A stretch of 64,000 bases of DNA from Rhizomicrobium palustre (GTDB lineage Bacteria > Pseudomonadota > Alphaproteobacteria > Micropepsales > Micropepsaceae): the NCBI RefSeq assembly GCF_011761565.1, contig NZ_JAASRM010000001.1, positions 3,472,139-3,536,138 on the forward strand, read 5' to 3'. Both the position numbers and the translations under genes were made by a program. This document shows positions 1 through 64,000 of this stretch, in pieces. The notes under the pieces are model-generated. The model did no database searches and was not told the origin of the DNA. It saw nothing but the letters and a program-made list of their open reading frames with translations. The first letter of the stretch is position 1. The number at the start of each line of letters is the position of its first letter.

Positions 1-150
1 CTCACTAAGATGGCTGCCCTGGACACGATAAAGGGATGCGACAGCCAGATAGAGCTCCTCCCGCGTGGTATCTTGCGGATTGGAGGCGAGTTGGGCGAGA
101 CGGCCCATATCGCTCATATCGCGTGCTGTCAGTCCCACAGTTTGCCCCAT
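1..150 (-). CDS. DUF2336-like protein, N-terminal fragment (partial)
   Basis: A reading frame starts at the ATG complementary to 148-150 and stays open to the left edge, giving about 50 residues of the N terminus. The residues read like the opening of alphaproteobacterial DUF2336 proteins: a short leader, 'LAQLASNP', a polar stretch, and a helix ending 'GSHLSE'. DUF2336 members are helical-repeat proteins, often linked to cell-cycle or stress signalling, without a settled biochemical role. The gene is divergent from the glycosyltransferase gene, with a CtrA-like site between them. Only the first 50 codons are visible, so the family call is moderate. Confidence 0.55.
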   Translation of the reverse strand, partial: MGQTVGLTARDMSDMGRLAQLASNPQDTTREELYLAVASLYRVQGSHLSE

Positions 151-194
151 ACAATCTGGCTGTTGTGCCAGTTGTGAGCATTAGCAAGATGCTG

Positions 195-209
195 TTAACA
201 GCATGTTAA
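195..209. promoter_or_regulatory. Candidate CtrA-binding box
   Basis: The site is TTAA, exactly seven bases, then TTAA, which is the full CtrA motif of Caulobacter-type alphaproteobacteria. It is also a perfect palindrome (TTAACA-GCA-TGTTAA). It lies about 45 bases upstream of the leftward DUF2336 start. A further TTAA follows at 212-215, and an 11-base direct repeat (GAAACCCTAAC) occurs at 224-234 and 241-251. CtrA control is inferred from motif and position only. Confidence 0.45.
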
Positions 210-439
210 ATTTAACGCCTGGGGAAACCCTAACGGGCTAGAAACCCTAACCATCCTAAAGCTTAATGCGCTTCCGCTGACGTAATTGGGACTTTCGTCC
301 TGTTTCGAATTGTTGGTGGTGAGTCGATTTTGCAACCATAGGTGAGTGGTGTGATTTCGGCGAAATTCCCGTAATACGAAAGTTGTGTGGTTGTACCACT
401 ACAGGTGATCGGTTGGTCATTTGACCATCGGGGGCGGTC

Positions 440-1840
440 ATGGGGGCTGAAACAGGGCGGTCACGCCATCCCTGCGCACGATGTGCGCTTCCAGCAGAAA
501 ACGCTGTCATAAGGCTCGCTGGTGAGCGGCCGGAATTCTCGGCCCGGGTCGTTTTGATGCCCGGCCAAGCGATAGCAATGGCAGCCCTGGCGCTGCTACT
601 TGTCGGGCTCTTCCTTCATGCGCCGGGCCACTGCATTACCGGTGTAGTGGCGGTGGTCTCGGCTGGTTTTGTCGTCAGCATTTTCATGCGGACCGTTCTG
701 GTCTTGCTTGGGCGCTATCGCCGGGTCGGTTCGACTGAGGCGGAGTGGGCGTGGCCAGTTTACTCCGTGCTGGTGCCGCTCTTTCATGAGGTGGAGGTGC
801 TGCCGCAGCTTGTTCAATCTCTCTGTGCGCTCGATTACCCGAAAGACAAGCTCGATATCCGCCTTATCTTGGAAGAAGATGATGTTGAGACCCGCGCTGC
901 GGTAGCTCAAGCGCCCTTTGCCTGTGTGGTGGTGCCCCCATCGCGTCCCAAGACAAAGCCGAAGGCCGCAAATTACGCGGCGCATTTCGCTGGCGGCGAG
1001 TTTCTGGTTGTCTTTGATGCCGAGGACAGGCCCGAGCCGGACCAATTGAAAAAAGCCGTGCGGGCCTTTCGTGCCAATCCCGATATCGACTGTTTTCAGG
1101 CGCGGCTGCGTATCGACCGCTGCCGGAATTGGCTGCAGCGCATGTTCGCGTTGGATTACGGTATTTGGTTCAACGCGCTTTTGCCTGGCTTGGAATATCT
1201 TTCAGCGCCCATTCCTTTGGGTGGCACCTCCAATCATTTCCGCCGTGCTTCGCTGCTCAAGGCGGGCTTGTGGGATCCTTACAACGTGACAGAGGACGCA
1301 GATCTTGGTTTGCGCTTGGCGCGGCTGGGATTTCGCGTTGGGATTCTTGATTCCGTGACTTGGGAGGAAGCCCCGCAAGCGCTTGGTGTCTGGCTGCGCC
1401 AGCGCACACGCTGGATGAAGGGATATATGCAAACCCTGCTGGTGCATTGGCGCCAGCCACGGCGTTTCATTGGCGATGTGGGGCCTATTGGGGCTTTCAC
1501 CATTCACATGTTCTTGGGCGGTGCCGTGTGGTCGGCGTTGGTCAATCCGTTGTTATGGATTTTCTTTGCCGTTTCCAGTTTTGGCCAGCCCGCGGCACCA
1601 GACCTCTTGGCCCGGATCGCCGAAGCCTCGGGGTTCACGCTATTGCTCGTCAACGCGCTTCTGGCGCAGATCGGGCGCCTCCAAGTGTCCCGCAGCGAAG
1701 CGCTGCCGCCCTGGTATGTCACACTCAGCTATCCGCTATATTGGCTGCTGATTTCTGTGGCGGGCTGGCGGGCTTTGTACCAGCTCGTTCGAGACCCATT
1801 CCTGTGGGAAAAGACCCCGCATGGGGCAAGCTTGCCGTGA
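440..1840 (+). CDS. Membrane-bound processive glycosyltransferase, family 2 (XagB/cellulose synthase-like)
   Basis: The 466-residue protein has two membrane segments near residues 41-91, a cytoplasmic GT-A domain (about 105-330), and more membrane helices near 350-378 and 395-440. The catalytic set of processive family 2 enzymes is present: EEDD near 145-148, DAED at 193-196, TED at 284-286 and QRTRW at 321-325. Such enzymes polymerise a sugar from a nucleotide-sugar donor and usually export the chain. The ATG at 440 is kept because the segment before the first helix ('ERPEFSAR') resembles N termini of related proteins; ATG 557 is an alternative. The stop overlaps the GTG of the next gene, so the two are probably translationally coupled. 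The sugar and polymer are unknown. Confidence 0.88.
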   Translation: MGAETGRSRHPCARCALPAENAVIRLAGERPEFSARVVLMPGQAIAMAALALLLVGLFLHAPGHCITGVVAVVSAGFVVSIFMRTVLVLLGRYRRVGSTEAEWAWPVYSVLVPLFHEVEVLPQLVQSLCALDYPKDKLDIRLILEEDDVETRAAVAQAPFACVVVPPSRPKTKPKAANYAAHFAGGEFLVVFDAEDRPEPDQLKKAVRAFRANPDIDCFQARLRIDRCRNWLQRMFALDYGIWFNALLPGLEYLSAPIPLGGTSNHFRRASLLKAGLWDPYNVTEDADLGLRLARLGFRVGILDSVTWEEAPQALGVWLRQRTRWMKGYMQTLLVHWRQPRRFIGDVGPIGAFTIHMFLGGAVWSALVNPLLWIFFAVSSFGQPAAPDLLARIAEASGFTLLLVNALLAQIGRLQVSRSEALPPWYVTLSYPLYWLLISVAGWRALYQLVRDPFLWEKTPHGASLP

Positions 1841-2622
1841 GGCCCCTCGCAGCAATGCTGCTGGCTTTTTGGCTCGTCATCTCGCCGACGACGGCGGGAG
1901 CATGGACACTGCCGCAAGGCACATTGAAAACCTTCAACGGTGTGACGTCGAGCAGTGCATCAAAGCGCTATGATACCCATGGCGTGCTGCAAGGGCCGGC
2001 AGTCTTCAACAAAATCCTGATCCAAAACTGGATCGAATATGGTGTGACTGATGCCTTCACCCTGGTCGTGGCACCGCAATATGTTATCGCCGAGACCGGA
2101 ACGGTTGATGGCGGACGTGTGAACGTCTCCTCCTTCTCCATGGAAGCCGGGGGGAGGCTACTGCTGACTCAGCGCCTCGGAATGCTTTCCCTGCAGGCGA
2201 GCGCCAAGAGCGCGGGCGCTTTTGATATGTCCATCTCGGCGAGCGGCGAGGGCGGGCGGCAATACGAGTTGCGCCTTCTCAACGGGCATGGCTTCAAGCT
2301 GGCAGGGCACGACGCTTTTTTCGATATCGAATTCGCCCGACGCTGGATCAAACGTCCGCGTCCTGATGAATACGTTTTGGACATGACCCTGGGTCTGTGG
2401 GTCATGCGTAATGACCTCATCATGCTTCAAGGCTTTTCGGTGTTCTCTGGCGAAGGGGTGCGGCGGCCATATGAGCCCTATCGCCAGAGTAAGTTCGAAA
2501 TTTCCCTGGTGCACAGGTTCAGCCGCCGCCTGTCCCTCCAAAGTGGATATTTCACTACGCCTTTGGGACGTAATACCGTCCGTGAAACAGGCTTTGTTGC
2601 TACGATCTGGTTTCAGGTCTGA
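1837..2622 (+). CDS. Predicted outer-membrane beta-barrel protein
   Basis: About 261 residues starting at GTG 1837, which overlaps the glycosyltransferase stop (GTGA); ATG 1855 is an alternative. Either start gives a signal peptide ending near 'AGA|W'. The mature part is rich in alternating polar/hydrophobic stretches and ends in aromatic strands finishing 'IWFQV', as expected for a small outer-membrane barrel. The open frame upstream of 1837 only shadows the glycosyltransferase. Coupling suggests it exports, anchors or senses the sugar polymer made by its neighbour. No named family was recognised, so the barrel call rests on pattern only. Confidence 0.65.
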   Translation: MRPLAAMLLAFWLVISPTTAGAWTLPQGTLKTFNGVTSSSASKRYDTHGVLQGPAVFNKILIQNWIEYGVTDAFTLVVAPQYVIAETGTVDGGRVNVSSFSMEAGGRLLLTQRLGMLSLQASAKSAGAFDMSISASGEGGRQYELRLLNGHGFKLAGHDAFFDIEFARRWIKRPRPDEYVLDMTLGLWVMRNDLIMLQGFSVFSGEGVRRPYEPYRQSKFEISLVHRFSRRLSLQSGYFTTPLGRNTVRETGFVATIWFQV

Positions 2623-2640
2623 TCCCGGTGTGGTGAATGG

Positions 2641-4914
2641 CTACTGGGCGTAGTGTAATTCCATTTGAAAGCTGCGCTGTGGGAATGGGTGGTAGAGAAA
2701 ATAACGCCGCTCGTTCAGATTATCGATGCCTGCCGCAATGCTCCAATGCTCGTCGATCCGGTAATTGGCCCGCATATCCAGAACCAAATATCCATCAAAG
2801 CCGGTAAAGGTATGTGCGTTGGAATCGGAGCTATCGATGGTGCCGAAACTTCTGTCGGCATAACGCCCCGCAAGAGAGAGGCTGAGCGCCTCGCCGACAT
2901 GATAGGTCGCCAGGGCGGTTGCCTTGAGTTTCGGTATTTGGGGCAGGCGTTTTCCTGCCGCTGCTGCAAAGGCCAGATCCTTCACGGTTTTTGCGTCGGC
3001 ATAGGTCAGGCTTCCCGAAATATCCAAATTCTCGATCACAAAGCCCTTGCTCTCCGCCACCACCTCAATGCCTTGAACCCGCGTGCGGTCCACATTCTGC
3101 ACATAGCTGTAAAGCGTGGTCGAGCCGGGAACCAGGAGCGCGGATTGGGAGAGCAGAGCGTTGGCGATATCTTCGCGGAAGAGGGCCAGGCGCAGGCGTG
3201 TCTGGTCCGTGTGATACTCACCGGCGAGCTCATAGCTTAAGGCCCGCTCGGGCTTGAGATTGGGATTTGGGACCGTGAGCGTCGGCCCCGTGGTGATCGT
3301 CTGATAAAGCTCGGTCACTGTGGGCATGCGCTGGGCTAAGCCCCAAGATGCAGACAGACGCAACGCATGCGCTGGCTCCCATTGCACGGAAAGTTTGGGC
3401 GAGAGAACGCGTGCCGAGAGACGTGGCTGGTTCACATTCAGCGGTGGGGTGGCCGAGATATTGATGGCGTCATATGCTCGCCAGCCTTCCAGCCGCAACC
3501 CGGCGATGGCATTCCAGTTCTCTGCGAAAGCCCAGATATCTTGCAGCCAAACGGCCTCGGTTGCGGTGCGCCCTTGGGCCTTGGCTGTGATGGAGCCAGG
3601 CGCGGCCGTAATCCAGTTTGCGGTCGCGAATTTGGTTTGCGAAAACGCTTCGGCGTCGTGATGAAGGCCAAAAGACAGCGTGTGCTCTGCCCAGCCGCGC
3701 CAGATGCCTTTGGCATCCAGTGTGTACCAGCCGGTGCCATCAAGACGCGTGATTGTTCCTGCACCACCTGTTGCGGCGCTGGGCAGCGCGGTGCCGGGAA
3801 TCCGCTGGTTATCGCTGAGATAGGCATAATCGCTAGCGACGAATTCCCAGCTCCAGGCGCGGTCTGCGGCCGTCGCCAGTGTCAGCCCTTGGGCAAGGTG
3901 GGTCTGGTTCCAGTGCCATACGCCATTGGAAAATACTGAGGCCCCGATGGAATATGCGTAGCCGCCGATATTGCTGCTGCCCGCATAGACCATGTCTCCG
4001 GCGCTGTTGCGCAGATAGCTTTCCGCCTTGGCGGTATCGCCCTGATGAAAAACACTGACGGTATAGGTCGCCTGCCAGTCCTCCGTGAAATCATAGGCCA
4101 TCTTCAGTGTGCTGGTATCCTGGCACTGCGCTTCAATCCCGCTGGCCCCCGCGACAAGGATGGGCGCTCCGGTGCGGCTAAGATCATTAAAGCCGCCGCG
4201 CAGAGGCATTCCTGCCGAGCTTGGATTTGAGGGCCGCGCGAGGGTCACATACGAAAGCGGTTGGCTTGTTGCGTCGAGGTGGTTGGCCGAAAGCCGGAAG
4301 GAGAAGGCGCCTATGTGGTCGCCAACCCCTGCGGAGACCTGCCATGTGCCGTAATCGTGCGAGGTTCCGTATTGCGCGAAAGGCTGAAGCGAGCCGGTGA
4401 CGCCAGCATAGACGACAAACCGGTCCGGCATTTTTGTGCGGATATTGACCACCGCGCCGATAGAACCGCCGCCATATTCCGCCGCGAAAGGCCCATAGAG
4501 GACTTCTATGCCCGTCACGTCTTGCGGCTGCGCGATGGCGAAATGGGGGCTGGCGCCAGAGTTGTTATTGCCGATAGGCGATGAAATCAGGATGCCGTCC
4601 GCGAAAATCAGGCTGCGCGCAGATGCGCCCACGCCGTTGGTCCGCGTGGCTATAGGGTCTTGGGTGTCGCCGATATGACGTTTTCGTATGGTGATAGAGG
4701 GCAGGTATTTCAGCATGTCCTCGGTATTCACCACATTGATCTTCACCTTTGCGGTAGCGGCATCGATGCTCTCGATGTGGCTGGCGACTTCGGTTTGGGA
4801 AGGGGTGCCAGTTACGATCACGGTTTCGCTTTGCGGCGCGGCTGCATGCGCGGCTACGAGCGATGGGAGTAGGACAAGGGCACATGCGCCCTCGGCCAAA
4901 TGCGTTGAACGCAT
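2641..4914 (-). CDS. TonB-dependent outer-membrane receptor
   Basis: The 757-residue protein has a signal peptide (about 1-26) and a TonB-box-like ETVIVTG at 30-36. A plug domain follows to about residue 160 with the usual 'EVLYGP..AEYGGGSIGAVVNI' region, then a long barrel ending in aromatic strands. These receptors import scarce compounds across the outer membrane using TonB-ExbB-ExbD energy. It lies 63 bases downstream of a DUF2946 gene on the same strand, a pairing seen with copper or other metal receptors, so a metal or metal chelate is a reasonable guess. The substrate cannot be read from the sequence. Confidence 0.9.
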   Translation of the reverse strand: MRSTHLAEGACALVLLPSLVAAHAAAPQSETVIVTGTPSQTEVASHIESIDAATAKVKINVVNTEDMLKYLPSITIRKRHIGDTQDPIATRTNGVGASARSLIFADGILISSPIGNNNSGASPHFAIAQPQDVTGIEVLYGPFAAEYGGGSIGAVVNIRTKMPDRFVVYAGVTGSLQPFAQYGTSHDYGTWQVSAGVGDHIGAFSFRLSANHLDATSQPLSYVTLARPSNPSSAGMPLRGGFNDLSRTGAPILVAGASGIEAQCQDTSTLKMAYDFTEDWQATYTVSVFHQGDTAKAESYLRNSAGDMVYAGSSNIGGYAYSIGASVFSNGVWHWNQTHLAQGLTLATAADRAWSWEFVASDYAYLSDNQRIPGTALPSAATGGAGTITRLDGTGWYTLDAKGIWRGWAEHTLSFGLHHDAEAFSQTKFATANWITAAPGSITAKAQGRTATEAVWLQDIWAFAENWNAIAGLRLEGWRAYDAINISATPPLNVNQPRLSARVLSPKLSVQWEPAHALRLSASWGLAQRMPTVTELYQTITTGPTLTVPNPNLKPERALSYELAGEYHTDQTRLRLALFREDIANALLSQSALLVPGSTTLYSYVQNVDRTRVQGIEVVAESKGFVIENLDISGSLTYADAKTVKDLAFAAAAGKRLPQIPKLKATALATYHVGEALSLSLAGRYADRSFGTIDSSDSNAHTFTGFDGYLVLDMRANYRIDEHWSIAAGIDNLNERRYFLYHPFPQRSFQMELHYAQ

Positions 4915-4977
4915 GAGAGTCTCTTCTGGAAATAGATTTTGGGGACGCGCGGAGGTGGTCCGCGCGAGCGATCCGGA

Positions 4978-5361
4978 CTATCCAGCGAGAGGTGGGGCGC
5001 GCGGGGATTGCGGCCTATAGCAGGGGGATCCCGTGCAGATGGCGTTGCCGCGCGGCAGGTCATCTTGCCAAGCGGTGTCTGGCGGGGTGGCAAGCGCGAG
5101 CGCCGGTGAATGGGTGGCGAAATGCGGTGCGGCACCGAAAGCACAAGTGGAATGCTGGCTGCTTTTTCCGGGATATGGATGATGGTCCGCCGATGGGGCC
5201 ATCTGCACAGGCCCGTTGGGGGTGCACAGGACGAGGGGGACGGAAAGTGTTTGCCCCGGCATAAAGCCGACAGGCACGGCAAGACGCAAAACAAGGGCGG
5301 CAAAAGCGAGCCAAAGCCCCGTCGCCTGCGCAATTTTCCCTGTCTTTCCTGCCGTTTTCAT
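4978..5361 (-). CDS. DUF2946-like small exported or membrane protein
   Basis: A 127-residue protein with a basic N terminus and one hydrophobic segment (about 12-33). A Cys in 'LCTPNG' (residue 46), a His/Pro-rich middle and a second Cys (residue 73) follow. This is the layout of DUF2946 proteins, often found beside copper-related TonB receptors and of unproven function. It precedes the TonB receptor on the same strand, and the two could be co-transcribed. Other frames are open here because of high GC; this one was chosen for its hydrophobic segment and the DUF2946-like Cys context. Confidence 0.55.
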   Translation of the reverse strand: MKTAGKTGKIAQATGLWLAFAALVLRLAVPVGFMPGQTLSVPLVLCTPNGPVQMAPSADHHPYPGKSSQHSTCAFGAAPHFATHSPALALATPPDTAWQDDLPRGNAICTGSPCYRPQSPRAPPLAG

Positions 5362-5430
5362 AGGCGCGGGAGAATGACAAACAGGAAAGAATTACACAAA
5401 TACTAAATCGCGCTATCGCCTTGACGTTTG

Positions 5431-5706
5431 TTAGGTGCGATACATTTGAGCCCAGGTTGCCCGCAGTCCCTGAACGCCGAACCGCTCCATTTGCCGTTGC
5501 CAAGCGCCGAACTCTTCCAACGACAGTGAATAGCGCAGGCAGGCTTCCTCAAGGCTCAGCAATCCGCCGCGAACGGCGAGCACAATCGCGGCCTTCTTCT
5601 GAATCCCCCAGCGGCGCGTGTCCGCCGGTGGCAGATCGCCTAGCGACAGGGGCGGGTGCTCTCGTCGAGGAATGGAGCGCACCTGCAGTTTCTTTTCTCT
5701 GTCCAT
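5431..5706 (-). CDS. sciP: SciP-type CtrA co-regulator (DUF1153)
   Basis: A 91-residue protein matching DUF1153 throughout, including 'LPPADTRRW', 'RGGLLSLEEAC.RY.LS.EEF..WQR' and a C-terminal 'GLRAT' segment. In Caulobacter SciP is a small helix-turn-helix protein that restrains CtrA-activated transcription after division. The N-terminal half here is close to consensus, while the last 15 residues differ slightly. It stands alone on the minus strand between a PAS_5 gene and the DUF2946 gene. Its presence strongly supports an alphaproteobacterial origin and a CtrA-based cell cycle. Confidence 0.9.
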   Translation of the reverse strand: MDREKKLQVRSIPRREHPPLSLGDLPPADTRRWGIQKKAAIVLAVRGGLLSLEEACLRYSLSLEEFGAWQRQMERFGVQGLRATWAQMYRT

Positions 5707-5755
5707 CTATCCGTTCCATTAGACTTTCGGCGTGGGCCAACGCCGGCAATGTTTG

Positions 5756-6394
5756 TCAAAATTTCTCGCGTGAGTTTGTCGGGCGGCCTCTGCCGATGTG
5801 CAGCAGCTGGTTCAGCCAGGCATTCGCAGGGGATAAATCTTCGGCCTTAGGCTTGGGCGAAAATTTTGCGGCGCCTTGTGCATCCAGAAAAAGCGGCGAG
5901 AGCACGCGTTGCTCATGCATGGGAATGCGCGTGAGGAATTCGACTGCGCCGATCAGCCGTGTGGTATCGGCCATATGGCGCAGGGGCGCGATCGCGATCG
6001 CGATCTTGCTGCTGGTTGAATCCTCATAGGCGCAGTAGCCCTCAATCGTCACGGGCGATGCGTTTTCCTTTGCGAACCGCAGGCTCAGCGCGACGGCGTT
6101 GCGCGCACCCCAATCCCACAGCGAAAGGAACGTGGTGCCCTTGAGCTCATGGCCGAACGCCTCGCACAAAGCAGTGCCCGCGAGGCGAAACGCAGGATCC
6201 TTTGCCTCATCCAAGATAAAGGTGTGAGGCAATGTGGATTTCAATAGCCGCGGCTGAACCGCTGATTGCGCGGGAATGCCTCCGCTGGCGGCGAGGCTGC
6301 TCCAATAGTTCAGCAATGCGCTGCAAGGGCCGTTGTGCCTGGCTTCACTTGCGGCTGCTGCGTTTTTCAACTCGCAGACATAGTTTCGCATCAT
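5756..6394 (-). CDS. PAS_5 family single-domain sensor protein
   Basis: About 212 residues. The region from roughly residue 30 to 140 has the PAS_5 pattern: 'YW.SL' helix, 'LPHTFILDEAKDPAFRLAGTALCEAFGHELKGTTF', then the second sheet half. These stand-alone PAS proteins are common in alphaproteobacteria and presumably sense small ligands or redox state; their outputs are mostly unknown. No kinase, cyclase or DNA-binding domain is fused. The frame is open to a TTG at 6415, but the ATG pair at 6394/6391 is more likely. It lies just upstream of sciP on the same strand with a 49-base gap. Confidence 0.75.
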   Translation of the reverse strand: MMRNYVCELKNAAAASEARHNGPCSALLNYWSSLAASGGIPAQSAVQPRLLKSTLPHTFILDEAKDPAFRLAGTALCEAFGHELKGTTFLSLWDWGARNAVALSLRFAKENASPVTIEGYCAYEDSTSSKIAIAIAPLRHMADTTRLIGAVEFLTRIPMHEQRVLSPLFLDAQGAAKFSPKPKAEDLSPANAWLNQLLHIGRGRPTNSREKF

Positions 6395-6415
6395 CAATAT
6401 TGGTTGCTGTGGCAA

Positions 6416-7010
6416 TGAAAACCCGCTCGCGAATTGCAGTTGAAATTACCGGTCGTTGAGGTGAGAAAACGGCTGAAAAGCCTGAATGTCCCGTGCCGCA
6501 ATCAGCATCTTCGCGCGAAGGCTCTTTTGCAGGCTGACAATTTGCACCAATGCGACACTCGATTGCGCCATACCCATTTGTGGAAGCGGGCAAGCTAGAA
6601 AGAGAAACATCAGCCAGGGCATCACTCCGAGTGCGCGCAACAGGTCCTCAACGCCAATGATTAATGAAGTATAATCTGTCCCTTTCACATCCGATTGTCT
6701 GTCTATTGAGCGACATTTGGAAAAATTTCCGGACATGGCGGGTTTGTATGCGTGTTGATGAATGCGGTGCGGAGAATGCTTCGAAATTGGTGTGATGCAT
6801 ATAACCCCACTCCTGCAACGATAATTGCATCGATGTAATGATGTGTGTCGTGGGTTGGTTCGTCGGCTGGGCGACGCGTAGAATGTCGGCCCGCATCCAA
6901 AATTGTTATGTATAAATACAAAAATTGGAACTAAAGGCGGGTTTGTCTTTGGGGCGACAGCACCGCGCCTTTGCGCCTCATCGATTCATATATATGTGTA
7001 CGAATGATTT
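6416..7010. other. Long intergenic stretch, no convincing gene
   Basis: About 600 bases of lower GC than the flanks lie between two divergent genes. A 96-codon leftward frame at 6446-6736 contains a hydrophobic segment, but it lacks a clear ribosome-binding site and its composition is unlike the neighbours. Overlapping small frames exist on the same strand. AT-rich tracts near 6895-7005 probably contain the rmuC promoter. Nothing else was recognised. Confidence 0.4.
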
Positions 7011-7073
7011 TTGGGCCGCGTTGGCTCGCTAATCGCATGCCGTGGGGGCGTGGCGTTCTTAGGGGGAATTGCT

Positions 7074-8615
7074 TTGGGCGTTGTGGCTGGAATGGCCGAT
7101 TTGATCACGCTTGGGTTTGCTTTTATAGCAGCCGGCGCTGGCGTCACCGCTGTTTGGAGTGTTGGTAATACAGAGAAGCGCATCGCCTCCGCCTTGCGCA
7201 AAGAGGCCTATCGCTGGCGTCTGGATTCAGAGAGCCGCGCGGCCGTTTTGAGCCATAACTGCAAGGAAGTTGGAAATTTCGTTCAGGCTGTTGTTGAACG
7301 AAATATGGAAGCCGCGGTAGAGGCGATCCGCACGCCGGTCTTGAATTCCTGCACGGGCATTTCGGATGAGCTGAAATCCTTTGGCGATGATAACCTCGGC
7401 CATCGTGATCTGTTGCGCTCCGCCGTGGAGAAAAGGCTCGATACCGCTGAGCAGCGCATCTCCAGCTCGACCCGCGATCTTCGCGACAGCTTGAGCAATA
7501 GCCTGGAACAGACGAGTTCCTTGCTGGTAAGTAATATAAAGGTGCTGAGCGATCATCAGAAGGAGCGGCTCGACCGGCTTCTGTCCGCGCTGGAAATTCT
7601 CTCGCAGCATCATCTGCAATCGCAGGACGCCTTGCGTGTCAGCGTTGAGACGCGGCTGGATGCAATCCGCGCGGAAAGCTCTCAGAAGCTGGAAGAGATG
7701 CGCCGCAATGTCGATGAACGCCTTGAGATCGGCCTTGAGAAGCGCATAGGGGAATCCTTCCGTACCGTGACGGAACAGCTCGAGCGGGTGCATTCAGGTC
7801 TTGGCGATATGCAGGCGCTGGCGAGCGGCGTCGGCGATCTCAAGCGACTCTTCTCGCATGTCAAATCGCGCGGCGGTCTAGGTGAAGTACAGCTCGGCAT
7901 GTTGCTCGAGCAGTTTCTGTCACCGGCACAGTATTGCGCGAACGCCATCATTCGCGAGGGCGCGGATCGCGGTGTGGAATATGCCATCCGGCTGCCTGGC
8001 CGCGATACCAGCGCCGAAGTGCTGCTGCCGATCGATGCCAAATTCCCGCAAGACATTTATATGCGGCTTGTGGAAGCGTCGGAGCGCGGCGATGTTGATG
8101 CCATTTCTCAGGCGACAGCCGCGCTTGAGGCCAGCGTCATCTCCTGCGCGAAGTTCATCCACGATCAATACATCTGCCCGCCGCTGACAACCGAATACGC
8201 CATTCTGTTCCTGCCCACCGAAGGTATCTTCGCCGAGGTATTGCGCAGGCCTGGGCTGCTTGAGCAGATTCAAAAGGAATGGCACGTGACGATTGCCGGC
8301 CCGACCACTTTGACTTCCTTGCTGTCTGCTTTCCAGATGGGTTTTCAGAGCCACGCGCTGCAGCGCCGCTCGAGCGAGGTGTGGAAACTCTTGGCCGCGG
8401 TGCGCACGGAATTCAGCCGCCACGGCGATACGGTGGACAAGCTGAAGAAGCAGCTCAATTCCGCCTCCAATGTGATCGATCAGCTCGGCTTCCGCACCAA
8501 TGTGATGAGCCGGCGGCTGCACGAGGTGGAAATGCTTCCGCAGAGCGAAATTCCCGGGCTCTTTGGCCTCGGCATCAACGGGGAAATGCCCCATGAGGAG
8601 CCGCTGACCAATTAA
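7074..8615 (+). CDS. rmuC: DNA recombination protein RmuC
   Basis: About 513 residues from TTG 7074, which has AGGGGGA five bases upstream. The frame is open back to TTG 7011, and ATG 7092 is another option. The protein has an N-terminal membrane helix, about 200 residues of predicted coiled coil, and a C-terminal RmuC domain. The domain core is visible: 'SRGGLGEVQLGMLLEQFL', 'LPIDAKFP', 'FLPTEGIFAEVLRRPGL' and 'GPTTLTSLL'. RmuC is a membrane-anchored, nuclease-like protein that limits inversions and other DNA rearrangements. It is a single gene followed by tRNA-Thr. Confidence 0.93.
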   Translation: MGVVAGMADLITLGFAFIAAGAGVTAVWSVGNTEKRIASALRKEAYRWRLDSESRAAVLSHNCKEVGNFVQAVVERNMEAAVEAIRTPVLNSCTGISDELKSFGDDNLGHRDLLRSAVEKRLDTAEQRISSSTRDLRDSLSNSLEQTSSLLVSNIKVLSDHQKERLDRLLSALEILSQHHLQSQDALRVSVETRLDAIRAESSQKLEEMRRNVDERLEIGLEKRIGESFRTVTEQLERVHSGLGDMQALASGVGDLKRLFSHVKSRGGLGEVQLGMLLEQFLSPAQYCANAIIREGADRGVEYAIRLPGRDTSAEVLLPIDAKFPQDIYMRLVEASERGDVDAISQATAALEASVISCAKFIHDQYICPPLTTEYAILFLPTEGIFAEVLRRPGLLEQIQKEWHVTIAGPTTLTSLLSAFQMGFQSHALQRRSSEVWKLLAAVRTEFSRHGDTVDKLKKQLNSASNVIDQLGFRTNVMSRRLHEVEMLPQSEIPGLFGLGINGEMPHEEPLTN

Positions 8616-8859
8616 CCTCGCGGGAGCCATCCGAGGCCCCGCCCGAAGCGTCGCGGACAGATCGAGACTTTGGCGCTTGCTATCCATTGCGGTACCGGCG
8701 GGCGGAGGCTATCTAATCCCCGCTTGCTTCGCGGTCCCAGACCGCAGGGGCGGCCGGGTCCAGCCGCCATTTGCGGCAGGCCTGATGCTCGACCCAAGTG
8801 CATGAGACGGCTAGACACGCGCTAGAATTTCCGCCTAAGTGCTTGGAAATAAATAGAGT

Positions 8860-8935
8860 GCCGGCTTAGCTCAGCTGGTAGAGCACCTGATTTGTAATCA
8901 GGGGGTCATCGGTTCGAATCCGGTAGCCGGCACCA
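8860..8935 (+). tRNA. tRNA-Thr (anticodon TGT)
   Basis: A complete cloverleaf. The seven-base acceptor stem pairs GCCGGCT (8860-8866) with AGCCGGC (8925-8931), followed by A and an encoded CCA. The D-arm contains AGCTCAGCTGGTAGAGC, the anticodon loop TTTGTAA gives TGT, and the T-arm has GGTTCGAATCC. It lies 34 bases before metG. The 244 bases upstream hold no gene; TAGAAT at 8823-8828 may be a -10 element. Confidence 0.97.
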
Positions 8936-8969
8936 GATTTTCGCGCAGGCCCCGCCTGACTGGACCATC

Positions 8970-10688
8970 ATGACCCGCTATCTCATCACCTCGGCTCTTC
9001 CTTACATCAATGGCGTCAAGCATTTGGGCAATCTGGTCGGCTCCATGCTGCCGGCAGATGTCTATGCCCGTTTCCGCCGCGCCAAGGGCGATGAGACCCT
9101 CTTCATCTGCGCCACCGACGAGCATGGCACCCCCGCCGAGCTGGCGGCGCTGGAAGCCGGGCAGGATGTAGCCACCTATTGCACCGAGCAGCACGAAATC
9201 CAGAAGTCGCTGGGCGAGGGTTTTGCGCTCTCCTTCGACTATTTCGGCCGTTCCTCCAGTGTGCAGAACCGTGAGTTGACCCAGCATCTGGCGCGGGTCT
9301 TGTGGGCCAATGGTCATCTTGAGGTCCGCACCACCAAGCAGGTCTATTCCCACGCCGAGAAGCGCTTCCTGCCGGACCGCTATGTCGTCGGCACGTGTCC
9401 CCATTGCGGCTATGAGCGTGCCCGTGGCGACCAGTGCGAAAACTGCACCCGCGTGCTGGACCCGGCCGATCTCATCAATCCGCGCTCGGCGATTTCCGGC
9501 TCTACCGAGATTGAAATCCGCGACAGCAAGCATCTCTTTCTGAAGCAATCGGCCTTTGTCGAGCAGCTGCGCGTCTGGATCGAAAGCCATGCCCAGGATT
9601 GGCCGAATGCCGTGCTCTCGATTGCCAGGAAATGGCTGGACGAGGGGCTGAATGACCGCGGCATCACCCGCGATCTTTCCTGGGGCGTGCCCGTGCCGGA
9701 CGACATCGCCAATGGCGAACTTAAGGGCAAAGTCTTCTATGTCTGGTTCGATGCCCCCATCGAATATATCGGCGCCACGAAAGAGCTGACCGACAGCCTC
9801 GGCAAGCCCGATAGCGACTGGCAGCGCTGGTGGCGTCCCGAGAACCCCAAAGACGTGACCTATGTCGAGTTCATGGGCAAGGATAACGTGCCGTTCCACA
9901 CCGTGGGCTTTCCTGTCACCGTCATGGGCTCGGGCGAGAATTGGAAGCTGGTTGACCGCATCAAAGGCTTCAACTGGATGAACTATTATGGTGGCAAGTT
10001 CTCCACCTCGCAGAAGCGCGGCATCTTCATGGATAAGGCGCTGGAGATTTTGCCCGCTGATTACTGGCGCTGGTGGTTGATGGCCAATGCGCCGGAAAGC
10101 GCCGACAGCTCCTTCACCTGGGAGCACTTCGCCTCTGTGGTGAACAAGGACCTTGCGGACGTGCTCGGCAACTTCGTCAACCGCGTCACCAAATTCACGG
10201 TCTCGCGCTTCGAAGGCAAAGTGCCCGGCGAAGGCGAATATGGCGAGGACGAAAAAGCGCTGATCGCTGAGCTCGATAAGCGTGTGGCGCAGTACAACGC
10301 TTATCTCGAAGACATAGAATTCCGCAAAGCCTTGGGTGAGCTGCGCGCTATCTGGGTGGCAGGCAATGAATATCTCACCAAGGCAGCGCCCTGGACGCAT
10401 GTGAAGACCGATCGCATAAAGGCGGCTGTTGGCGTGCGCATGGGGCTCAATCTGGTGCATCTGTTTGGCCATCTCACTTGGCCGGTACTCCCCGCCTCGG
10501 CGAAGAAGATTCACGAGGCCATTCAGCCTGCGCCGCAGATCATCCCTTGGCCGGATAAGCCGATGGTGGAATTTCTCGACGATCTCGAACCAGGTCAGGC
10601 GATCACGCCGCCCGACGTGATGTTCGCCAAGATCACCGACGAGCAGCTCGCCGAGTGGAAGACCCGTTTCGGCGGGCAAGAAGCTTAG
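8970..10688 (+). CDS. metG: Methionyl-tRNA synthetase
   Basis: A class I synthetase of 572 residues that charges tRNA-Met and initiator tRNA. The HIGH-type motif is HLGN (18-21) and the KMSKS-type loop is K-F-S-T-S starting at residue 343. A zinc-knuckle insertion has Cys at 143, 146, 156 and 159. An anticodon-binding helical domain follows to the end. The C-terminal dimerisation (tRNA-binding) domain of longer MetG proteins is absent, so this is the short form. The gene follows tRNA-Thr and is followed by a hairpin. Confidence 0.97.
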
Positions 10689-10704
10689 CCCGTTACCCTC
10701 TTAG

Positions 10705-10728
10705 TCAAGGCCTTTACGGAGGTCTTGA
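10705..10728 (+). terminator. Hairpin after metG
   Basis: TCAAGGCCT (10705-10713) and AGGTCTTGA (10720-10728) form a nine-base stem with one G-U pair and a six-base loop. No T-run follows, so this is at best a weak terminator or an mRNA 3'-end stabiliser. Its right arm overlaps a possible -35 element (TTGACG, 10724-10729) for the next gene. Confidence 0.4.
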
Positions 10729-10762
10729 CGGCTGCTCTGTAATGTAACATATGAAGTTACAT
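10724..10762 (+). promoter_or_regulatory. Promoter and operator of the Rrf2 gene
   Basis: TTGACG (10724-10729) and ACATAT (10747-10752) are spaced 17 bases and make a plausible sigma-70 promoter. A perfect inverted repeat, ATGTAAC (10742-10748) / GTTACAT (10756-10762) with seven bases between the arms, covers the -10 and reaches the ATG at 10761. This is the expected form of an autoregulatory Rrf2 operator. The inferred transcript would start at or just before the ATG, so the mRNA may be leaderless; no ribosome-binding site is visible. Confidence 0.6.
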
Positions 10763-11225
10763 GAACCAGGACAATCGACTTTCCGGCGTTTTGCACATTC
10801 TGCTGCACATGGCAGAGCGGCAGGAGCCTGTGACGTCGGAGCTCTTGGCCGAGATGATGCAGACCAACCCGGTTGTCGTCCGTCGCTTACTGTCGGGTCT
10901 GCGCGCCCGCGGTTATGTCCGCTCTGAAAAGGGGCATGGCGGCGGCTGGACCTTGGCCTGCGATTTTGAAACCACCAGTTTGCGCGACATCTATGAGGCG
11001 CTGGGCAGCCCATCTTTGTTGGCGATCGGGCTTCGTGATCCGGCCTCAAGCTGTCTGGTGGAGCAGGCGGTGAACGCGTCCTTGTCTCAGACCTTTGTGC
11101 AAATCGAAGAGCTGCTGTTACAGCGTTTCGGCGCCGTCACGCTAGCGACCTTGAGCGCCGATTTCTGCAAGCGGAGGACAAGCTGCTCCGCCGTATCTCG
11201 AAAGGATTTGGCTGATGACGTCTGA
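10761..11225 (+). CDS. Rrf2 family transcriptional regulator
   Basis: A 154-residue protein with the N-terminal Rrf2 winged helix: 'LLHMAE', 'TSELLAEMMQTNPVVVRRLLSGLRARGYVRS' and a glycine-rich wing 'KGHGGGWTL'. The three-Cys cluster of Fe-S regulators such as IscR or NsrR is not evident; one Cys sits in 'SSCLVEQAV' and others near the C terminus. It may therefore be a YwnA-type, non-Fe-S sensor. It overlaps the downstream methyltransferase gene by 11 bases, so both are controlled together, probably by this protein at the palindrome over its own start. Confidence 0.9.
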   Translation: MNQDNRLSGVLHILLHMAERQEPVTSELLAEMMQTNPVVVRRLLSGLRARGYVRSEKGHGGGWTLACDFETTSLRDIYEALGSPSLLAIGLRDPASSCLVEQAVNASLSQTFVQIEELLLQRFGAVTLATLSADFCKRRTSCSAVSRKDLADDV

Positions 11226-11934
11226 TGGTGAACCCCGCCCGAAAGACGGCGCGGCGTGCTTTCTACAAGTTTTCGAGAATCCGCTGATGGCGGTGCATTA
11301 TCATGATGGCCCGCGCCAATTCGTACCGGGTCTTGAGGCGCTCCATCGCATGACCGGCATTCTTCTCGCGGAGCGCGTGCCGAGCGACGCCAGGATCTTG
11401 GTGCTCGGTGCTGGCGGCGGCCTCGAATTGCGGGCACTCGCGGAGAGTTTTGGCGGCTGGCGCTTTGTCGGCGTCGATCCGGCGGCTCAGATGCTTAAAT
11501 TGGCCGAGGCGACTCTTGGCGGCGATGCCGCGCGTGTGGACTTCGTTCAAGGCTATATCGATGATGCGCCCCAGGGCCCGTTCGATGCTGCCGTTTGCCT
11601 GCTGACGCTGCATTTTCTGGATGAGGCCGAACGGTTGCGAACCGCGCGTGAAATCTGCCGCCGTCTGAAACCTGACGCGCCCTTCGTGGCAGCGCATGGC
11701 AGTTTTCCGCAAGAGGGGCCAGAAAAAGCGCTCTGGCTGTCGCGCTACGCCGCCTATGCCATTGCCTCCGGCGCGGATCCCGAGCAAGTGGCCAAGGCGC
11801 GCGATGCCGTGGACGCCATGGGGATGATGCTCAGTCCGCAAAGGGACGAAGCTGTGCTGCGTCAGGCAGGATTTTCTGATGTGAGCCTGTTTTACGCCGC
11901 CTTCACATGGCGCGGCTGGGTCGGCTATGCCTGA
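11215..11934 (+). CDS. Class I SAM-dependent methyltransferase
   Basis: A 239-residue protein with a Rossmann methyltransferase core. Motif I is 'ILVLGAGGGLEL' near residues 61-72, an acidic residue in 'FVGVDPAAQML' binds the SAM ribose, and 'FDAAVCLLTLHFL' is the motif IV region. It resembles the Methyltransf_25/UbiE-like group, which act on small molecules. The gene starts inside the end of the Rrf2 gene, giving a two-gene unit. Rrf2-methyltransferase pairs often respond to electrophiles or antibiotics, but the substrate here is unknown. Confidence 0.85.
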   Translation: MTSDGEPRPKDGAACFLQVFENPLMAVHYHDGPRQFVPGLEALHRMTGILLAERVPSDARILVLGAGGGLELRALAESFGGWRFVGVDPAAQMLKLAEATLGGDAARVDFVQGYIDDAPQGPFDAAVCLLTLHFLDEAERLRTAREICRRLKPDAPFVAAHGSFPQEGPEKALWLSRYAAYAIASGADPEQVAKARDAVDAMGMMLSPQRDEAVLRQAGFSDVSLFYAAFTWRGWVGYA

Positions 11935-11936
11935 CG

Positions 11937-12677
11937 TTACTCTTCCGTATTAAGAGGCTCCCAGCCTTCGCGGGTGAGGGCCTCCATGGGGTGGAAGCGG
12001 GCCTTGTAGTCCATCTTCTTGGAGCCGCGCACCCAATAGCCGAGATAGACATGGGGCAGGCCGCGCGCCCGCGCGGTCAGCACATGATCCAGGATCATGT
12101 AAGTGCCGAGGCTGCGACTGTCCTCTCCGGGATTGAAGAAGCTGTAGACCATCGAAAGCCCGTCGCGCAGCTCGTCCGTGAGGGCTGCAGCCACCAGCCT
12201 GCCGCGCTCCGATCCGTCTCTCAGACGGTATTCCACGATATGGGTGGAGACCGGGGTTTCCTCGACCATGGCGACGTAATCGAACAGGCCCATATCGCTC
12301 ATCCCGCCGCCGGCATGGCGGGAGTCGAGATAGGTGCGCAGAAGGGCGAATTGCTCGCGCGTCGCTTCGGGGGGCACTACATTGCGCAGGAGATCGCTAT
12401 TGCGCTTCTCCACCCTGCGCAGATTGCGAGAGGGCTCGAAGCTTTCGGCGACGATGCGCACCGAGACGCAAGCCGAGCAGGCATCGCAAGCCGGGCGATA
12501 GGCGATGGTCTGGCTGCGGCGGAAGCCGGAATGGGTGAGGGCCTCGTTGAGAGGCTGGGCCAGGGTGCCGGTCAACCGCGCGAAAACCTTGCGCTCCGTT
12601 TTGCCGGGCAAATAGGGGCAAGGCCCGCCTGGCGTCAGGAAAAATTGAGGAACTCTCGCGGATTTCTGATCCGTCAC
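11937..12677 (-). CDS. bpt: Aspartate/glutamate leucyltransferase (N-end rule, Bpt)
   Basis: A 246-residue protein of the bacterial Bpt/ATE family, which transfers Leu from Leu-tRNA to N-terminal Asp or Glu and marks proteins for ClpS/ClpAP. Family landmarks include '[12 protein letters not shown]', '[23 protein letters not shown]', and a GNAT-like C-terminal half with 'YSFFNP' and 'YLGYWV.GS.KM.YK..F.P.E'. Translation begins at GTG. Its 3' end is two bases from the convergent methyltransferase stop. It appears complete and of normal length. Confidence 0.93.
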
Positions 12678-12757
12678 TGTTCGTAACCCGCCCTGTGCAA
12701 AAGGACTATGACAGCCCTAGGGGCGCGAGCGCCAGCCTTTCTTAGGAGAAAATCGCG

Positions 12758-13678
12758 TTACAATTGATGACCCACGGGGACAGGGGGCGCCTCGCGCATC
12801 AGAACAATGGAAAGACGCCTATTGGCGGAGGCGTTGGGGTCTTCCGGCAGCAATGGTTCTGCCCCCGCCTTGCCTGCAACTTCATAGATGCGATCCGAAT
12901 TGAGCCCGGCGGCGGAAAGAATGGCCCGTCCCGCATTGGCGCGTTCGGCGGAAAGTTCCCAATTGGTCATGCCCCTGGGGCCTGTAAAGGCTTTGCCCTC
13001 AGTATGGCCGGAGATCGAGACGCGATTGGGCAGGCGATCAATCACCTTGGCAATAGTCTCAAGCAATTTGCGGGTATAGGGCATGGGGGTGGAGGTGCCC
13101 TGCTGGAACATCGGGCGGCCATCCTGATCGACGAGCTGGATGCGCATGCCGTCAGGGGTTTGATCGACCATCACCTGCTTGGAAAGCTGGGCGATATCAG
13201 GGTTATCTGCGATAGCCTGGCGGATCGCTTCGGCGGCATGGGCGAAATCGCCGTTCTGGGTCGAGCTCGATTGGGCCTCTGCGTTGGCGTTGGTGTCACT
13301 GGCGTTTTCAGAGGAATTGGAGCCGCCTTGGCTGGAACCGTTCTGCGCCGATTTCTCCGAGGAATTCTTGGAGGGGGGGCTGTTTTTCTGGAACATGGAG
13401 GTGGCGCCACCGGCGCGTGCGGTCTCCTGGCCCATGACTTTGCCGCCCAGAACGCCGCCGGCGCCTGAAACCGTCTGCGAGATGGATTGGGGGGCGAAGT
13501 AGTCGGCAATCCCGCGCTTCTGCTCCGGGGTGGTCGTATTGATGAGCCACATCAGCAGGAAGAAGGCCATCATTGCGGTCACGAAGTCCGCATAGGCCAC
13601 CTTCCAAGCGCCGCCGTGATGGGCGTGCTCGCCTTTTTTTATGCGCTTAATGACAATCGGCTGGTCCGCCACCGCCAA
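12758..13678 (-). CDS. motB: Flagellar motor stator protein MotB
   Basis: A 306-residue protein. The N-terminal 'GGAWKVAYADFVTAMMAFFLLMWL' region carries the single membrane helix with the proton-carrying Asp at residue 31. A low-complexity Ser/Asn/Gln linker follows (about 95-145), then a C-terminal OmpA-like peptidoglycan-binding domain ('ISGHTEG' to 'NRRLSIVL'). MotB couples proton flow to rotation and anchors MotA to the cell wall. No motA or other flagellar gene is in the window, so it is an isolated stator gene. The start is TTG with AGGGGA upstream. Confidence 0.93.
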   Translation of the reverse strand: MAVADQPIVIKRIKKGEHAHHGGAWKVAYADFVTAMMAFFLLMWLINTTTPEQKRGIADYFAPQSISQTVSGAGGVLGGKVMGQETARAGGATSMFQKNSPPSKNSSEKSAQNGSSQGGSNSSENASDTNANAEAQSSSTQNGDFAHAAEAIRQAIADNPDIAQLSKQVMVDQTPDGMRIQLVDQDGRPMFQQGTSTPMPYTRKLLETIAKVIDRLPNRVSISGHTEGKAFTGPRGMTNWELSAERANAGRAILSAAGLNSDRIYEVAGKAGAEPLLPEDPNASANRRLSIVLMREAPPVPVGHQL

Positions 13679-13798
13679 TCCCCTGTAATTACCCTGTCGG
13701 GTTTCGCTATCCGGCCTTTTCGCCGCTGCGAACCTCGCCTAACGTCGGCGGAGAATGCCGCATCTGGCTTAACCGAAGCTTTCAGTTTGGATCTTTCG

Positions 13799-14272
13799 AT
13801 GACCGTAGATACCCGTGCCTTCCGCAAAGCCCTCGGAACTTTCCCTACGGGGATTGTTGTGGTGACGGCGGGCGAGGGCGAGAATGCCAAGGGAATTACG
13901 GTGAATTCCTTTTCTTCGGTGTCGCTGGACCCGCCGCTGGTGCTGTGGTGCCTGGGCAAGAATTCCAGCCGTTACGATCTCTTTACCAAACCCGCCGAAT
14001 TCACCATTTCGGTGCTCGCCGCCGATCAGCGGTCGGTTTCCGATCGGCTGGCCTGTAGCGCCGATTGCTCGGTTGCTGGTCTGCCGATTGCGAAGACAGA
14101 GAACGGCGCCCCGGCGATGGAGGGGGCCTTGGCGGTGTTCGAGTGCAGCCGCGAGGCGATGCATGATGCTGGTGACCACGTCATTTTAGTAGGCCGCGTG
14201 ACGCGCTTCAGTGTGCGGGAAGACGGTGCCGCGCTGACCTATTTCCGCAGCCGCTATGGTGTGGCGGAGTAG
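13799..14272 (+). CDS. Flavin reductase-like (HpaC-type) FMN-binding protein
   Basis: A 157-residue protein of the flavin_Reduct split-barrel family: 'FRKALGTFPTGIVVVTA', 'GITVNSFSSVSLDPPLVLWCL' and 'H..ILVGRV'. Such proteins reduce FMN or FAD with NAD(P)H and usually feed two-component monooxygenases. The start ATG 13799 matches the family N terminus, although the frame is open upstream to 13487 through the motB promoter region. No partner oxygenase lies nearby, so the physiological role is open. Confidence 0.88.
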   Translation: MTVDTRAFRKALGTFPTGIVVVTAGEGENAKGITVNSFSSVSLDPPLVLWCLGKNSSRYDLFTKPAEFTISVLAADQRSVSDRLACSADCSVAGLPIAKTENGAPAMEGALAVFECSREAMHDAGDHVILVGRVTRFSVREDGAALTYFRSRYGVAE

Positions 14273-14407
14273 GAACTGCCCACCATCGAAAATCCGCAAG
14301 TTATCGCAATTCACGAAGGTGTTCTGTATAATATAACAATTCCTATAGAATAACTAGACATTATGGCGCGCGTCATTTTACATGCTTCCGTGAGAGCGGA
14401 GGATGTA

Positions 14408-15673
14408 ATGCACAAGCATTTTTTGGGATTAAAAGGGGCGGTTGCGGGTTCGGCTCTGGTCTTAGTATCGGCGCTGCCGGCCCATGCCACTTTCGGCTAT
14501 TTCGAGCATGGTATTGGCGTGCAGGCCGAAGGCTTGGCGGGCGCATCCATCGCCTATCCGAAAGACACCCTGGCGCTCGCTAGCAATCCGGCCTCGCTGT
14601 TCAAGATCGGCAATCGCTTTGATGTGGGCGCTGATCTGTTTGCACCTGATCGCGGCGCTGAGATCAAGGGCAATGCAGTGGCGCCTGATCAGAGCTATGA
14701 CGGCAGTGGCGTGTCCACCTTCCTCATTCCGCAGATCGGCTACACGCGCGTCCTCAGTGATGACTGGGCGGTTGGTATTGCCGTTTATGGCAATGGCGGC
14801 ATGAACACGTCGTATGACAACAATCCCTTCGCGCGGTTTGGCGCGACTGGAAAAGCGGGGGTCAATCTCGAACAGGCGTTCATTTCTCCAACCGTGGCTT
14901 ACAAAATCGCCGAGGGCCACAGCATCGGCGTGTCGCTGAACATCGTCTACCAGCTCTTCAAGGCTGAGGGTGTTGGTATCTTTACGGGCTTTTCGTCGGC
15001 GCCCACCAAACTCTCGAACCGCAATACCGATCACGCCTGGGGCGCTGGCGTGCGGGTCGGCTATCTCGGCCAATGGACGCCGGATTTAAGTGTGGGCGCC
15101 TTCTGGCAGTCCAAGAGCTATTCCGGGGCGTTCAAGAAATACGCGGGGCTGTTCGCCGGTCAGGGCAGTTTCGATGTGCCGTCGTCTTACGGCATTGGGG
15201 CCAGCTACAAGCTGACCGACGCGCTGGATGTCGCCCTGGATGTGCAGCGTATCGACTATAGCGGCGTCGATGCCGTCGGAAACCGCCTCAGCCAGCTCTT
15301 CCTCGGCAATCCCTTTGGCAGTGATGCCGGTCCTGGTTTTGGCTGGCGTGATGTCACGGCGGTGAAACTCGGCTTCAATTACGCCATCGCGCCGCAATGG
15401 CAGGTGAGGGCCGGTTGGGGCTGGGGTTCGCAGCCTGTGCGCCATAGCGAGACATTCCTGAACACCTTGGCGCCGGGCGTGGTGCAGCATCACCTTAGCG
15501 CGGGTGGCACCTGGACTTCCTCAGGCGGCACCGAGGTGAGCGCGTCATTGACTTATGCGCCGAAGACCACGATCACGGGCACTGGCTCCATTCCGCCGAA
15601 TTTCGGCGGTGGTGAAGTCAATGTGCATTTGAGCGAGGTCGTCGCTGGTTTGGCGGTGGGCTGGCATTTGTAG
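14408..15673 (+). CDS. OmpP1/FadL family outer-membrane transporter
   Basis: About 421 residues from ATG 14408, preceded by GGAGG at 14398-14402. The ATG at 14363 lacks a ribosome-binding site. A signal peptide ends at 'AHA', followed directly by the FadL hallmark 'TFGYFEHGIGVQAEGLAGASIAY...LALASNPA'. FadL-type barrels admit long-chain fatty acids or other hydrophobic compounds by lateral diffusion. A TATAAT at 14327-14332 is a plausible -10. The next two genes begin within seven bases of the stop but encode an unrelated sulfur permease. Confidence 0.9.
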   Translation: MHKHFLGLKGAVAGSALVLVSALPAHATFGYFEHGIGVQAEGLAGASIAYPKDTLALASNPASLFKIGNRFDVGADLFAPDRGAEIKGNAVAPDQSYDGSGVSTFLIPQIGYTRVLSDDWAVGIAVYGNGGMNTSYDNNPFARFGATGKAGVNLEQAFISPTVAYKIAEGHSIGVSLNIVYQLFKAEGVGIFTGFSSAPTKLSNRNTDHAWGAGVRVGYLGQWTPDLSVGAFWQSKSYSGAFKKYAGLFAGQGSFDVPSSYGIGASYKLTDALDVALDVQRIDYSGVDAVGNRLSQLFLGNPFGSDAGPGFGWRDVTAVKLGFNYAIAPQWQVRAGWGWGSQPVRHSETFLNTLAPGVVQHHLSAGGTWTSSGGTEVSASLTYAPKTTITGTGSIPPNFGGGEVNVHLSEVVAGLAVGWHL

Positions 15674-15679
15674 GGTGGC

Positions 15680-16108
15680 ATGCCTCTTTCTCTGGATACC
15701 GTAAGAGAGTCCCTGCTTGGCGGGATACTGATTGGCACGGCGGCGGCAGGGCTTCTGCTGGTCAACGGCCATATCGCGGGGATCTCCGGCATCCTTGGAG
15801 AGGCGCTTCGCCGGGGTGCCGCGCCATGGCGCTATGCCTTTCTGGCCGGTCTCATCGCGTCGCCGTTTGCCGCTGGTCTGATCGGTATCGCGCCGGTGGT
15901 GCCGCAGCATCAGGCCGGTCTGGTGGTCTTGGGTCTTGCCGGGCTTCTGGTGGGCTTTGGCACGCGCTTGTCTAACGGCTGCACCAGCGGTCATGGCGTT
16001 TGCGGCTTGGCGAATTTCTCTCCGCGCTCGCTCCTCGCTACGTTCATTTTCATGGCGGTGGCGGGCGTGACCGTATTCGTTGTCCGCCATGTCGTGCCGG
16101 GGCTGTGA
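15680..16108 (+). CDS. YeeE/YedE family permease, N-terminal half protein
   Basis: A 142-residue membrane protein with about four hydrophobic segments and the YeeE/YedE signature 'SNGCTSGHGVCGL' near residues 98-110. YeeE imports thiosulfate through conserved Cys residues in such loops; this group is also linked to general inorganic sulfur uptake. Here the transporter is split: this protein carries the first Cys motif and the next gene carries the second. The two genes are separated by one base and must work as a pair. Confidence 0.88.
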   Translation: MPLSLDTVRESLLGGILIGTAAAGLLLVNGHIAGISGILGEALRRGAAPWRYAFLAGLIASPFAAGLIGIAPVVPQHQAGLVVLGLAGLLVGFGTRLSNGCTSGHGVCGLANFSPRSLLATFIFMAVAGVTVFVVRHVVPGL

Positions 16109-16109
16109 G

Positions 16110-16535
16110 ATGATCCTTCGCCATGTCGCTCTCGTCGTCACTGCCGCCGCCTTTGGGATCATCTTCGGCTTAGGACTGATCCTGTCGCATATGACGGACC
16201 CGGCCCGGGTCGCTGGTTTTTTGGATATCGCGGGCGCTTGGAACCCGGCACTGGCCTTTGTCATGGGTGGGGCTGTGGTCGTGGCGGCCCCGGCGTTCTG
16301 GCTGGCTCGTCGGCGCCGTAGCGCCCTTTTGGGAACCCGTTTCGAGTTGCCCAATCGCTTCGCCATCACTTGGCAACTGGTGTTGGGAGCGGCGGTGTTT
16401 GGCCTCGGCTGGGGCCTTAGTGGTATTTGCCCTGGCCCGGCGCTGGTCCTGCTTTCGAGCTTGGCGCCGCAGGTCCTGGTCTTTGTGGCGGCGCTAATCG
16501 CGGGGATCGTTCTGGCCGACCAGCTCAAGCGCTAA
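16110..16535 (+). CDS. YeeE/YedE (DUF6691) permease, C-terminal half protein
   Basis: A 141-residue membrane protein starting at ATG 16110, one base after the preceding stop. It has about four membrane segments, 'GLILSHMTDPARVAGFLDI' early and 'GWGLSGICPGPALVLL' late. The Cys in the latter matches the second conserved Cys loop of YeeE/YedE. Together with the upstream gene it forms a complete sulfur permease in two chains. In other alphaproteobacteria such pairs lie near persulfide-handling genes, but none is visible here. Confidence 0.87.
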   Translation: MILRHVALVVTAAAFGIIFGLGLILSHMTDPARVAGFLDIAGAWNPALAFVMGGAVVVAAPAFWLARRRRSALLGTRFELPNRFAITWQLVLGAAVFGLGWGLSGICPGPALVLLSSLAPQVLVFVAALIAGIVLADQLKR

Positions 16536-16540
16536 GGGTC

Positions 16541-18172
16541 TCATTCCTGTTTCGCCGCCCGGGTCAAATACCGCGCCACATCCGTATCAGGCGGGAAGGC
16601 GGCGCCGACCCCGGGGCGTTTCAGCTCGTCCAGAGTGAAATCCATGCGGGCGTCATAGGTCCGCTCGATCTGGTTTCGTAAGGGCTGTTCGGCGTCATAC
16701 CACGCCTTTTTGGCTTCGCCATCGCGGCAGCTTGAAAGTTCGGCGGGATCGCTGGCGCCCCAGCGGCGCTCCGGGCAGTGATAGGGATCGAAGCTCATCT
16801 GGAATAGCCGCAATCGGGATTCTTCAAAGGATAGGCTCTGTTGCGCGCCGTTGCTCTTACGATAGGTGATAATGCAGGTGGCGCTGGCGCGCTGATAGGT
16901 CTTCAGAAGATCGCCCGCCAGATTGCTGCCCTTATAGGCGAGATGGCTCGTGTCCTTTTGCGCAGCAAGTTCAACAAATCTCTGAGCCATATCCCGCAAA
17001 TACTTGAAGGCTATCTTTAATCTGGCATCGCGCGATGGGGTTGAGAACATTTCCCAATCGCCATCGCTGCCATAGATGTTGCGGGGCAGCCGGGCGGGGT
17101 GCGGCAGCGCGCTCATACGGCGGGCAAGCTCCACGGCGCCGGCGCGGTATTGCAAATCGGAGCACAGCGAGGAGGTCATCTCGCCGATCTCCTTGATTGG
17201 GTCAAAGCGCAGTACCCCACCGGCAAGCCTCGCCCGCACGAAATCGTAATAGCCGAAGGTCTGGCCTTTCACCGTAAAGCTGCCGCTCGCCCAGGCTTCT
17301 TCCTTGGGGCGCGGGCCGGTGCCGTAGAATTGCTCGGTCGAGAAATCGGCGATCTCGCTATTCTTAGCCGCCACGATGCGCCCACCGCGATAGCTGCCGT
17401 CCGGATGCTTTTCCGCCCCTACCAGCCTCAAGGGCCGCCAGTTTTTGAAACCTGAGCCTTGGGCGGGCCGCGAGCGTGCAAAGCGTACATCAAAGGTGAG
17501 CTGGGTCAGGGTGAAATCTGTATGCGCGTCAAAGGAATGGATCTGCCCATCGGGATCGACCCTGTAGACAATCGCGACATGTCCCGCAGGATCATAGACT
17601 ACCGTGCCGGGGCGGATGGAGCCGGGCTTGATCGCAGGAGAATAGAAATCCGGTGCCACGGGCCCATCGATATCGGGATGGATGCGATAGCTCGCCGACG
17701 ATACCTCGCCGCGGATTTGATCGAGGATCGCGTAGCCGTTGCGCCCGCTCGCCAGATCACGCCGTGAGACCGGCTTGTTGCCATTTCGCGAATAGCGCAG
17801 ATCCGCCACGCCTGCGTCATGCGCTGCAACCCCATTTACATAGGAAAAGGGCAGACCGCGTTTGAAGGCATAATAGAAGCGCAAGAGATACGGAAGCTGG
17901 GCACAGTCCGAATAGAAATGGCGTGAGGGCGGATCGCTGCCGAAGAAAGGATTAGCCGAGGAGCGCAAGCATTCATCCAGCGTGCCGCAATCGGATTCGC
18001 CGATAGAAGCGATGAAGCGTTCATAGCTGCGTTCGTCGGCATCACTCCATTGTGTGGCGCGGATGGAATAGGGCGCTGATTCTGCGGCGCGGGCGCTGTC
18101 GTAAACATGAAATACAAATATAAGGCCGGCGAAAATCGCCCATACTCTCGCGATGCGTGCGGCCCCCGTCAT
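16541..18172 (-). CDS. Secreted NlpC/P60-like protein of unknown function
   Basis: A 543-residue protein with an N-terminal hydrophobic signal (about 8-30). No named family was recognised. Residues 88-105 ('SDCAQLPYLLRFYYAF') put a Cys (C90) at the start of a helix. Residues 187-203 ('GSIRPGTVVYDPAGHVAIVY') match the sheet carrying the catalytic His (H198) of NlpC/P60 enzymes, with H212, D215 or H217 available as a third residue. This suggests a papain-like cell-wall peptidase or amidase fold. The C-terminal 300 residues have no recognised domain and contain several Cys. It is convergent with the sulfur permease and divergent from the porin. Confidence 0.6.
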   Translation of the reverse strand: MTGAARIARVWAIFAGLIFVFHVYDSARAAESAPYSIRATQWSDADERSYERFIASIGESDCGTLDECLRSSANPFFGSDPPSRHFYSDCAQLPYLLRFYYAFKRGLPFSYVNGVAAHDAGVADLRYSRNGNKPVSRRDLASGRNGYAILDQIRGEVSSASYRIHPDIDGPVAPDFYSPAIKPGSIRPGTVVYDPAGHVAIVYRVDPDGQIHSFDAHTDFTLTQLTFDVRFARSRPAQGSGFKNWRPLRLVGAEKHPDGSYRGGRIVAAKNSEIADFSTEQFYGTGPRPKEEAWASGSFTVKGQTFGYYDFVRARLAGGVLRFDPIKEIGEMTSSLCSDLQYRAGAVELARRMSALPHPARLPRNIYGSDGDWEMFSTPSRDARLKIAFKYLRDMAQRFVELAAQKDTSHLAYKGSNLAGDLLKTYQRASATCIITYRKSNGAQQSLSFEESRLRLFQMSFDPYHCPERRWGASDPAELSSCRDGEAKKAWYDAEQPLRNQIERTYDARMDFTLDELKRPGVGAAFPPDTDVARYLTRAAKQE

Positions 18173-18273
18173 GCGGCAGACGGTATCGTGCAGGTGAATA
18201 TATTCAAGCGATTACGAGAGTTGGTTGCTGGAAAAGTGTGCCTTACCGGCAACGAATTCCGGGCCATCAGGCG

Positions 18274-18326
18274 CTGTCACATTTACTTCATCCAGACGTC
18301 ACCTACCTGTCTTTCCCCACTGTAAT
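18274..18326 (+). promoter_or_regulatory. Pho box array and promoter of the porin-pstS unit
   Basis: Four heptamers lie exactly 11 bases apart: CTGTCAC (18274), ACTTCAT (18285), ACGTCAC (18296) and CTGTCTT (18307). This is the direct-repeat geometry bound by PhoB dimers. TGTAAT at 18321-18326 can serve as the -10, a short distance past the last heptamer as in known Pho promoters. The downstream genes encode a phosphate-type porin and PstS, so induction by phosphate starvation is a strong inference. Confidence 0.8.
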
Positions 18327-18402
18327 TCCTCCGCGCGGGTGAAAGCACCGTCGGCGGGGAATAGCTGGCCGCTTCGCTCTGGGAAATTTTAGAGAGGTAT
18401 CT

Positions 18403-19950
18403 ATGAAGGGGAAGTCAGCCTTACTGGCAGGCGTGGCAGCGATCGCACTCCTTGCGACCGCCCAAGCCGGTTACGCAGCGAAGAAATCGTCCGACGCCAC
18501 GTCCGTCACGCCGGCCACTGCTCCGGCTGCGGCTCCGGCTGGCCCGACGAACGCCGAACTTGCGGCGCGCATCCAGGCGCTGGAAGATGCCCTCCAGTCC
18601 GATGAATCCAAGGCTTCGAGCGACCACACGCGTCTCTCCACCCTGGAACAGAATTTCGATTACGCGAAGTGGACCTTCGACAACGGCCGTCCGGTGATCT
18701 CGTCGGGTGATGGCCGTTTCTCGATGGCCTTCCGCGTGCGCTTCCAGGCTGACTTCGCGGGCTTCATGCAGGACAGCCCGGCCTCGCTGCCGGCTGGCGC
18801 GACCAAGGATCTGGCCTCCGGCGCCGTCATCCGCCGTGGCTTCTTCGGCGTTGAAGGCAAGGCCTTCAATGATTTCTGGTACGAATTCCGTTACAACGGC
18901 GGCGGCACGGATGCTGAAGGCTTCGGCATGTCGATCGCCCGCGTGAACTATAACGGCATCCCGAACTTCCGCCTCAGCGCGGGCGTGATCGAGCCGGTGT
19001 TCATGCTCGAAGGCACGACCTCTTCGGGCCAGCTCATGTTCCTGGAACGTCCGGAAATCGACAACATCGCTGCCGACGTCTTCGGCGCTGGCGACAGCCG
19101 CCGCGGCGTTGAACTGACCTATCAGAAGGCTGGCGTCTTCAAGTCTGACGACAACCTGGTTCTCTCGGTCGCCTTCACCGGCAACACCACCGGCACCGGC
19201 ACCGACCACGCCACCGGCACGGATGAAAAGACGCAGCTCCTCGGCCGCGCTTCTTATCGCTTCTGGAACGACGGCGTGTCGAACGCCTCGATTGGCGCCT
19301 CGGGAGCCACGATCATCAGCCAGGGCGGCAACTCCACCACTGGTTTCGTGAACCTGCAGGATCGTCCTGAAATCCGCGTCAGCCCGACCCGTCTAATCTC
19401 GACCGGCGGTCTCAACGCGCGTCATGCTTCGATGTATGCCTTCGATGCGGCTGCCAATATCGAGAACTTCTATCTCGGCGGCGAATACACCAACTTCCAG
19501 GTCGATCGTCTGGCGAACGGCGCCCAGGCTGGCGACAGCCCGAGCTTCTCCGGCTTCTATGTCGAAGGTTCGTGGGTCCTGACCGGTGAGCCGAAGACCT
19601 ACACCGTGTCCTCGCAGAACAACGAAGTCGGCGGTTTCGGCGCGCCGAAGGTTGCCAATCCCTTCTCGCTCTCCGGCGAAAGCTGGGGCGCTTGGGAACT
19701 GGTCGCCCGCTACAGCGACACCAACCTGAACTGGAACAAGAATCTGGCCGCCACCGCGACCTCGCAGTCTGGCATCAATGGTGGTGATGAGCGTATTGTT
19801 GACCTCGGCTTGAATTGGTACCTCAACAATAACGTCAAGCTCCAGGTGCATGATCTCATCGTCAACGTGAAGCGTCAGAGCGGCGTTGCCGGTACCCAGA
19901 TCGGTCAAGATCTGAACATCGTCGGCATCCGCCTCCAGTTCACGAACTAA
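18403..19950 (+). CDS. Phosphate-selective porin, OprP/OprO family
   Basis: A 515-residue outer-membrane protein. It has a signal peptide (about 1-26), an Ala/Pro-rich linker, a short coiled-coil trimerisation segment (about 52-85), and a 16-strand-type barrel. The barrel shows the family pattern 'RFQADFAGF', 'RRGFFGVEGKAF.DFWYEFRYN' and 'F.FLERP'. OprP-type trimers admit phosphate or polyphosphate using basic residues in the pore. The Pho box array upstream and pstS 30 bases downstream agree with this role. Codon use is strongly biased toward C/G-ending codons, as in a highly expressed gene. Confidence 0.9.
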   Translation: MKGKSALLAGVAAIALLATAQAGYAAKKSSDATSVTPATAPAAAPAGPTNAELAARIQALEDALQSDESKASSDHTRLSTLEQNFDYAKWTFDNGRPVISSGDGRFSMAFRVRFQADFAGFMQDSPASLPAGATKDLASGAVIRRGFFGVEGKAFNDFWYEFRYNGGGTDAEGFGMSIARVNYNGIPNFRLSAGVIEPVFMLEGTTSSGQLMFLERPEIDNIAADVFGAGDSRRGVELTYQKAGVFKSDDNLVLSVAFTGNTTGTGTDHATGTDEKTQLLGRASYRFWNDGVSNASIGASGATIISQGGNSTTGFVNLQDRPEIRVSPTRLISTGGLNARHASMYAFDAAANIENFYLGGEYTNFQVDRLANGAQAGDSPSFSGFYVEGSWVLTGEPKTYTVSSQNNEVGGFGAPKVANPFSLSGESWGAWELVARYSDTNLNWNKNLAATATSQSGINGGDERIVDLGLNWYLNNNVKLQVHDLIVNVKRQSGVAGTQIGQDLNIVGIRLQFTN

Positions 19951-19980
19951 TTCTTCCTATCTCCCTTGAGAGGAACTCAC

Positions 19981-21021
19981 ATGAACGTCTCTCTGAAGTC
20001 TGTGATGACTGCCATTGCCGGGATTGCCTCGGCGGCGGTGATTGCGACGGGCGCGCTTGCCGCGAACATCAACGGCGCCGGCGCTTCCTTCCCCTATCCG
20101 ATCTATGCCAAGTGGGCGGGCGCCTATCAGTCCGTCTCCGGCGTGGGCCTGAACTATCAGTCGATCGGTTCCGGCGGCGGTATCGCCCAGATCAAGGCGA
20201 AGACCGTGACCTTCGGCGCCACCGACGCTCCCTTGAAGAAGGCTGAACTGGATAAGTTCGGTCTGGCCCAGTTCCCCACCGTGATCGGTGGCGTTGTGCC
20301 GGTCGTGAACGTTCCGGGCGTGGCCGCTGGCCAGCTGGTTCTCTCCGGTCAGGTTCTCGCCGACATCTTCGCGGGCAAGATCGGCCGTTGGGACGATGCC
20401 GCCATTAAGGCGCTGAACCCCGGTCTGGCGCTGCCGGGCAAGGCGATCTCCGTCGTCCATCGCGCTGACGCGTCGGGCACGACCTTCGTATTCACGACCT
20501 ACCTCAGCCGCGTGTCGCAGGATTGGTCGAAGTCGGTCGGCGCCGCCACGGCTGTCGATTGGCCTGTCGGCATCGGCGCGAAGGGTAACGAAGGCGTTGC
20601 CGGTAACGTCGCGCAGACCTCGGGTTCGATTGGCTATGTCGAATTCGCCTATGCCAAGCAGAACCACCTCAAGCACACCCGCATGATCAATAAGGACGGC
20701 AAGACGGTTGTCCCGTCGGCTGACACCTTCAAGGCCGCTGCTTCGGGTGCTGACTGGGCTGCTGCTGCCAATAACGGCTTCTACGTGATCATCGTTGATC
20801 AGCCCGGCGCCAACACCTGGCCGATCACCGCGACCACCTACATCCTGGTCTATAAGCAGCCCGCCGATCAGGCTACCACCAAGGACGTGCTGAAGTTCTT
20901 CTCTTGGGCCTACAAGAACGGCGGCAACGCTGCTCTCAGCCTCGACTATGTCCCGCTGCCGGAAGTTGCCACCAAGGCGATCGAAGCGAGCTGGAAGCAA
21001 GTCCAGGGCTCGGGCTTCTAA
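19981..21021 (+). CDS. pstS: Phosphate ABC transporter substrate-binding protein PstS
   Basis: A 346-residue periplasmic protein starting at ATG 19981 behind GAGAGGAA. A signal peptide ends at 'ALA', then 'INGAGASFPYPIYAKWA', 'YQSIGSGGGIAQIKAKTVTFGATDAPL', and 'VHRADASGTTFVFTTYLS', the phosphate-coordinating loops of PstS. It captures phosphate for PstCAB. The ABC partners are not next to it; a terminator follows and then an efflux operon. It is presumably co-transcribed with the porin under the Pho box. Confidence 0.95.
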   Translation: MNVSLKSVMTAIAGIASAAVIATGALAANINGAGASFPYPIYAKWAGAYQSVSGVGLNYQSIGSGGGIAQIKAKTVTFGATDAPLKKAELDKFGLAQFPTVIGGVVPVVNVPGVAAGQLVLSGQVLADIFAGKIGRWDDAAIKALNPGLALPGKAISVVHRADASGTTFVFTTYLSRVSQDWSKSVGAATAVDWPVGIGAKGNEGVAGNVAQTSGSIGYVEFAYAKQNHLKHTRMINKDGKTVVPSADTFKAAASGADWAAAANNGFYVIIVDQPGANTWPITATTYILVYKQPADQATTKDVLKFFSWAYKNGGNAALSLDYVPLPEVATKAIEASWKQVQGSGF

Positions 21022-21051
21022 GACCTAAGTTGAGTGGGGGGTAGTTTGAAG

Positions 21052-21076
21052 GGGCGGTCTTCGGGCCGCCCTTTCT
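21052..21076 (+). terminator. Rho-independent terminator after pstS
   Basis: GGGCGGTC (21052-21059), a TTCG tetraloop and GGCCGCCC (21064-21071) form an eight-base stem with one G-U pair, followed by TTTCT. It ends the porin-pstS transcript. Confidence 0.85.
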
Positions 21077-21201
21077 GCGTTTCTAGGGCTGCGCGGGCTC
21101 GGGGCTGAGACATTCTGGGACAGAAACGCCGCGTTTCCGCCAAAAATGTGATCTTACTGTGGCGGCTTAAAATAGGCTGCGTTATCATCTTGCATGACAT
21201 A

Positions 21202-21215
21202 ATAAGCAAGCTTAT
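21202..21215. promoter_or_regulatory. Candidate MarR operator
   Basis: ATAAGC-AA-GCTTAT is a perfect 14-base palindrome 24 bases upstream of the marR start, in an AT-rich patch. MarR regulators usually bind such short palindromes at their own promoter. Assignment is by position and symmetry only. Confidence 0.45.
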
Positions 21216-21238
21216 CTGTTTGGCCGGACGGATGAGCC

Positions 21239-21700
21239 ATGCCAAAGACCATACAAAACGATCTGCCTTTTGTGCTGCATGACGTGGCGCGCCTGATGCG
21301 CACCCGTTTTGACCAGTATGCGCGCCAGTTCGGGATGACCCGGGCCCAGTGCGTCACCCTGATGAAGCTGGAATGCCGCCCGGGCATGTCCCAGACCGAG
21401 CTTGCCGCGATCCTGGAGGTAGAGCCGATCACGGTGGCCCGGCTGATTGATCGCCTGGAGGCCTCAGGCTTTGTGGAGCGCCGCCCGGACCCGTCCGACC
21501 GCCGCATGCATCGGCTGCATTTGTTGCCTGCCGCCACGCCCCTCATCGCAGAGATCGACAAATACCGCGCCATGGCCGTGGCCAAGCTGCGCGAAGTTGT
21601 GGACCCCGCTGACTGGGAAGCGGCCCACCGCGTTCTTTTACAATTCAAGGAAACCCTGCTGACCGAAGGTTTTGGGGCGCCCGAAGGAGATCAGTCATGA
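21239..21700 (+). CDS. MarR family regulator of the efflux operon
   Basis: A 153-residue winged-helix protein: 'FGMTRAQCVTLMKLECRPGMSQTELAAILEVEPITVARLIDRLEASGFVERRPDPSDRR' is the MarR DNA-binding core. Its last four bases (ATGA, 21697-21700) overlap the start of the emrA-like gene, so regulator and pump are one operon. MarR proteins of this position (EmrR/MprA-like) repress until a phenolic or other toxic ligand binds. A palindrome at 21202-21215 is the likely operator. Confidence 0.92.
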   Translation: MPKTIQNDLPFVLHDVARLMRTRFDQYARQFGMTRAQCVTLMKLECRPGMSQTELAAILEVEPITVARLIDRLEASGFVERRPDPSDRRMHRLHLLPAATPLIAEIDKYRAMAVAKLREVVDPADWEAAHRVLLQFKETLLTEGFGAPEGDQS

Positions 21701-22818
21701 GTACCGGTACCTATTATGAAGGCTCCAACGTTAAGCGCAGCAACTCCTGGCTCGGCGGCTTGATCGAAGATAAGGCGCGGCTCCGCCGCGTGCTGATGAT
21801 CGGCGGTGTGTCGCTGGTGGCCGTGGTGGCGCTGACGGCTTGGCTCACCAGCGGGCGTTATGTCGGAACCGACGATTCCTATGTCCGCGCCGCCAAGCTG
21901 ATGGTGACGACCGACGTTTCCGGTCTGGTCAAAACCGTCGATGTGCGCGCTGGTCAGCATGTCAAAAAAGGGCAGGTGCTCTTCACCCTCGATCCGCACC
22001 CCTTCGAAATCGCGGTTGCCAATTCCAAGGCGGCGCTGGAGGAGGCGCGTTTAGGCGTGCTGTCGTCCGAGGCCGCGTATAAGGCTTTGGTGGCCGAGGT
22101 TGCCGCGCAGCAGGCGCAAGTGCGTCTCGCCCAGACGACCTATACCCGCTATGCCGCGCTCGCCAAGTCGAACGCCATCGCGCCGCAGACTTTGGATCAG
22201 GCACGCTCAACTTTGGCCTCCGCCCAGGCGACCTTGGCAGCCAGCCAGCAAAATGCCCGCACCCAGTTGGACAAGCTGCTCGGCAATCCCGATCTGCCGC
22301 CCGAAAAAGCGCCGGCCTATTTGCAGGCTCAGGCCGCTTATGATGAAGCCGTGCGTCAGCTGAACCACGCCACCGTGCGTGCGCCATTCGACGGTGATGT
22401 CACCGAGGTGGATTCTCTGCAGCCGGGTACGTTGCTGATTTCCGCGATGTCCTCTTTCTCCACCACCTCCGCGGTGGGGCTGGTTTCGACCACCGATTTG
22501 TGGGTCGAAGCCAATATGAAGGAAACCGATCTCACCCATGTCCGCGTCGGCGCGCCGGTGGATGTCACCATCGATACTTATCCGGGCAAGACCTGGAGCT
22601 GCCATGTCGGCGCCATTGCCCGGGCGACCTCGGGCGCGTTTTCGGCGTTGCCGTCGGAAAATGCCTCCTCGAATTGGGTCAAGGTCGTGCAGCGTATTCC
22701 GGTGCGTATCGCTTGTGATGTGAAGCCCTCTGATCCGCAGCTGCGTGCGGGCATGAGCGCCATCGTCTCCATCGACACCGGCGAGCGTCGCTGGAGCCGC
22801 ATGTTCTCGAACCGGTAA
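21697..22818 (+). CDS. emrA: HlyD/EmrA-type membrane fusion protein
   Basis: A 373-residue periplasmic adaptor. It has a short cytoplasmic N terminus, one membrane helix (about 32-50), then 'GTDDSYVRA' and a lipoyl-like half-motif 'VDVRAGQHVKKGQVLFTLD'. A helical hairpin (about 105-185), the second lipoyl half 'ATVRAPFDGDVTEV', and a beta-barrel domain follow. It bridges the inner-membrane pump EmrB to an outer-membrane channel. The outer-membrane factor is not encoded here. It sits directly between marR and the MFS pump. Confidence 0.92.
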   Translation: MSTGTYYEGSNVKRSNSWLGGLIEDKARLRRVLMIGGVSLVAVVALTAWLTSGRYVGTDDSYVRAAKLMVTTDVSGLVKTVDVRAGQHVKKGQVLFTLDPHPFEIAVANSKAALEEARLGVLSSEAAYKALVAEVAAQQAQVRLAQTTYTRYAALAKSNAIAPQTLDQARSTLASAQATLAASQQNARTQLDKLLGNPDLPPEKAPAYLQAQAAYDEAVRQLNHATVRAPFDGDVTEVDSLQPGTLLISAMSSFSTTSAVGLVSTTDLWVEANMKETDLTHVRVGAPVDVTIDTYPGKTWSCHVGAIARATSGAFSALPSENASSNWVKVVQRIPVRIACDVKPSDPQLRAGMSAIVSIDTGERRWSRMFSNR

Positions 22819-22853
22819 ATCGTTTTGCCCAGTAAGTTTTGGGACAGATAAGT

Positions 22854-24434
22854 ATGTCTTCTGCTTCCGCAGCCGCATCTGCAGGTGCCCACGGCCACAG
22901 TCACGAGCACTATGGCCGCACCGAACTCATCATTGTGGTGATGTGTTCGATGACCGGCACGCTGATGCAGGCCCTCGACACCACTATCGCCAATGTCGCG
23001 CTGCCTTACATGCGCGGCAGTCTCTCGGCTTCGCAGGACCAGATCACCTGGGTCTTGACGAGCTATATCGTGGCGGCGGCGGTGATGACGGCGCCGGTGG
23101 GCTGGCTCGCCGCGCGCTTCGGCAAGAAGAACATCCTGCTGGTCTCGATGATCGGCTTCACCGTCGCCTCGATGCTCTGCGGCATGGCCACTGATCTTTC
23201 CGAGATCGTAGTGTTTCGTCTCTTGCAGGGCGTCTTTGGCGCGGCGCTCGCACCCTTATCGCAGTCGGTGATGATCGATCTTTTCCCGATCGAAAAGCGC
23301 GCGCAGGTGATGGCGATCTGGGGCATCGGCGTGATGCTTGGCCCGATCTTGGGCCCGACACTCGGCGGCTATCTCACCGATGCCTATAGCTGGCGCTGGG
23401 TGTTTTACGTCAACGTCCCCTTCGGTATCGCGGCGACGCTCGGCCTCTGGCTGGTGTTCAAGGATACCAATCGCAACGAAGGCCTGAAATTCGACTGGTC
23501 CGGCTTTCTCTTCATGGCCGTGGGGATGGGCTCGCTGCAGCTCATGTTGGATCGCGGCGAGACCCAGGACTGGTTCTCCTCGCTCGAGATCATCATCTAT
23601 GCCGTGCTGACCGGCCTCGGCATATATCTCTTCATGGTGCATCTTTTCCTCGGCAAGGCGCCGTTCCTGCCGCGCAAGATGTTCGCCGACCGAAACTTCT
23701 CCTTTTCGCAGATCGTGATGTTCGTGGTCGGCGCGGTACTTCTGGCTTCTTCGGCGCTGATGCCACCTTTCCTGCAAAATCTTGGCGGCTATTCGGTGCT
23801 GCAGACGGGTCTTCTCTTAGGTCCGCGAGGCTTTGGCACTATCGGCGCGATGATCCTAGTCGGGCGTATCGCCAACTTCACCGATCCGCGTGTGTTGATG
23901 ACCATCGGCGTCACTTGTGTGGCTTGGTCGCTTTGGCAGATGGCGCAATGGACCCCGTCGGTCGATTATTGGGAATTGCTCTATGTCTCGACGGTGCAGG
24001 GCTTCGGCTTCGGCATGGTCTTCGTCCCGCTGAACCTTGTTGCCTTCGCGACATTGCCGGGCCAGTTCCGCACCGATGGCAGCGCCTTCATGAATCTCGT
24101 GCGTAATGTCGGCAGCGCGATTGGTGTTTCGGTTTCGACGACTGTGCTTACCAACAGCCTGCAGGCGATCCGCTCGGATCTCGTGCGCTTCGCCACGCCC
24201 TTCAATCGTGGCTTAGGCGTCAATGGGGAGGCGCTCTACTACAATCTGCAGCTTCCCACGGGGCAAGCTGGCTTTAACGGGCTGATCTCGTTGCGTGCCG
24301 CGATTGAAGCGTATGCGAATGATTTTCTATTCATGTTCTATCTGACCCTGATAATGTATCCTTTAATCTGGCTCATGCGGCGTCCGTCTTTCACCAGCGG
24401 CGCGCAGCGTCCTGCGGTTGAGGCGATGGAATAG
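22854..24434 (+). CDS. emrB: EmrB-type MFS multidrug efflux pump (DHA2, 14 TM)
   Basis: A 526-residue MFS transporter starting at ATG 22854 (the frame is open to TTG 22839). The N terminus is His-rich ('AHGHSHEHYG'). DHA2 hallmarks are 'LDTTIANVALPYM', 'WVLTSYIVAAAVMTAPVGWLAARFGKK' (motif A) and 'GIGVMLGPILGPTLGGYL' (motif C). About fourteen membrane helices are visible. It expels hydrophobic toxicants with the adaptor encoded upstream, driven by protons. The 150 bases after it contain no gene. Confidence 0.93.
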   Translation: MSSASAAASAGAHGHSHEHYGRTELIIVVMCSMTGTLMQALDTTIANVALPYMRGSLSASQDQITWVLTSYIVAAAVMTAPVGWLAARFGKKNILLVSMIGFTVASMLCGMATDLSEIVVFRLLQGVFGAALAPLSQSVMIDLFPIEKRAQVMAIWGIGVMLGPILGPTLGGYLTDAYSWRWVFYVNVPFGIAATLGLWLVFKDTNRNEGLKFDWSGFLFMAVGMGSLQLMLDRGETQDWFSSLEIIIYAVLTGLGIYLFMVHLFLGKAPFLPRKMFADRNFSFSQIVMFVVGAVLLASSALMPPFLQNLGGYSVLQTGLLLGPRGFGTIGAMILVGRIANFTDPRVLMTIGVTCVAWSLWQMAQWTPSVDYWELLYVSTVQGFGFGMVFVPLNLVAFATLPGQFRTDGSAFMNLVRNVGSAIGVSVSTTVLTNSLQAIRSDLVRFATPFNRGLGVNGEALYYNLQLPTGQAGFNGLISLRAAIEAYANDFLFMFYLTLIMYPLIWLMRRPSFTSGAQRPAVEAME

Positions 24435-24587
24435 CGCCATTTACAGCCGCGACGCGTAAATTGACCGGGTTTAAAGGTTCGCAGCCGCCATAATTTCGCC
24501 AGAGCGCGGGAGCGCGATAAGCGAGGCTGCCGCCGATGGATACATCACGCCTGTCGCCCGTTAGGAAGGCTGGAGGCAAAGGTAAGC

Positions 24588-25184
24588 ATGATCATGGATG
24601 TACGGTCTACCGGGCCCAAAAGGCCCTATCACCACGGAGACCTTCGCAACGCCCTGTTGGACGCGGCGCGGGCGATATTGGAAGAAGAATCCCTGGGCGC
24701 GCTAAGTCTTCGGGCGGTGGCGCGCAGGGCAGGGGTGAGCCACGCGGCTCCCTACCGTCACTTTCCCAATCACGAGGCGCTGCTGGTTGAATTGGCGTCC
24801 GAAGGTTTCGCAGAGCTCAAGGCGGAGATTGTCGAAGCTGCCGCAACTCCAGGCGCGGAACCCGATCGTATCGCTGCGGTCGGGGCCGCTTATATGCGGT
24901 TTGTGGCACGGCGTCCGGCCCTGGCGCGCCTGATGTTCGGGCCGCAGCTCCCCAACCGTGAATCCTTCCCCAAGCTGGCGGAAGCGGCGGATTCGGTGGG
25001 GGACGAGATCGGCAAGGCGCTGCACGATTCCGCACTGGGTTTGGCGGTTTGGGCGGCGGTGCATGGTTTGGCCATGCTTGTTCTCGAAAACGTGATCGAT
25101 CTGGGCCAGCGCCGCTCCGGGCTGGACGTCCTGCCATCACGCGCTGAGATCTTGCTGCGTTCGCTCTTTGCGGTCAGAGAATAG
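24588..25184 (+). CDS. TetR family regulator with WHG-type ligand domain
   Basis: A 198-residue protein. An N-terminal TetR helix-turn-helix runs from about 12 to 60 ('YHHGDLRNALLDAARAILEEE', 'SLRAVARRAGVSHAAPYRHFPNHEALL'). The C-terminal domain has 'ARRPALARLMFG' and 'WAAVHGLAML', as in the TetR_C_13/WHG group. It lies downstream of the efflux genes on the same strand with its own 150-base leader. It could regulate the pump, but MarR is the more direct candidate. Confidence 0.9.
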   Translation: MIMDVRSTGPKRPYHHGDLRNALLDAARAILEEESLGALSLRAVARRAGVSHAAPYRHFPNHEALLVELASEGFAELKAEIVEAAATPGAEPDRIAAVGAAYMRFVARRPALARLMFGPQLPNRESFPKLAEAADSVGDEIGKALHDSALGLAVWAAVHGLAMLVLENVIDLGQRRSGLDVLPSRAEILLRSLFAVRE

Positions 25185-25191
25185 GAACGGG

Positions 25192-25569
25192 CTATTTCGG
25201 ATTTTGGGGCTCGTTGAGCACCCACACCGTTTTGGCGCCGCTTTGCTGGAGCAGCACCACCGCCTTCGCGACGGCTTCCAGCGAGTCCCCGCGCTTGGCG
25301 GCGATGGAAAAGCCCATCCCGGGATGAAGGCGCTGTAGATCGGCCACCTTGGTCTTCAGCGCCTCGGGGCTGGTATAGAGAGTGCCCTCCAGCTTTATTC
25401 CGCCTTCCGCGGTAACAGAAACCGGCACGGAGTATTTCTCCGCGGCGACCGGAGCCTGACCGGGCATATAGCTGCGCAGAAGATAATAGCCATAGGCCAG
25501 CGTAATGGCCGTGAGGACCACTAACACGATCAAACGGTAGCGGTTGGCAGTAAAACGGGGCGTGGCCAT
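25192..25569 (-). CDS. ExbD-like single-pass membrane protein
   Basis: A 125-residue protein starting at the ATG complementary to 25567-25569. It has one membrane helix (about 11-32) and a periplasmic domain with 'GGIKLEGTLYTSPEALKTKVADL', 'IAAKRGDSLEAVAKAVVLLQQSGAKTVWVL', the pattern of ExbD/TolR C-terminal domains. The helix lacks the proton-carrying Asp of true ExbD, and no exbB is nearby. It may be a non-energising relative. It is last in a probable hemB operon, seven bases after the previous stop. Confidence 0.6.
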   Translation of the reverse strand: MATPRFTANRYRLIVLVVLTAITLAYGYYLLRSYMPGQAPVAAEKYSVPVSVTAEGGIKLEGTLYTSPEALKTKVADLQRLHPGMGFSIAAKRGDSLEAVAKAVVLLQQSGAKTVWVLNEPQNPK

Positions 25570-25576
25570 TGGGATC

Positions 25577-26173
25577 TCAGGGTGCAAGGAGGTGTGCGTG
25601 CTGACGCACATACTCCAGATCGGCATCCGATTTCCAGATCAGCCAGCCCGTGGTCGCATGTACCGCACCGCCGCCGCCGCGCGTTTCGTCGCCCGCGTCG
25701 CCGCCCGCCGCCTCATTGGCGGAATAGCTGAACTTGGTGTCGGTGGTGGGCATCACGGGGCGGCCCTTCAGTTCAACATCGCCTTTGACGAGATCTTCGG
25801 TCTTTCCGCTTTTCAAAACCCAGCCGCCGCCATCGATGTGCATCAGCCGGTCAGGTGCGAAGGCGAGGGTAAGCAGATACAGCTTCATCGTCCCGATGGC
25901 TGCTTCCTCAGCTTGGCCCATCGCCGCCGCCTCGCTCTGACCGAAACCATGACCATAAGCGATGAAGCGGTCATCGCCTTCCCACAGCGTGTGGAAGGCG
26001 TCCTTGCTCATTGGAATGAGCAGCCCGTGGCCGAAATCGACCTTGTCGGGTTTGCCCGGGACGAGTTTGGGGCAGGGGCCACGCTTGAGCACCTCATAGG
26101 CAAGACTGGCATGAGCTGCGGACATGCTGGCGACTGCCGCCATAGTGATCAGACAATGGCGTCTGGTGTTCAT
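25577..26173 (-). CDS. Exported protein of unknown function
   Basis: A 198-residue protein with a cleavable signal peptide (about 1-25) that includes 'TRRHC', weakly resembling a twin-arginine signal. The mature part is rich in Gly, Asp and His, with 'KGRPVMPTTDTKF' and a Gly-rich loop near residues 155-172. No family was recognised. It lies between hemB (27-base gap) and the ExbD-like gene (7-base gap) on the same strand, so co-transcription with hemB is likely, but a link to haem is only positional. Confidence 0.65.
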   Translation of the reverse strand: MNTRRHCLITMAAVASMSAAHASLAYEVLKRGPCPKLVPGKPDKVDFGHGLLIPMSKDAFHTLWEGDDRFIAYGHGFGQSEAAAMGQAEEAAIGTMKLYLLTLAFAPDRLMHIDGGGWVLKSGKTEDLVKGDVELKGRPVMPTTDTKFSYSANEAAGGDAGDETRGGGGAVHATTGWLIWKSDADLEYVRQHAHLLAP

Positions 26174-26200
26174 TTAGGTCCCCCTCGCCAAACACGCGGA

Positions 26201-27202
<1,002 letters not shown>

Positions 27203-27411
27203 TCAAGTGTTCTTGGTGGGCAGTATAGGCCACTGGGCTGGCCCAGCGCAGCCCTAAGGATATGCCCCGGAGCGCCGCTTGTGCGTGAATTTTGATCAAC
27301 CTGTCAGCTTTGAAGCCAGCAGGTCGCAGGGGGGCAGGCTTGCGGCTCGCGGTCGACTGCGGCTTACTGCCGAACATCCCCGTTTCTGGTCCGTTTATTG
27401 AGGTGATAGCC

Positions 27412-28455
27412 GTGAGTGAACCCGAGATTCTGTTCGAGAACCGCGGCGTTGTCGGTCTCATCACCTTGAATCGCCCCAAATCCTTGAATGCCCTGACCCT
27501 CAATATGGTGCAGAGCATGACGGCCAAGCTCGCGGAATGGGCCGATGATCCGGCGGTTGCAACCGTGGTGGTGCGCGGGGCGGGGGATCGGGCGTTCAGC
27601 GCCGGCGCCGATATCCGCGCGGTGCGAGAATCAGGTCTTGCAGGCACCTCCTACGCGGAAGAGTTCTTTCGTGCCGAATATGCCCTCAATGCTCTGATCA
27701 AGCGCTACGCCAAACCTTATATCGCGATGGTGCATGGCATCTGCATGGGCGGTGGTCTGGGGCTGTCGGTGCACGGGCGCTATCGCGTGACGGGCTCGTC
27801 CTCGATCTTCGCCATGCCGGAAACCGCGATCGGCTTTTTCCCTGATGTTGGGGGAAGCTATTTCCTCTCGCGTCTGCCGGGGCAGGTCGGTCTCTATCTC
27901 GGTCTAACAGGGGCACGCGTGAAGGCGGCTGATAGTCTTTATCTCAAGCTCGCTACCCATTGGGTGCCATCTGAGTATTGGGACGGTGTGATTGAGGGAA
28001 TGGCTTCGGGCGATGATCCGGCCGATGTGCTGTCTGAGATTGCGCGTGACCTTTTGCCGAGCGCGCCCATTTCGGATCGCCGGGTCGAGATCGACCGCGT
28101 TTTCGCGGGCTCCTCGGTGGAGGACATCCTGGCCGTTCTCGATCAGGACGAAGAGGATGAGGATGAATGGTCGAGTTCTACCGCCGCGCTTTTGCGTGGG
28201 CGTTCGCCGACCTCGCTGAAGCTCACCTATAATGAAATCCGCTTCGGCAAGACGCTCAGCTTCGAGGAATGCATGCGGATGGAATTCCGCATGGTCAAAC
28301 GCATTCTCGAAGGCAAGGATTTCTATGAGGGGGTGCGCGCCGTCCTTGTGGATAAGGATAATGCCCCAAAATGGGACCCGCCGGCGCTCGGCGATGTCAG
28401 TCTCGATGACATACAATCCTACTTCGCGCCGATCGAGAAAGAGCTTGTTCTCTAA
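27412..28455 (+). CDS. 3-hydroxyisobutyryl-CoA hydrolase-like enoyl-CoA hydratase family protein
   Basis: About 347 residues from GTG 27412, preceded by GAGGTGA; the frame is open upstream to TTG 27292 without family similarity. The crotonase fold shows 'GDRAFSAGADIRA' and 'GICMGGGLGLSVHGRYRVTGSSSIFAMPETAIGFFPDVGGSYFLSRLPG', the pattern of the ECH_2/HIBCH group rather than simple hydratases. HIBCH releases 3-hydroxyisobutyrate in valine degradation. No other valine-pathway gene is adjacent. It is divergent from hemB across about 220 bases that must contain both promoters. Confidence 0.88.
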   Translation: MSEPEILFENRGVVGLITLNRPKSLNALTLNMVQSMTAKLAEWADDPAVATVVVRGAGDRAFSAGADIRAVRESGLAGTSYAEEFFRAEYALNALIKRYAKPYIAMVHGICMGGGLGLSVHGRYRVTGSSSIFAMPETAIGFFPDVGGSYFLSRLPGQVGLYLGLTGARVKAADSLYLKLATHWVPSEYWDGVIEGMASGDDPADVLSEIARDLLPSAPISDRRVEIDRVFAGSSVEDILAVLDQDEEDEDEWSSSTAALLRGRSPTSLKLTYNEIRFGKTLSFEECMRMEFRMVKRILEGKDFYEGVRAVLVDKDNAPKWDPPALGDVSLDDIQSYFAPIEKELVL

Positions 28456-28522
28456 GGGTTATCCATAAATTCCATACGCAACGTCATGGTGCGGGGTGCG
28501 AGCTCCGCGCCTTTACGCTTTG

Positions 28523-28575
28523 TTTGCCGCGTGCAAAATTTGCCCGGCAGCAAATGCCGACACGTACAGATTTGC
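28523..28575. promoter_or_regulatory. Cluster of TTTGC/GCAAA half-sites upstream of the LdtR-like gene
   Basis: Five copies of the half-site lie within 53 bases: TTTGC 28523, GCAAA 28533, TTTGC 28539, GCAAA 28550, TTTGC 28571. The second and third form the palindrome GCAAAATTTGC (28533-28543). The cluster is about 100 bases upstream of a regulator gene and looks like a multi-site operator, perhaps for autoregulation. The binding protein is not shown. Confidence 0.45.
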
Positions 28576-28648
28576 CGCGTGTTCGTCGCGAGTTTTACGG
28601 GTCTTTAAGACCTCCCGCCTACGCTGGCATCACAAAATAATTGGTGGG

Positions 28649-28668
28649 CCCCCAAAAAAATGGGGGGG
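28649..28668 (+). promoter_or_regulatory. Hairpin and G-run over the ribosome-binding region of the LdtR-like gene
   Basis: CCCCCA (28649-28654) can pair with TGGGGG (28661-28666) around a loop of six A. The G7 run that would act as a ribosome-binding site before ATG 28672 lies in the stem, so the hairpin could mask it. The A7 and G7 homopolymers are also prone to slippage. Confidence 0.35.
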
Positions 28669-28671
28669 AAG

Positions 28672-29184
28672 ATGATGACGGCACTGGCAAGACCGCTAGC
28701 GGCGGCCGCGGTTGATGGCGCACGCGAGCAAGCAAAGTACTATCTCGAAACCCTCAACCTTGTTGAGCGCCTGCATCGTCAGTTGCTCGACGTGATCAAG
28801 GACGAACTCGACCGTCGGGACGAGCGCGAGATCAATTCCGTGCAGGCCCTGCTCCTGTTCAATGTGGGCGACCAGGAACTGACGGCCGGCGAGCTTCGCA
28901 CCCGCGGCCATTACCTTGGCTCCAACGTCTCCTACAATCTGAAAAAGCTTGTAGATCTGGGCTATATCCACCACGAGCGCTCCGAAGTGGACCGCCGCTC
29001 GGTGTTGGTGCGTCTGACCAAGAAGGGCGAGATTGTGCGCGATATGCTGCGCGAGCTGTTCGGGCGCCATCTTGGCTCGCTTGAGGCCGTCGGCAACGTG
29101 GCCAATTCGGACCTCGAGAACATGAACGCCTCATTGCGCCGTATTGAGCGCTTCTGGATAGATCAGGTTCGTTTCCGGCTTTAA
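28672..29184 (+). CDS. ldtR: LdtR-like MarR-fold winged-helix regulator
   Basis: About 170 residues. The core 'INSVQALLLFNVGDQELTAGELRTRGHYLGSNVSYNLKKLVDLGYIHHERSEVDRRSVLVRLTKKG' is characteristic of LdtR and relatives, an alphaproteobacterial MarR-like group that regulates L,D-transpeptidase genes, cell-wall remodelling and stress tolerance. ATG 28672 is preferred because a G-rich stretch precedes it; ATG 28660 is in frame but has no ribosome-binding site. The gene stands alone, with a half-site cluster upstream and a strong hairpin downstream. Confidence 0.85.
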   Translation: MMTALARPLAAAAVDGAREQAKYYLETLNLVERLHRQLLDVIKDELDRRDEREINSVQALLLFNVGDQELTAGELRTRGHYLGSNVSYNLKKLVDLGYIHHERSEVDRRSVLVRLTKKGEIVRDMLRELFGRHLGSLEAVGNVANSDLENMNASLRRIERFWIDQVRFRL

Positions 29185-29207
29185 GCCCGAACGTGAGTTC
29201 CTGGTTG

Positions 29208-29244
29208 CTATGGCCCGCCTCCTTAAGTGGAGCGCGGGCCATAG
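29208..29244 (+). terminator. Long hairpin after the LdtR-like gene
   Basis: CTATGGCCCGC (29208-29218) and GCGGGCCATAG (29234-29244) are perfect complements, extended inward by CTCC/GGAG around TTAAGT with a single bulged C. The 15-base stem is followed by TCTTATT, only moderately T-rich, so it may act as a terminator or 3' stabiliser. Confidence 0.65.
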
Positions 29245-29312
29245 TCTTATTCAGGGGCGTAATCGGCGCCGACTCATGAGAGGCTTCGCGAGTCACTTCT
29301 GGGGGAAGTCGC

Positions 29313-29957
29313 GTGCGTCTCAACAAGGCCCATCTCTATCATCACACCCGCTTTTACACGGCGGCCGCGGTGGGACTGGCTGTCTTCACGGGGGGCACGT
29401 TGTGGCATGGGCCTGAGCCCGTCGTTGCCGCGGGAGATGCCTTCTTCGTGGTTTATCTCCTCGGAGCTTTGCGGATGCTCCTGACCTATACCACCGCCGA
29501 ATGGAAAAAACGGGCTGCGATGCAGGACGAGGGCATCCTCCTCGTGGTGGCGATCGCGCTCGGCGTGATCGGGATTGACATCGCCTCCGTCGTTCTCGCC
29601 CTCGATCACGGATCGGCCATGGGCACCGCCTCGCTCGTGCTTCTGGTTGCGGCGGCTCCGCTGGGATGGTTTGTATTGCATACCATCATGACCTTCCATT
29701 ACGCCAACCTGCACTACTTCGATCCGCCGGGGCCGGGCGAGCCGGGCAGGGCGCTGCAATTTCCCGGAACAGAAGAACCCGACATATGGGATTTTGCCTA
29801 TTTCTCCTTCGTCATAGGTATGACAGCACAGGTTTCTGATGTGCAGGTGGCGGGGCGTGACATGCGCAGGGCGGTGACCGGCCATTCCTTGGTATCGTTC
29901 TTTTTCAATACCGTGCTCATCGCGCTGGTGGTAAATGCGGTAGCAGGCGGGCATTAA
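29313..29957 (+). CDS. DUF1345 membrane protein
   Basis: A 214-residue protein starting at GTG 29313 behind GGGGGAAG. It has about five hydrophobic helices and the DUF1345 C-terminal signature 'FPG..EPDIWDFAYFSFVIGMTAQVSDVQV...RRAVTGHSLVSFFFN..LIALVVN'. The function of DUF1345 is unknown; members are scattered inner-membrane proteins. It is a single gene between the LdtR-like gene and hemA with no obvious operon partner. Confidence 0.88.
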   Translation: MRLNKAHLYHHTRFYTAAAVGLAVFTGGTLWHGPEPVVAAGDAFFVVYLLGALRMLLTYTTAEWKKRAAMQDEGILLVVAIALGVIGIDIASVVLALDHGSAMGTASLVLLVAAAPLGWFVLHTIMTFHYANLHYFDPPGPGEPGRALQFPGTEEPDIWDFAYFSFVIGMTAQVSDVQVAGRDMRRAVTGHSLVSFFFNTVLIALVVNAVAGGH

Positions 29958-30004
29958 CGGCGAGCACAACCTCCCGCCTGTGACAATGTAGGCGCTTTCC
30001 GTAA

Positions 30005-30032
30005 TTGCAACCTTGTTTTGAAACGATAAAAT
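30005..30032 (+). promoter_or_regulatory. Candidate hemA promoter
   Basis: TTGCAA (30005-30010) and TAAAAT (30027-30032), spaced 16 bases, fit a sigma-70 promoter about 40 bases before the hemA ATG. No other candidate of equal quality was seen in the 115-base gap. Confidence 0.4.
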
Positions 30033-30072
30033 TCCAAATCGTACCGCCGTTCGGCTGAGAAGAGTAAAAACA

Positions 30073-31293
30073 ATGGCCTATCCGTACCTTAGTCGGTTTC
30101 AGGAATCCCTTTCCGAGCTCAAAAATGAAGGGCGATATCGGGTTTTCGCCGACTTGTTGCGAAAGAGAGGCAATTTCCCGACGGCCGACTTTGTAGCCCC
30201 GGACGGCAGCCGCAAAACCATCACCATCTGGTGCTCCAACGACTATCTCGGCATGGGCCAGCACCCCAAGGTGCTTCAGGCCATGCACACCGCGCTGGAA
30301 GAGGTGGGAGCCGGGGCGGGCGGTACGCGCAATATCTCGGGCACGACTCATTACCACGTCGAATTGGAGCGAGAGCTCGCGGATTTGCATGGCAAGGAAG
30401 CGGCGCTGACCTTCACGTCGGGCTACGTCTCAAATGACACCACCCTGTCGACGCTTGCGAAGATCCTGCCCAATGTCGTCCTGATTTCGGATGCGTTGAA
30501 CCACAACTCGATGATCGAGGGCATCCGCCGCTCGGGCGCCGAAAAGAAGATCTTCCGCCACAACGATGTGGCCCATCTCGAAGAGATTTTGCAGTCGATC
30601 GATCCCAGCCGTCCGAAAGTGATCGCCTTTGAAGGCGTTTATTCAATGGATGGCGATTTCGGTCCTACGGAAGCGATTTGCGACCTCGCCGAGAAATACG
30701 GCGCCCTGACCTATATCGATGAAGTGCACGCCGTCGGCATGTATGGGCCGCGCGGTTCGGGCGTGGCGGGCCGTGATGGCACCATGAGCCGCATCGATAT
30801 CGTGGAAGGCACCCTGGGCAAGGCAATCGGCGTTATGGGCGGCTACATCACGGCGAAGGCCGAGATTGTCGATGCGATCCGCTCTTATGCGCCCGGATTC
30901 ATTTTCTCGACCTCGCTGGCGCCGGTCATTTGCGCTGGCGCGATCGCCTCGATTCGCCATCTCAAAGAAAGCGATGCGGAGCGCGAAGGCCAACAGGCCG
31001 CCGCCGCCAAGCTGAAGCGGATGCTGAAGGAATCGGGCCTACCGGTGATCGAATCGCCAAGCCATATCGTGCCGGTGATGGTGGGCGAGCCGACCTGCTG
31101 CAAAGCGGTCTCGGATGCGCTTCTGCGCGACTACGATATCTACGTTCAGCCGATCAATTACCCGACTGTGCCGCGCGGCACCGAGCGTCTGCGCTTCACG
31201 CCGGGCCCACTCCACACCGATGCGATGATGCAGAAGCTGGTGGGCGCGCTGAACGAGCTGTGGAAGTATCACGCGCTGCGCCGCGCCGCCTGA
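30073..31293 (+). CDS. hemA: 5-aminolevulinate synthase (C4 pathway)
   Basis: A 406-residue PLP enzyme condensing glycine with succinyl-CoA to ALA, the alphaproteobacterial route to haem. Visible landmarks are '[13 protein letters not shown]', '[18 protein letters not shown]', '[21 protein letters not shown]' and the PLP lysine K250 in '[14 protein letters not shown]'. Length is normal for the family. It is monocistronic, ending at a strong bidirectional terminator. The product is the substrate of HemB encoded at 26-27 kb. Confidence 0.97.
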
Positions 31294-31320
31294 GCTCGGC
31301 TGGTTTCGGCATTCAGACAC

Positions 31321-31351
31321 AAAAAGGGGCGCTATCGCAGCGCCCCTTTTT
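31321..31351. terminator. Bidirectional terminator between hemA and the MucR-like gene
   Basis: AAAAAGGGGCGCT (31321-31333) and AGCGCCCCTTTTT (31339-31351) are perfect 13-base complements around a five-base loop, with T-runs on either strand. It serves the convergent hemA and MucR-like transcripts. Confidence 0.92.
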
Positions 31352-31385
31352 CTTTAAGGCCTGATCTACTGATCTATAGGACTGA

Positions 31386-31817
31386 TTAGCTCCGGCGGCG
31401 GCTTTTGGCGGCCGGGCGTCCAAGGCCGATCTTTTTGGCGAATTCCGAGCGGCGGGCCGCGTAATTGGAGGCCACCATAGGATAATCGGGCGGCAGGCCC
31501 CATTTGGCGCGGTATTGGTCGGGCGAGAGGCCATAGCGCGAGCGCAGATAGCGCTTCAGCATCTTCAGCCGCTTCCCGTCTTCCAGGCAGATCAAATAAT
31601 CAGGCGTGACCGATTTTTTGACCGGTACGGCAGGTTTCTGGCCACTCGCTTCGGCGTCGGGCAGGGACGCAATACCGCCATTCAAGGTGCCCAGGGTGGC
31701 GTGCACGCTTTTGATGACAGCGGGCAATTCGCCGACGGGCAGAGGATTGTTACTCACATAGGCGGCGACAATGTCGCTCGCCAGTTTCAAAAGCTCTGAG
31801 CTTTTGCTGCTGTCCAT
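31386..31817 (-). CDS. MucR/Ros family regulator lacking both zinc histidines
   Basis: A 143-residue protein with the MucR architecture: an N-terminal helical region for higher-order assembly ('LASDIVAAYVSNN', 'LP.VIKSVH.TL') and a C-terminal Ros/MucR DNA-binding domain ('YLICLEDGKRLKMLKRYLRSRYGLSPDQYRAKWGLPPDYPMVASNYA'). In zinc-binding members the ligands follow C-x2-C/D-x9-H-x4-H. Here they are C77, D80, Y90 and Y95, so both histidines are Tyr. Some rhizobial relatives fold without zinc, so the protein may still bind DNA. MucR proteins are global, H-NS-like repressors of AT-rich promoters. The 5' region is AT-rich, fitting autoregulation. Confidence 0.9.
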   Translation of the reverse strand: MDSSKSSELLKLASDIVAAYVSNNPLPVGELPAVIKSVHATLGTLNGGIASLPDAEASGQKPAVPVKKSVTPDYLICLEDGKRLKMLKRYLRSRYGLSPDQYRAKWGLPPDYPMVASNYAARRSEFAKKIGLGRPAAKSRRRS

Positions 31818-32194
31818 CGGAAAACGCGCCTTACCTTCCGCACCCGTCGCCTGATGCTGAATGTTTGGTCTCGCGAATCAAGTACTCGCAAGATTTGAGT
31901 TTGGTATTGAGCGACGCAATGACTGTAATAACAGCTCGCTTGATTTGGCAAATCTTCCTATTAGTAAACGGAAATAATGTCCTCTATTCTTGCTAGAAAT
32001 CACATCGGAAATGAATTTCCCTAAAGCTAGGGTTGTTTATTTCGATTCGGGCGAATCTGCGCGAAGCGGTAGCGTCCGGTGCGTTAGGGGCTGGCGCTAG
32101 ATTTGGTAAAGAGGTACGCGTACCACCCCAACATGCTCCGTGGCGCATGAGGCCCGGGCATAAAAGGGTAGTAGCGGCGATTATGGAGGCGAGC
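31818..32194. other. AT-rich divergent intergenic region between the MucR-like gene and glyA
   Basis: About 375 bases without a gene. The part from roughly 31855 to 32040 is clearly richer in A+T than the flanks, as expected for MucR targets. GGTACGCGTACC (32113-32124) is a perfect 12-base palindrome in the glyA leader and could be an operator or RNA hairpin. No known riboswitch was recognised. Confidence 0.5.
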
Positions 32195-33475
32195 GTGGCC
32201 GGGCGTAGCGCATTTTTCGAGAAATCTTTGGTTGAAGCCGATCCTGAGTTGGCATCCGCCATCGGTGACGAGCTCAAGCGTCAGCAAGAAAAGATCGAGC
32301 TGATCGCGTCCGAAAATATTGTCTCCAAGGCCGTTTTGGATGCGCAAGGCTCTGTTCTGACCAACAAATACGCTGAGGGTTATCCGGGCCGCCGCTATTA
32401 TGGTGGTTGCGAATACGTTGATGTTGCGGAAGAGCTCGCGATCAAGCGCGCATGCGAATTGTTTGGCGCCACCTTCGCCAACGTCCAGCCCCATTCCGGC
32501 GCCCAGGCGAACCAATCGGTCTTCATGGCGCTTCTGCAGCCTGGCGATACCTTCCTCGGTCTCGATTTGTCCTGCGGCGGGCACCTGACGCACGGCTCAC
32601 CCGCCAACCAGTCGGGCAAGTGGTTCAAGCCGTTGGGCTATAAGGTCCGCCGCCAGGACCACCGCATCGACATGGACGAGGTGGAGGCGCTCGCCAAGGA
32701 ACACAAGCCGAAGATCATCATCGCGGGTGGCTCGGCTTATCCGCGTATTCCCGATTTCGCGCGCTTCCGTGCCATCGCCGATGAAGTTGGCGCCTATTTC
32801 ATGGTCGACATGGCCCACTTCGCGGGTCTGGTGGCAGGCGGGGTACATCCCAATCCGCTTGATTTCGCACATGTCGTCACGACCACCACCCACAAGACCC
32901 TGCGCGGTCCGCGCGGTGGTATGGTGCTGAGCCGCGATGAAGCGCTCGGCAAGAAGATCAACTCCGCGGTCTTCCCCGGTCTGCAGGGCGGCCCCTTGAT
33001 GCATGTCATCGCCGCCAAGGCCGTGGCCTTCGGGGAAGCCCTCAAGCCTGAGTTTAAGATCTACGCCAAAGCCGTTGTTGAGAATGCGAAAGTTCTCGCC
33101 GAGACGCTGCATGCTGGCGGTCTCGATATCGTCTCTGGCGGCACCGACACCCATTTGATGCTGGTCGATCTGCGCCCCAAGGGCACCAACGGCCGCGCCG
33201 CCGAGAAGGCGCTCGACCGCGCCTATATCACCTGCAACAAGAACTCGATCCCGTTCGACACCGAGAAATACACCATCACCTCCGGCATCCGTCTCGGCAC
33301 GCCGGCAGGGACGACGCGCGGTTTCGGTGCCGTCGAATTCAAGGAAATTGGCAATCTGATCATCGAGGTCGTCGACGCTCTTGGCAAAAAGGGTGATGAG
33401 GGCGATGCCGAGGTCGAGGCCAAGGTGCGCGCTCGTGTCCGCGAGCTTTGCAGCCGTTTCCCGATTTACGCTTGA
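32195..33475 (+). CDS. glyA: Serine hydroxymethyltransferase
   Basis: About 426 residues starting at GTG 32195, five bases after GGAGG (32185-32189). ATG 32183 is in frame, and an open frame runs back to 32033 without family similarity. The enzyme interconverts serine and glycine and charges tetrahydrofolate with a one-carbon unit. Landmarks include '[15 protein letters not shown]', '[21 protein letters not shown]', '[10 protein letters not shown]' and the PLP lysine K234 in '[13 protein letters not shown]'. It heads the conserved glyA-nrdR-rib-nusB block; nrdR follows after 55 bases. Confidence 0.97.
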
Positions 33476-33530
33476 GGGTGAGACTCTAATCCGTCAGGCC
33501 CATCCACTCGGATAGTCCAAAGGTCCAACA

Positions 33531-33998
33531 ATGCGCTGCCCCTTTTGTGGTCACGACGACACCCAGGTCAAAGACAGCCGCCCGAGCGAGGACAACTCCG
33601 CCATCAGGCGGCGGCGTCATTGCCCGGAATGCGGTGGGCGTTTCACCACCTTCGAACGCGTTCAGTTGCGCGAATTGATCGTGGTGAAGAAAAGCGGGCG
33701 GCGCGAGCCTTTCGATCGCGACAAGCTCGAGCGCTCCGTCACCCATGCGCTGCGCAAGCGGCCGGTGGAGCGCGAGCGGGTTGATCGCATGATCACCGGC
33801 ATTGTGCGCCGCCTAGAAAGCATGGGGGAAAACGAAGTCCCGTCGCCGATGATTGGCGAGCTGGTGATGCAAGCGCTCTCCAGCCTCGACAAAGTCGCCT
33901 ATGTCCGCTTCGCCTCCGTCTACAAGAACTTTCGCGAAGCCAAAGACTTCGAAACGATCCTCGGCGAAATCCACGGCGGGGTGGAAGACAAGGATTGA
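33531..33998 (+). CDS. nrdR: Transcriptional repressor NrdR
   Basis: A 155-residue protein with an N-terminal zinc ribbon (C3, C6, C31, C34) and an ATP-cone domain ('[20 protein letters not shown]...ALRKRPV' to '[13 protein letters not shown]'). NrdR senses ATP/dATP and represses ribonucleotide reductase genes at NrdR boxes. Complete and of normal length. Between glyA and ribD it keeps its usual alphaproteobacterial position, although a repeat and an immunity-like gene have come between it and ribD. Confidence 0.96.
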
Positions 33999-34010
33999 CG
34001 ACCACTTTTA

Positions 34011-34049
34011 CCTCCCCCTTGCGGGGAGGTCGAAGCGCGACGCGCTTCG
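34011..34049. repeat. Double-hairpin intergenic repeat (REP-like)
   Basis: CCTCCCC/GGGGAGG (34011-34017, 34023-34029) is followed directly by CGAAGCGC/GCGCTTCG (34031-34038, 34042-34049) and a G-rich tail. The two adjacent palindromes resemble dispersed intergenic repeats of alphaproteobacterial genomes. The element lies between nrdR and the immunity-like gene and could also end the nrdR transcript. Confidence 0.6.
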
Positions 34050-34070
34050 GGTGGGGGCGATGGGAGATAT

Positions 34071-34409
34071 ATGAATTTGTCCCATAGGGAACCCAGCCTA
34101 TTCTCGAAGACAGCTTGGGCGGTGGTCTTTGCCCTATTGTTTTCTTCGGTCGCAATCGCCGAGCATTCTTATACGCCGCCGCAGGGATTTGTGCCGGACG
34201 AGCGCACGGCGATTTCGGTTGCTGAGGCCATTCTGACACCCATCTATGGAAGCAATAAAATCCGCTCTGAGCGCCCCTTTAAGGCGATGCTTAAGGGCGA
34301 TGTTTGGGTCGTATCGGGCTCACTGCCGCGCGGTTGGGGCGGTGGCGTGGCGGTGATAGAACTTCGTAAAGACGATGGACGTGTGTTGCGTGTATCCCAT
34401 GGTAAGTAG
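34071..34409 (+). CDS. YbbC/YhhH-like NTF2-fold immunity-type protein
   Basis: A 112-residue protein with a hydrophobic signal-like segment (about 12-30). The domain reads 'GFVPDERTAISVAEAILTPIYGSNKI..ERPFKAMLKGDVWVVSGSLP..WGGGVAVIELRKDDGRVLRVSHGK', typical of the NTF2-fold immunity family (YbbC/YhhH, Imm-NTF2-2). Relatives lie beside Rhs or other polymorphic toxins and are thought to neutralise them. No toxin gene is near; the gene interrupts the nrdR-ribD order next to a palindromic repeat, so it looks like an orphan immunity gene, possibly moved in. The export signal would place it in the envelope. Confidence 0.7.
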   Translation: MNLSHREPSLFSKTAWAVVFALLFSSVAIAEHSYTPPQGFVPDERTAISVAEAILTPIYGSNKIRSERPFKAMLKGDVWVVSGSLPRGWGGGVAVIELRKDDGRVLRVSHGK

Positions 34410-34459
34410 CTCCGCGTCTCCGCGTCTCCGCGTGAACCAAATACCGGTTGGGCCGTAAG

Positions 34460-35563
34460 ATGGGGCAGGATAACCACCTTGATCTCCCCCACATGCAGCA
34501 CGCCTTGCGCTTGGCGCGGCGGTCGTTGGGGATCGTGGCGCCTAATCCGGCGGTGGGCTGTGTTCTGGTCAAAGACGGCGTTGTGGTTGGCCGTGGGCGC
34601 ACCGCGCGGGGCGGGCGGCCCCATGCGGAGACTGAGGCCCTGGCCCAAGCGGGCGAAGCGGCGCGCGGCGCCACCGCTTATGTCACGCTCGAGCCCTGTT
34701 CGCACATCGGCAAGACGCCGCCTTGCGCCAACGCCCTGATCGCGGCAGGCGTGGTTCGCGTCGTGGTGGCGATCGGCGATCCCGATCCGCGTGTGAATGG
34801 CCGGGGCCTCGCCATGTTGCGGGTCGCCGGAATTGAAGTGGAAGAGGGGCTCTGCCGCGCGGAGGCCGCCGAAATCAACGCCGGCTTCTTCCTCAAGACC
34901 CTTAAAAACCGCCCGCTGGTGACCCTCAAAATCGCCCAGAGCCTGGATGGCCGTATCGCCACCGCCACCGGCGAAAGCCGCTGGATCACTGGCGAGCCCG
35001 CGCGGGCTTATGGCCACCTTCTGCGCGCCACCCATGACGCCATTCTGGTCGGCTCCGGCACGGCGGTGGCCGATGATCCGACGCTTACCTGCCGCCTGCC
35101 GGGGCTGGAAGATCGCTCGCCGGTCCGGGTGGTGCTGGATTCCCGTCTCAAGTTGAACGAGTGGTCAAAGCTCGCCCAGACCGCTCAGCAGATCCCGACC
35201 CTGGTCTTCACCTCGGCCTCTGAGGGCGGCGGCGGCTTGCTCACCTGCGGGGTGGAGGTTGTGCGGGTCGGGCGCGACGCCATCGGCCGTCCCCGGCTGG
35301 AAGAGGTTCTCGCCGCGCTGGCGAACAGGGGCATCACCCGCCTCTTGGTCGAGGGCGGGGCGTCGATCCATGCCTCCTTCCTGGACCATGGTTTCGCCGA
35401 CCGGCTGGAGGTCTTTTCGGCCCCCCTGATTCTCGGCGGATCGGGCCATCCCTCAGTGGATACCCTGGCGGCGCTGGCGCTTTCCGAGGCTCCCCGCCTC
35501 AAAATGACCGCTAGGCGCAGCCTTGGGGCCGACCTACTGGTAAGCTACGCGACCGAGGACTAG
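34460..35563 (+). CDS. ribD: Bifunctional riboflavin deaminase/reductase RibD
   Basis: A 367-residue protein starting at ATG 34460. The N-terminal cytidine-deaminase-like domain has the zinc site H55-A-E57 and P79-C80-x8-C89. The C-terminal reductase domain begins near residue 150 ('RPLVTLKIAQSLDGRIAT') and includes 'ITRLLVEGG'. RibD deaminates and reduces the pyrimidine intermediate in riboflavin synthesis. It starts the ribD-ribE-ribBA-ribH-nusB cluster. No FMN riboswitch was recognised in the 50 bases upstream. Confidence 0.96.
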   Translation: MGQDNHLDLPHMQHALRLARRSLGIVAPNPAVGCVLVKDGVVVGRGRTARGGRPHAETEALAQAGEAARGATAYVTLEPCSHIGKTPPCANALIAAGVVRVVVAIGDPDPRVNGRGLAMLRVAGIEVEEGLCRAEAAEINAGFFLKTLKNRPLVTLKIAQSLDGRIATATGESRWITGEPARAYGHLLRATHDAILVGSGTAVADDPTLTCRLPGLEDRSPVRVVLDSRLKLNEWSKLAQTAQQIPTLVFTSASEGGGGLLTCGVEVVRVGRDAIGRPRLEEVLAALANRGITRLLVEGGASIHASFLDHGFADRLEVFSAPLILGGSGHPSVDTLAALALSEAPRLKMTARRSLGADLLVSYATED

Positions 35564-35618
35564 ATAAGTACCCTCGGATTAGCCGTTTTTCTTCAACCCG
35601 GCGGCAAAGCAGGAAGCC

Positions 35619-36212
35619 ATGTTCACTGGAATCGTTACCGATGTCGGCGAGGTCCGGCAGATTGAAAAGCGCGGCGATACCCATATCGTGATCGCCACCC
35701 ACTACACGATGGATAAGCTGCCCATGGGCGGCTCGGTGGCCTGTGCGGGCACCTGCCTGACGGTTGTGGAACGCGGCCCTGATAGCGATCCTTGGTTCGC
35801 CGTGACGGCTTCTGCTGAAACCCTCTCCAAGACCGTGATCGGCACCTGGAAGACGGGTACCAAGGTCAATCTCGAGCTGCCGCTGAAAGTCGGCGACGAG
35901 CTTGGCGGCCATATCGTCTCCGGCCATGTCGATGGCCTCGCTGAGCTCGTGGAAATGCACACCGAGGGCGAATCCACCCGCATGCTGTTCGAGGTGCCCA
36001 AGCCGCTTGCCAAATTCATCGCCGAAAAGGGTTCGGTGGCGCTCGATGGCGTCTCGCTGACGGTCAACGAAGTGGATGGCAACCGTTTCGGGATCAATGT
36101 CATCCCGCATACCCAGGAGGTCACGACCTTCGGGCAGCTCAAGCCCGGCATGAAGGTCAATCTCGAGATCGATACCATCGCGCGCTATGTGGCGCGTCTG
36201 GTCAAGGGCTGA
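35619..36212 (+). CDS. ribE: Riboflavin synthase, alpha chain
   Basis: A 197-residue protein with two lumazine-binding repeats, each with the typical start: 'MFTGIVTDVGEV' at residue 1 and 'GGHIVSGHVDGLAEL' near residue 96. It dismutates two 6,7-dimethyl-8-ribityllumazine molecules into riboflavin and a recycled pyrimidine. It lies 55 bases after ribD and 12 bases before ribBA, in the standard order. The symbol ribE is used in the alphaproteobacterial sense (ribC in E. coli). Confidence 0.96.
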   Translation: MFTGIVTDVGEVRQIEKRGDTHIVIATHYTMDKLPMGGSVACAGTCLTVVERGPDSDPWFAVTASAETLSKTVIGTWKTGTKVNLELPLKVGDELGGHIVSGHVDGLAELVEMHTEGESTRMLFEVPKPLAKFIAEKGSVALDGVSLTVNEVDGNRFGINVIPHTQEVTTFGQLKPGMKVNLEIDTIARYVARLVKG

Positions 36213-36224
36213 GCGGGAGCGCGC

Positions 36225-37331
36225 ATGTATCGCCAGTATATTTCGCCCATCGAAGAAATCATTGATGCCGCGCGTAACGGCAAAATGGTCATTCTGGTGG
36301 ATGCCGAGGATCGCGAGAACGAAGGCGATCTCTACATCCCCGCGCAGATGGCGACGCCCGAAGCGATCAACTTCATGGCCAAGCATGGCCGTGGCCTGAT
36401 CTGCCTCACCATTACCCAGGATCGCGCCGAGAAGCTGCAGATCCCGATGATGACGCAGTTCAACGCCGCCCCGCACAAGACGGCCTTCACGGTTTCTATC
36501 GAGGCGAAGGAAGGCGTCACTACCGGCATCTCCGCCCATGACCGTGCCCATACCGTGGCGGTCGCCATCGACCCTTCCAAAGGCCCGGGCGATATCGTCA
36601 TGCCGGGCCATGTCTTTCCGCTGGTGGCGCGCGAAGGCGGCACGCTGGTGCGCTCCGGCCATACCGAAGCCGCGGTCGATATTTCGCGCATGGCGGGGCT
36701 CAACCCCTCGGGCGTGATCTGCGAGATCATGAATGACGACGGCACCATGGCGCGTCTGCCGGACTTGGTGTCCTTCGCCCAGCTCCACGGGCTCAAGATC
36801 GGTACCATTGCGGATTTGATCGCCTATCGCCGCCGCTATGATCACTTCGTCAAGCGCAGCGCCGAAAGCGTCTTCGAAAGCCATTACGGCGGTGAATGGA
36901 AGATGGTGGTGTATGTGAACACCATGGAATATGCCGAGCATATCGCGCTGGTGAAGGGCGACATCTCCGGTGATGAGCCGGTGCTTGTACGCATGCACGC
37001 CATCAACGTGCTGTCCGATCTTCTGGGCGAGGCGCATGGCGCTCGCGATACGCTTGCTGAATCCATGCGCATCGTCGCCCATAAAGGTTCGGGTGTGGTG
37101 GTGCTTTTGCGCCAGCCGCGCCCCACTTTCGTCACGGATGTCGTGTTGAAGCGGCTCTCCGAAGACGACCGCCGCAATGTCAGGGAGTCGGGCGTAGGCG
37201 CCCAAATCTTGCTCGACCTCGGCGTAAAGAACATGATCCTCCTCACCGATACCCCCGAAAAGAAAGTGGTGGCACTCGATGGTTACGGTCTCAACCTCGT
37301 CGGCACGCACCCGATCCGCGGACGCGACTGA
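36225..37331 (+). CDS. ribBA: 3,4-dihydroxybutanone-4-phosphate synthase with degenerate GTP cyclohydrolase II domain (RibBA/RibBX type)
   Basis: A 368-residue fusion. Residues 1-205 are a complete RibB domain ('VDAEDRENEGDL', 'HGRGLICLTIT', 'RAGHTEAAVD'-like segment) making the four-carbon unit of riboflavin. Residues 206-368 align with GTP cyclohydrolase II, but the zinc ligands are missing: where active enzymes have 'HSECLTGD...LRCDCG', this reads 'HAINVLSDLLGEAHGARD' with no Cys. The second domain is therefore unlikely to hydrolyse GTP, as in the RibBX proteins known from alphaproteobacteria. A separate ribA should exist elsewhere. ribH starts inside its last 53 bases. Confidence 0.93.
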   Translation: MYRQYISPIEEIIDAARNGKMVILVDAEDRENEGDLYIPAQMATPEAINFMAKHGRGLICLTITQDRAEKLQIPMMTQFNAAPHKTAFTVSIEAKEGVTTGISAHDRAHTVAVAIDPSKGPGDIVMPGHVFPLVAREGGTLVRSGHTEAAVDISRMAGLNPSGVICEIMNDDGTMARLPDLVSFAQLHGLKIGTIADLIAYRRRYDHFVKRSAESVFESHYGGEWKMVVYVNTMEYAEHIALVKGDISGDEPVLVRMHAINVLSDLLGEAHGARDTLAESMRIVAHKGSGVVVLLRQPRPTFVTDVVLKRLSEDDRRNVRESGVGAQILLDLGVKNMILLTDTPEKKVVALDGYGLNLVGTHPIRGRD

Positions 37332-37782
37332 CTTCAAGCCCAACATCCTGATTGTTGAGGCGACCTTTTACCCTGAGATCAGCCGCAAGCTGCTCGATGG
37401 CGCCACCGCGGCGCTGGAGCGGGGCGGGGCCTATTTCGACAGTGTGGCCGTTCCCGGCGCGCTCGAAATCCCGCCGACCATCTACTATGCGATGAAGGGC
37501 GGCGAGCATGGCGGCAAGCATTACGACGGTTATATCGCGCTCGGTTGCGTCATCCGGGGCGAGACCTTCCATTTCGAGATCGTGGCGGGTGAATCCGGTC
37601 GCGCCTTGATGGATCTCGGCCTCAATTACGGCCTCGCGGTTGGCAACGGCATTCTCACCGTCGAGAACGAGGAACAGGCCCTGGTGCGCGCGGATCGCGA
37701 GCAGGGCGACAAGGGCGGCGATGCCGCGCGCGCTTGTCTTGCATTGATTGGTTTGAAATCCCGTCTTGGTATGCGTCGATGA
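37279..37782 (+). CDS. ribH: 6,7-dimethyl-8-ribityllumazine synthase
   Basis: A 167-residue protein of the lumazine synthase family: 'ILIVEATFYPEIS', 'VPGALEIPPTI', 'YIALGCVIRGETFHFEIV' and 'NGILTVENEEQA'. It condenses the RibB and RibD products into lumazine and usually forms pentamers or 60-subunit shells. ATG 37279 lies within ribBA in another frame (53-base overlap), and no start is available between the end of ribBA and the first conserved residues, so the overlap is real. Its stop overlaps the nusB start (ATGA). Confidence 0.95.
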   Translation: MVTVSTSSARTRSADATDFKPNILIVEATFYPEISRKLLDGATAALERGGAYFDSVAVPGALEIPPTIYYAMKGGEHGGKHYDGYIALGCVIRGETFHFEIVAGESGRALMDLGLNYGLAVGNGILTVENEEQALVRADREQGDKGGDAARACLALIGLKSRLGMRR

Positions 37783-38261
37783 TTAATAGTGACAGTCTGG
37801 CCCGCAGGGCGGCCCGTTTGGCCGTCGTGCAGGCGCTTTATCAAATGGAAATTACCGGCGTGGATGCCGACAGCGTTACGGAGGAGTTTTCCTCCTTCCG
37901 CTTTCGCCGCGAGCCCGAGGTGACGCCCGGCGAACCGGATGAGGAGTTCTTCGCCGACCTCGTGCACGGCGTGCCTGCACGTCAGGCTGAGATCGATGAT
38001 GCCTTGAGCAAATGTCTTGCCGCCAACTGGCGCCTGTCGCGGGTGGATTCCATTGTGCGCGCGATCCTGCGTTCAGGTGCTTATGAACTGATCGCGCGCG
38101 CCGATGTTCCGGCCAAAGTCGTGATTGATGAATATGTCGAGCTCGCCAAGGGCTTCGAGGCCGAGCAGGAGATGCCCTTCATCAACGCTGCGCTCGACAA
38201 GCTGGCGCATAGGAAGCGCGCCGCAGAGTTCGGCGAGAAAGCCCCAGAAGGGGACTTCTAG
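37779..38261 (+). CDS. nusB: Transcription antitermination factor NusB
   Basis: A 160-residue helical protein from ATG 37779, which overlaps the ribH stop. 'RRAARLAVVQALYQMEITG' begins the domain and 'ILRSGAYELIARADVPAKVVIDEYVELAKGFEAEQEMPFINAALDKLA' is the RNA- and NusE-binding core. NusB with NusE (ribosomal protein S10) supports antitermination of rRNA operons. The open frame upstream of 37779 is a ribH shadow. ribH-nusB-thiL order is standard; here a small leftward gene separates nusB from thiL. Confidence 0.95.
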   Translation: MINSDSLARRAARLAVVQALYQMEITGVDADSVTEEFSSFRFRREPEVTPGEPDEEFFADLVHGVPARQAEIDDALSKCLAANWRLSRVDSIVRAILRSGAYELIARADVPAKVVIDEYVELAKGFEAEQEMPFINAALDKLAHRKRAAEFGEKAPEGDF

Positions 38262-38291
38262 AAACGTCGAGGTCTAGTCAGTTAAAGCAAT

Positions 38292-38311
38292 GGCCGCCTC
38301 ATCGGGCGGCC
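38292..38311. terminator. Hairpin after nusB
   Basis: GGCCGCC (38292-38298) and GGCGGCC (38305-38311) pair around a six-base loop; AAATCGCTTTT follows. It lies between nusB and a convergent small open frame and probably ends one or both transcripts, though the T-run is displaced by six bases. Confidence 0.55.
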
Positions 38312-38359
38312 AAATCGCTTTTAGGCGCACAAAATCGCTGCGATGGCGCAAGAGCGCGA

Positions 38360-38482
38360 TCAATACGTCCAGATGCCCAGTATCTGCATCAGCATCATGC
38401 CGGATACGATACCCACCGGGGTCAGGCCCATGGCGCTGACAATCACGGTACGGACGGGGTTCTGGCTATTGCTGCGGTTCAT
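38360..38482 (-). CDS. Possible 40-residue membrane peptide
   Basis: A short leftward frame from the ATG complementary to 38480-38482 with GGAGAG just upstream. It encodes a polar N terminus ('MNRSNSQNPVR') and one hydrophobic helix ('TVIVSAMGLTPVGIVSGMMLMQILGIW'). The frame is open further upstream, but those residues look random. Single-helix peptides of this size are easily missed. No family was recognised. The good ribosome-binding site and clean amphipathic split support it; lack of homologues known to me is the main doubt. Confidence 0.45.
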   Translation of the reverse strand: MNRSNSQNPVRTVIVSAMGLTPVGIVSGMMLMQILGIWTY

Positions 38483-38694
38483 GACACTCTCCATTCTCCT
38501 TTGCGCTTTTAACGCCCCGATCTCGTCCTTTGTTTCACGCGCCGCTCCAACAGCTAGGGGCAAAAGCGTGGCGAAATATGGGTGCCAAAATGGCCTTCTG
38601 TGACTGCGCCGTTTCGCGGCTGGTTGATCCCGTTTAGGATGGCTTGGATATAAGGGCGGCAAGAGGCCGTTCAAGGCGCCAAGGTCTTCCAGAA

Positions 38695-39678
38695 TTGAAC
38701 CGCAGCATTTCCGAATTTGCACTGATCGCCCGTTACTTCGCGCCGCTGGCCACCGATAGGGCCGCGCTGGGGCTCAAAGACGACGCCTGCGTGCTCGAGG
38801 AAGAGGCAGGGCGCGAGACCATCATCACCGCGGATGCGCTGGTGGAAGGCGTGCATTTTCTGCCCGACGATCCGCCAGAACTGATTGCGGCCAAGGCCTT
38901 ACGGGTCAACCTCTCCGATCTTGCTTCCAAGGGCGCCACGCCGCGCGGTTATTTGATGGCCCTCGCGCTGCCGCGGCAAATTGAGGAAAATTGGATTGCC
39001 GCTTTCGCGCGCGGTCTGGAAGCGGATCAAACCCGCTTCGGCATTTCGCTTCTCGGCGGTGACACAACGGCCACACCTGGTCCGCTCACTATTGCGATCA
39101 CCGCGCTCGGCACAGCTCCCAAAGGCGTTATGCTCAAACGCGGCGGGGCACGTCCGGGCGAGGCGGTCTATGTCAGTGGAACGATTGGCGACGCTGGCGG
39201 AGGCTTGCAGCTTTTGCAGGGCAGAATCGCGTCTTCGCCCGGGAACGAAATTGCCTCCGGGAACTCCTTCCTTATCGAGCGCTATCGCCGTCCCACGCCG
39301 CGCTTGGCCTTAGGAAAAGAATTGCGTCGCCTGGCGTCAGCCGCGCTGGATGTTTCAGACGGGCTTATCGCCGATCTCGGCCACATCGCCGAGGTCTCCA
39401 AGCTCAGCATCGTTCTCGAGGCGGAGGCTATTCCACGCTCCCCCGAGCTTGCCGCGCTCTGGCCCGGTCAGGACGGAATCGTGCGCGCCGCGACCGCCGG
39501 AGACGATTACGAGATCGCCTTCACGGCACCTTTGAGTGCCGGGCTGCCTGCGGCATTTTCGTTAGGTGGGGTAACGGTCACTAAGATCGGTTACACCGCG
39601 CCGGGCGATGGCGTTGTGCTGCTGAACGCCGCCGGAAACGTCGTTCCGGTGCCCCGTCCGGGCTTTGTGCACTTCTAG
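38695..39678 (+). CDS. thiL: Thiamine-monophosphate kinase
   Basis: About 327 residues from TTG 38695; the frame is open to TTG 38644, but family members begin a few residues before 'SEFALIARYFAPLA'. ThiL phosphorylates thiamine phosphate to the diphosphate. Motifs include 'LKDDACVL', 'ITADALVEGVHFL', 'ALRVNLSDLASKGATPRGYL', 'GISLLGGDTTATPGP' and 'ALDVSDGLIADL'. It belongs to the rib-nusB-thiL block. The start codon is the only uncertain point. Confidence 0.94.
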   Translation: MNRSISEFALIARYFAPLATDRAALGLKDDACVLEEEAGRETIITADALVEGVHFLPDDPPELIAAKALRVNLSDLASKGATPRGYLMALALPRQIEENWIAAFARGLEADQTRFGISLLGGDTTATPGPLTIAITALGTAPKGVMLKRGGARPGEAVYVSGTIGDAGGGLQLLQGRIASSPGNEIASGNSFLIERYRRPTPRLALGKELRRLASAALDVSDGLIADLGHIAEVSKLSIVLEAEAIPRSPELAALWPGQDGIVRAATAGDDYEIAFTAPLSAGLPAAFSLGGVTVTKIGYTAPGDGVVLLNAAGNVVPVPRPGFVHF

Positions 39679-39762
39679 AGTCAGCGGCGATTTTCCGTCT
39701 CGACTGCTGAGCAATTTTGTTTCGGTAACCCTCTGTTAGACTCGTTTTGCGAGGCTGACCGC

Positions 39763-40380
39763 ATGCGCGCGCTCCTCTCTCCCTTTCTGGCCTTTGCCCT
39801 TCTGGTCTCGGCGGTTCTCGCTTGGCCTGCGCTTGCGTCCGGAGAGAAGGAAGAGGGCGGGGCCAAGGCCAAGAAGCCCGAACCCGGCACCACGGTCGAA
39901 ATGCCCTATCTGGTCGCGCCCATGAGCCTGGATGGCAAATTGCTCGGCTATTCCTACATTTCCAGCAAGGTGGTCTGCAGCTCGACCGATGCGGCGATTG
40001 TCGTGCGCGAGAAGCTGGCCTTCCTTCAAGACGCCAATGTGCGCGAGGTGAACGCGCGCGCCATCAGCCTGGCGAGTGATCCCAAGGCCGTGGACAAGGA
40101 CCTCTTGGCCCAGCGCCTCACCACCAACGCCAAGCGGATCGCAGGCGACAAGCGCATCGTCACGGTGATCTTCACCGAGATCAAATATGCCCCACTGCAT
40201 CCCTCCGATTCGACCGATGGCGGGGTGCCGCCGCCGGAACAGGCGCCCGCGGGCAAAGCCGGCGCCGAGACCAAGCCGGGTGCTGAGGGGGCTGCGGCAA
40301 AGAGCGGTGCGGACGCTAAAACCGCTCCAAAAGACACCGCTGTCCAGAAGGGCGACACAAAGAAATCGCGTCCGAAATAA
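39763..40380 (+). CDS. Exported protein of unknown function with Ala/Lys/Pro-rich tail
   Basis: A 205-residue protein with a signal peptide or membrane anchor (about 1-26). A compact domain covers roughly 45-145 ('EMPYLVAPMSLDGKLLGYSYISSKVVCSS' to 'VTVIFTEIKYAPL'), followed by a low-complexity tail rich in Ala, Lys and Pro. The domain faintly recalls FliL-like periplasmic domains, but the match is too weak to assign. It lies between thiL and hppA on the same strand with about 85 and 140 bases either side. Confidence 0.75.
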   Translation: MRALLSPFLAFALLVSAVLAWPALASGEKEEGGAKAKKPEPGTTVEMPYLVAPMSLDGKLLGYSYISSKVVCSSTDAAIVVREKLAFLQDANVREVNARAISLASDPKAVDKDLLAQRLTTNAKRIAGDKRIVTVIFTEIKYAPLHPSDSTDGGVPPPEQAPAGKAGAETKPGAEGAAAKSGADAKTAPKDTAVQKGDTKKSRPK

Positions 40381-40381
40381 G

Positions 40382-40403
40382 GCAGACTCGTTGCGTCTGC
40401 TTT
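40382..40403 (+). terminator. Weak terminator before hppA
   Basis: GCAGAC (40382-40387) and GTCTGC (40395-40400) form a six-base stem with a seven-base loop, followed by TTT. It lies just after the exported-protein gene stop. Confidence 0.5.
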
Positions 40404-40520
40404 AGCCATTTGGCATACCAACTCCGCCTTCTTCCCGGCAGGATAAAAAACAGCACCCTGTCCCGGACCTCGGCTCTGGCCGCATGCGCCGGCCAAGAAT
40501 ACGACAAGTAAGGGGAGATC

Positions 40521-42680
40521 ATGGAACTTTACATTTATGCAGCCTTGGCCTGCGGCCTGGCAGCGTTGGTCTATGGTTGGCTGACGGTGCGCTCGGTCCT
40601 GTCGAAAAGTGCAGGCAATGCCCGGATGCAGGAAATCGCCGGGGCCATCCAAGAAGGCGCACGCGCCTATCTCAATCGCCAATACACCACCATCGCCATT
40701 GTCGGCGTCGTGATTTTCGTTCTGGCGCTCATTCTGCTCGGCTGGCAGCCGGCGGTGGGCTTCTTGATCGGCGCGGTGCTTTCGGGGGCGGCCGGTTATG
40801 TCGGCATGAACGTGTCTGTGCGCGCCAATGTGCGCACGGCTGAAGCGGCCCGTCAGGGGCTCGCGGCTGGCCTGTCGCTGGCGTTCCGGTCCGGTGCGGT
40901 AACCGGTCTCCTGGTGGTCGGCCTCGGCCTCATCGGCGTGGCTGGCTATTATCTGATCCTGACGCAGGTGCTTGGTCTTGGCGCGGATGCCGCCAATGCG
41001 GAAGCTGATGCCCGTATCGTGCAGAATTCGCTCGTGTCCTTGGGCTTCGGTGCGTCGCTGATTTCGATCTTCGCCCGTCTCGGCGGCGGTATCTTCACCA
41101 AGGGTGCAGATGTCGGCGGCGATATGGTGGGCAAGGTCGAAGCCGGTATTCCGGAAGATGATCCACGCAACCCGGCCACCATCGCCGATAACGTCGGTGA
41201 CAATGTGGGCGACTGCGCGGGCATGGCCGCTGACCTGTTCGAGACCTATGCGGTGACGACCGTCGCCACCATGGTCTTGGCCTCGATCTATTTCACGGGT
41301 GATCAGAAGACCGCGCTGATGCTCCTGCCGCTGGCGATCAACGGTATGGCGATCATCACCTCGATCATCGGCACTTTCTTCGTGAAGCTCGGCAAGTCCA
41401 ACAACATCATGGGCGCGCTTTATAAGGGCGTTCTGGCCACGGGCATTCTCTCGCTCATCGGCCTTTACTTCCTGATGAACGCGATCCTTCCGGGCGGCGT
41501 CAGCGCCGATCTCGTTGCTGCGGGTACCAAGACCTTCACCGGCACCAGTCTGTTCCTCTGCGGTGTCGTCGGTCTGGCCGTCACGGGTCTGCTGATCTGG
41601 ATCACCGAGTATTACACCGGCACCGGCAAGCGCCCGGTAACGTCGATTGCCAAGGCTTCTGTCACGGGCCACGGCACCAACGTGATCCAAGGCCTCGCCA
41701 TCTCGATGGAATCGACCGCGCCGGTCGCCCTCGTGATCTGCGTCGGCATTATCGCCACCTATCTGTTGGCGGGCCTTTTCGGTATCGCCATCGCGGTGTC
41801 GACGATGCTCTCGCTGGCGGGCATGATCGTGGCGCTCGATGCTTTCGGTCCTGTCACCGATAACGCGGGCGGCATTGCAGAAATGTCGGGCCTCGAAGGC
41901 GATGTGCGCAAGACGACTGATGCGCTCGACGCGGTGGGCAACACCACCAAGGCCGTGACCAAGGGCTATGCCATTGGTTCCGCCGGTCTTGGCGCGCTGG
42001 TGCTCTTCGCCGCTTATACCGAAGACCTGAAATACTTCATCACCCAGAAGGTAGGCTATTTCGCGGATGTGACGCAGCCGACCTTCGGCCTCAACGATCC
42101 TTGGGTCGTGGTTGGCTTGTTCTTCGGTGGTCTGCTTCCCTACCTCTTTGGTGGTATCGCGATGACGGCTGTGGGCCGCGCCGCGGGCGCCGTGGTGGAA
42201 GAGGTGCGCCGCCAGTTCAAGGAAATGCCCGGCATCATGGAAGGCACCCAGAAGCCTGACTACGGCAAGGCCGTGGACATGCTGACCAAGGCGGCGATCA
42301 AGGAGATGCAGATCCCCTCGTTGTTGCCGGTGCTGTCCCCGATCGTGCTCTACTTCGTGGTCTTCTATGCGGCGGGCGGCGATTCTGCGGCGAAGGTGGA
42401 AGCCTTCAACGCGCTCGGTGCCATGCTGCTTGGCGTGATCGTGACCGGTCTCTTTGTCGCTATCTCGATGACCTCGGGCGGCGGCGCGTGGGATAACGCC
42501 AAGAAGTACATCGAAGACGGCCATTTCGGCGGCAAGGGCTCCGACGCCCACAAAGCCGCTGTGACGGGCGATACCGTCGGCGATCCCTACAAGGATACCG
42601 CAGGTCCTGCCGTCAACCCGATGATCAAGATCACCAACATCGTGGCGCTGCTTCTGCTCGCCGCGCTGGCGAATTTCTGA
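40521..42680 (+). CDS. hppA: K+-independent proton-translocating membrane pyrophosphatase
   Basis: A 719-residue protein with about 16 membrane helices that couples pyrophosphate hydrolysis to proton export. The PPi/Mg site begins with D197 in '[35 protein letters not shown]'; a second acidic cluster is '[17 protein letters not shown]'. At the K+-dependence position the motif is '[10 protein letters not shown]' with Lys at 477, the signature of K+-independent enzymes. AAGGGGAG precedes the start. It is closed by a strong terminator. The enzyme saves energy by recycling biosynthetic pyrophosphate. Confidence 0.97.
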
Positions 42681-42704
42681 TCATCCGTACACGTATAAAT
42701 GCGA

Positions 42705-42732
42705 AGCGCCGGGCGAAACCCCGGCGCTTTTT
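42705..42732 (+). terminator. Rho-independent terminator after hppA
   Basis: AGCGCCGGG (42705-42713) and CCCGGCGCT (42720-42728) are perfect complements around CGAAAC, followed by a T5 run. Confidence 0.93.
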
Positions 42733-42752
42733 GTTTGGCCGTAGAGAGAATT

Positions 42753-42900
42753 TGTCATCCCGGACGCGCCCATGCTGAGTTTGAAGTCCGGCACGCGGGC
42801 GCGATCCGGGATCCACTTTTGCGCCTGCGCAGATTTTGAAGTGGATCCCGGCTCTGCGCGCGGCTCGCTTTGGCTCGCACGCGCTGCGGCCGGGATGACA
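42753..42900. repeat. 148-base nested inverted repeat element
   Basis: The element is bounded by TGTCATCCCGG (42753) and CCGGGATGACA (42890-42900), exact inverted copies. Inside, CCGGGATCCACTT (42806-42818) and AAGTGGATCCCGG (42839-42851) form a second perfect 13-base inverted repeat. 'GTCATCCCGG...CCGGGATGAC' ends are typical of dispersed intergenic palindromic elements in alphaproteobacteria. It has no coding frame and lies between the hppA terminator and bamE. Confidence 0.75.
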
Positions 42901-42972
42901 GCCAAAGCTAAGATGTCAGCCTAAACAAAAACGGCCCGCTTGCGCGAGCCGTCTGCCAGGTCGATCCGGAGC

Positions 42973-43458
42973 TTACCGGCCCGGACCGCCGCCGCCGCCA
43001 GGGTTCTGTTCCTGCTGGCTGCCATAGCCGCCAGGAACGCCCGGTGTGGCGTTGAAGAGCTGCTGCAGGAAGGTGAGCTCGCGCCCGCGCGTGGGCGTGG
43101 TGCGGGTCTCAAACGCGATCACGTTGCCGTCTTCCAGGCCGTAATGCTTCATGTCGCTGACCTTGCCTTCCTTGTCGAAATAGACGGCCAGGATGTGCCG
43201 GTTCAGCACCGAAGGCGTGAAGAAGGCGACCTGCTTTTCGGTCTGGGTGATGTAGTACCAGGCATCGCCACCAAAGGCCGCCTGCACGGATGGATCGCCG
43301 AGCTTCTGCTCTATGGCGGTCTTGGTATCGGTTCCGATGGCGACACCCGCTTCCGCGTCGAGATTCTGGATATAGCCGCGGTTGCTGACCACCGGCGTGC
43401 AGCCTGCCGAAAGGAGGCCGACCACCAGGACGGCTGTGGAAACGGAAAGGCGGTTCAT
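42973..43458 (-). CDS. bamE: Outer-membrane assembly lipoprotein BamE (SmpA/OmlA)
   Basis: A 161-residue lipoprotein from the ATG complementary to 43456-43458; the longer frame is a random extension. The lipobox is 'LLSAGC' with C20. The SmpA/OmlA domain shows 'GTDTKTAIEQKLGDPSVQAAFGGDAWYYITQT' and 'LAVYFDKEGKV'. BamE stabilises the BAM complex that inserts beta-barrels. The C terminus is a Gly/Gln/Pro-rich tail. It is divergent from the cytochrome-chaperone gene, as in many alphaproteobacteria. Confidence 0.93.
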   Translation of the reverse strand: MNRLSVSTAVLVVGLLSAGCTPVVSNRGYIQNLDAEAGVAIGTDTKTAIEQKLGDPSVQAAFGGDAWYYITQTEKQVAFFTPSVLNRHILAVYFDKEGKVSDMKHYGLEDGNVIAFETRTTPTRGRELTFLQQLFNATPGVPGGYGSQQEQNPGGGGGPGR

Positions 43459-43585
43459 CGAGTAATCCCTGTCAGGTGAAGTCAGGCGCACACTGTAAAA
43501 CGCCATCCACAGCCTTGGAACGGCGGTAAATGTGCTAGCCTTGGGCCGAGCCTGTTGCAAGGCTTTCCCGTAGGCAAGACCTATC

Positions 43586-44092
43586 ATGCTGAACGCGCTT
43601 CGCCAGAGCAAGCAGATCAAAACCCACGCGGCGCGGACCTATGCGGGCATCGTGGCGCGGTCGCGCGAACCTTTCTTTTTCGTCACCTTGGCCGTGCCGG
43701 ATAGTTTCGATGGCCGCTTCGATCTTCTCACGCTGCACGCCTATCTTGTGCTCAGCCGGCTAAAGGAGGAGGGGCGCACAAAGCTCGCGCAAGCGCTGGT
43801 AGACCGCCTCTTTACCGCCTTTGACGAGGCGCTGCGCGAGCTTGGGGCAGGGGACATCGCCATGGGGCGGCGGATGAAACAGATGGCGGATGCCTTTTAT
43901 GGCCGTCTTGCGGCCTATGAGGCTGCCACCGACCCAGCCACGATGGGCGAGGCGCTTGTGCGCAACCTCTATCGCGGAGAACTCCCCGCTTGCATCGGCG
44001 CTGTGGCAGATTACGTCTTAGCGGCGAAACAGATCCTAAAGGTGAGCCCGGACGGCGGCGTGGATTTCGGTCCCTTGCCGGGCAGCCCTTAA
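43586..44092 (+). CDS. Ubiquinol-cytochrome c chaperone family protein (CBP3-like)
   Basis: A 168-residue protein of the Ubiq_cyt_C_chap family: 'AARTYAGIVARSREPFFF', 'VPDSFDGRFDLLTLHAYLVLSRL' and 'DIAMGRRMKQMADAFYGRLAAYE'. The mitochondrial relative CBP3 helps assemble cytochrome bc1. The family regularly lies between bamE and the DUF177-rpmF-plsX-fabH genes in alphaproteobacteria, as here. Cytoplasmic; length normal. Confidence 0.92.
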   Translation: MLNALRQSKQIKTHAARTYAGIVARSREPFFFVTLAVPDSFDGRFDLLTLHAYLVLSRLKEEGRTKLAQALVDRLFTAFDEALRELGAGDIAMGRRMKQMADAFYGRLAAYEAATDPATMGEALVRNLYRGELPACIGAVADYVLAAKQILKVSPDGGVDFGPLPGSP

Positions 44093-44113
44093 CACTTAAT
44101 CCGAGTACCTCTC

Positions 44114-44656
44114 ATGGCTTCAGGCAGCGATAAAGACGTTGATACCCCCTTCATCCATATGTTCGATCTGGGCGATCTCACCCAGGCCGGCTCCGACATT
44201 AAGGTGGAGGCCCCCGCCGATGTTCTGAAGGCGCTTGCCGTCTGGGCCGATGTGCGTGAGGTGAAGCGGTTTTCCGCCGCCGTGCATCTGAAACGGATTG
44301 GCCAGAACCGATTTTCCTATGCCGCCGAGCTTACGGCGGACATCGTGCAGGCCTGCGTCGTCACGCTGGAACCAATCGAATCGCATCTCACCCGCGAAAT
44401 CGCGCGAGAGCTGCATTTGATGCCACGTAAGGTAGAAGAAACCGGCGAATTGACCCTTTCCGCCGGCGATGAGGACGTTCCGGAGGTCATTACCAGCCTG
44501 GATTATGACCTTGCGACGCCTTTGCTCGAGGAATTTGTTCTTGCGATTGACCCTTATGCACGCAAGGAAGGTGCGGCTTTTGAGCCACCCCCGGCCACAG
44601 AAACCCTGCCAGAAAGCCCTTTTGCAGTGCTCAAGGCCTTAAAGGGCAAGGAATAA
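44114..44656 (+). CDS. YceD family protein (DUF177)
   Basis: A 180-residue protein of the YceD/DUF177 family, usually encoded just before rpmF and involved in 23S rRNA accumulation. The conserved segment includes 'YAAELTADIVQACVVTLEPIESHL' and a C-terminal 'LPESPFAVLKALK'. It begins 21 bases after the chaperone gene. The rpmF start lies 120 bases further on, leaving room for an extra promoter. Confidence 0.92.
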   Translation: MASGSDKDVDTPFIHMFDLGDLTQAGSDIKVEAPADVLKALAVWADVREVKRFSAAVHLKRIGQNRFSYAAELTADIVQACVVTLEPIESHLTREIARELHLMPRKVEETGELTLSAGDEDVPEVITSLDYDLATPLLEEFVLAIDPYARKEGAAFEPPPATETLPESPFAVLKALKGKE

Positions 44657-44776
44657 TCGCAAAATAGACGGTGTTTTTGCCGCTTGAAACTTTGGGCCGT
44701 TTCCTGCTACCTCCCGCGCCTGCTTTTACCGCCCCCTGCCGCGAGGCACGGGGCACCGATGGAGTAGGTATCCGCC

Positions 44777-44959
44777 ATGGCGGTCCCAAAGAGAAAAAAG
44801 TCGCCGTCTGCGCGCAACATGCGTCGGTCGCATCATGCACTGGCGCCGGTTTCCTACAATGAGTGCCCGAATTGCGGCGAGCCCAAGCGCCCGCATCATG
44901 TCTGCGGCTCCTGCGGTCATTACGATGGCCGTGAAGTCGCTGCTGAAGCGAAAGCCTAA
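44777..44959 (+). CDS. rpmF: Ribosomal protein L32
   Basis: A 60-residue protein beginning '[22 protein letters not shown]' in style, with a zinc ribbon of two Cys pairs (C-P-N-C and C-G-S-C). It is a small component of the 50S subunit and precedes plsX, the usual bacterial order. Complete. Confidence 0.97.
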
Positions 44960-45036
44960 GGACCCGGGTCGCGTCATGCGGCCCGCTTTAGGGGCCGCGG
45001 CCCTCATTAAGCGGCCCGCATAGGGACAGGTGAATC

Positions 45037-46071
45037 TTGGCCGGCGAATTGACGGTATCGATTGATGCGATGGGCGGTGATGCCGGCCCTTCGATCGTCA
45101 TATCCGCATTGGTGCGCTCTTTGCAGCGCCACCCGGAGGTCAAGTTCATCCTGCACGGTGATGAAACCGTGCTGCATGAGCTGATTGCCAAGCGCAAAGG
45201 CAGGTTCAGCACGAACGTGTCTGTGCGCCATGCACCGACGCGCGTGGCGATGGACGAAAAGCCGTCCTATGCGCTGCGCCGCCGTCGCGACTCCTCCATG
45301 TGGCATGCCATCGAATCGGTGAAGACCGGTGAGGCCGAAGCGGTCGTTTCCGCAGGCAATACCGGCGCGCTGATGGCCATGGGCATGTACAATCTCGGCT
45401 TGGTGGATGGGATCTCCCGTCCTGCCATTGCTTCTGTCTGGCCCACCCAGCGCGGTCAGACGGTGGTGCTCGATTGCGGCGCCAATATCGAATGCGATGC
45501 CGAACAGCTCGTCGATTTCGCCGTTATGGGTGAAGCCTTCGCGCGCGCTGTGCTCGGCCTGCCGCGTCCCAAGGTTGGCCTTCTCAATGTCGGCTCCGAG
45601 GATATGAAAGGCCATGACGCTGTACGCGGCGCGGCTGCTATCTTGCGCGAAGCCAAGCTGCCGATGGAATTCGTCGGCTTCATTGAAGGCAATCACATCG
45701 CTGAAGGCGTGGTCGATGTCGCTGTCACCGACGGCTTCACCGGCAATGTCACGCTGAAGACGGTGGAAGGCACGGCTAAGCTGATCTCCTTCTATTTGCG
45801 CAGCGCCTTGAAACGCTCCTTCCTCTCGCGGCTTGGTGCCGTGCTCGCCTCTGGCGCTTTGCTCGCCTTGAAGCGTAAGCTCGATCCGCGCGCGGCGGGC
45901 GGCGGCTTGATGCTCGGCCTCAACGGCATTGTCGTCAAAAGCCATGGCGGTTCGGATGCGCTGGGCTTCGCCTATGCCATCGATACGGCTATCGATATGG
46001 CGGTGGGCGGCGTGAACAAATCCATCGCGGCCGACCGTGCGGGTGTAGTGCCCGAGGCGGCGCTGCCGTGA
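45037..46071 (+). CDS. plsX: Phosphate acyltransferase PlsX
   Basis: A 344-residue protein making acyl-phosphate from acyl-ACP for membrane lipid synthesis. '[20 protein letters not shown]' is the N-terminal signature and '[17 protein letters not shown]', '[11 protein letters not shown]' and '[10 protein letters not shown]' follow. Translation starts at TTG 45037 behind GACAGG; no ATG precedes the conserved region. Its last four bases overlap the fabH start (GTGA). Confidence 0.95.
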
Positions 46072-47051
46072 CCCGCTCCGTGATCCGCTCGCATGTTCTT
46101 GGCTATGGCGCTTATCTGCCGGAGAACATCGTCACCAATAATGACTTCGCCCAGCGGATGGATACCTCTGATGAGTGGATCCGTACCCGCACCGGCATTC
46201 GCCAGCGCCACTTCGCGGCTGAGGGCGAAAAGACGTCTGATCTCGCGGTAAAAGCTGCAGAAGCTGCGCTCAAAAACGCGGGCTGCACCGCCGCCGATAT
46301 TGATATGGTCGTGGTCGCCACCACCACGCCGGATGAGACCTTTCCGAGTGTCGGCACCATGGTGCAGGCGCGCCTCGGCATAACGCGCGGCTTTGCTTTC
46401 GATGTGCAGGCGGTGTGTTCGGGCTTCATCTATGCGCTCGCTACCGCGGATAACTTTATCAAATCGGGACAGGCGCGCAGCGCCTTGGTGATTGGCGCCG
46501 AAACCATGAGCCGCTTGCTCGATTGGGAAGACCGTTCAACTTGCGTGCTCTTCGGTGATGGCGCGGGCGCGATCGTGCTCAACGCGGGTGAGGGGCAGGG
46601 TACGGCGGCCGATCGCGGTATTCTCAATACGCAGCTCTTCTCCGATGGCCGCATGCATGACTTGCTCTATGTCGATGGCGGGCCGTCTTCGACCGGCACC
46701 ACTGGCCATCTGCGCATGATGGGCAAGGAAGTCTTCAAGCACGCCGTCAACAACATCTCCGTCGCCATTGAAGCTTCCGCAAAAGCTGCGGGCGTTCCGG
46801 TGGAGGAGATCGACTGGTTTGTGCCGCATCAGGCCAACCAGCGCATTCTTGATGGTATCGCCAAGAAGCTGAACGTGGATGCCTCCAAGGTGATTTCCAC
46901 CGTGGCGCTGCATGGCAATACCTCGGCGGCTTCGGTGCCGCTGGCGCTGGCCACCGCGGTCGGTGACGGGCGCATCAAACCCGGTCAACTCGTCCTGCTA
47001 GAGGCCCTCGGGGGGGGTATGACCTGGGGCGCCGGGCTGATTCGCTGGTAG
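46068..47051 (+). CDS. fabH: 3-oxoacyl-ACP synthase III
   Basis: A 327-residue thiolase-fold enzyme that condenses acetyl-CoA with malonyl-ACP to start fatty acid synthesis. The catalytic triad is C117 ('QAVCSGF'), H254 ('PHQANQRI') and N284 ('GNTSAAS'). It starts at GTG overlapping the plsX stop, so the two genes are translationally coupled. Confidence 0.96.
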
Positions 47052-47155
47052 CAGTTCGCAGAAACCTGTAAAGCCCCGTCTTAAACCTTTGATGTTGACG
47101 GAAAATCCCTGTTCTGTTTACGTTTACCTCCAGAACCAGGGATTCGGCTTCTGCC

Positions 47156-47479
47156 ATGACCACAACTACTCTCACGCGTGCCGACCTCACCGAGGCGGTG
47201 TTCCAGGCGGTTGGGCTTTCGCGTAACGAATCTGCCCAGATGGTGGAAGACATTTTGGAAGAGCTGTGCTCGGCGCTGGTGCGCGGGGAAACGGTAAAGC
47301 TCTCCTCTTTCGGGACCTTCGCGGTGCGCCAGAAATCGCAACGCATGGGCCGCAATCCCAAAACGGGCGACGAGGTTCCGATTGCGCCGCGCCGGGTGTT
47401 GGTTTTCCGTCCCAGCCATGTGCTGAAGGCGGTAATCAACGGGCAAACGCCGCCCGATGGCTATGACGAGGCCGATTGA
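47156..47479 (+). CDS. ihfA: Integration host factor subunit alpha
   Basis: A 107-residue DNA-bending protein of the HU/IHF family: '[25 protein letters not shown]', '[41 protein letters not shown]'. The 'GRNPKTG' beta-arm is the DNA-intercalating region. It bends DNA at specific sites in transcription, replication and recombination. The stop overlaps the ATG of the MerR-type gene by one base, a common alphaproteobacterial arrangement. TTGACG at 47095-47100 may be its -35. Confidence 0.95.
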
Positions 47480-47958
47480 TGTCGCTTGCGGTGGTAGCCG
47501 GCCTTGATGCGAACAAGGCCGCGTCAGTTAAATCTCCTGAAGCGTTCCGTACCATCAGTGAAGTGTCGGTGGAGCTGGACGTGCCGCAGCATGTGCTGCG
47601 CTTCTGGGAAAGCCGCTTTTCGCAGATAAAGCCGACCAAGCGCGCCGGTGGGCGCCGCTATTACCGCCCGGAGGACGTCGATCTTCTGCGCGGAATCCGA
47701 AGCCTTCTCTATTCCGACGGCTACACCATCAAGGGCGTGCAGAAGCTCTTGCGCGAGAAGGGTGCCCGTTTCGTTGCCGATGTCGGCCGCCAGTCGCTGG
47801 TGCCTGCCGCGCCGCGCCCCAAGAAAGAGGGAGCCGTGCTCGCCTTCCGCCGTGGCCGCGATCTGGCTGAGGAAGAGCGTGAGAAGCTCGAGATTCTCCT
47901 GGCTGAGCTGGTACAGCTCAAGGCGCGCCTGCGCCAGGCGCCGCGTTTCCAGTTCTGA
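47479..47958 (+). CDS. MerR family transcriptional regulator
   Basis: A 159-residue protein with an N-terminal MerR winged helix: '[67 protein letters not shown]'. The C-terminal part is charged and helical, with no metal-binding Cys pattern, so it is not a metal sensor of the classic type. It is coupled to ihfA (one-base overlap). This ihfA-linked MerR protein is widespread in alphaproteobacteria; its targets are not known to me. Confidence 0.92.
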
Positions 47959-48183
47959 GAAGCCCGCGTCAGATTTTCTCAAAAATCCTCAAAAAACATG
48001 ATCTTGCGGCGGTTTCTGCGGTTGCCCTTCGAGGCATCGGCCACTATAGTCCGCCGCCCTTGAGGTACCCCTTCAAGGAATTTCCCCCGGCGGTCGCCCC
48101 CTCGAAAGAGGAGTGAGACCGTCAAATTGACCGGTCGCCCAACCAGCGAACCGGTCAGACCCGCGGGTTTCCCGCGATGAGGT

Positions 48184-48261
48184 CGGAGCGTGGCGCAGTC
48201 TGGTTAGCGCACCAGTCTGGGGGACTGGGGGTCGGAGGTTCGAATCCTCTCGCTCCGACCA
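48184..48261 (+). tRNA. tRNA-Pro (anticodon GGG)
   Basis: CGGAGCG (48184-48190) pairs with CGCTCCG (48251-48257), followed by A and encoded CCA. The anticodon stem CCAGT/ACTGG encloses CTGGGGG, giving GGG, and the T-arm contains GGTTCGAATCC. The 225 bases upstream hold no gene; an eight-base inverted repeat (TGACCGGT 48129-48136, ACCGGTCA 48150-48157) lies just before it. Confidence 0.97.
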
Positions 48262-48520
48262 TTCCATTCAAACACATCCATTTCGCCGCCAGTCTGCCTG
48301 CGCTCAAGGCGTAGCAGCTCTTCCACGCATGCCCATTCCTTCTCTGGAGTGCCGCTGACGCCTTTGCCTATCTATATCTGACGCTAAATTCTGAAATTGG
48401 CCCTATGTGTCGCATTAAAATATCTAGCCTGAATGAAATCATGAAATTATAAGTCGTAAGCGAGGGCGGCGGCCGATCAGGCAGCCCATTCAGCCCATGC
48501 GTAATGTTTAGAGGAATGTG

Positions 48521-49753
48521 ATGTCAGATTGGTCCGAGCATTATGCGACGCGTGTTTCCCATATGCAGGCGTCGGAAATCCGTGAATTGCTGAAGCTTCT
48601 GGATCAGCCCGACATCATCTCCTTTGCTGGCGGTATTCCGGATCCCGCGCTGTTTCCGCGCGAGGAGATTGCCCAAGCCTATCAGCGCATTCTCGGCGAT
48701 CCGCAGCTCTCGGCGGTGGCGCTGCAATATTCCATCAGCGAAGGTTATCTGCCGCTGCGCGAATGGCTGGCGGGATATATGGGCCGGCTGGGTGTCGCCT
48801 GCACGCCTGAGAACATTCTCATCACCAATGGCTCGCAGCAGGCTCTCGATTTCGTTGGCAAGCTGTTCATTTCGCCAGGAGACAGCATGCTTGTGGCATG
48901 GCCGACCTATCTTGGCGCCTTGCAAGCCTTCAGCAGCTATGAACCGCGTTTCGATGTGCTCCCAGGGGAGAATTCCAATCGCACCTTGGAAAGCTATACT
49001 AGCCAAGGCGCCGCCAAGCCGAAATTCGGTTATGTGATGCCGGAATTCCAGAACCCGACCGGCACCAGCCTCAGCCTTGCCGAACGTGAGCGCCTGCTCG
49101 ATACGGCGGCGGAACTCGATTTACCCCTGGTGGAGGACAGTGCTTACGAAAAGCTGCGCTATGACGGCGAACGCGTGCCGTCGCTCTTGGCACTGGCGGC
49201 TCAGCGCGCTGGCGGGATCGATCACTGCAAGGTGCTTTATTGCGGCACCTTCTCCAAGAGTATAGTTCCGGCACTGCGCATCGGCTGGATCGTGGCCGCC
49301 AAGCCGGTCATTCAGAAGCTGGTGCTGATGAAGCAAGCGAGCGACCTGCATGTCTCCACCTTGAACCAGATGGTCATGCATGAGGTTGCTTCGGCGCGCA
49401 TTGAAGATCTGGCAGCGAATATGCGGCGGGTTTATCGCGCGCGGCGGGATGCCATGCTGGCCGCGCTCGACCGACACATGCCCAAAGGCATCCACTTCAC
49501 GCGCCCGGAAGGTGGAATGTTCGTCTGGGTGACATTGCCGGAAGGGATCGATGGTGCAGAGCTTCTCAAGCGCTGCATAGAAGAGGGGCGGGTCGCCTTC
49601 GTGCCGGGCGCGGCGTTCTTCGCAGATCGCTCCTGCCGCAATACCATCCGCTTGAGCTTCTCCTTGAGCGAACCTGCCAAGATCGATGAAGGCATCAAGC
49701 GTCTGGCGTCGATCCTGAAGCTGGAAATGGCTGAGATGACGCACGCGGCTTGA
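48521..49753 (+). CDS. PLP-dependent aminotransferase, class I/II (LysN/2-aminoadipate-type)
   Basis: A 410-residue fold-type I aminotransferase from ATG 48521 (a GTG directly precedes it). 'IISFAGGIPDPALFP', 'LQYSISEGYLPLREWLA', 'ILITNGSQQALD', 'PEFQNPTG' and PLP lysine K246 ('GTFSKSIVPALRIGW') place it with the 2-aminoadipate/aromatic/MocR-like group. The amino acid substrate cannot be fixed from sequence. It is a single gene with 259 bases of gene-free DNA upstream, and it is convergent with the sulfotransferase cluster. Confidence 0.9.
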   Translation: MSDWSEHYATRVSHMQASEIRELLKLLDQPDIISFAGGIPDPALFPREEIAQAYQRILGDPQLSAVALQYSISEGYLPLREWLAGYMGRLGVACTPENILITNGSQQALDFVGKLFISPGDSMLVAWPTYLGALQAFSSYEPRFDVLPGENSNRTLESYTSQGAAKPKFGYVMPEFQNPTGTSLSLAERERLLDTAAELDLPLVEDSAYEKLRYDGERVPSLLALAAQRAGGIDHCKVLYCGTFSKSIVPALRIGWIVAAKPVIQKLVLMKQASDLHVSTLNQMVMHEVASARIEDLAANMRRVYRARRDAMLAALDRHMPKGIHFTRPEGGMFVWVTLPEGIDGAELLKRCIEEGRVAFVPGAAFFADRSCRNTIRLSFSLSEPAKIDEGIKRLASILKLEMAEMTHAA

Positions 49754-49765
49754 AGCAAGGGAAGG

Positions 49766-50533
49766 CTAGTATGCGGTGTTGGATTTGTTGCGCATACGCT
49801 TAAAGCGCGTGAAGCCCAAATTCACCAAGGCCGCGGTATCGAATTCGGTCATGCCCTCCGCTGTCAGCCGCGCCTCGGCGTATTCCGGCACATGGTCCTG
49901 CGCGCACTTGAATTCCGTATTGGGCACCAGCTTGTTCATGCGTGAGATCGAGCCGTAACACTCCATCGTCGGGCACTGATACATGCAGCCCGCATTGACG
50001 AAGAGGCGTATGCGGGACTTGTCGGCGATGGTGGAAAGCCCCGCAAGATCGTCATTCATGATGGGATGCAGCACCACAACATCATAGTTTTCCAGGAAGC
50101 TCGAAAGCTTATCGAGCGTGCGCACCTGGTTGATCACGGAAGCTTCAAGTTCGAAATCCGGGAAGTCCTCGCGTATCCAGCGGGCGAGTTCAGCGCGCGC
50201 GACGATGACCGAATTACCCTTGCGGTGATATTTGGCAAGAAACGGCTTGCTCGAAAGATATTCCTCGCGCGACGTCACGATATTTTGCAGCGGAATGCGA
50301 TAACCGATGCCGTTATCGTACATCCAATGAATGTCGGCATCGGAAAGCTCCGGGCCGTGATAGATGCGTCCACCATAGAGTGGGGTGTATTCCCGAAAGG
50401 CGAAGACCGACTTGACGGGGATGTCTTCGAAGAAGATAGCGAGAAAGGCGGCAATGGAATTCGACATGGTTTTGCCGCGCGCCGAAACCGAAAAGTCCAA
50501 TGTCTCTGAAAACATATCGTTCCCCATCCGCAT
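49766..50533 (-). CDS. U32 peptidase-like protein with Cys cluster, function unknown
   Basis: A 255-residue protein. Residues 75-180 look like part of a TIM-barrel ('GYRIPLQNI', 'ELARWIREDFPDFELEASVI', 'YDVVVLHPIMND'). Then 'IRLFVNAGCMYQCPTMEC' places Cys at 183, 187 and 192, with a fourth at 210. Similar 'VN.GC...CP' segments occur in U32-type proteins, some of which (UbiU/UbiV) bind a [4Fe-4S] cluster through four Cys. That role here is inference. The ATG follows the stop of the TPR-sulfotransferase gene directly, so it is the last gene of that operon. It may modify or recognise the product of the sulfotransferases. Confidence 0.65.
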   Translation of the reverse strand: MRMGNDMFSETLDFSVSARGKTMSNSIAAFLAIFFEDIPVKSVFAFREYTPLYGGRIYHGPELSDADIHWMYDNGIGYRIPLQNIVTSREEYLSSKPFLAKYHRKGNSVIVARAELARWIREDFPDFELEASVINQVRTLDKLSSFLENYDVVVLHPIMNDDLAGLSTIADKSRIRLFVNAGCMYQCPTMECYGSISRMNKLVPNTEFKCAQDHVPEYAEARLTAEGMTEFDTAALVNLGFTRFKRMRNKSNTAY

Positions 50534-52453
50534 TCAGTCTTTATAGGTGGTCAATGCATCGCCCAGCGCTTCACGCAGCGGCGCAAGCCAGGGCACATAG
50601 TTCTGCCATTGGTCGAGGCCATTTCGGCTGATGGGCTGGCGCACTTGCTCGGAGCTTGGCGTTCGCACGCTGCGCCGCGTGTTGTGGAACTCTAAACAGG
50701 CTTGCTCGAACGGGAGCCCGGAATACGAGAGCAACCGCTGAACACTGCCTTCAAGGTCTTCCACCACATCCTCGTAGTGCAGTTTCAGAACCCGGTCCGG
50801 CAGTACGGCATTCCAATGGCGCATAAGATCGAGATAACTGCGATAGTACCGCGCGATGTGGCGGGCATCGTAGCTGAATTCCTGATTGGTCGTGCCGAAG
50901 AGCTGTTTCAGATTGCTGAAGCAACAGGCCATGGGCTCACGGCGCACATCTATGATGGTGGCACGCGGCAGGATCAGGTGAATAAAACCGATGTGCCAGA
51001 AATTATTCGGCATCTTGTCGATGAAGAAAGGGCGCCCCAGTTTGAGGTATGCGCGGGTCTCCGCGATGAAGCGCTCACCTAACCCGCGCACATCCTCGAC
51101 CGAAAGCTCAAGCAGCGCCTTGGGGTTCGATGGCAGGCCGCAATGGCCGTCCTGACCGCAGATTTTGCCGATATAGCCCGCGATTTCCGTCAGTTCCTGC
51201 GTGCCTTCGATTTGGGAATGGGAGGCGAGGATCTGTTCGATCAAGGTTGATCCCGAACGCGGCAGCCCCACGACGAAGATGGGAGAAGCATCATCGCTGC
51301 CCCAATCTTTGCGCGCTGAGAAAAACTCCGCCGTGAAGGTTTCCTTCAGCCGTGTTACTGCAGCTTCGGCAATATCCGGGCGCCAGCGGCTGGTCGCCCG
51401 CCGCACGGCATTGCCCCGCTTGTAATATTGCCAAGAGGATTCAACGTCGCTCCTGTCTTCCAGGGCCTTGCCCAAGGCAAAGCACAGATAGACGCGATCC
51501 GTGTCCTCAATACCTTGCTGTGCTTCCGCAGCACGCAGGCGTGAGAGTTCGGTATCGCTGAAGTGATAGGTCTTCAGATTGGCAAGGCCAAACCAGGCCA
51601 CGCCATAATCCGGCCGAGCCGCCAGAGCGGCGTGATATTCTGCGATGGCCTCATCTCTGCGGCCGATAATCTTCAGCGCATCTGCGCGCCACAAGTGCAA
51701 ATCCGCCGCTTCCGGTCCTGTTGATGACTGCCCCGCAAGAAGTTTCCCACAGACATCGATGACTGGTTCGTGGTCGCCCAAGCCGATCAAAGCCATGCCG
51801 TATTGCTTGAGATAGGCGCGGTTTTTGGGCTCCAGCTTGAGTAGTTTCTCGGTCTCTTGTCTCGCAGCCAAGTGTTTTTGCCGCTCTAACAAAAGCGCGG
51901 CGTAGTCAAACTGTGCAGCATGGTAGTCCGGCGCCTGCACCAGCACCGCACGGAAGAGCGTCTCGGCCTCATCCAGCGCGCCGCGGGCTTGGCATATGCG
52001 TGCCAAAAGGCGCAAGGCGCCGACATTGCCACTATCTTTGCGCAGGTATTCGCGGATCACATCTTCTGCCGGATCAAGATCGCTATCGGCAAACAGGCTG
52101 TTTGCCACAACCACTTCCGGCGGAAGCTGTTTCAAGGTGGAGAGATTTCTTGCCGCCTGCTCAGCCTCTGCCGTGTAGCCCGCGAGCCGGTAAAGCTGTT
52201 CCAGCATATCCCAACTTGCTGGTAGAGTGGGGTTGAGGCGTACGGCTTCGCGCAGCGCTTCAAGGGCTGCTGGGCCATCCCTGAGGAGCACATGGCAATG
52301 GCCCAGCTCCTGATGGAGGCGGCTAAAGCGGGGATGGACAGAGTGCAATAGTTTGAGGGTGGTCAGAGCTTCCGGCAGGCGCCCTGCGGCGCGAAAGCCG
52401 ATAGCCTTCTTCAACAGAGCGTCGCGCTCGGCAAAATCGATGGTGTTCATCAT
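50534..52453 (-). CDS. TPR-repeat sulfotransferase
   Basis: A 639-residue fusion. Residues 10-310 contain about eight tetratricopeptide-like repeats ('A..LL....KH..A...TEKLL..EP', 'EAIAEYHAALAARPDYGVAWFGLANL'). Residues 390-630 are a sulfotransferase: the PAPS-binding 5' loop is 'PIFVVGLPRSGSTLIEQILASH' (391-412), with later 'INPR'-like 'IDVRREPMACCFSNLKQLF' for the 3'-phosphate. No signal peptide is seen, so it should act in the cytoplasm. It transfers sulfate to an unknown glycan, lipid or peptide held by the repeats. The start overlaps the previous gene by four bases. Confidence 0.88.
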   Translation of the reverse strand: MMNTIDFAERDALLKKAIGFRAAGRLPEALTTLKLLHSVHPRFSRLHQELGHCHVLLRDGPAALEALREAVRLNPTLPASWDMLEQLYRLAGYTAEAEQAARNLSTLKQLPPEVVVANSLFADSDLDPAEDVIREYLRKDSGNVGALRLLARICQARGALDEAETLFRAVLVQAPDYHAAQFDYAALLLERQKHLAARQETEKLLKLEPKNRAYLKQYGMALIGLGDHEPVIDVCGKLLAGQSSTGPEAADLHLWRADALKIIGRRDEAIAEYHAALAARPDYGVAWFGLANLKTYHFSDTELSRLRAAEAQQGIEDTDRVYLCFALGKALEDRSDVESSWQYYKRGNAVRRATSRWRPDIAEAAVTRLKETFTAEFFSARKDWGSDDASPIFVVGLPRSGSTLIEQILASHSQIEGTQELTEIAGYIGKICGQDGHCGLPSNPKALLELSVEDVRGLGERFIAETRAYLKLGRPFFIDKMPNNFWHIGFIHLILPRATIIDVRREPMACCFSNLKQLFGTTNQEFSYDARHIARYYRSYLDLMRHWNAVLPDRVLKLHYEDVVEDLEGSVQRLLSYSGLPFEQACLEFHNTRRSVRTPSSEQVRQPISRNGLDQWQNYVPWLAPLREALGDALTTYKD

Positions 52454-53085
52454 TTCCCCTCGAAGCTGTAGCCGAACAATTCCAGGTCTTGGGCATAGCG
52501 CGCAGCAACGCCATCGATCAGGTCGCGATCATAATATTGGCGATAATCGCCGCGCGTTGTGCTGTTCACGCGCTCGAGCGGGCGGGACGAAATTCCGATA
52601 CGGGCGCAGATCCCCTCATAGGAATCCTGCATGTCTTCCACCCGGCCGACCATATCTGTCAGCAAGGTCTTGCCATCATCGTCCAGAAGCAGCGAGGCTT
52701 GCGCTTGGAAAAGAATGTGCTGTTCCGGCGGGTCGCGGAACAGGAAATGGCGCATCACCTCACGCGGCTGCTGACGAAAAAGATCCCCGCCGCGCAGCAT
52801 GAAGGCGCAATAGGAGACGAAGCGGTCGAACGGATTTCGCACAAAGGCGAATTTGAAATATCTGCCGAAGGCATCCTGGCCGAGATGAGGGCGAACCTGT
52901 CGCAATGCAAGATGGCCATGTTGAAGCGCAGCCAGATCGGCCCAGGGAAAACGTCTGTCCACGAATAATCCCACCTGCTCGAGGTCGTCACCGCTCATCT
53001 GTTCGCGCAAAGCCCGGCGCACGGAATGCGTGCCGGTCTTGGGCACGGCGGCAAAGATGAAGTGATGGCGGTGGGAGATGATCAC
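52450..53085 (-). CDS. Sulfotransferase family 2 protein
   Basis: A 211-residue protein from a GTG start. The 5' PAPS loop is 'FAAVPKTGTHSVRRAL' (about 11-26) and the 3'-phosphate site is R83-N84-P85 with S91 ('FVRNPFDRFVSY'), typical of Sulfotransfer_2 carbohydrate sulfotransferases. No membrane anchor is present. It lies between the TonB receptor (70 bases upstream) and the TPR-sulfotransferase (4-base overlap), so two sulfotransferases are co-expressed and may sulfate one substrate at different positions. Confidence 0.87.
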   Translation of the reverse strand: MIISHRHHFIFAAVPKTGTHSVRRALREQMSGDDLEQVGLFVDRRFPWADLAALQHGHLALRQVRPHLGQDAFGRYFKFAFVRNPFDRFVSYCAFMLRGGDLFRQQPREVMRHFLFRDPPEQHILFQAQASLLLDDDGKTLLTDMVGRVEDMQDSYEGICARIGISSRPLERVNSTTRGDYRQYYDRDLIDGVAARYAQDLELFGYSFEGK

Positions 53086-53105
53086 GGGGCACCTGATATG
53101 GGAAA

Positions 53106-53131
53106 CGCGCCCCCTCGAGGGAGGAGGCGCG
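53106..53131 (-). terminator. Hairpin between the TonB receptor and sulfotransferase genes
   Basis: CGCGCCCCCTC (53106-53116) and GAGGAGGCGCG (53121-53131) pair over 11 positions with one C-A mismatch and a four-base loop. No T-run follows on the minus strand, so it may reduce rather than stop read-through from the receptor gene or protect its 3' end. Confidence 0.5.
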
Positions 53132-53155
53132 CTGAGAGTGTATTAAAGGTACATG

Positions 53156-56029
53156 TCAGAATTTATAGCTGATACCTCCCATATAGGTCGTACCGCTCTG
53201 GGTCTGATTATAGAGGTAGCGGTTCTGGCCCCAGAATTGTGTGTCTTTCTGGTTGGTCAGGTTGACCGCATCCAGCGTGGCCTGCAGCTGGTCCGTGATG
53301 TTGTAGAAGAGGGCCGCATCGACATAATTGCCGCCCGTAAAGCCCCTCGTATCGGCGCTCATTGGGGTGGCGCCGTGGCCCGTGAACCAGCTGCTACGAT
53401 GGCTCAAAGACGCGCGTGCGCCCCAGTCGCTGGTTTCGTAATAAAGGGTGGCGTTGTAGGAGGTGTTCGAAATCCCGGTAATGGATTGCGGGAAGTCGAC
53501 ATAGGTGTAGTTCACCACCGCGCCAAGGTTGTTGAATGGTGCCGGCAGGAAGTCGAACTGGCTCTGTGCGGCCAATTCCACGCCGGTGATCTTCTTGGTG
53601 CCTGGATCATTGATCGGCATCGAGAAGGATTCGAGCAGTGTGTCAGCCGTCGCACCCGGGGTTGTCGCGGGCGAAATTTGAGCCTGGGCATAGGTCAGCG
53701 CATTGCCATTATCGATGCTCCAGGTCTTCGAGGTGATGAAGTTCTTCACGTATTTCTGAAAAACACCGACAGAGATCAGGCCGACTTTGCCGAAATAGTA
53801 TTCCACGCCGAGATCCAGCGTAGTGTCCAGGAAGGGCTTGAGGTTGGGATTGCCGCGCGAAGCCGTGAAGTCGCAATTGCTCTTGGAGTTTGGCGCGGTG
53901 GGATCGCAAGTCGAAGTGTTGTTCTGGAAGGCGCTGCCTTGCGCCGCGATCGAGCCAAGGCTCGGGCGGTTGAGGTTTTGCGTTGCCGTGAAGCGCACCA
54001 GCACCTCCGGCGTCAGCTCCAGCACCGTGTTCAGGGCCGGAAGCAGGCCGTCATAGCTCCCCTTCACATCCGCAGTGCCGAGATAGGCGTAGTTCTTGCC
54101 CTGGATCCAGCCTTGGCTGCGGGTGTCGGTGCTATAGCCGCGCACGCCGATATTGCCGCGGAACGGCTTGCCGAACATTTCGCTGTCCCAGTCAACCTGC
54201 GCGTAATAGGAGACCGTCTTTTCGTCGACCTTGAAGACGTTCTCGATGTCTTTCAGCGCGCCGCCTGTGCCATCCGCCTTAGGCGCAAGACGGTGATATT
54301 CCTTGTACTTCGCAAAGGCCTTGTCGTAATCGCCGATCAGCCACGAGCCGTAGCTGTTGTGGAAGACTGTGGTGATATCGGCGACAGAGGTGCCACGCGT
54401 GATGGCCGTGGTGCCATTGTCGCCGCCGTCATAGTAGTACGACGCGCCGTTCTGCGAGAAATTGTGATAGGCAACACCCGCGCGCAGCGTCACATGCTCG
54501 TCGAGTTTATAGCGCGCGTTCAGCACGCCTTCCTTCAGCTCGGAGGAGTTATTGAAGGCGCGATAGTAGAAGTTATCCATCGCGTAATTGGCCGGATTGG
54601 TCGGGTCCCAGTTGGTGTACTGGAACGAGGCTGAACGCCCGTCCGTGCCGTAATTAGCAATGAGACCGCCCTTGGCGCGCATATAGAGCTTGTCGTCGTA
54701 AGGCGTCTTATAAAGCGACTTCTCGGCGCCGATATGGCCGTCGATGGTGAGCGCATCGGAAACGTCCCAGGTGCCGGTCAGGACGCCTTGGTTGAACACG
54801 TTCAGGTTCTTTTCGCGGCGATGTTCGCTGCCGAAGGTCACGTTGGAGGAATCGGTCATGGTGACATAGCCGTTCGCATCCACCGTGTAGTTGTTGAAGA
54901 CCGTGGCATTCTGGAAGATGGCGGGCCAGGGCGAACCCTTGGGGCCATCCAAATTGGTCGAACCAAGGCCGTTGAGCGGGCGGGTGGCCAGATGCAGCTC
55001 ATCGCGATGAACGGTGAATTCGCCGTGCAGCGCATCGAGGGTCAAGAGGATGTTGTTTGTCGGCTTCCACTGCACCGCCGCGGTGAGGCCCAAACGGTCC
55101 TGCTTGCCGTTCCAGGACGAGATGCGATTGCCATCGGGGAAATAGAGATTGCCCGCGAGGAAGCGCTGCTGCTTGTCGGCGGAAAGATGCGAGATGTCGA
55201 CACCGGACGCGACGAGGTCGAGCGCCTTGCCGGTCTGCTTGCCGGTTTTCGCGTCTGTCGTGGTCGCCCCAAGCAGCGAATAGTTATAGGTGTTGTGGCC
55301 TTCTTCGGTCGTCCGGCGATGGCCATAGGCGACAGAGACGGCGATGCCGAACTTATCGTCCCAATTATAGCTCGCCAGCGCGGCGATGCGCGGCTGCAAG
55401 TCTCCCGTATATTGGTTGCTGCCCGCCTTGGCCGTCACCGCGCCCTTGAAGCCCGTATTGTAATCGAGCGGCTTGCCGGTGAAGAGACCGACCGTACCGG
55501 CCATGCCGCCTTCATTCTGCGAAGCCTGGAAGGTCTTTTCGACTTCGACCTTGGAGAACAGTTCCGAGGCAAAGATGTTAAAGTCGAAAGAGCGGTCGCG
55601 CGAACGCTGGCCGCGGCTGTCCTGCGCGGAGTCGACGTTCCCCAGCACTTCCATGCCATTCAGCTGCACGCGGGCGAAATCAGGCCCGAGACCGCGCAGC
55701 GAAATGCGGCGGCCTTCGCCGGCTTCGCGGGTAATCTGCACACCGGGCAGGCGCTGCAGGGATTCGGCCAGATTGAGTTCCGGGAACTTGGCCATATCTT
55801 CGGCGACAATCGCGTCTTTCAGGATGACGGATTCGCGCTTGATATTGCGCGCCGCGGTCAGCGATTCCTGATAGCTGCCGGTGACGACGACCGTCTCAAC
55901 GGTGTTGCTTGCGACTTGCTGAGCTGATGCAGCAGATGACGTGGCGCCCGCAACCAGCACTGCCGCGCTGGCCATCAATACGCTCTTCAGGCTTGGGCGC
56001 GCGGCCCAAGCGAAATGCTCTCGAGACAT
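53156..56029 (-). CDS. Large TonB-dependent receptor (TIGR01782-type)
   Basis: A 957-residue outer-membrane protein with a signal peptide (about 1-37) and TonB box ETVVVTG (45-51). The plug domain has 'DMAKFPELNLAESLQRLPGVQITREAGEGRRISLRGLGPDFARVQLNGMEVL', followed by a long barrel ending 'GGISYKF'. This is the receptor class expanded in Caulobacter and sphingomonads for plant or other polymer-derived sugars and related compounds. It precedes two sulfotransferase genes on the same strand, hinting at a sulfated or glycan-type substrate, but this is positional. The last residue is Phe, as needed for BAM recognition. Confidence 0.92.
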   Translation of the reverse strand: MSREHFAWAARPSLKSVLMASAAVLVAGATSSAASAQQVASNTVETVVVTGSYQESLTAARNIKRESVILKDAIVAEDMAKFPELNLAESLQRLPGVQITREAGEGRRISLRGLGPDFARVQLNGMEVLGNVDSAQDSRGQRSRDRSFDFNIFASELFSKVEVEKTFQASQNEGGMAGTVGLFTGKPLDYNTGFKGAVTAKAGSNQYTGDLQPRIAALASYNWDDKFGIAVSVAYGHRRTTEEGHNTYNYSLLGATTTDAKTGKQTGKALDLVASGVDISHLSADKQQRFLAGNLYFPDGNRISSWNGKQDRLGLTAAVQWKPTNNILLTLDALHGEFTVHRDELHLATRPLNGLGSTNLDGPKGSPWPAIFQNATVFNNYTVDANGYVTMTDSSNVTFGSEHRREKNLNVFNQGVLTGTWDVSDALTIDGHIGAEKSLYKTPYDDKLYMRAKGGLIANYGTDGRSASFQYTNWDPTNPANYAMDNFYYRAFNNSSELKEGVLNARYKLDEHVTLRAGVAYHNFSQNGASYYYDGGDNGTTAITRGTSVADITTVFHNSYGSWLIGDYDKAFAKYKEYHRLAPKADGTGGALKDIENVFKVDEKTVSYYAQVDWDSEMFGKPFRGNIGVRGYSTDTRSQGWIQGKNYAYLGTADVKGSYDGLLPALNTVLELTPEVLVRFTATQNLNRPSLGSIAAQGSAFQNNTSTCDPTAPNSKSNCDFTASRGNPNLKPFLDTTLDLGVEYYFGKVGLISVGVFQKYVKNFITSKTWSIDNGNALTYAQAQISPATTPGATADTLLESFSMPINDPGTKKITGVELAAQSQFDFLPAPFNNLGAVVNYTYVDFPQSITGISNTSYNATLYYETSDWGARASLSHRSSWFTGHGATPMSADTRGFTGGNYVDAALFYNITDQLQATLDAVNLTNQKDTQFWGQNRYLYNQTQSGTTYMGGISYKF

Positions 56030-56228
56030 AATTACCCCTCCACAACCGATGTGACCCAGCCGTTCGATGGAACGGCCACCTCAGGTCACGCCGAATGTGC
56101 CAAGCAATTACGGAGCATTTTGTTCTGTCTTATTGCAGGTGTGTGACATTATGTGGAAATGAGCGATTGGTGTGTGGTTTTCGTGTTGGTTTGCGTGATG
56201 CTTGCGTTGAGCTTGGGCGATGTTCTGC

Positions 56229-57380
56229 CTAGGATTGCAGCACCGCGCGGCCATTGCACCAGAGCCTACGCACCACGGGCGTATCGCCCACCTTGCGGAA
56301 GCACAACAAATCGGCACGCAGGCCTGGTTTCAGATGGCCGCGATCCGAAAGACCAGCAATATCGGCGATTTTCCAAGTCGCCATGGCGAGCGTCTGATGC
56401 AGCGGCAAATCGCAATCCCGTTCCAGTTTGAGGATTGCCTGCAAAAGGCTCGCGGGCACGTAATCGGAAGAAAGCCCGTCGAGCACGCCCAGCCGCGCCA
56501 GTTCACTTGCCGAAACGCCGCCGGAATGAGAGCCGCCGCGCACCACATTAGGTGCACCTGCCACCGTCGCCATGCCGCGCTCATGGGCGGCGCGCGCAGC
56601 CTCCACCGTGGTCGGGAATTCGGAAATCACCGCGCCCATTTTCTGCGCCTGCTCGACATCTTCTATTGTCGTGTCGTCATGGGTAGCCAGCGGGACGTTC
56701 TTGCTCGCTAGCATTTCGGCCAGCTTCGGCCAGTTGCGCGCCACATGGATGGGACCAGTCTGCATCTCCTCGCGCACGCTGGCTTCGAATTCCTCATCGC
56801 TCTCGACTTTGGAGATTTTGTTGTAGCGCTTGAGGTCATCAAGATTGCGCCATTGGCGCTGGCCGGGCGTGTGATCCATCAGCGAGACGAGGCGCACCAG
56901 CTTGTGATCGATATAGGGCGCGACATCCTCGATCAGATTTTCGCCGCTCAGCTCGCAGCGGATATGGATCAGGTGATCGGTGCGGAACAGATTTTTGGCG
57001 CTGCCGGTCGTGATCGCGTCCATGGTGTGGGCGAAGATCGAGCGGCGATACTCTTTCTTGCCATAGGGCGTGCCAGCCGAGACGCTGTCATAGACCGTGG
57101 TAATGCCAGCACCAGCTAGATCATTGTCATGGGCCAGCGCCGCAGCAAGCCCATCCGGCCAGAATACACCGGGACGCGGCATGAAGTGCTTTTCGAGGTT
57201 GTCCGTATGTACCTCGATCAGGCCGGGGCAAAGATAATCACCCTCGGCATCGATCGCGCTTGGCAAGGCCGTGCTGGTTTGGTCGATCGCTTTAATGCCA
57301 TTCGCATCGAATACCAGGGTTCCGCGTACCGACTCGTTCTCCAAGACCAAGGTTGCATTGGTGATAACAGTCTCACGCAT
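56229..57380 (-). CDS. phnM: Alpha-D-ribose 1-methylphosphonate 5-triphosphate diphosphatase PhnM
   Basis: A 383-residue amidohydrolase-fold enzyme that removes pyrophosphate from the C-P lyase intermediate. 'YLCPGLIEVHTDNLEKHFMPRPGVFWP' holds the HxD metal site (H58, D60); 'THDDT' and 'PNVVRGGSHSGGVSA' follow, typical of PhnM. It is the last gene of the phn operon and overlaps phnL by eight bases. No phnN or phnP follows within the window. Confidence 0.95.
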   Translation of the reverse strand: MRETVITNATLVLENESVRGTLVFDANGIKAIDQTSTALPSAIDAEGDYLCPGLIEVHTDNLEKHFMPRPGVFWPDGLAAALAHDNDLAGAGITTVYDSVSAGTPYGKKEYRRSIFAHTMDAITTGSAKNLFRTDHLIHIRCELSGENLIEDVAPYIDHKLVRLVSLMDHTPGQRQWRNLDDLKRYNKISKVESDEEFEASVREEMQTGPIHVARNWPKLAEMLASKNVPLATHDDTTIEDVEQAQKMGAVISEFPTTVEAARAAHERGMATVAGAPNVVRGGSHSGGVSASELARLGVLDGLSSDYVPASLLQAILKLERDCDLPLHQTLAMATWKIADIAGLSDRGHLKPGLRADLLCFRKVGDTPVVRRLWCNGRAVLQS

Positions 57381-58062
57381 GATTGCTCAGCCTTATAGTA
57401 CGAGTGGCAACGCGGTCGCTGACCGCCTCGTCGTGGAAAATACCGGCCATGGCTGCACCGCGTTCGCGGGCATTCGCGATGAGCTCGATCACGATGTCAC
57501 GGTTCTCTGCATCGAGCGAGGCGGTCGGCTCATCCAGCAGCATCACCGGGGTCGGGTCGACAAAGGATCGCGCGATATTCACGCGCTGCTGTTCGCCGCC
57601 AGAAAAGGTCGCAGGCGCAAGTCCCCATATCCGCTCTGGAAGATGTAGCCGTTTCAACATCTCCGCTGCCCGGTCGCTCGCTTCGTCCTTGGGGACGCCG
57701 CGCGACAGCATTGGGTCCATGACAATGGCAAGCGTCGAGATGCGCGGGATGACGCGCAGGAACTGCGAGACAAAGGATAACGTCTTGCGGCGGATATCCA
57801 AGACAAGGCTGGCGCGCGCGCCGACGATATCGACCATCTCGCTTTGATGCCGAATCCGCACCGTTCCTGATACCGGGCGGTAGTTTCCATAAAGGATGCG
57901 CAGAAGTGTGGATTTTCCAGTTCCCGAGGGGCCTTTCAGCACCACCATTTTTCCGGCCGTGATGTCGAGGTCGATGTCTTGCAGCACATCCAGCACAACC
58001 CCTTGCTGGTTATGCAGTGTAAAGGTCTTTTTGAGGTTTCGCGCTTCAAGAAGGATGGTCAT
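57373..58062 (-). CDS. phnL: C-P lyase complex ABC-type protein PhnL
   Basis: A 229-residue ATP-binding cassette protein: Walker A 'LKGPSGTGKSTLLR', signature 'FSGGEQQRVNIAR', Walker B 'VMLLDEPTASLD'. PhnL, with PhnK, associates with the PhnGHIJ core and is needed for phosphonate use rather than for membrane transport. It starts seven bases after phnK. Confidence 0.95.
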   Translation of the reverse strand: MTILLEARNLKKTFTLHNQQGVVLDVLQDIDLDITAGKMVVLKGPSGTGKSTLLRILYGNYRPVSGTVRIRHQSEMVDIVGARASLVLDIRRKTLSFVSQFLRVIPRISTLAIVMDPMLSRGVPKDEASDRAAEMLKRLHLPERIWGLAPATFSGGEQQRVNIARSFVDPTPVMLLDEPTASLDAENRDIVIELIANARERGAAMAGIFHDEAVSDRVATRTIRLSNHA

Positions 58063-58069
58063 GGGCTCC

Positions 58070-58843
58070 TCACGCGCTCAGAACGGCAGAGGTAAGAAGC
58101 TGCGTATAGGCGTGATGGGGATCATCGAGAACCTGATCGGTCAGGCCTTCCTCGATGATCCTGCTATCTTTCATCACGATCAGGCGATCCGTCAGAAGCC
58201 GCGCCACGGCGAGATCATGGGTCACCACGATAGCGGCAATGCCAAGATCACGCACCAGCACGCGCAAGAGATCGAGCAGTTTCGCCTGCACCGAAACATC
58301 AAGCCCGCCGGTCGGTTCGTCCATCAGCACCAGCCGCGGTTCGGCCACCAGAACGCGCGCGATTTGCAAACGCTGCTGCATGCCGCCGGAAAAGCTTTTG
58401 GGATTATCGTCGATGCGCGCGGGATCGATTTCGACGCGCGCCAGCCAATCCTGAACGCTTGCACGGATGCGTCCGTAATGGCGCTCGCCTTTGGCCATCA
58501 AGGATTCGCCGATATTGGCACCGGCAGAAACTTCCAAACGTAGTCCATCGCGTGGGTTTTGATGCACCATGCCCCATTCGGTGCGCATCAGGGCACGGCG
58601 CTTGGATTCGTCCTGAGCATAAATATCGATGGGATCTTCGCCGTGACGAAAAAGGATTCGCCCGGTATCAGGCCGGTCCAGCCCTGCGAGGCTGCGCAGC
58701 AAAGTGGTTTTGCCCGAGCCGGATTCGCCCACAATGCCCAAGACTTCGCCCGGCCATAACGAGAGCGATATATCGCGGCAGCCGCCGTACCCGCCAAAGG
58801 TTCTGGTCACCTTGGTTGCGGTTAGAAGCGCGTCGTCCATCAT
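58070..58843 (-). CDS. phnK: C-P lyase complex ABC-type protein PhnK
   Basis: About 257 residues from the ATG complementary to 58841-58843, which overlaps the phnJ stop (ATGA); the longer frame is a phnJ shadow. Walker A is 'GESGSGKTTLLR', the signature 'FSGGMQQRLQIARVL', Walker B 'LVLMDEPTGGLD'. PhnK binds the PhnJ subunits of the C-P lyase core and probably drives its conformational cycle with ATP. Confidence 0.95.
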   Translation of the reverse strand: MMDDALLTATKVTRTFGGYGGCRDISLSLWPGEVLGIVGESGSGKTTLLRSLAGLDRPDTGRILFRHGEDPIDIYAQDESKRRALMRTEWGMVHQNPRDGLRLEVSAGANIGESLMAKGERHYGRIRASVQDWLARVEIDPARIDDNPKSFSGGMQQRLQIARVLVAEPRLVLMDEPTGGLDVSVQAKLLDLLRVLVRDLGIAAIVVTHDLAVARLLTDRLIVMKDSRIIEEGLTDQVLDDPHHAYTQLLTSAVLSA

Positions 58844-59742
58844 GTCTGCGCTCCGGCAAGGTGAATGGCCTTGGCTTTTTCCAATTGCGGCCCGGTATGG
58901 CCTTGCGCGCGGCGGCTCTCGCAATAATGGCTATCGGAACAGACAAACATTCGCTCGCCCGCGTCGTTGATGATCACCTCATCAAGATAAGAAGTATCCG
59001 AGCCGCACAGGGCGCAAGGCTGGTCCCAGCGCTGCACCTCGAAGGGATGGTCCTCGAAATCGAGGCTTTTCACTTTTGTGTATGGCGGGATGGCATAGAT
59101 TCGCTTCTCCCTTCCCGCGCCAAACAACTGCAGGGCAGGCGACATATCCATTTTCGGATTATCGAATTTCGGAATTGGCGTAGGACAGGTGAGGAAGCGG
59201 TCGTTGACTATCACCGGGTGGGAATAGGTCGAGGTGACATGGCCCGAATGCGCGATGTCCTCGTAAAGCCGCACATAGATCGGACCATATTCCGCCCAGG
59301 CATGCATTTTGCGCGTTTCCTGTTCGGAGGGCACAAGCTTGCGCAAAGGCTCCGGCAGCGGCACTTGGTAGACCAAGATCTGGCCCTCTTGCAGTGGCTC
59401 TTCCGGAATGCGGTGGCGTGTCTGGATGATGCTGGCCGCGCGCGTGTCTTCGGTTTCCGCCACACCGGTTACGCGCGCGAAGAAACGGCGGATGGAAATC
59501 GCATTGGTGGTATCGTCGGCACCCTGATCGATAACTTTTAAAGTGTCTTCGGGGCCGATGATCGCGGCGGTGATCTGAATGCCGCCTGTGCCCCAGCCGC
59601 GCGCCAAGGGCATTTCCCTGCTCGCAAACGGCACTTGATAGCCGGGAACGGCAATCGCCTTTAAGAGCGCGCGCCGGATCATGCGCTTGGTGGCTTCATC
59701 AAGATAGGCGTAGTTGTAATCGGGATCGTGGCGGCTTTTCAT
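58840..59742 (-). CDS. phnJ: Carbon-phosphorus lyase catalytic subunit PhnJ
   Basis: A 300-residue radical SAM enzyme that cleaves the C-P bond of ribose 1-alkylphosphonate 5-phosphate. The four key cysteines are C243, C246, C268 and C274, with spacing identical to the E. coli enzyme: the first three bind [4Fe-4S] and the fourth carries the thiyl radical. 'YAYLDEATKRMIRRALLKAIAVPGYQVPFASREMP' is the conserved N terminus. All catalytic residues are present, so the pathway should be functional. It overlaps phnI by four bases. Confidence 0.97.
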   Translation of the reverse strand: MKSRHDPDYNYAYLDEATKRMIRRALLKAIAVPGYQVPFASREMPLARGWGTGGIQITAAIIGPEDTLKVIDQGADDTTNAISIRRFFARVTGVAETEDTRAASIIQTRHRIPEEPLQEGQILVYQVPLPEPLRKLVPSEQETRKMHAWAEYGPIYVRLYEDIAHSGHVTSTYSHPVIVNDRFLTCPTPIPKFDNPKMDMSPALQLFGAGREKRIYAIPPYTKVKSLDFEDHPFEVQRWDQPCALCGSDTSYLDEVIINDAGERMFVCSDSHYCESRRAQGHTGPQLEKAKAIHLAGAQT

Positions 59743-60818
59743 TCCGGCTCTCCGCCCTGTTCAGCCCGCATCCGCCGCACCAACTCCAATTCGCCCTGGA
59801 AATCGACGTAATGCGGCAGTTTCAGATGTTCCAGAAAACCCGCTGCTTCCACCGCATCGCTGTGATAGAGGACAAACTCCTGCTGCTGCGCGGGGTATGC
59901 GGGCGTTTCGCCGAACTTGTCGGTCTTCAGCGCCCGGTCGACCACGGCCATGCTCATGGCCTTGCGTTCATTATGTCCGAAGACCAAGCCATAGCCGCGG
60001 GTGAATTGCGGTGGCGCGTTTTTGGAGCCGGTGAATTGGTTGATCATCTGGCATTCGGTCAGGGTGATGTCGCCAAGCTCGATTTCAAAGCCGAGCTCTT
60101 CCGGCGCAAAACAGACCGCCGCATCTCCAACCCGGATTTCCCCGGCAAAAGGATGGTTGTGGCCATAACCGCGCTGAACCGAATAGGCGAGGCCGAGGAG
60201 AAAGCCTTCGTCCCCGCGTGTCAGGCTTTGCAGCCGCGCAGCACGTTCCGCCGGAAAGCTGATGGGATCGCGGGTGATATCTTCCGGCGCCGGATCGCCA
60301 TCCTCTGGTGTTTCGGATTCGATCAGATCTTCCGCACCCAGAATATCAAGCACGCGCGGCATGGTTTCGCTTAAGGGGGCCGGCGCCACGGTTGCTTCCG
60401 CCCGGTCTCCGCTGGCTGTCAGGGAAAAATCGAACAGGCGGTGGGTGTAGTCATAGGTCGAGCCCAAAACTTGTCCGCCCGGTAAATCCTTGAAGGTCGC
60501 CGAAACGCGGCGGCGGATATGCATCTTGGCGGTGTCGAGCGGCAGCGATGAGCCGAAGCGGGAAAGCGTGGTGCGGTAGGCGCGCAAGAGAAACGCCGCT
60601 TCGATCACATCGCCTTGCGCTTGCTTCAAGGCGAGGGCGGCGAGGTCGGGATCATAGAGCGCGCCTTCATTCATCACCCGCGCAATCAGCAGGCTCATCT
60701 GTTCGCGCAGTTGCACGCAGTCGAGTTCGGGCACATCCACATTGCCGCGCCGTGTCTCGCTCAGGAGCTTGTGGGTTGCGTCGATCGCCGCTTCGCCGCC
60801 TTTGACCGCCAAATACAT
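59739..60818 (-). CDS. phnI: C-P lyase subunit PhnI
   Basis: A 359-residue protein from the ATG complementary to 60816-60818; the upstream open frame shadows phnH. It begins 'MYLAVKGGEAAIDATHKLL' in the usual way and has 'QGDVIEAAFLLRAYRTTL', 'TECQMINQFTGSKNAPPQF..GYGLVFG.NERKAMSMA'. PhnI is the nucleosidase that, with PhnGHL, makes ribose 1-phosphonate 5-triphosphate from ATP and phosphonate. Overlaps phnH by one base. Confidence 0.95.
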   Translation of the reverse strand: MYLAVKGGEAAIDATHKLLSETRRGNVDVPELDCVQLREQMSLLIARVMNEGALYDPDLAALALKQAQGDVIEAAFLLRAYRTTLSRFGSSLPLDTAKMHIRRRVSATFKDLPGGQVLGSTYDYTHRLFDFSLTASGDRAEATVAPAPLSETMPRVLDILGAEDLIESETPEDGDPAPEDITRDPISFPAERAARLQSLTRGDEGFLLGLAYSVQRGYGHNHPFAGEIRVGDAAVCFAPEELGFEIELGDITLTECQMINQFTGSKNAPPQFTRGYGLVFGHNERKAMSMAVVDRALKTDKFGETPAYPAQQQEFVLYHSDAVEAAGFLEHLKLPHYVDFQGELELVRRMRAEQGGEPE

Positions 60819-61399
60819 CAGGCGATCTCCCGGATAGTGCTCGAGCGCGGCAGACCGATCATCGCATTTCCCGCCGTCAGAAACACGTCTACCCCCAGCG
60901 GGAAGCGCGCGGCATTGGCTGCCATCTCCGCCCAGAAGCCGGGACGCGGCCCCGTGGGCGTAATGTCGACGGTATCGCGGATGCCCGGACCCGATAAACG
61001 TACCCTCGTGCCATATATAAAGTCGCGGCATTCTACGATCAGGGTGGCGGAGCGGTCGGGATAGCAATCCTCGCCCGCCGCGAAATCCCTCAGCAGTGGT
61101 GCAGCCGCGCCCAAGGCAAGCACGGCGAATTGCGCGTCTTTAGCTTTGGTTGTTGTGCGCGCGCCGGTGTGGAAGGCGAGCCAGGAGGCAGCCGGATGCT
61201 CATTGCCATGCGCCAGCCACACAGGCGTCGTGTAATCGGTCAAGCAAAGAAGAATGGCGGCAGCGGCGGGCGATAAGCCTTCCGCGCTGCCCGGGGGCGC
61301 TACAGACTGTGGCAAGCCCGGACGCGCCAAAGCGTCCTGCACGCCGCGAAACACAGCCTGGGCGTCGAAAACGGGATCAGCAAAACCGCTGCGCATCAT
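60818..61399 (-). CDS. phnH: C-P lyase subunit PhnH
   Basis: A 193-residue protein: 'DPVFDAQAVFRGVQDALARPG', 'ILLCLTDYTTPVWL' and a C-terminal 'GIDVFL'-like 'LGVDVFLTAGNAMIGLPRSS' segment, as in PhnH. It is a structural subunit of the C-P lyase core related to PLP-transferase folds without PLP. Its ATG overlaps the phnG stop. Confidence 0.94.
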   Translation of the reverse strand: MMRSGFADPVFDAQAVFRGVQDALARPGLPQSVAPPGSAEGLSPAAAAILLCLTDYTTPVWLAHGNEHPAASWLAFHTGARTTTKAKDAQFAVLALGAAAPLLRDFAAGEDCYPDRSATLIVECRDFIYGTRVRLSGPGIRDTVDITPTGPRPGFWAEMAANAARFPLGVDVFLTAGNAMIGLPRSSTIREIA

Positions 61400-61845
61400 T
61401 CATCGCCTCGGATCAGGGTGAAGAAATCGACCTTGGTGGCCGCGGCCTTGCGCGAGGCCAATTCTCTGGCTTCTTTTTCTTCTTGCGCCAAAGGCGTGAT
61501 GATCTTGGTGAGCAGCGCCTCTTGCCGCTCCGGGTTTTGCAGCAAAGCATCCAGCGTGGCCGCGAGTTCGGCCTTGGCGCGGTCGCGCCCGAGCGCATAG
61601 GAAAATCCCAGCCGCCCATCGACGCGCACCACGCAGCGCGTCGCCGTCACCTCACCAATATTGAAGCGGGCGCCAGTACCACCCGCGCGGCCTTCGGCCA
61701 TCACCGTGCCGGTCTCTGCCGGGCGCACGATCTCGGGGGCGGGATAGTCGCTAAAATCTGCCATCAAAGTCGCCAAATGGGTTCGGCTGGCGCGGGCCAA
61801 AACTGCCATCCAGTGCTGGCGTTTGGCCGTATCTGACGACTCCAT
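61396..61845 (-). CDS. phnG: C-P lyase subunit PhnG
   Basis: A 149-residue protein, first gene of phnGHIJKLM. 'RQHWMAVLARA', 'VRPAETGTVMAEGRAGGTGARFNIGEVTATRCVVRV' and 'GYALGRDRAKAELAA'-type residues are the PhnG signature. It is a core subunit of C-P lyase. The start is 78 bases from the divergent phnF start; the shared region holds two GTCTA(T/G)AC boxes. Confidence 0.95.
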   Translation of the reverse strand: MESSDTAKRQHWMAVLARASRTHLATLMADFSDYPAPEIVRPAETGTVMAEGRAGGTGARFNIGEVTATRCVVRVDGRLGFSYALGRDRAKAELAATLDALLQNPERQEALLTKIITPLAQEEKEARELASRKAAATKVDFFTLIRGDE

Positions 61846-61867
61846 CTGGCGGAACCTCTTGGAATTG

Positions 61868-61905
61868 GTCTATACATATAACGGCAGGAATTAAAAGGTC
61901 TAGAC
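61868..61905. promoter_or_regulatory. Two PhnF-type operator boxes in the phnG-phnF divergent region
   Basis: GGTCTATACAT (61867-61877) and GGTCTAGACAT (61897-61907) share GTCTA(T/G)AC cores at 61868-61875 and 61898-61905; the second core is a perfect palindrome. HutC-subfamily GntR regulators bind such GTCTAGAC-like sites. The boxes are spaced 30 bases (three helical turns), between the phnG and phnF starts, so repression of both directions by PhnF is likely. Confidence 0.65.
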
Positions 61906-61923
61906 ATTTTGGGCGAAGGTTTC

Positions 61924-62625
61924 GTGAAACCGCTCTGGCGGCAGATTGCGGATGATCTGGCGCGCGATATCGAGCGCGGCGCCTATAAGCCGGAAGAGGC
62001 CTTGCCCACGGCGCAGGAATTGTCGGCCCGCTATGGTGTGCACCGCCATACGGTGCGGCAGGCCTTTCAGTTTTTGGCGAGCCAGGGCCGCGTCTCGGTG
62101 GAGCAGGGGCGGGGCACATTTGTCACCTCGCCACGCATTCCTTATCCGGTGGGACGGCATGTGTCGTTCCGCACCAACCTTGCCAAAAGCGGCATGGAAA
62201 GCCGCAACACGGTGCTGGATGCCACGGTTACGGCGGCGGAGTTTGCCCCTGCGATCGGGCTCGATAATAACGCCCGCGCCTGGTGCGTCCGCATTCTGAG
62301 CGAGGCGTCTTCCATGCCCTTGTCGCTCTCCACACATTTTCTCTCTGTGGCGCGCTTCCCCGATTTTCCCCAGGCCCTGACCAATGCGGGCGGTTCTATC
62401 AGCGCGGCATTGGCAAGCTATGGCATTGCGCAATATCAGCGCCTCTCCACACGTCTTCATGCGCGCGCGGCCACAGCCATAGAGGCAAGGCTGCTGCACA
62501 TTCCAGAAGGAAGTCCGGTTCTGCATTCCTCTGGCCTTGATGCCGCGCCCGATGGTTCCCCGCTGCAAGCCGTCGACACCGCCTTCGCCGGGGATCGCAT
62601 CGAGGTCGTTGTCGAACCCGACTAA
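61924..62625 (+). CDS. phnF: GntR/HutC family regulator PhnF
   Basis: About 233 residues from GTG 61924, which has GAAGG five bases upstream; TTG 61909 is in frame but close to the operator. The N-terminal GntR winged helix reads 'KPLWRQIADDLARDIERGAYKPEEALPTAQELSARYGVHRHTVRQAFQFLASQGRVSVEQGRGTFV', and a UTRA effector domain covers about 85-230. PhnF represses phosphonate genes until a phosphonate-related ligand binds. It is divergent from the phnG operon and followed after 183 bases by a DeoR-type gene. Confidence 0.92.
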   Translation: MKPLWRQIADDLARDIERGAYKPEEALPTAQELSARYGVHRHTVRQAFQFLASQGRVSVEQGRGTFVTSPRIPYPVGRHVSFRTNLAKSGMESRNTVLDATVTAAEFAPAIGLDNNARAWCVRILSEASSMPLSLSTHFLSVARFPDFPQALTNAGGSISAALASYGIAQYQRLSTRLHARAATAIEARLLHIPEGSPVLHSSGLDAAPDGSPLQAVDTAFAGDRIEVVVEPD

Positions 62626-62808
62626 AGCCGCAAAATGTTGCAGTTCGTGGTTTAGTGCCCGAATTTTGTGGGAAATCTGCAAAATCGGCTGAAAACCAAC
62701 ACGCCTTCGCGCAACTGTCATGCTTTTCGGCTAGGCCTTGGTGCTGTGGTCGCGGTTTCCACAGCGGCTTATAGAACGATGCAGAAGCCAAAATGATGTG
62801 CTTGCCCC

Positions 62809-63636
62809 ATGTCGCCGCGAAAAGTTTCCAAACCGTCCGCTCCGGCCAAACGGCTTGAACAGTCAAAATCCATGGACCAGAGCAGCCGTCTGCATGAGAT
62901 TTTGGAGCTGTTGGAGGAGAATTCCTCCTGCTCCATCGCCGATCTCGCCCAGCGTTTCGAAGTGTCGGAAGAAACCATCCGCCGCGATGTGCGCCAGCTC
63001 GAGAATACGGGCCGCGTGCGCAAAGTGCACGGCGGGGTGCGCCTTCCCGATAATGTTTTCGAGGCCGCCTATCATCAGCGCATCAATGAAAACGCGCAGC
63101 TTAAGCGCCAGATCGGGCTGAAGGCGGCCGAGATGGTGAGCGACGGCATGACGTTGCTGATCGATTCCGGTTCCTCGGCCTATTGGGTGGCGAAGGCGCT
63201 TAATAAGGTGCGCAATCTCACCATCATCACCAATGCCATCGAAGTGGCGCGTGAAATGACCGGGCGCAACAATGCGCGGGTCTATTTTGCCGGCGGGGAG
63301 ATCTACGAGAATTACTGCTCCAGCTTCGGGCCGGAAACGCAGAATTTCATGAAACGCTTCACGCCGGAAATCGCCTTCTTTTCCATTGGTGCCATGGAAG
63401 CCAAGCGTGGCCTGCTCGATTACTTCCTGCCGGAAGCGGAGTTGAAACAGGCCATCGCGCCTTTGGCCCGCAAGATCGTGGTGCTCGTCGATTCCACCAA
63501 ATTCGAACGTCACGGTCTCATCCGCACCTTCGATTTCAAGGACATTCACGTTCTCGTCACCGATGCCGATCCGGGGCCGGAATTGCGCAAGGTGATGGAT
63601 GGCGTCGAGATTTTGATTGCAGGCAAGCCTGACTGA
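62809..63636 (+). CDS. DeoR/GlpR family transcriptional regulator
   Basis: A 275-residue protein. A basic N terminus precedes a DeoR helix-turn-helix (about 25-80: 'ILELLEENSSCSIADLAQRFEVSEETIRRDVRQLENTGRVRKVHGGV') and a DeoRC sugar-phosphate sensor domain ('KAAEMVSDGMTLLIDSGSSAYWVAKAL', 'VVLVDSTKFER'). These proteins usually sense a phosphorylated sugar. Between phnF and a phosphonate-binding protein gene it may control the following transporter, perhaps in response to a C-P lyase product, but that is inference from position. Confidence 0.92.
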   Translation: MSPRKVSKPSAPAKRLEQSKSMDQSSRLHEILELLEENSSCSIADLAQRFEVSEETIRRDVRQLENTGRVRKVHGGVRLPDNVFEAAYHQRINENAQLKRQIGLKAAEMVSDGMTLLIDSGSSAYWVAKALNKVRNLTIITNAIEVAREMTGRNNARVYFAGGEIYENYCSSFGPETQNFMKRFTPEIAFFSIGAMEAKRGLLDYFLPEAELKQAIAPLARKIVVLVDSTKFERHGLIRTFDFKDIHVLVTDADPGPELRKVMDGVEILIAGKPD

Positions 63637-63696
63637 ATGTCGGTGCGTGCCCTTTTTCGTGGTGTTGCGTTGCGTGAAACGGTCAAGGGGGCAGGC

Positions 63697-64000
63697 ATGA
63701 AGTTCAGCGGGATCGTCATTTGTGCCATGGCGCTGCTGCTTGGCGGCTGTCAGGAGCAAAAGCATAAGTTGGTGGTTTATACCGCCGCGGAAGCCGATCA
63801 GTTGCCTGCCTACGAGGCTGCATTTCACAAAGCCCATCCTGAAATCGAGCTTGTCTGGGTGCGCGATTCCACGGGCGTCGTCACAGCCAAGCTTCTCGCG
63901 GAGAAGAATGCGCCGCAAGCCGATGTGGTTTTTGCCTTAGCGGCGTCTTCGCTTTTGCAGCTTGATGCGGAAAAGATGCTGCAGCCTTACACGCCGAGAG
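63697..64000 (+). CDS. 2-aminoethylphosphonate-type ABC transporter binding lipoprotein (partial)
   Basis: The first 101 residues are visible; the gene runs off the right edge. ATG 63697 gives a lipoprotein signal with lipobox 'LLGGC' (Cys near residue 18). The following 'LVVYTAAEADQLPAYEAAFHKAHPEIELVWVRDSTGVVTAKLLAEKNAPQADVVF' matches binding proteins annotated for 2-aminoethylphosphonate uptake, related to iron-binding Fbp proteins. It begins 60 bases after the DeoR-type gene. Together with phnGHIJKLM this suggests import of 2-aminoethylphosphonate and its breakdown by C-P lyase. Confidence 0.8.
   Translation, partial: MKFSGIVICAMALLLGGCQEQKHKLVVYTAAEADQLPAYEAAFHKAHPEIELVWVRDSTGVVTAKLLAEKNAPQADVVFALAASSLLQLDAEKMLQPYTPR

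What the first reader, a model, noticed from the sequence alone, without database searches (positions are those of the whole stretch)
49766..56029. Receptor-sulfotransferase-Cys-cluster gene group of unknown purpose
Four same-strand genes encode a large TonB receptor, a family 2 sulfotransferase, a TPR-sulfotransferase and a U32-like protein with four cysteines (183, 187, 192, 210). The last three are joined by a 4-base overlap and a direct stop-start junction. The sulfotransferase motifs are clear; the joint role is not. One possibility is sulfation of a surface glycan or peptide linked to the receptor's substrate; another is that the receptor is only a neighbour. I know of no described system of this composition.
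Basis: partly seen in the sequence, partly recalled or inferred. Interest (0 to 1): 0.6.

Follow-up and report, generated by a model that had tools for sequence, protein, structure and literature searches.

The report
Iron-sulfur hydroxylase-like partner of sulfotransferases
Next to an outer-membrane receptor gene sit two sulfate-adding enzymes and an unusual cysteine-rich barrel protein, and relatives of that barrel protein in other bacteria and in viruses of bacteria are often fused to, or placed beside, sulfate-adding enzymes, which suggests a hydroxylate-then-sulfate system for surface-related proteins or peptides that we did not find described.

Summary
The four genes are real, and the four cysteines are kept in 58 of 58 family sequences. 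The group is not a chance neighbourhood. The three genus genomes with the U32-like gene (of 37) share the order TBDR-ST2-TPR-ST-U32. Two genus-mates keep the first three genes but have two Asp/Asn-hydroxylase genes, one in the U32 slot, instead. The model's best solved match is the U32 protein 5d88 (Z 16.9, next 11.4); Pfam cut-off and canonical Cys spacing are not met. Of 32 dereplicated loci, 14 have a sulfotransferase fused or within 3.5 kb, 12 a 2OG/Asp-hydroxylase-like gene, 21 either, 11 neither. Settings include fusions, lasso-type clusters and phage cassettes with APS kinase. TPR-STs lie near TonB receptors in 19 of 30 and 12 of 27 loci. Best reading: a cytosolic hydroxylase, oxygen-independent here, makes a hydroxyl that sulfotransferases sulfate, on a polypeptide, possibly the receptor. 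Fe-S binding, hydroxylation and target are inferred. A conserved terminator-like hairpin separates receptor and enzyme genes. Eight literature searches found no such system.

The parts
53156..56029 (-). TonB-dependent receptor gene, 957 aa (TIGR01782 class)
   Evidence: orthologues 70-79% identical in G007, G010, G016, G029
52450..53085 (-). ST2: 211-aa Sulfotransfer_2 family protein (GTG start), 5'-PSB-like VPKTGTHS; no signal peptide seen by eye
   Evidence: PF03567 E 5e-15
50534..52453 (-). TPR-ST: 639-aa TPR array + Sulfotransfer_3 domain (residues 391-583), GLPRSGST motif; among solved structures the TPR part is nearest O-GlcNAc transferase, the catalytic part protein-tyrosine sulfotransferase
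49766..50515 (-). U32-like TIM-barrel protein, likely 249 aa (ORF open to 50533, 255 aa)
   Evidence: start judged from homologues
49904..49987 (-). Four invariant Cys codons: C183 (49985-49987), C187 (49973-49975), C192 (49958-49960), C210 (49904-49906), numbering of the 255-aa ORF; spacing C-x3-C-x4-C-x17-C
   Evidence: 58 of 58 family sequences, window included
53104..53133 (-). Terminator/attenuator-like hairpin (13 pairs, then U-rich) between TBDR and ST2
   Evidence: z -4.57; same element in L011, L012, L127, L128; not flagged by the consensus scan
56036..56100 (-). Conserved stem-loop in the 5' leader of the TBDR gene
   Evidence: 5 genomes; 3 of 21 pairs with a compensatory change, 8 of 21 broken in at least one genome
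56229..57380 (-). phnM, nearest gene of the upstream phosphonate cluster; context of the receptor, not part of the sulfation module
   Evidence: TIGR02318, NF011984

Best explanation
The three genes downstream of the receptor form a cytosolic hydroxylate-then-sulfate tailoring module. The U32-like protein is a remote member of the U32 fold that binds an Fe-S cluster through its four cysteines and installs a hydroxyl group without O2. The sulfotransferases (TPR-ST, with an OGT-like TPR arm that grips a polypeptide, and ST2) transfer sulfate from PAPS to hydroxyl acceptors. The target is a polypeptide; the best single candidate is the neighbouring TonB-dependent receptor before export, with a separate small peptide or a surface component as alternatives. 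Two sister genomes carry O2-dependent Asp/Asn beta-hydroxylases where this genome has the U32-like enzyme. SHOWN here: gene order, conservation, fold, fusions, the difference in hydroxylase genes at one locus, receptor/TPR-ST pairing. INFERRED: Fe-S cluster, hydroxylation, order of steps, cytosolic place, polypeptide target, receptor as target. My step-wise odds: functional coupling of the U32-like protein with sulfotransferases 0.9; hydroxylation 0.55; polypeptide target 0.55; receptor as that target 0.35.
For: (1) Fold: AF2 model pLDDT 85.7, pTM 0.85; its only solved match at E 1e-3 or better is U32 protein 5d88, Z 16.9 against 11.4 for the next. A second model, of the Bacteroidetes member, gives 5d88 first again (E 4.9e-8; two MTHFR chains follow at 9e-4 and 1e-3), Z 16.8 against 11.6 (the two alignments overlap). 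U32 oxidases are O2-independent hydroxylases with 4-Cys clusters (PMC6747719, PMC11574389, passages read). (2) Four Cys in 58 of 58 family sequences, window and near-copies included. (3) Coupling: a sulfotransferase is fused in 3 (L021, L023, L024) and within 3.5 kb in 11 more of 32 dereplicated loci, the window among them. Nine of the 14 were seen above a Pfam cut-off (window, L019, L020, L021, L023, L024, L025, L026, L027); L012 is a close homologue of the window's pair; L028, L029, L032 and L034 are called only by homology to these. The partners belong to different Pfam sulfotransferase families, and the label needs at least 7 changes on the tree. (4) Gene swap: G016 and G029 keep TBDR, ST2 and TPR-ST, lack the U32-like gene and carry two Asp/Asn-hydroxylase-like genes, one directly after TPR-ST; the 326-aa one has no match at E 1e-10 in G000, G007 or G010. 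(5) Phage cassettes L026 and L027 hold U32-like, 2OG-type, sulfotransferase and APS kinase genes (the L026 2OG match is below cut-off), near tail-fibre-type genes. (6) A PF01136 pair that looks like UbiU/UbiV is in 13 of 37 genus genomes: 3 of 3 U32-like carriers, 0 of 2 hydroxylase-variant genomes. (7) TPR-ST resembles O-GlcNAc transferase TPRs (E 2e-14) and protein-tyrosine sulfotransferase (E 3e-9). (8) The genome has APS kinase.
Against: No chemistry is shown. The Pfam U32 score is below cut-off; the Cys spacing differs from CX6CX15CX3/4C; profile comparison with the genus's UbiU- and UbiV-like proteins gives no significant match (E 0.025 and 0.074). 11 of 32 loci have neither a sulfotransferase nor a 2OG-like gene within 3.5 kb (several contigs are cut short), among them L018; G115 pairs the protein with a TPR-GT41 glycosyltransferase. 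One marine phage group pairs it with hem-type genes. Sulfotransferase and oxygenase seeds were picked, partly by eye, from the near set, so the near/far contrast (16 of 243 against 1 of 193; 24 of 243 against 0 of 193) is biased upward. Of 19 oxygenase seeds, 8, 6, 3 and 1 matched 2OG_3, Asp_Arg_Hydrox, 2OG_5 and JmjC_2 at E 0.01, but most were not checked one by one against cut-offs. The UbiUV pattern rests on 5 related genomes. A terminator-like hairpin separates the receptor from the module. The 47%-identical TBDR of G033 has no TPR-ST beside it in the stretch read (L131). Nothing shows that the receptor is the substrate.
Confidence: 0.45

Rival explanations
1. The same enzymes act on a glycan or lipid of the surface (LPS, capsule, exopolysaccharide), not on a polypeptide; the receptor merely binds or is regulated with it.
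For: ST2 belongs to PF03567, a family I recall as mostly carbohydrate sulfotransferases; by eye, glycosyltransferase-like genes lie in L020 and sugar-nucleotide genes in L135 and L048/L055.
Against: No glycan gene recognised by eye among the ORFs at 44-62 kb; TPR-ST resembles OGT and protein-tyrosine sulfotransferase; cassettes sit with receptor, lasso-type or tail-fibre-type genes.
Confidence: 0.25
2. The U32-like protein works with the sulfotransferases but does other chemistry (another redox step, a dehydration, sulfur handling) or is a non-catalytic recognition partner.
For: Cys spacing differs from known U32 oxidases; no sequence-level link to UbiU/UbiV; fold alone shows no function.
Against: Asp/Asn-hydroxylase genes stand in its slot in two sister genomes, and 2OG-like genes lie near it in 12 of 32 loci.
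Confidence: 0.22
3. The receptor group is a phosphorus-acquisition locus and the sulfation genes are passengers; TBDR imports phosphonates or phospholipid fragments and the enzymes modify something unrelated.
For: TBDR homologues lie beside phn genes (G000, G007, G010), a Phn-HD oxygenase and a phospholipase-C-type gene (G016, G029) or an AEP ABC transporter (G033, without TPR-ST nearby).
Against: TBDR/TPR-ST pairing recurs with other TBDRs and in other families of the class, so it is not confined to this receptor group.
Confidence: 0.15
4. Coincidence: unrelated genes brought together by horizontal transfer.
For: Patchy distribution (3 of 37 genus genomes; 4 of 398 in the phylum sample); 11 of 32 loci without either partner type.
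Against: Three fusions, and adjacency to sulfotransferases in several branches of the tree.
Confidence: 0.05

Closest known systems
U32 oxidases (UbiU/UbiV, TrhP, RlhA)
   Same: TIM barrel nearest to U32 protein 5d88; four conserved cysteines
   Different: Cys spacing C-x3-C-x4-C-x17-C instead of CX6CX15CX3/4C; below the Pfam cut-off; often linked to sulfotransferases; no RNA or quinone gene noticed beside it
Tyrosylprotein sulfotransferases and bacterial RaxST (RaxST: search listing only)
   Same: PAPS-type sulfotransferase domains; TPR-ST nearest to protein-tyrosine sulfotransferase among solved structures
   Different: TPR array fused, receptor gene as neighbour, companion hydroxylase-like gene
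Lasso-peptide tailoring: canucin Fe/2OG Asp hydroxylase and the putative sulfotransferase of Firmicutes lasso clusters (PMC8498205, passages read)
   Same: Hydroxylase or sulfotransferase as tailoring gene; L020 and, in part, L135 relatives lie in lasso-type clusters
   Different: No such cluster recognised among the window genes read; the hydroxylase-like protein is U32-like
TPR-glycosyltransferases of family 41 (OGT, SPINDLY, bacterial FlmG; FlmG recalled)
   Same: TPR arm plus catalytic domain; in G115 a TPR-GT41 gene lies directly before the U32-like gene
   Different: Transfers sugar, not sulfate

Membership tests
U32 family (peptidase U32 / U32 oxidases) | U32 TIM-barrel fold | tested here: met
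   5d88 top, Z 16.9 and 16.8, well above the next rows
U32 family (peptidase U32 / U32 oxidases) | Pfam PF01136 at or above its cut-off | tested here: not met
   11.4 bits against 22.4; of the U32-like relatives scanned, one 11.4 bits (L006), the others no PF01136 match
U32 family (peptidase U32 / U32 oxidases) | CX6CX15CX3/4C motif | tested here: not met
   C-x3-C-x4-C-x17-C in the window protein; four Cys in 58 of 58. The motif is from PMC6747719, which itself gives different motifs for UbiU and UbiV
U32 family (peptidase U32 / U32 oxidases) | Profile-level sequence kinship with UbiU/UbiV | tested here: inconclusive
   hhalign E 0.025 and 0.074, probability 2.0 and 0.8%; shallow alignments
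U32 family (peptidase U32 / U32 oxidases) | [4Fe-4S] cluster and prephenate-dependent hydroxylation | not testable with these tools
   needs protein chemistry
PAPS-dependent sulfotransferases | Sulfotransferase domain above Pfam cut-off and a 5'-PSB-like loop | tested here: met
   PF13469 158.8 bits (TPR-ST), PF03567 56.8 bits (ST2); GLPRSGST and VPKTGTHS in the sequences (the motif is recalled)
PAPS-dependent sulfotransferases | PAPS supply in the same genome | tested here: met
   APS kinase PF01583 E 6.5e-71 at G000:C1:255253-255699
Protein-tyrosine sulfotransferases | Sulfates tyrosine in a protein | not testable with these tools
   similarity only: 8w5z E 3e-9, 5wrj E 3e-4
Lasso-peptide cluster | B1/B2/cyclase genes beside the module in the window | tested here: inconclusive
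   none recognised by eye among the ORFs at 44-62 kb (7 of them scanned in Pfam); the genome was not scanned for them. L020 has B2 (NF033537, above cut-off), PqqD and Asn synthase; L135 has PqqD and an Asn synthase below the lasso-cyclase cut-off

The most novel reading that the evidence does not exclude
A so far undescribed post-translational system, shared by bacteria and their phages: an oxygen-independent U32-fold Fe-S hydroxylase (interchangeable with 2OG hydroxylases) puts a hydroxyl group on receptor-class proteins or peptides (TonB receptors, lasso-type peptides, phage tail fibres), and partner sulfotransferases, sometimes fused to it, sulfate that hydroxyl, tuning what the cell surface or the phage tip binds.
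Probability: 0.2. Interest if true: 0.92.

Novelty: new variant of a known kind. Interest (0 to 1): 0.74.

Why it matters
In the passages read, U32 oxidases are known only from quinone and RNA hydroxylation; a branch tied to sulfotransferases would extend this chemistry to proteins or peptides. It would give a concrete reason why TPR-sulfotransferases sit beside TonB receptors, and why some phage contigs carry hydroxylase-like, sulfotransferase and APS kinase genes near tail-fibre genes. The prediction is directly testable: a sulfate (+79.96 Da) on a residue that also gained oxygen (+15.99 Da), depending on these genes.

Tried and rejected
Rejected: (a) U32-like gene as a lone oddity: 14 of 32 loci have a sulfotransferase partner. 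(b) Receptor as chance neighbour: 19 of 30 and 12 of 27 TPR-ST loci have a TBDR within 1.5 kb. With a density taken from the 58 first-look candidates in G000, about 10% would be expected per locus; the loci are related and some of the 14 TBDR seeds come from these same loci, so the binomial values are only a guide. (c) A small precursor-peptide gene in the group: among short ORFs upstream of TBDR and downstream of the U32-like gene I saw, by eye, none shared by all three genomes; one upstream ORF is alike in L011 and L012 but not in the window, and it overlaps the conserved leader stem-loop. Not exhaustive. (d) A known RNA element in the TBDR leader: Rfam's gathering threshold gives only two tRNAs in the window. 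(e) Sigma-70-type promoter: none in 49600-56400, 2.6 expected from shuffles; the terminator scan gave 6 sites (6.8 expected), not including the conserved hairpin, which folding and comparison show. (f) Annotated collections: L021's fused protein had no match in 'phages' and the window protein none in 'plasmids'; the reverse pairs were not run. (g) PHROGs: no match better than E 0.07 for the window protein and none for L020 and L021. (h) The remote U32-like pairs in G056, G188 and G285 (22-25% identity) are another branch; in A2 C183, C187 and C210 are invariant, C192 is not. They served as outgroup and were not counted. (i) Profile comparisons with UbiU, UbiV and the oxygenase set gave nothing significant. 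(j) BFVD fold search: best match a phage OLB35 protein named 'Peptidase' (E 1.5e-8); not followed up.

Rows dropped before counts: 61 U32-domain hits were collapsed to 33 groups at 90% identity; the second L029 copy was dropped for the 32-locus count; L072 and L073 (cut by contig ends) are in the 32 but not in the tree; domains under 200 aa were left out of the 58. The TPR-ST counts use the loci the tool returned (30 of the many matches; 27, L121 being in both sets and the window's own left out of the second). The output was cut; L028-L039 were printed again.

Literature: searches in the held open-access library; no paper describing a U32/sulfotransferase or TBDR/TPR-sulfotransferase system appeared in the listings, which were capped (for example 20 of 271, 8 of 153). 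Subscription papers are not covered.
Full report
What is there. On the minus strand of a 4.26-Mb genome (window = G000:C1:3472139-3536138; close relatives are titled Alphaproteobacteria) lie, in order of reading, a TonB-dependent receptor (TBDR, 53156-56029), a 211-aa Sulfotransfer_2 protein (ST2, 52450-53085), a 639-aa TPR + Sulfotransfer_3 protein (TPR-ST, 50534-52453) and a U32-like ORF (49766-50533). Upstream is phnM and further genes that I name phn by eye (the PhnJ-like ORF had no NCBIfam match); downstream, on the other strand, an aminotransferase. The U32-like ORF has exactly four cysteines, at 183, 187, 192 and 210. Close homologues begin at the second ATG, so the gene is probably 49766-50515 and the 'stop-start junction' is probably not real.

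The U32-like protein. Pfam's U32 model scores below cut-off (11.4 against 22.4 bits). An AlphaFold2 model built on 20 sequences has pLDDT 85.7 and pTM 0.85. Against solved structures the only match at E 1e-3 or better is 5d88, the U32 protein Mk0906 (E 3.5e-6); VIA-align gives Z 16.9 over 220 residues at 3.7 A, next row 11.4. A second model, of the Bacteroidetes relative in L020, again finds 5d88 first (E 4.9e-8, followed by two MTHFR chains just under 1e-3; Z 16.8, next 11.6). All 58 family sequences of at least 200 residues, the window's and near-copies included, keep all four cysteines. Their spacing here, C-x3-C-x4-C-x17-C, differs from the CX6CX15CX3/4C of most U32 proteins (PMC6747719, passages). 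Profile comparison with UbiU- and UbiV-like proteins of the genus and class is not significant. So this looks like a separate branch of the U32 fold; membership by sequence is not shown. Published U32 oxidases hydroxylate quinones and RNA bases without O2; 4Fe-4S clusters were shown for UbiU and UbiV (PMC6747719 and PMC11574389, passages).

Distribution. The gene is rare and patchy: 3 of 37 genus genomes (two more genus genomes without it); 6 of 385 class genomes, of which only G000 and G115 belong to this branch while G056, G086, G188 and G285 match weakly; 4 of 398 in the phylum sample; 1 of 78 in one order; 5 loci in GTDB contigs, two of them G007 and G010 again (exact-pattern prefilter, 55 candidates); 50 loci in IMG/VR (74 candidates).

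Partners of the U32-like protein. In the genus all three carriers have TBDR-ST2-TPR-ST-U32 beside phn-type genes. In a Xanthomonadales MAG the gene is followed one base later by a TPR-ST (L019). In a Bacteroidetes MAG it lies between sulfotransferases beside lasso-peptide genes: B2 protein NF033537, PqqD, Asn synthase (L020). In G431 (L023/L135), in G419 (L024/L136) and in an IMG/VR contig (L021) it is fused to a sulfotransferase domain; within 7 kb G431 also has PqqD, an ABC transporter and an Asn synthase whose best NCBIfam match is the lasso cyclase, below its cut-off. In G486 it overlaps a sulfotransferase gene by 4 bases (L025). In phage contigs L026 and L027 it lies with 2OG-type, sulfotransferase and APS kinase genes (the L026 2OG match is below cut-off); L032 has a sulfotransferase-like gene below cut-off and an APS kinase. 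In L026 a tail-fibre gene with Mtd_N and S74 domains ends 2.7 kb upstream; L027 and L032 have weaker tail-fibre matches upstream. After dereplication, 14 of 32 loci have a sulfotransferase fused (3) or within 3.5 kb (11), 12 a 2OG- or Asp/Asn-hydroxylase-like gene, 21 either, 11 neither. Nine of the 14 were seen above a Pfam cut-off; L012 is a close homologue of the window's genes; L028, L029, L032 and L034 are called by homology only. Oxygenase calls rest on 19 seeds of which 8, 6, 3 and 1 match a 2OG or Asp-hydroxylase type family at E 0.01 (members not listed singly). ORFs further than 3.5 kb away: sulfotransferase 1 of 193, oxygenase 0 of 193; near ones 16 of 243 and 24 of 243. The seeds came from the near set, which inflates the contrast. 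On the tree the sulfotransferase label needs at least 7 changes (quick tree, 11 of 32 inner branches weak), and the partners are of different sulfotransferase families: this fits repeated recruitment better than one inherited pair. Exceptions: L018 (no partner seen), G115 (TPR-GT41 gene in front; a 2OG-like gene, by eye, about 1 kb away on the other strand), and a marine phage group with hemF and other hem-like genes.

The gene swap. G016 and G029 of the same genus have orthologues of TBDR (71 and 70% identity), ST2 and TPR-ST (71%) in the same order, but no U32-like gene. They carry a 203- or 205-aa Asp/Asn-hydroxylase-like gene between ST2 and TPR-ST and a 326-aa one directly after TPR-ST (PF05118 E 1.2e-9 for the 205-aa protein, 1.5e-14 and 9.6e-16 for the 326-aa ones; the 203-aa one by homology). 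The 326-aa hydroxylase has no match at E 1e-10 in G000, G007 or G010. A PF01136 pair that looks like UbiU/UbiV, a mark of O2-independent hydroxylation, is in 13 of 37 genus genomes, in all 3 U32-like carriers and in neither hydroxylase-variant genome; with five related genomes this is only suggestive. I read the swap as one task, hydroxylation, done by two unrelated enzyme types. It is the main reason for proposing hydroxylation; fold and neighbours alone would not suffice.

Receptor and TPR-ST. TPR-ST's TPR part is closest to O-GlcNAc transferase (E 2e-14) and its catalytic part to protein-tyrosine sulfotransferase (E 3e-9) among solved sequences, which speaks for a protein target. Of 30 TPR-ST loci (the best one in each of 30 genomes in and near the genus), 19 have a TBDR within 1.5 kb. 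Of 27 in a wider class sample, 12 do, 9 of 24 when the genus's own three are left out, and 12 of the 14 with E below 1e-100. TBDR lies upstream in some and downstream in others, so the pairing has been formed or rearranged more than once. TBDR homologues of this group sit in phosphorus loci: phn genes (G000, G007, G010), Phn-HD oxygenase TIGR03276 with a phospholipase-C-type gene (G016, G029; the L128 match is partial and below cut-off), and a 2-aminoethylphosphonate ABC transporter (G033, TBDR 47%, no TPR-ST beside it in the stretch read). The receptor may thus import organophosphorus compounds; this is inference from neighbours.

Transcription. Between TBDR and ST2 the five genomes with this locus keep a strong GC hairpin followed by U residues (window 53104-53133; energies of the folded stretches -26.6 to -35.7 kcal/mol, z -2.3 to -4.6). 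The consensus scan did not flag it and found no sigma-70-like promoter in the group. I expect abundant receptor mRNA and some read-through for the enzymes; not shown.

Conclusion. Functional coupling of this U32-fold branch with sulfotransferases is well supported, though 11 of 32 loci show no partner of either type. Hydroxylation before sulfation is the most economical reading; a polypeptide target is somewhat more likely than not; the receptor as target is a guess worth testing. The parts are known; no report of the combination appeared in eight searches of the open-access library. A putative sulfotransferase and a 2OG hydroxylase have each been reported in lasso clusters (PMC8498205, passages), so that part is not new.

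Noticed in passing
window 56036-56100 (-): Conserved stem-loop in the 5' leader of the TBDR gene, seen in five genomes with 3 of 21 pairs showing a compensatory change; no Rfam match there.
   Followed up: partly
L035:2803-4403 and relatives (L031-L041): Marine phage contigs carry hemF (PF01218, E 6e-90, tested in L040 only), with hemB-like and hemC-like genes (by eye) next to the U32-like gene.
   Followed up: partly
L045:1650-3221: Tryptophan halogenase (PF04820, E 6e-90) in a viral contig near a U32-like gene and a 2OG-like gene (the latter by eye).
   Followed up: partly
L130:2437-9387; L132; L133: Other TBDR + TPR-ST pairs lie beside a phosphocholine-specific phospholipase C gene (TIGR03396, E 1e-245 in L130; L132 and L133 by eye).
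   Followed up: partly
L004/L005, L014, L015 (G056, G285, G188): A remote branch of U32-like proteins occurs as paired genes around one or two small unknown genes in small genomes of the class.
   Followed up: no
G003, G011, G013, G035: Some genus genomes carry tandem TPR-sulfotransferase genes; G003 has 15 matches at E 1e-30.
   Followed up: no
L184:3-281: In G255 another TPR-ST gene has an Asp/Asn-hydroxylase-like stretch beside it on the opposite strand (E 2e-15).
   Followed up: no
BFVD entry A0A3G3MCS7: A protein of Escherichia phage OLB35 named 'Peptidase' is the best viral fold match of the U32-like model (E 1.5e-8).
   Followed up: no
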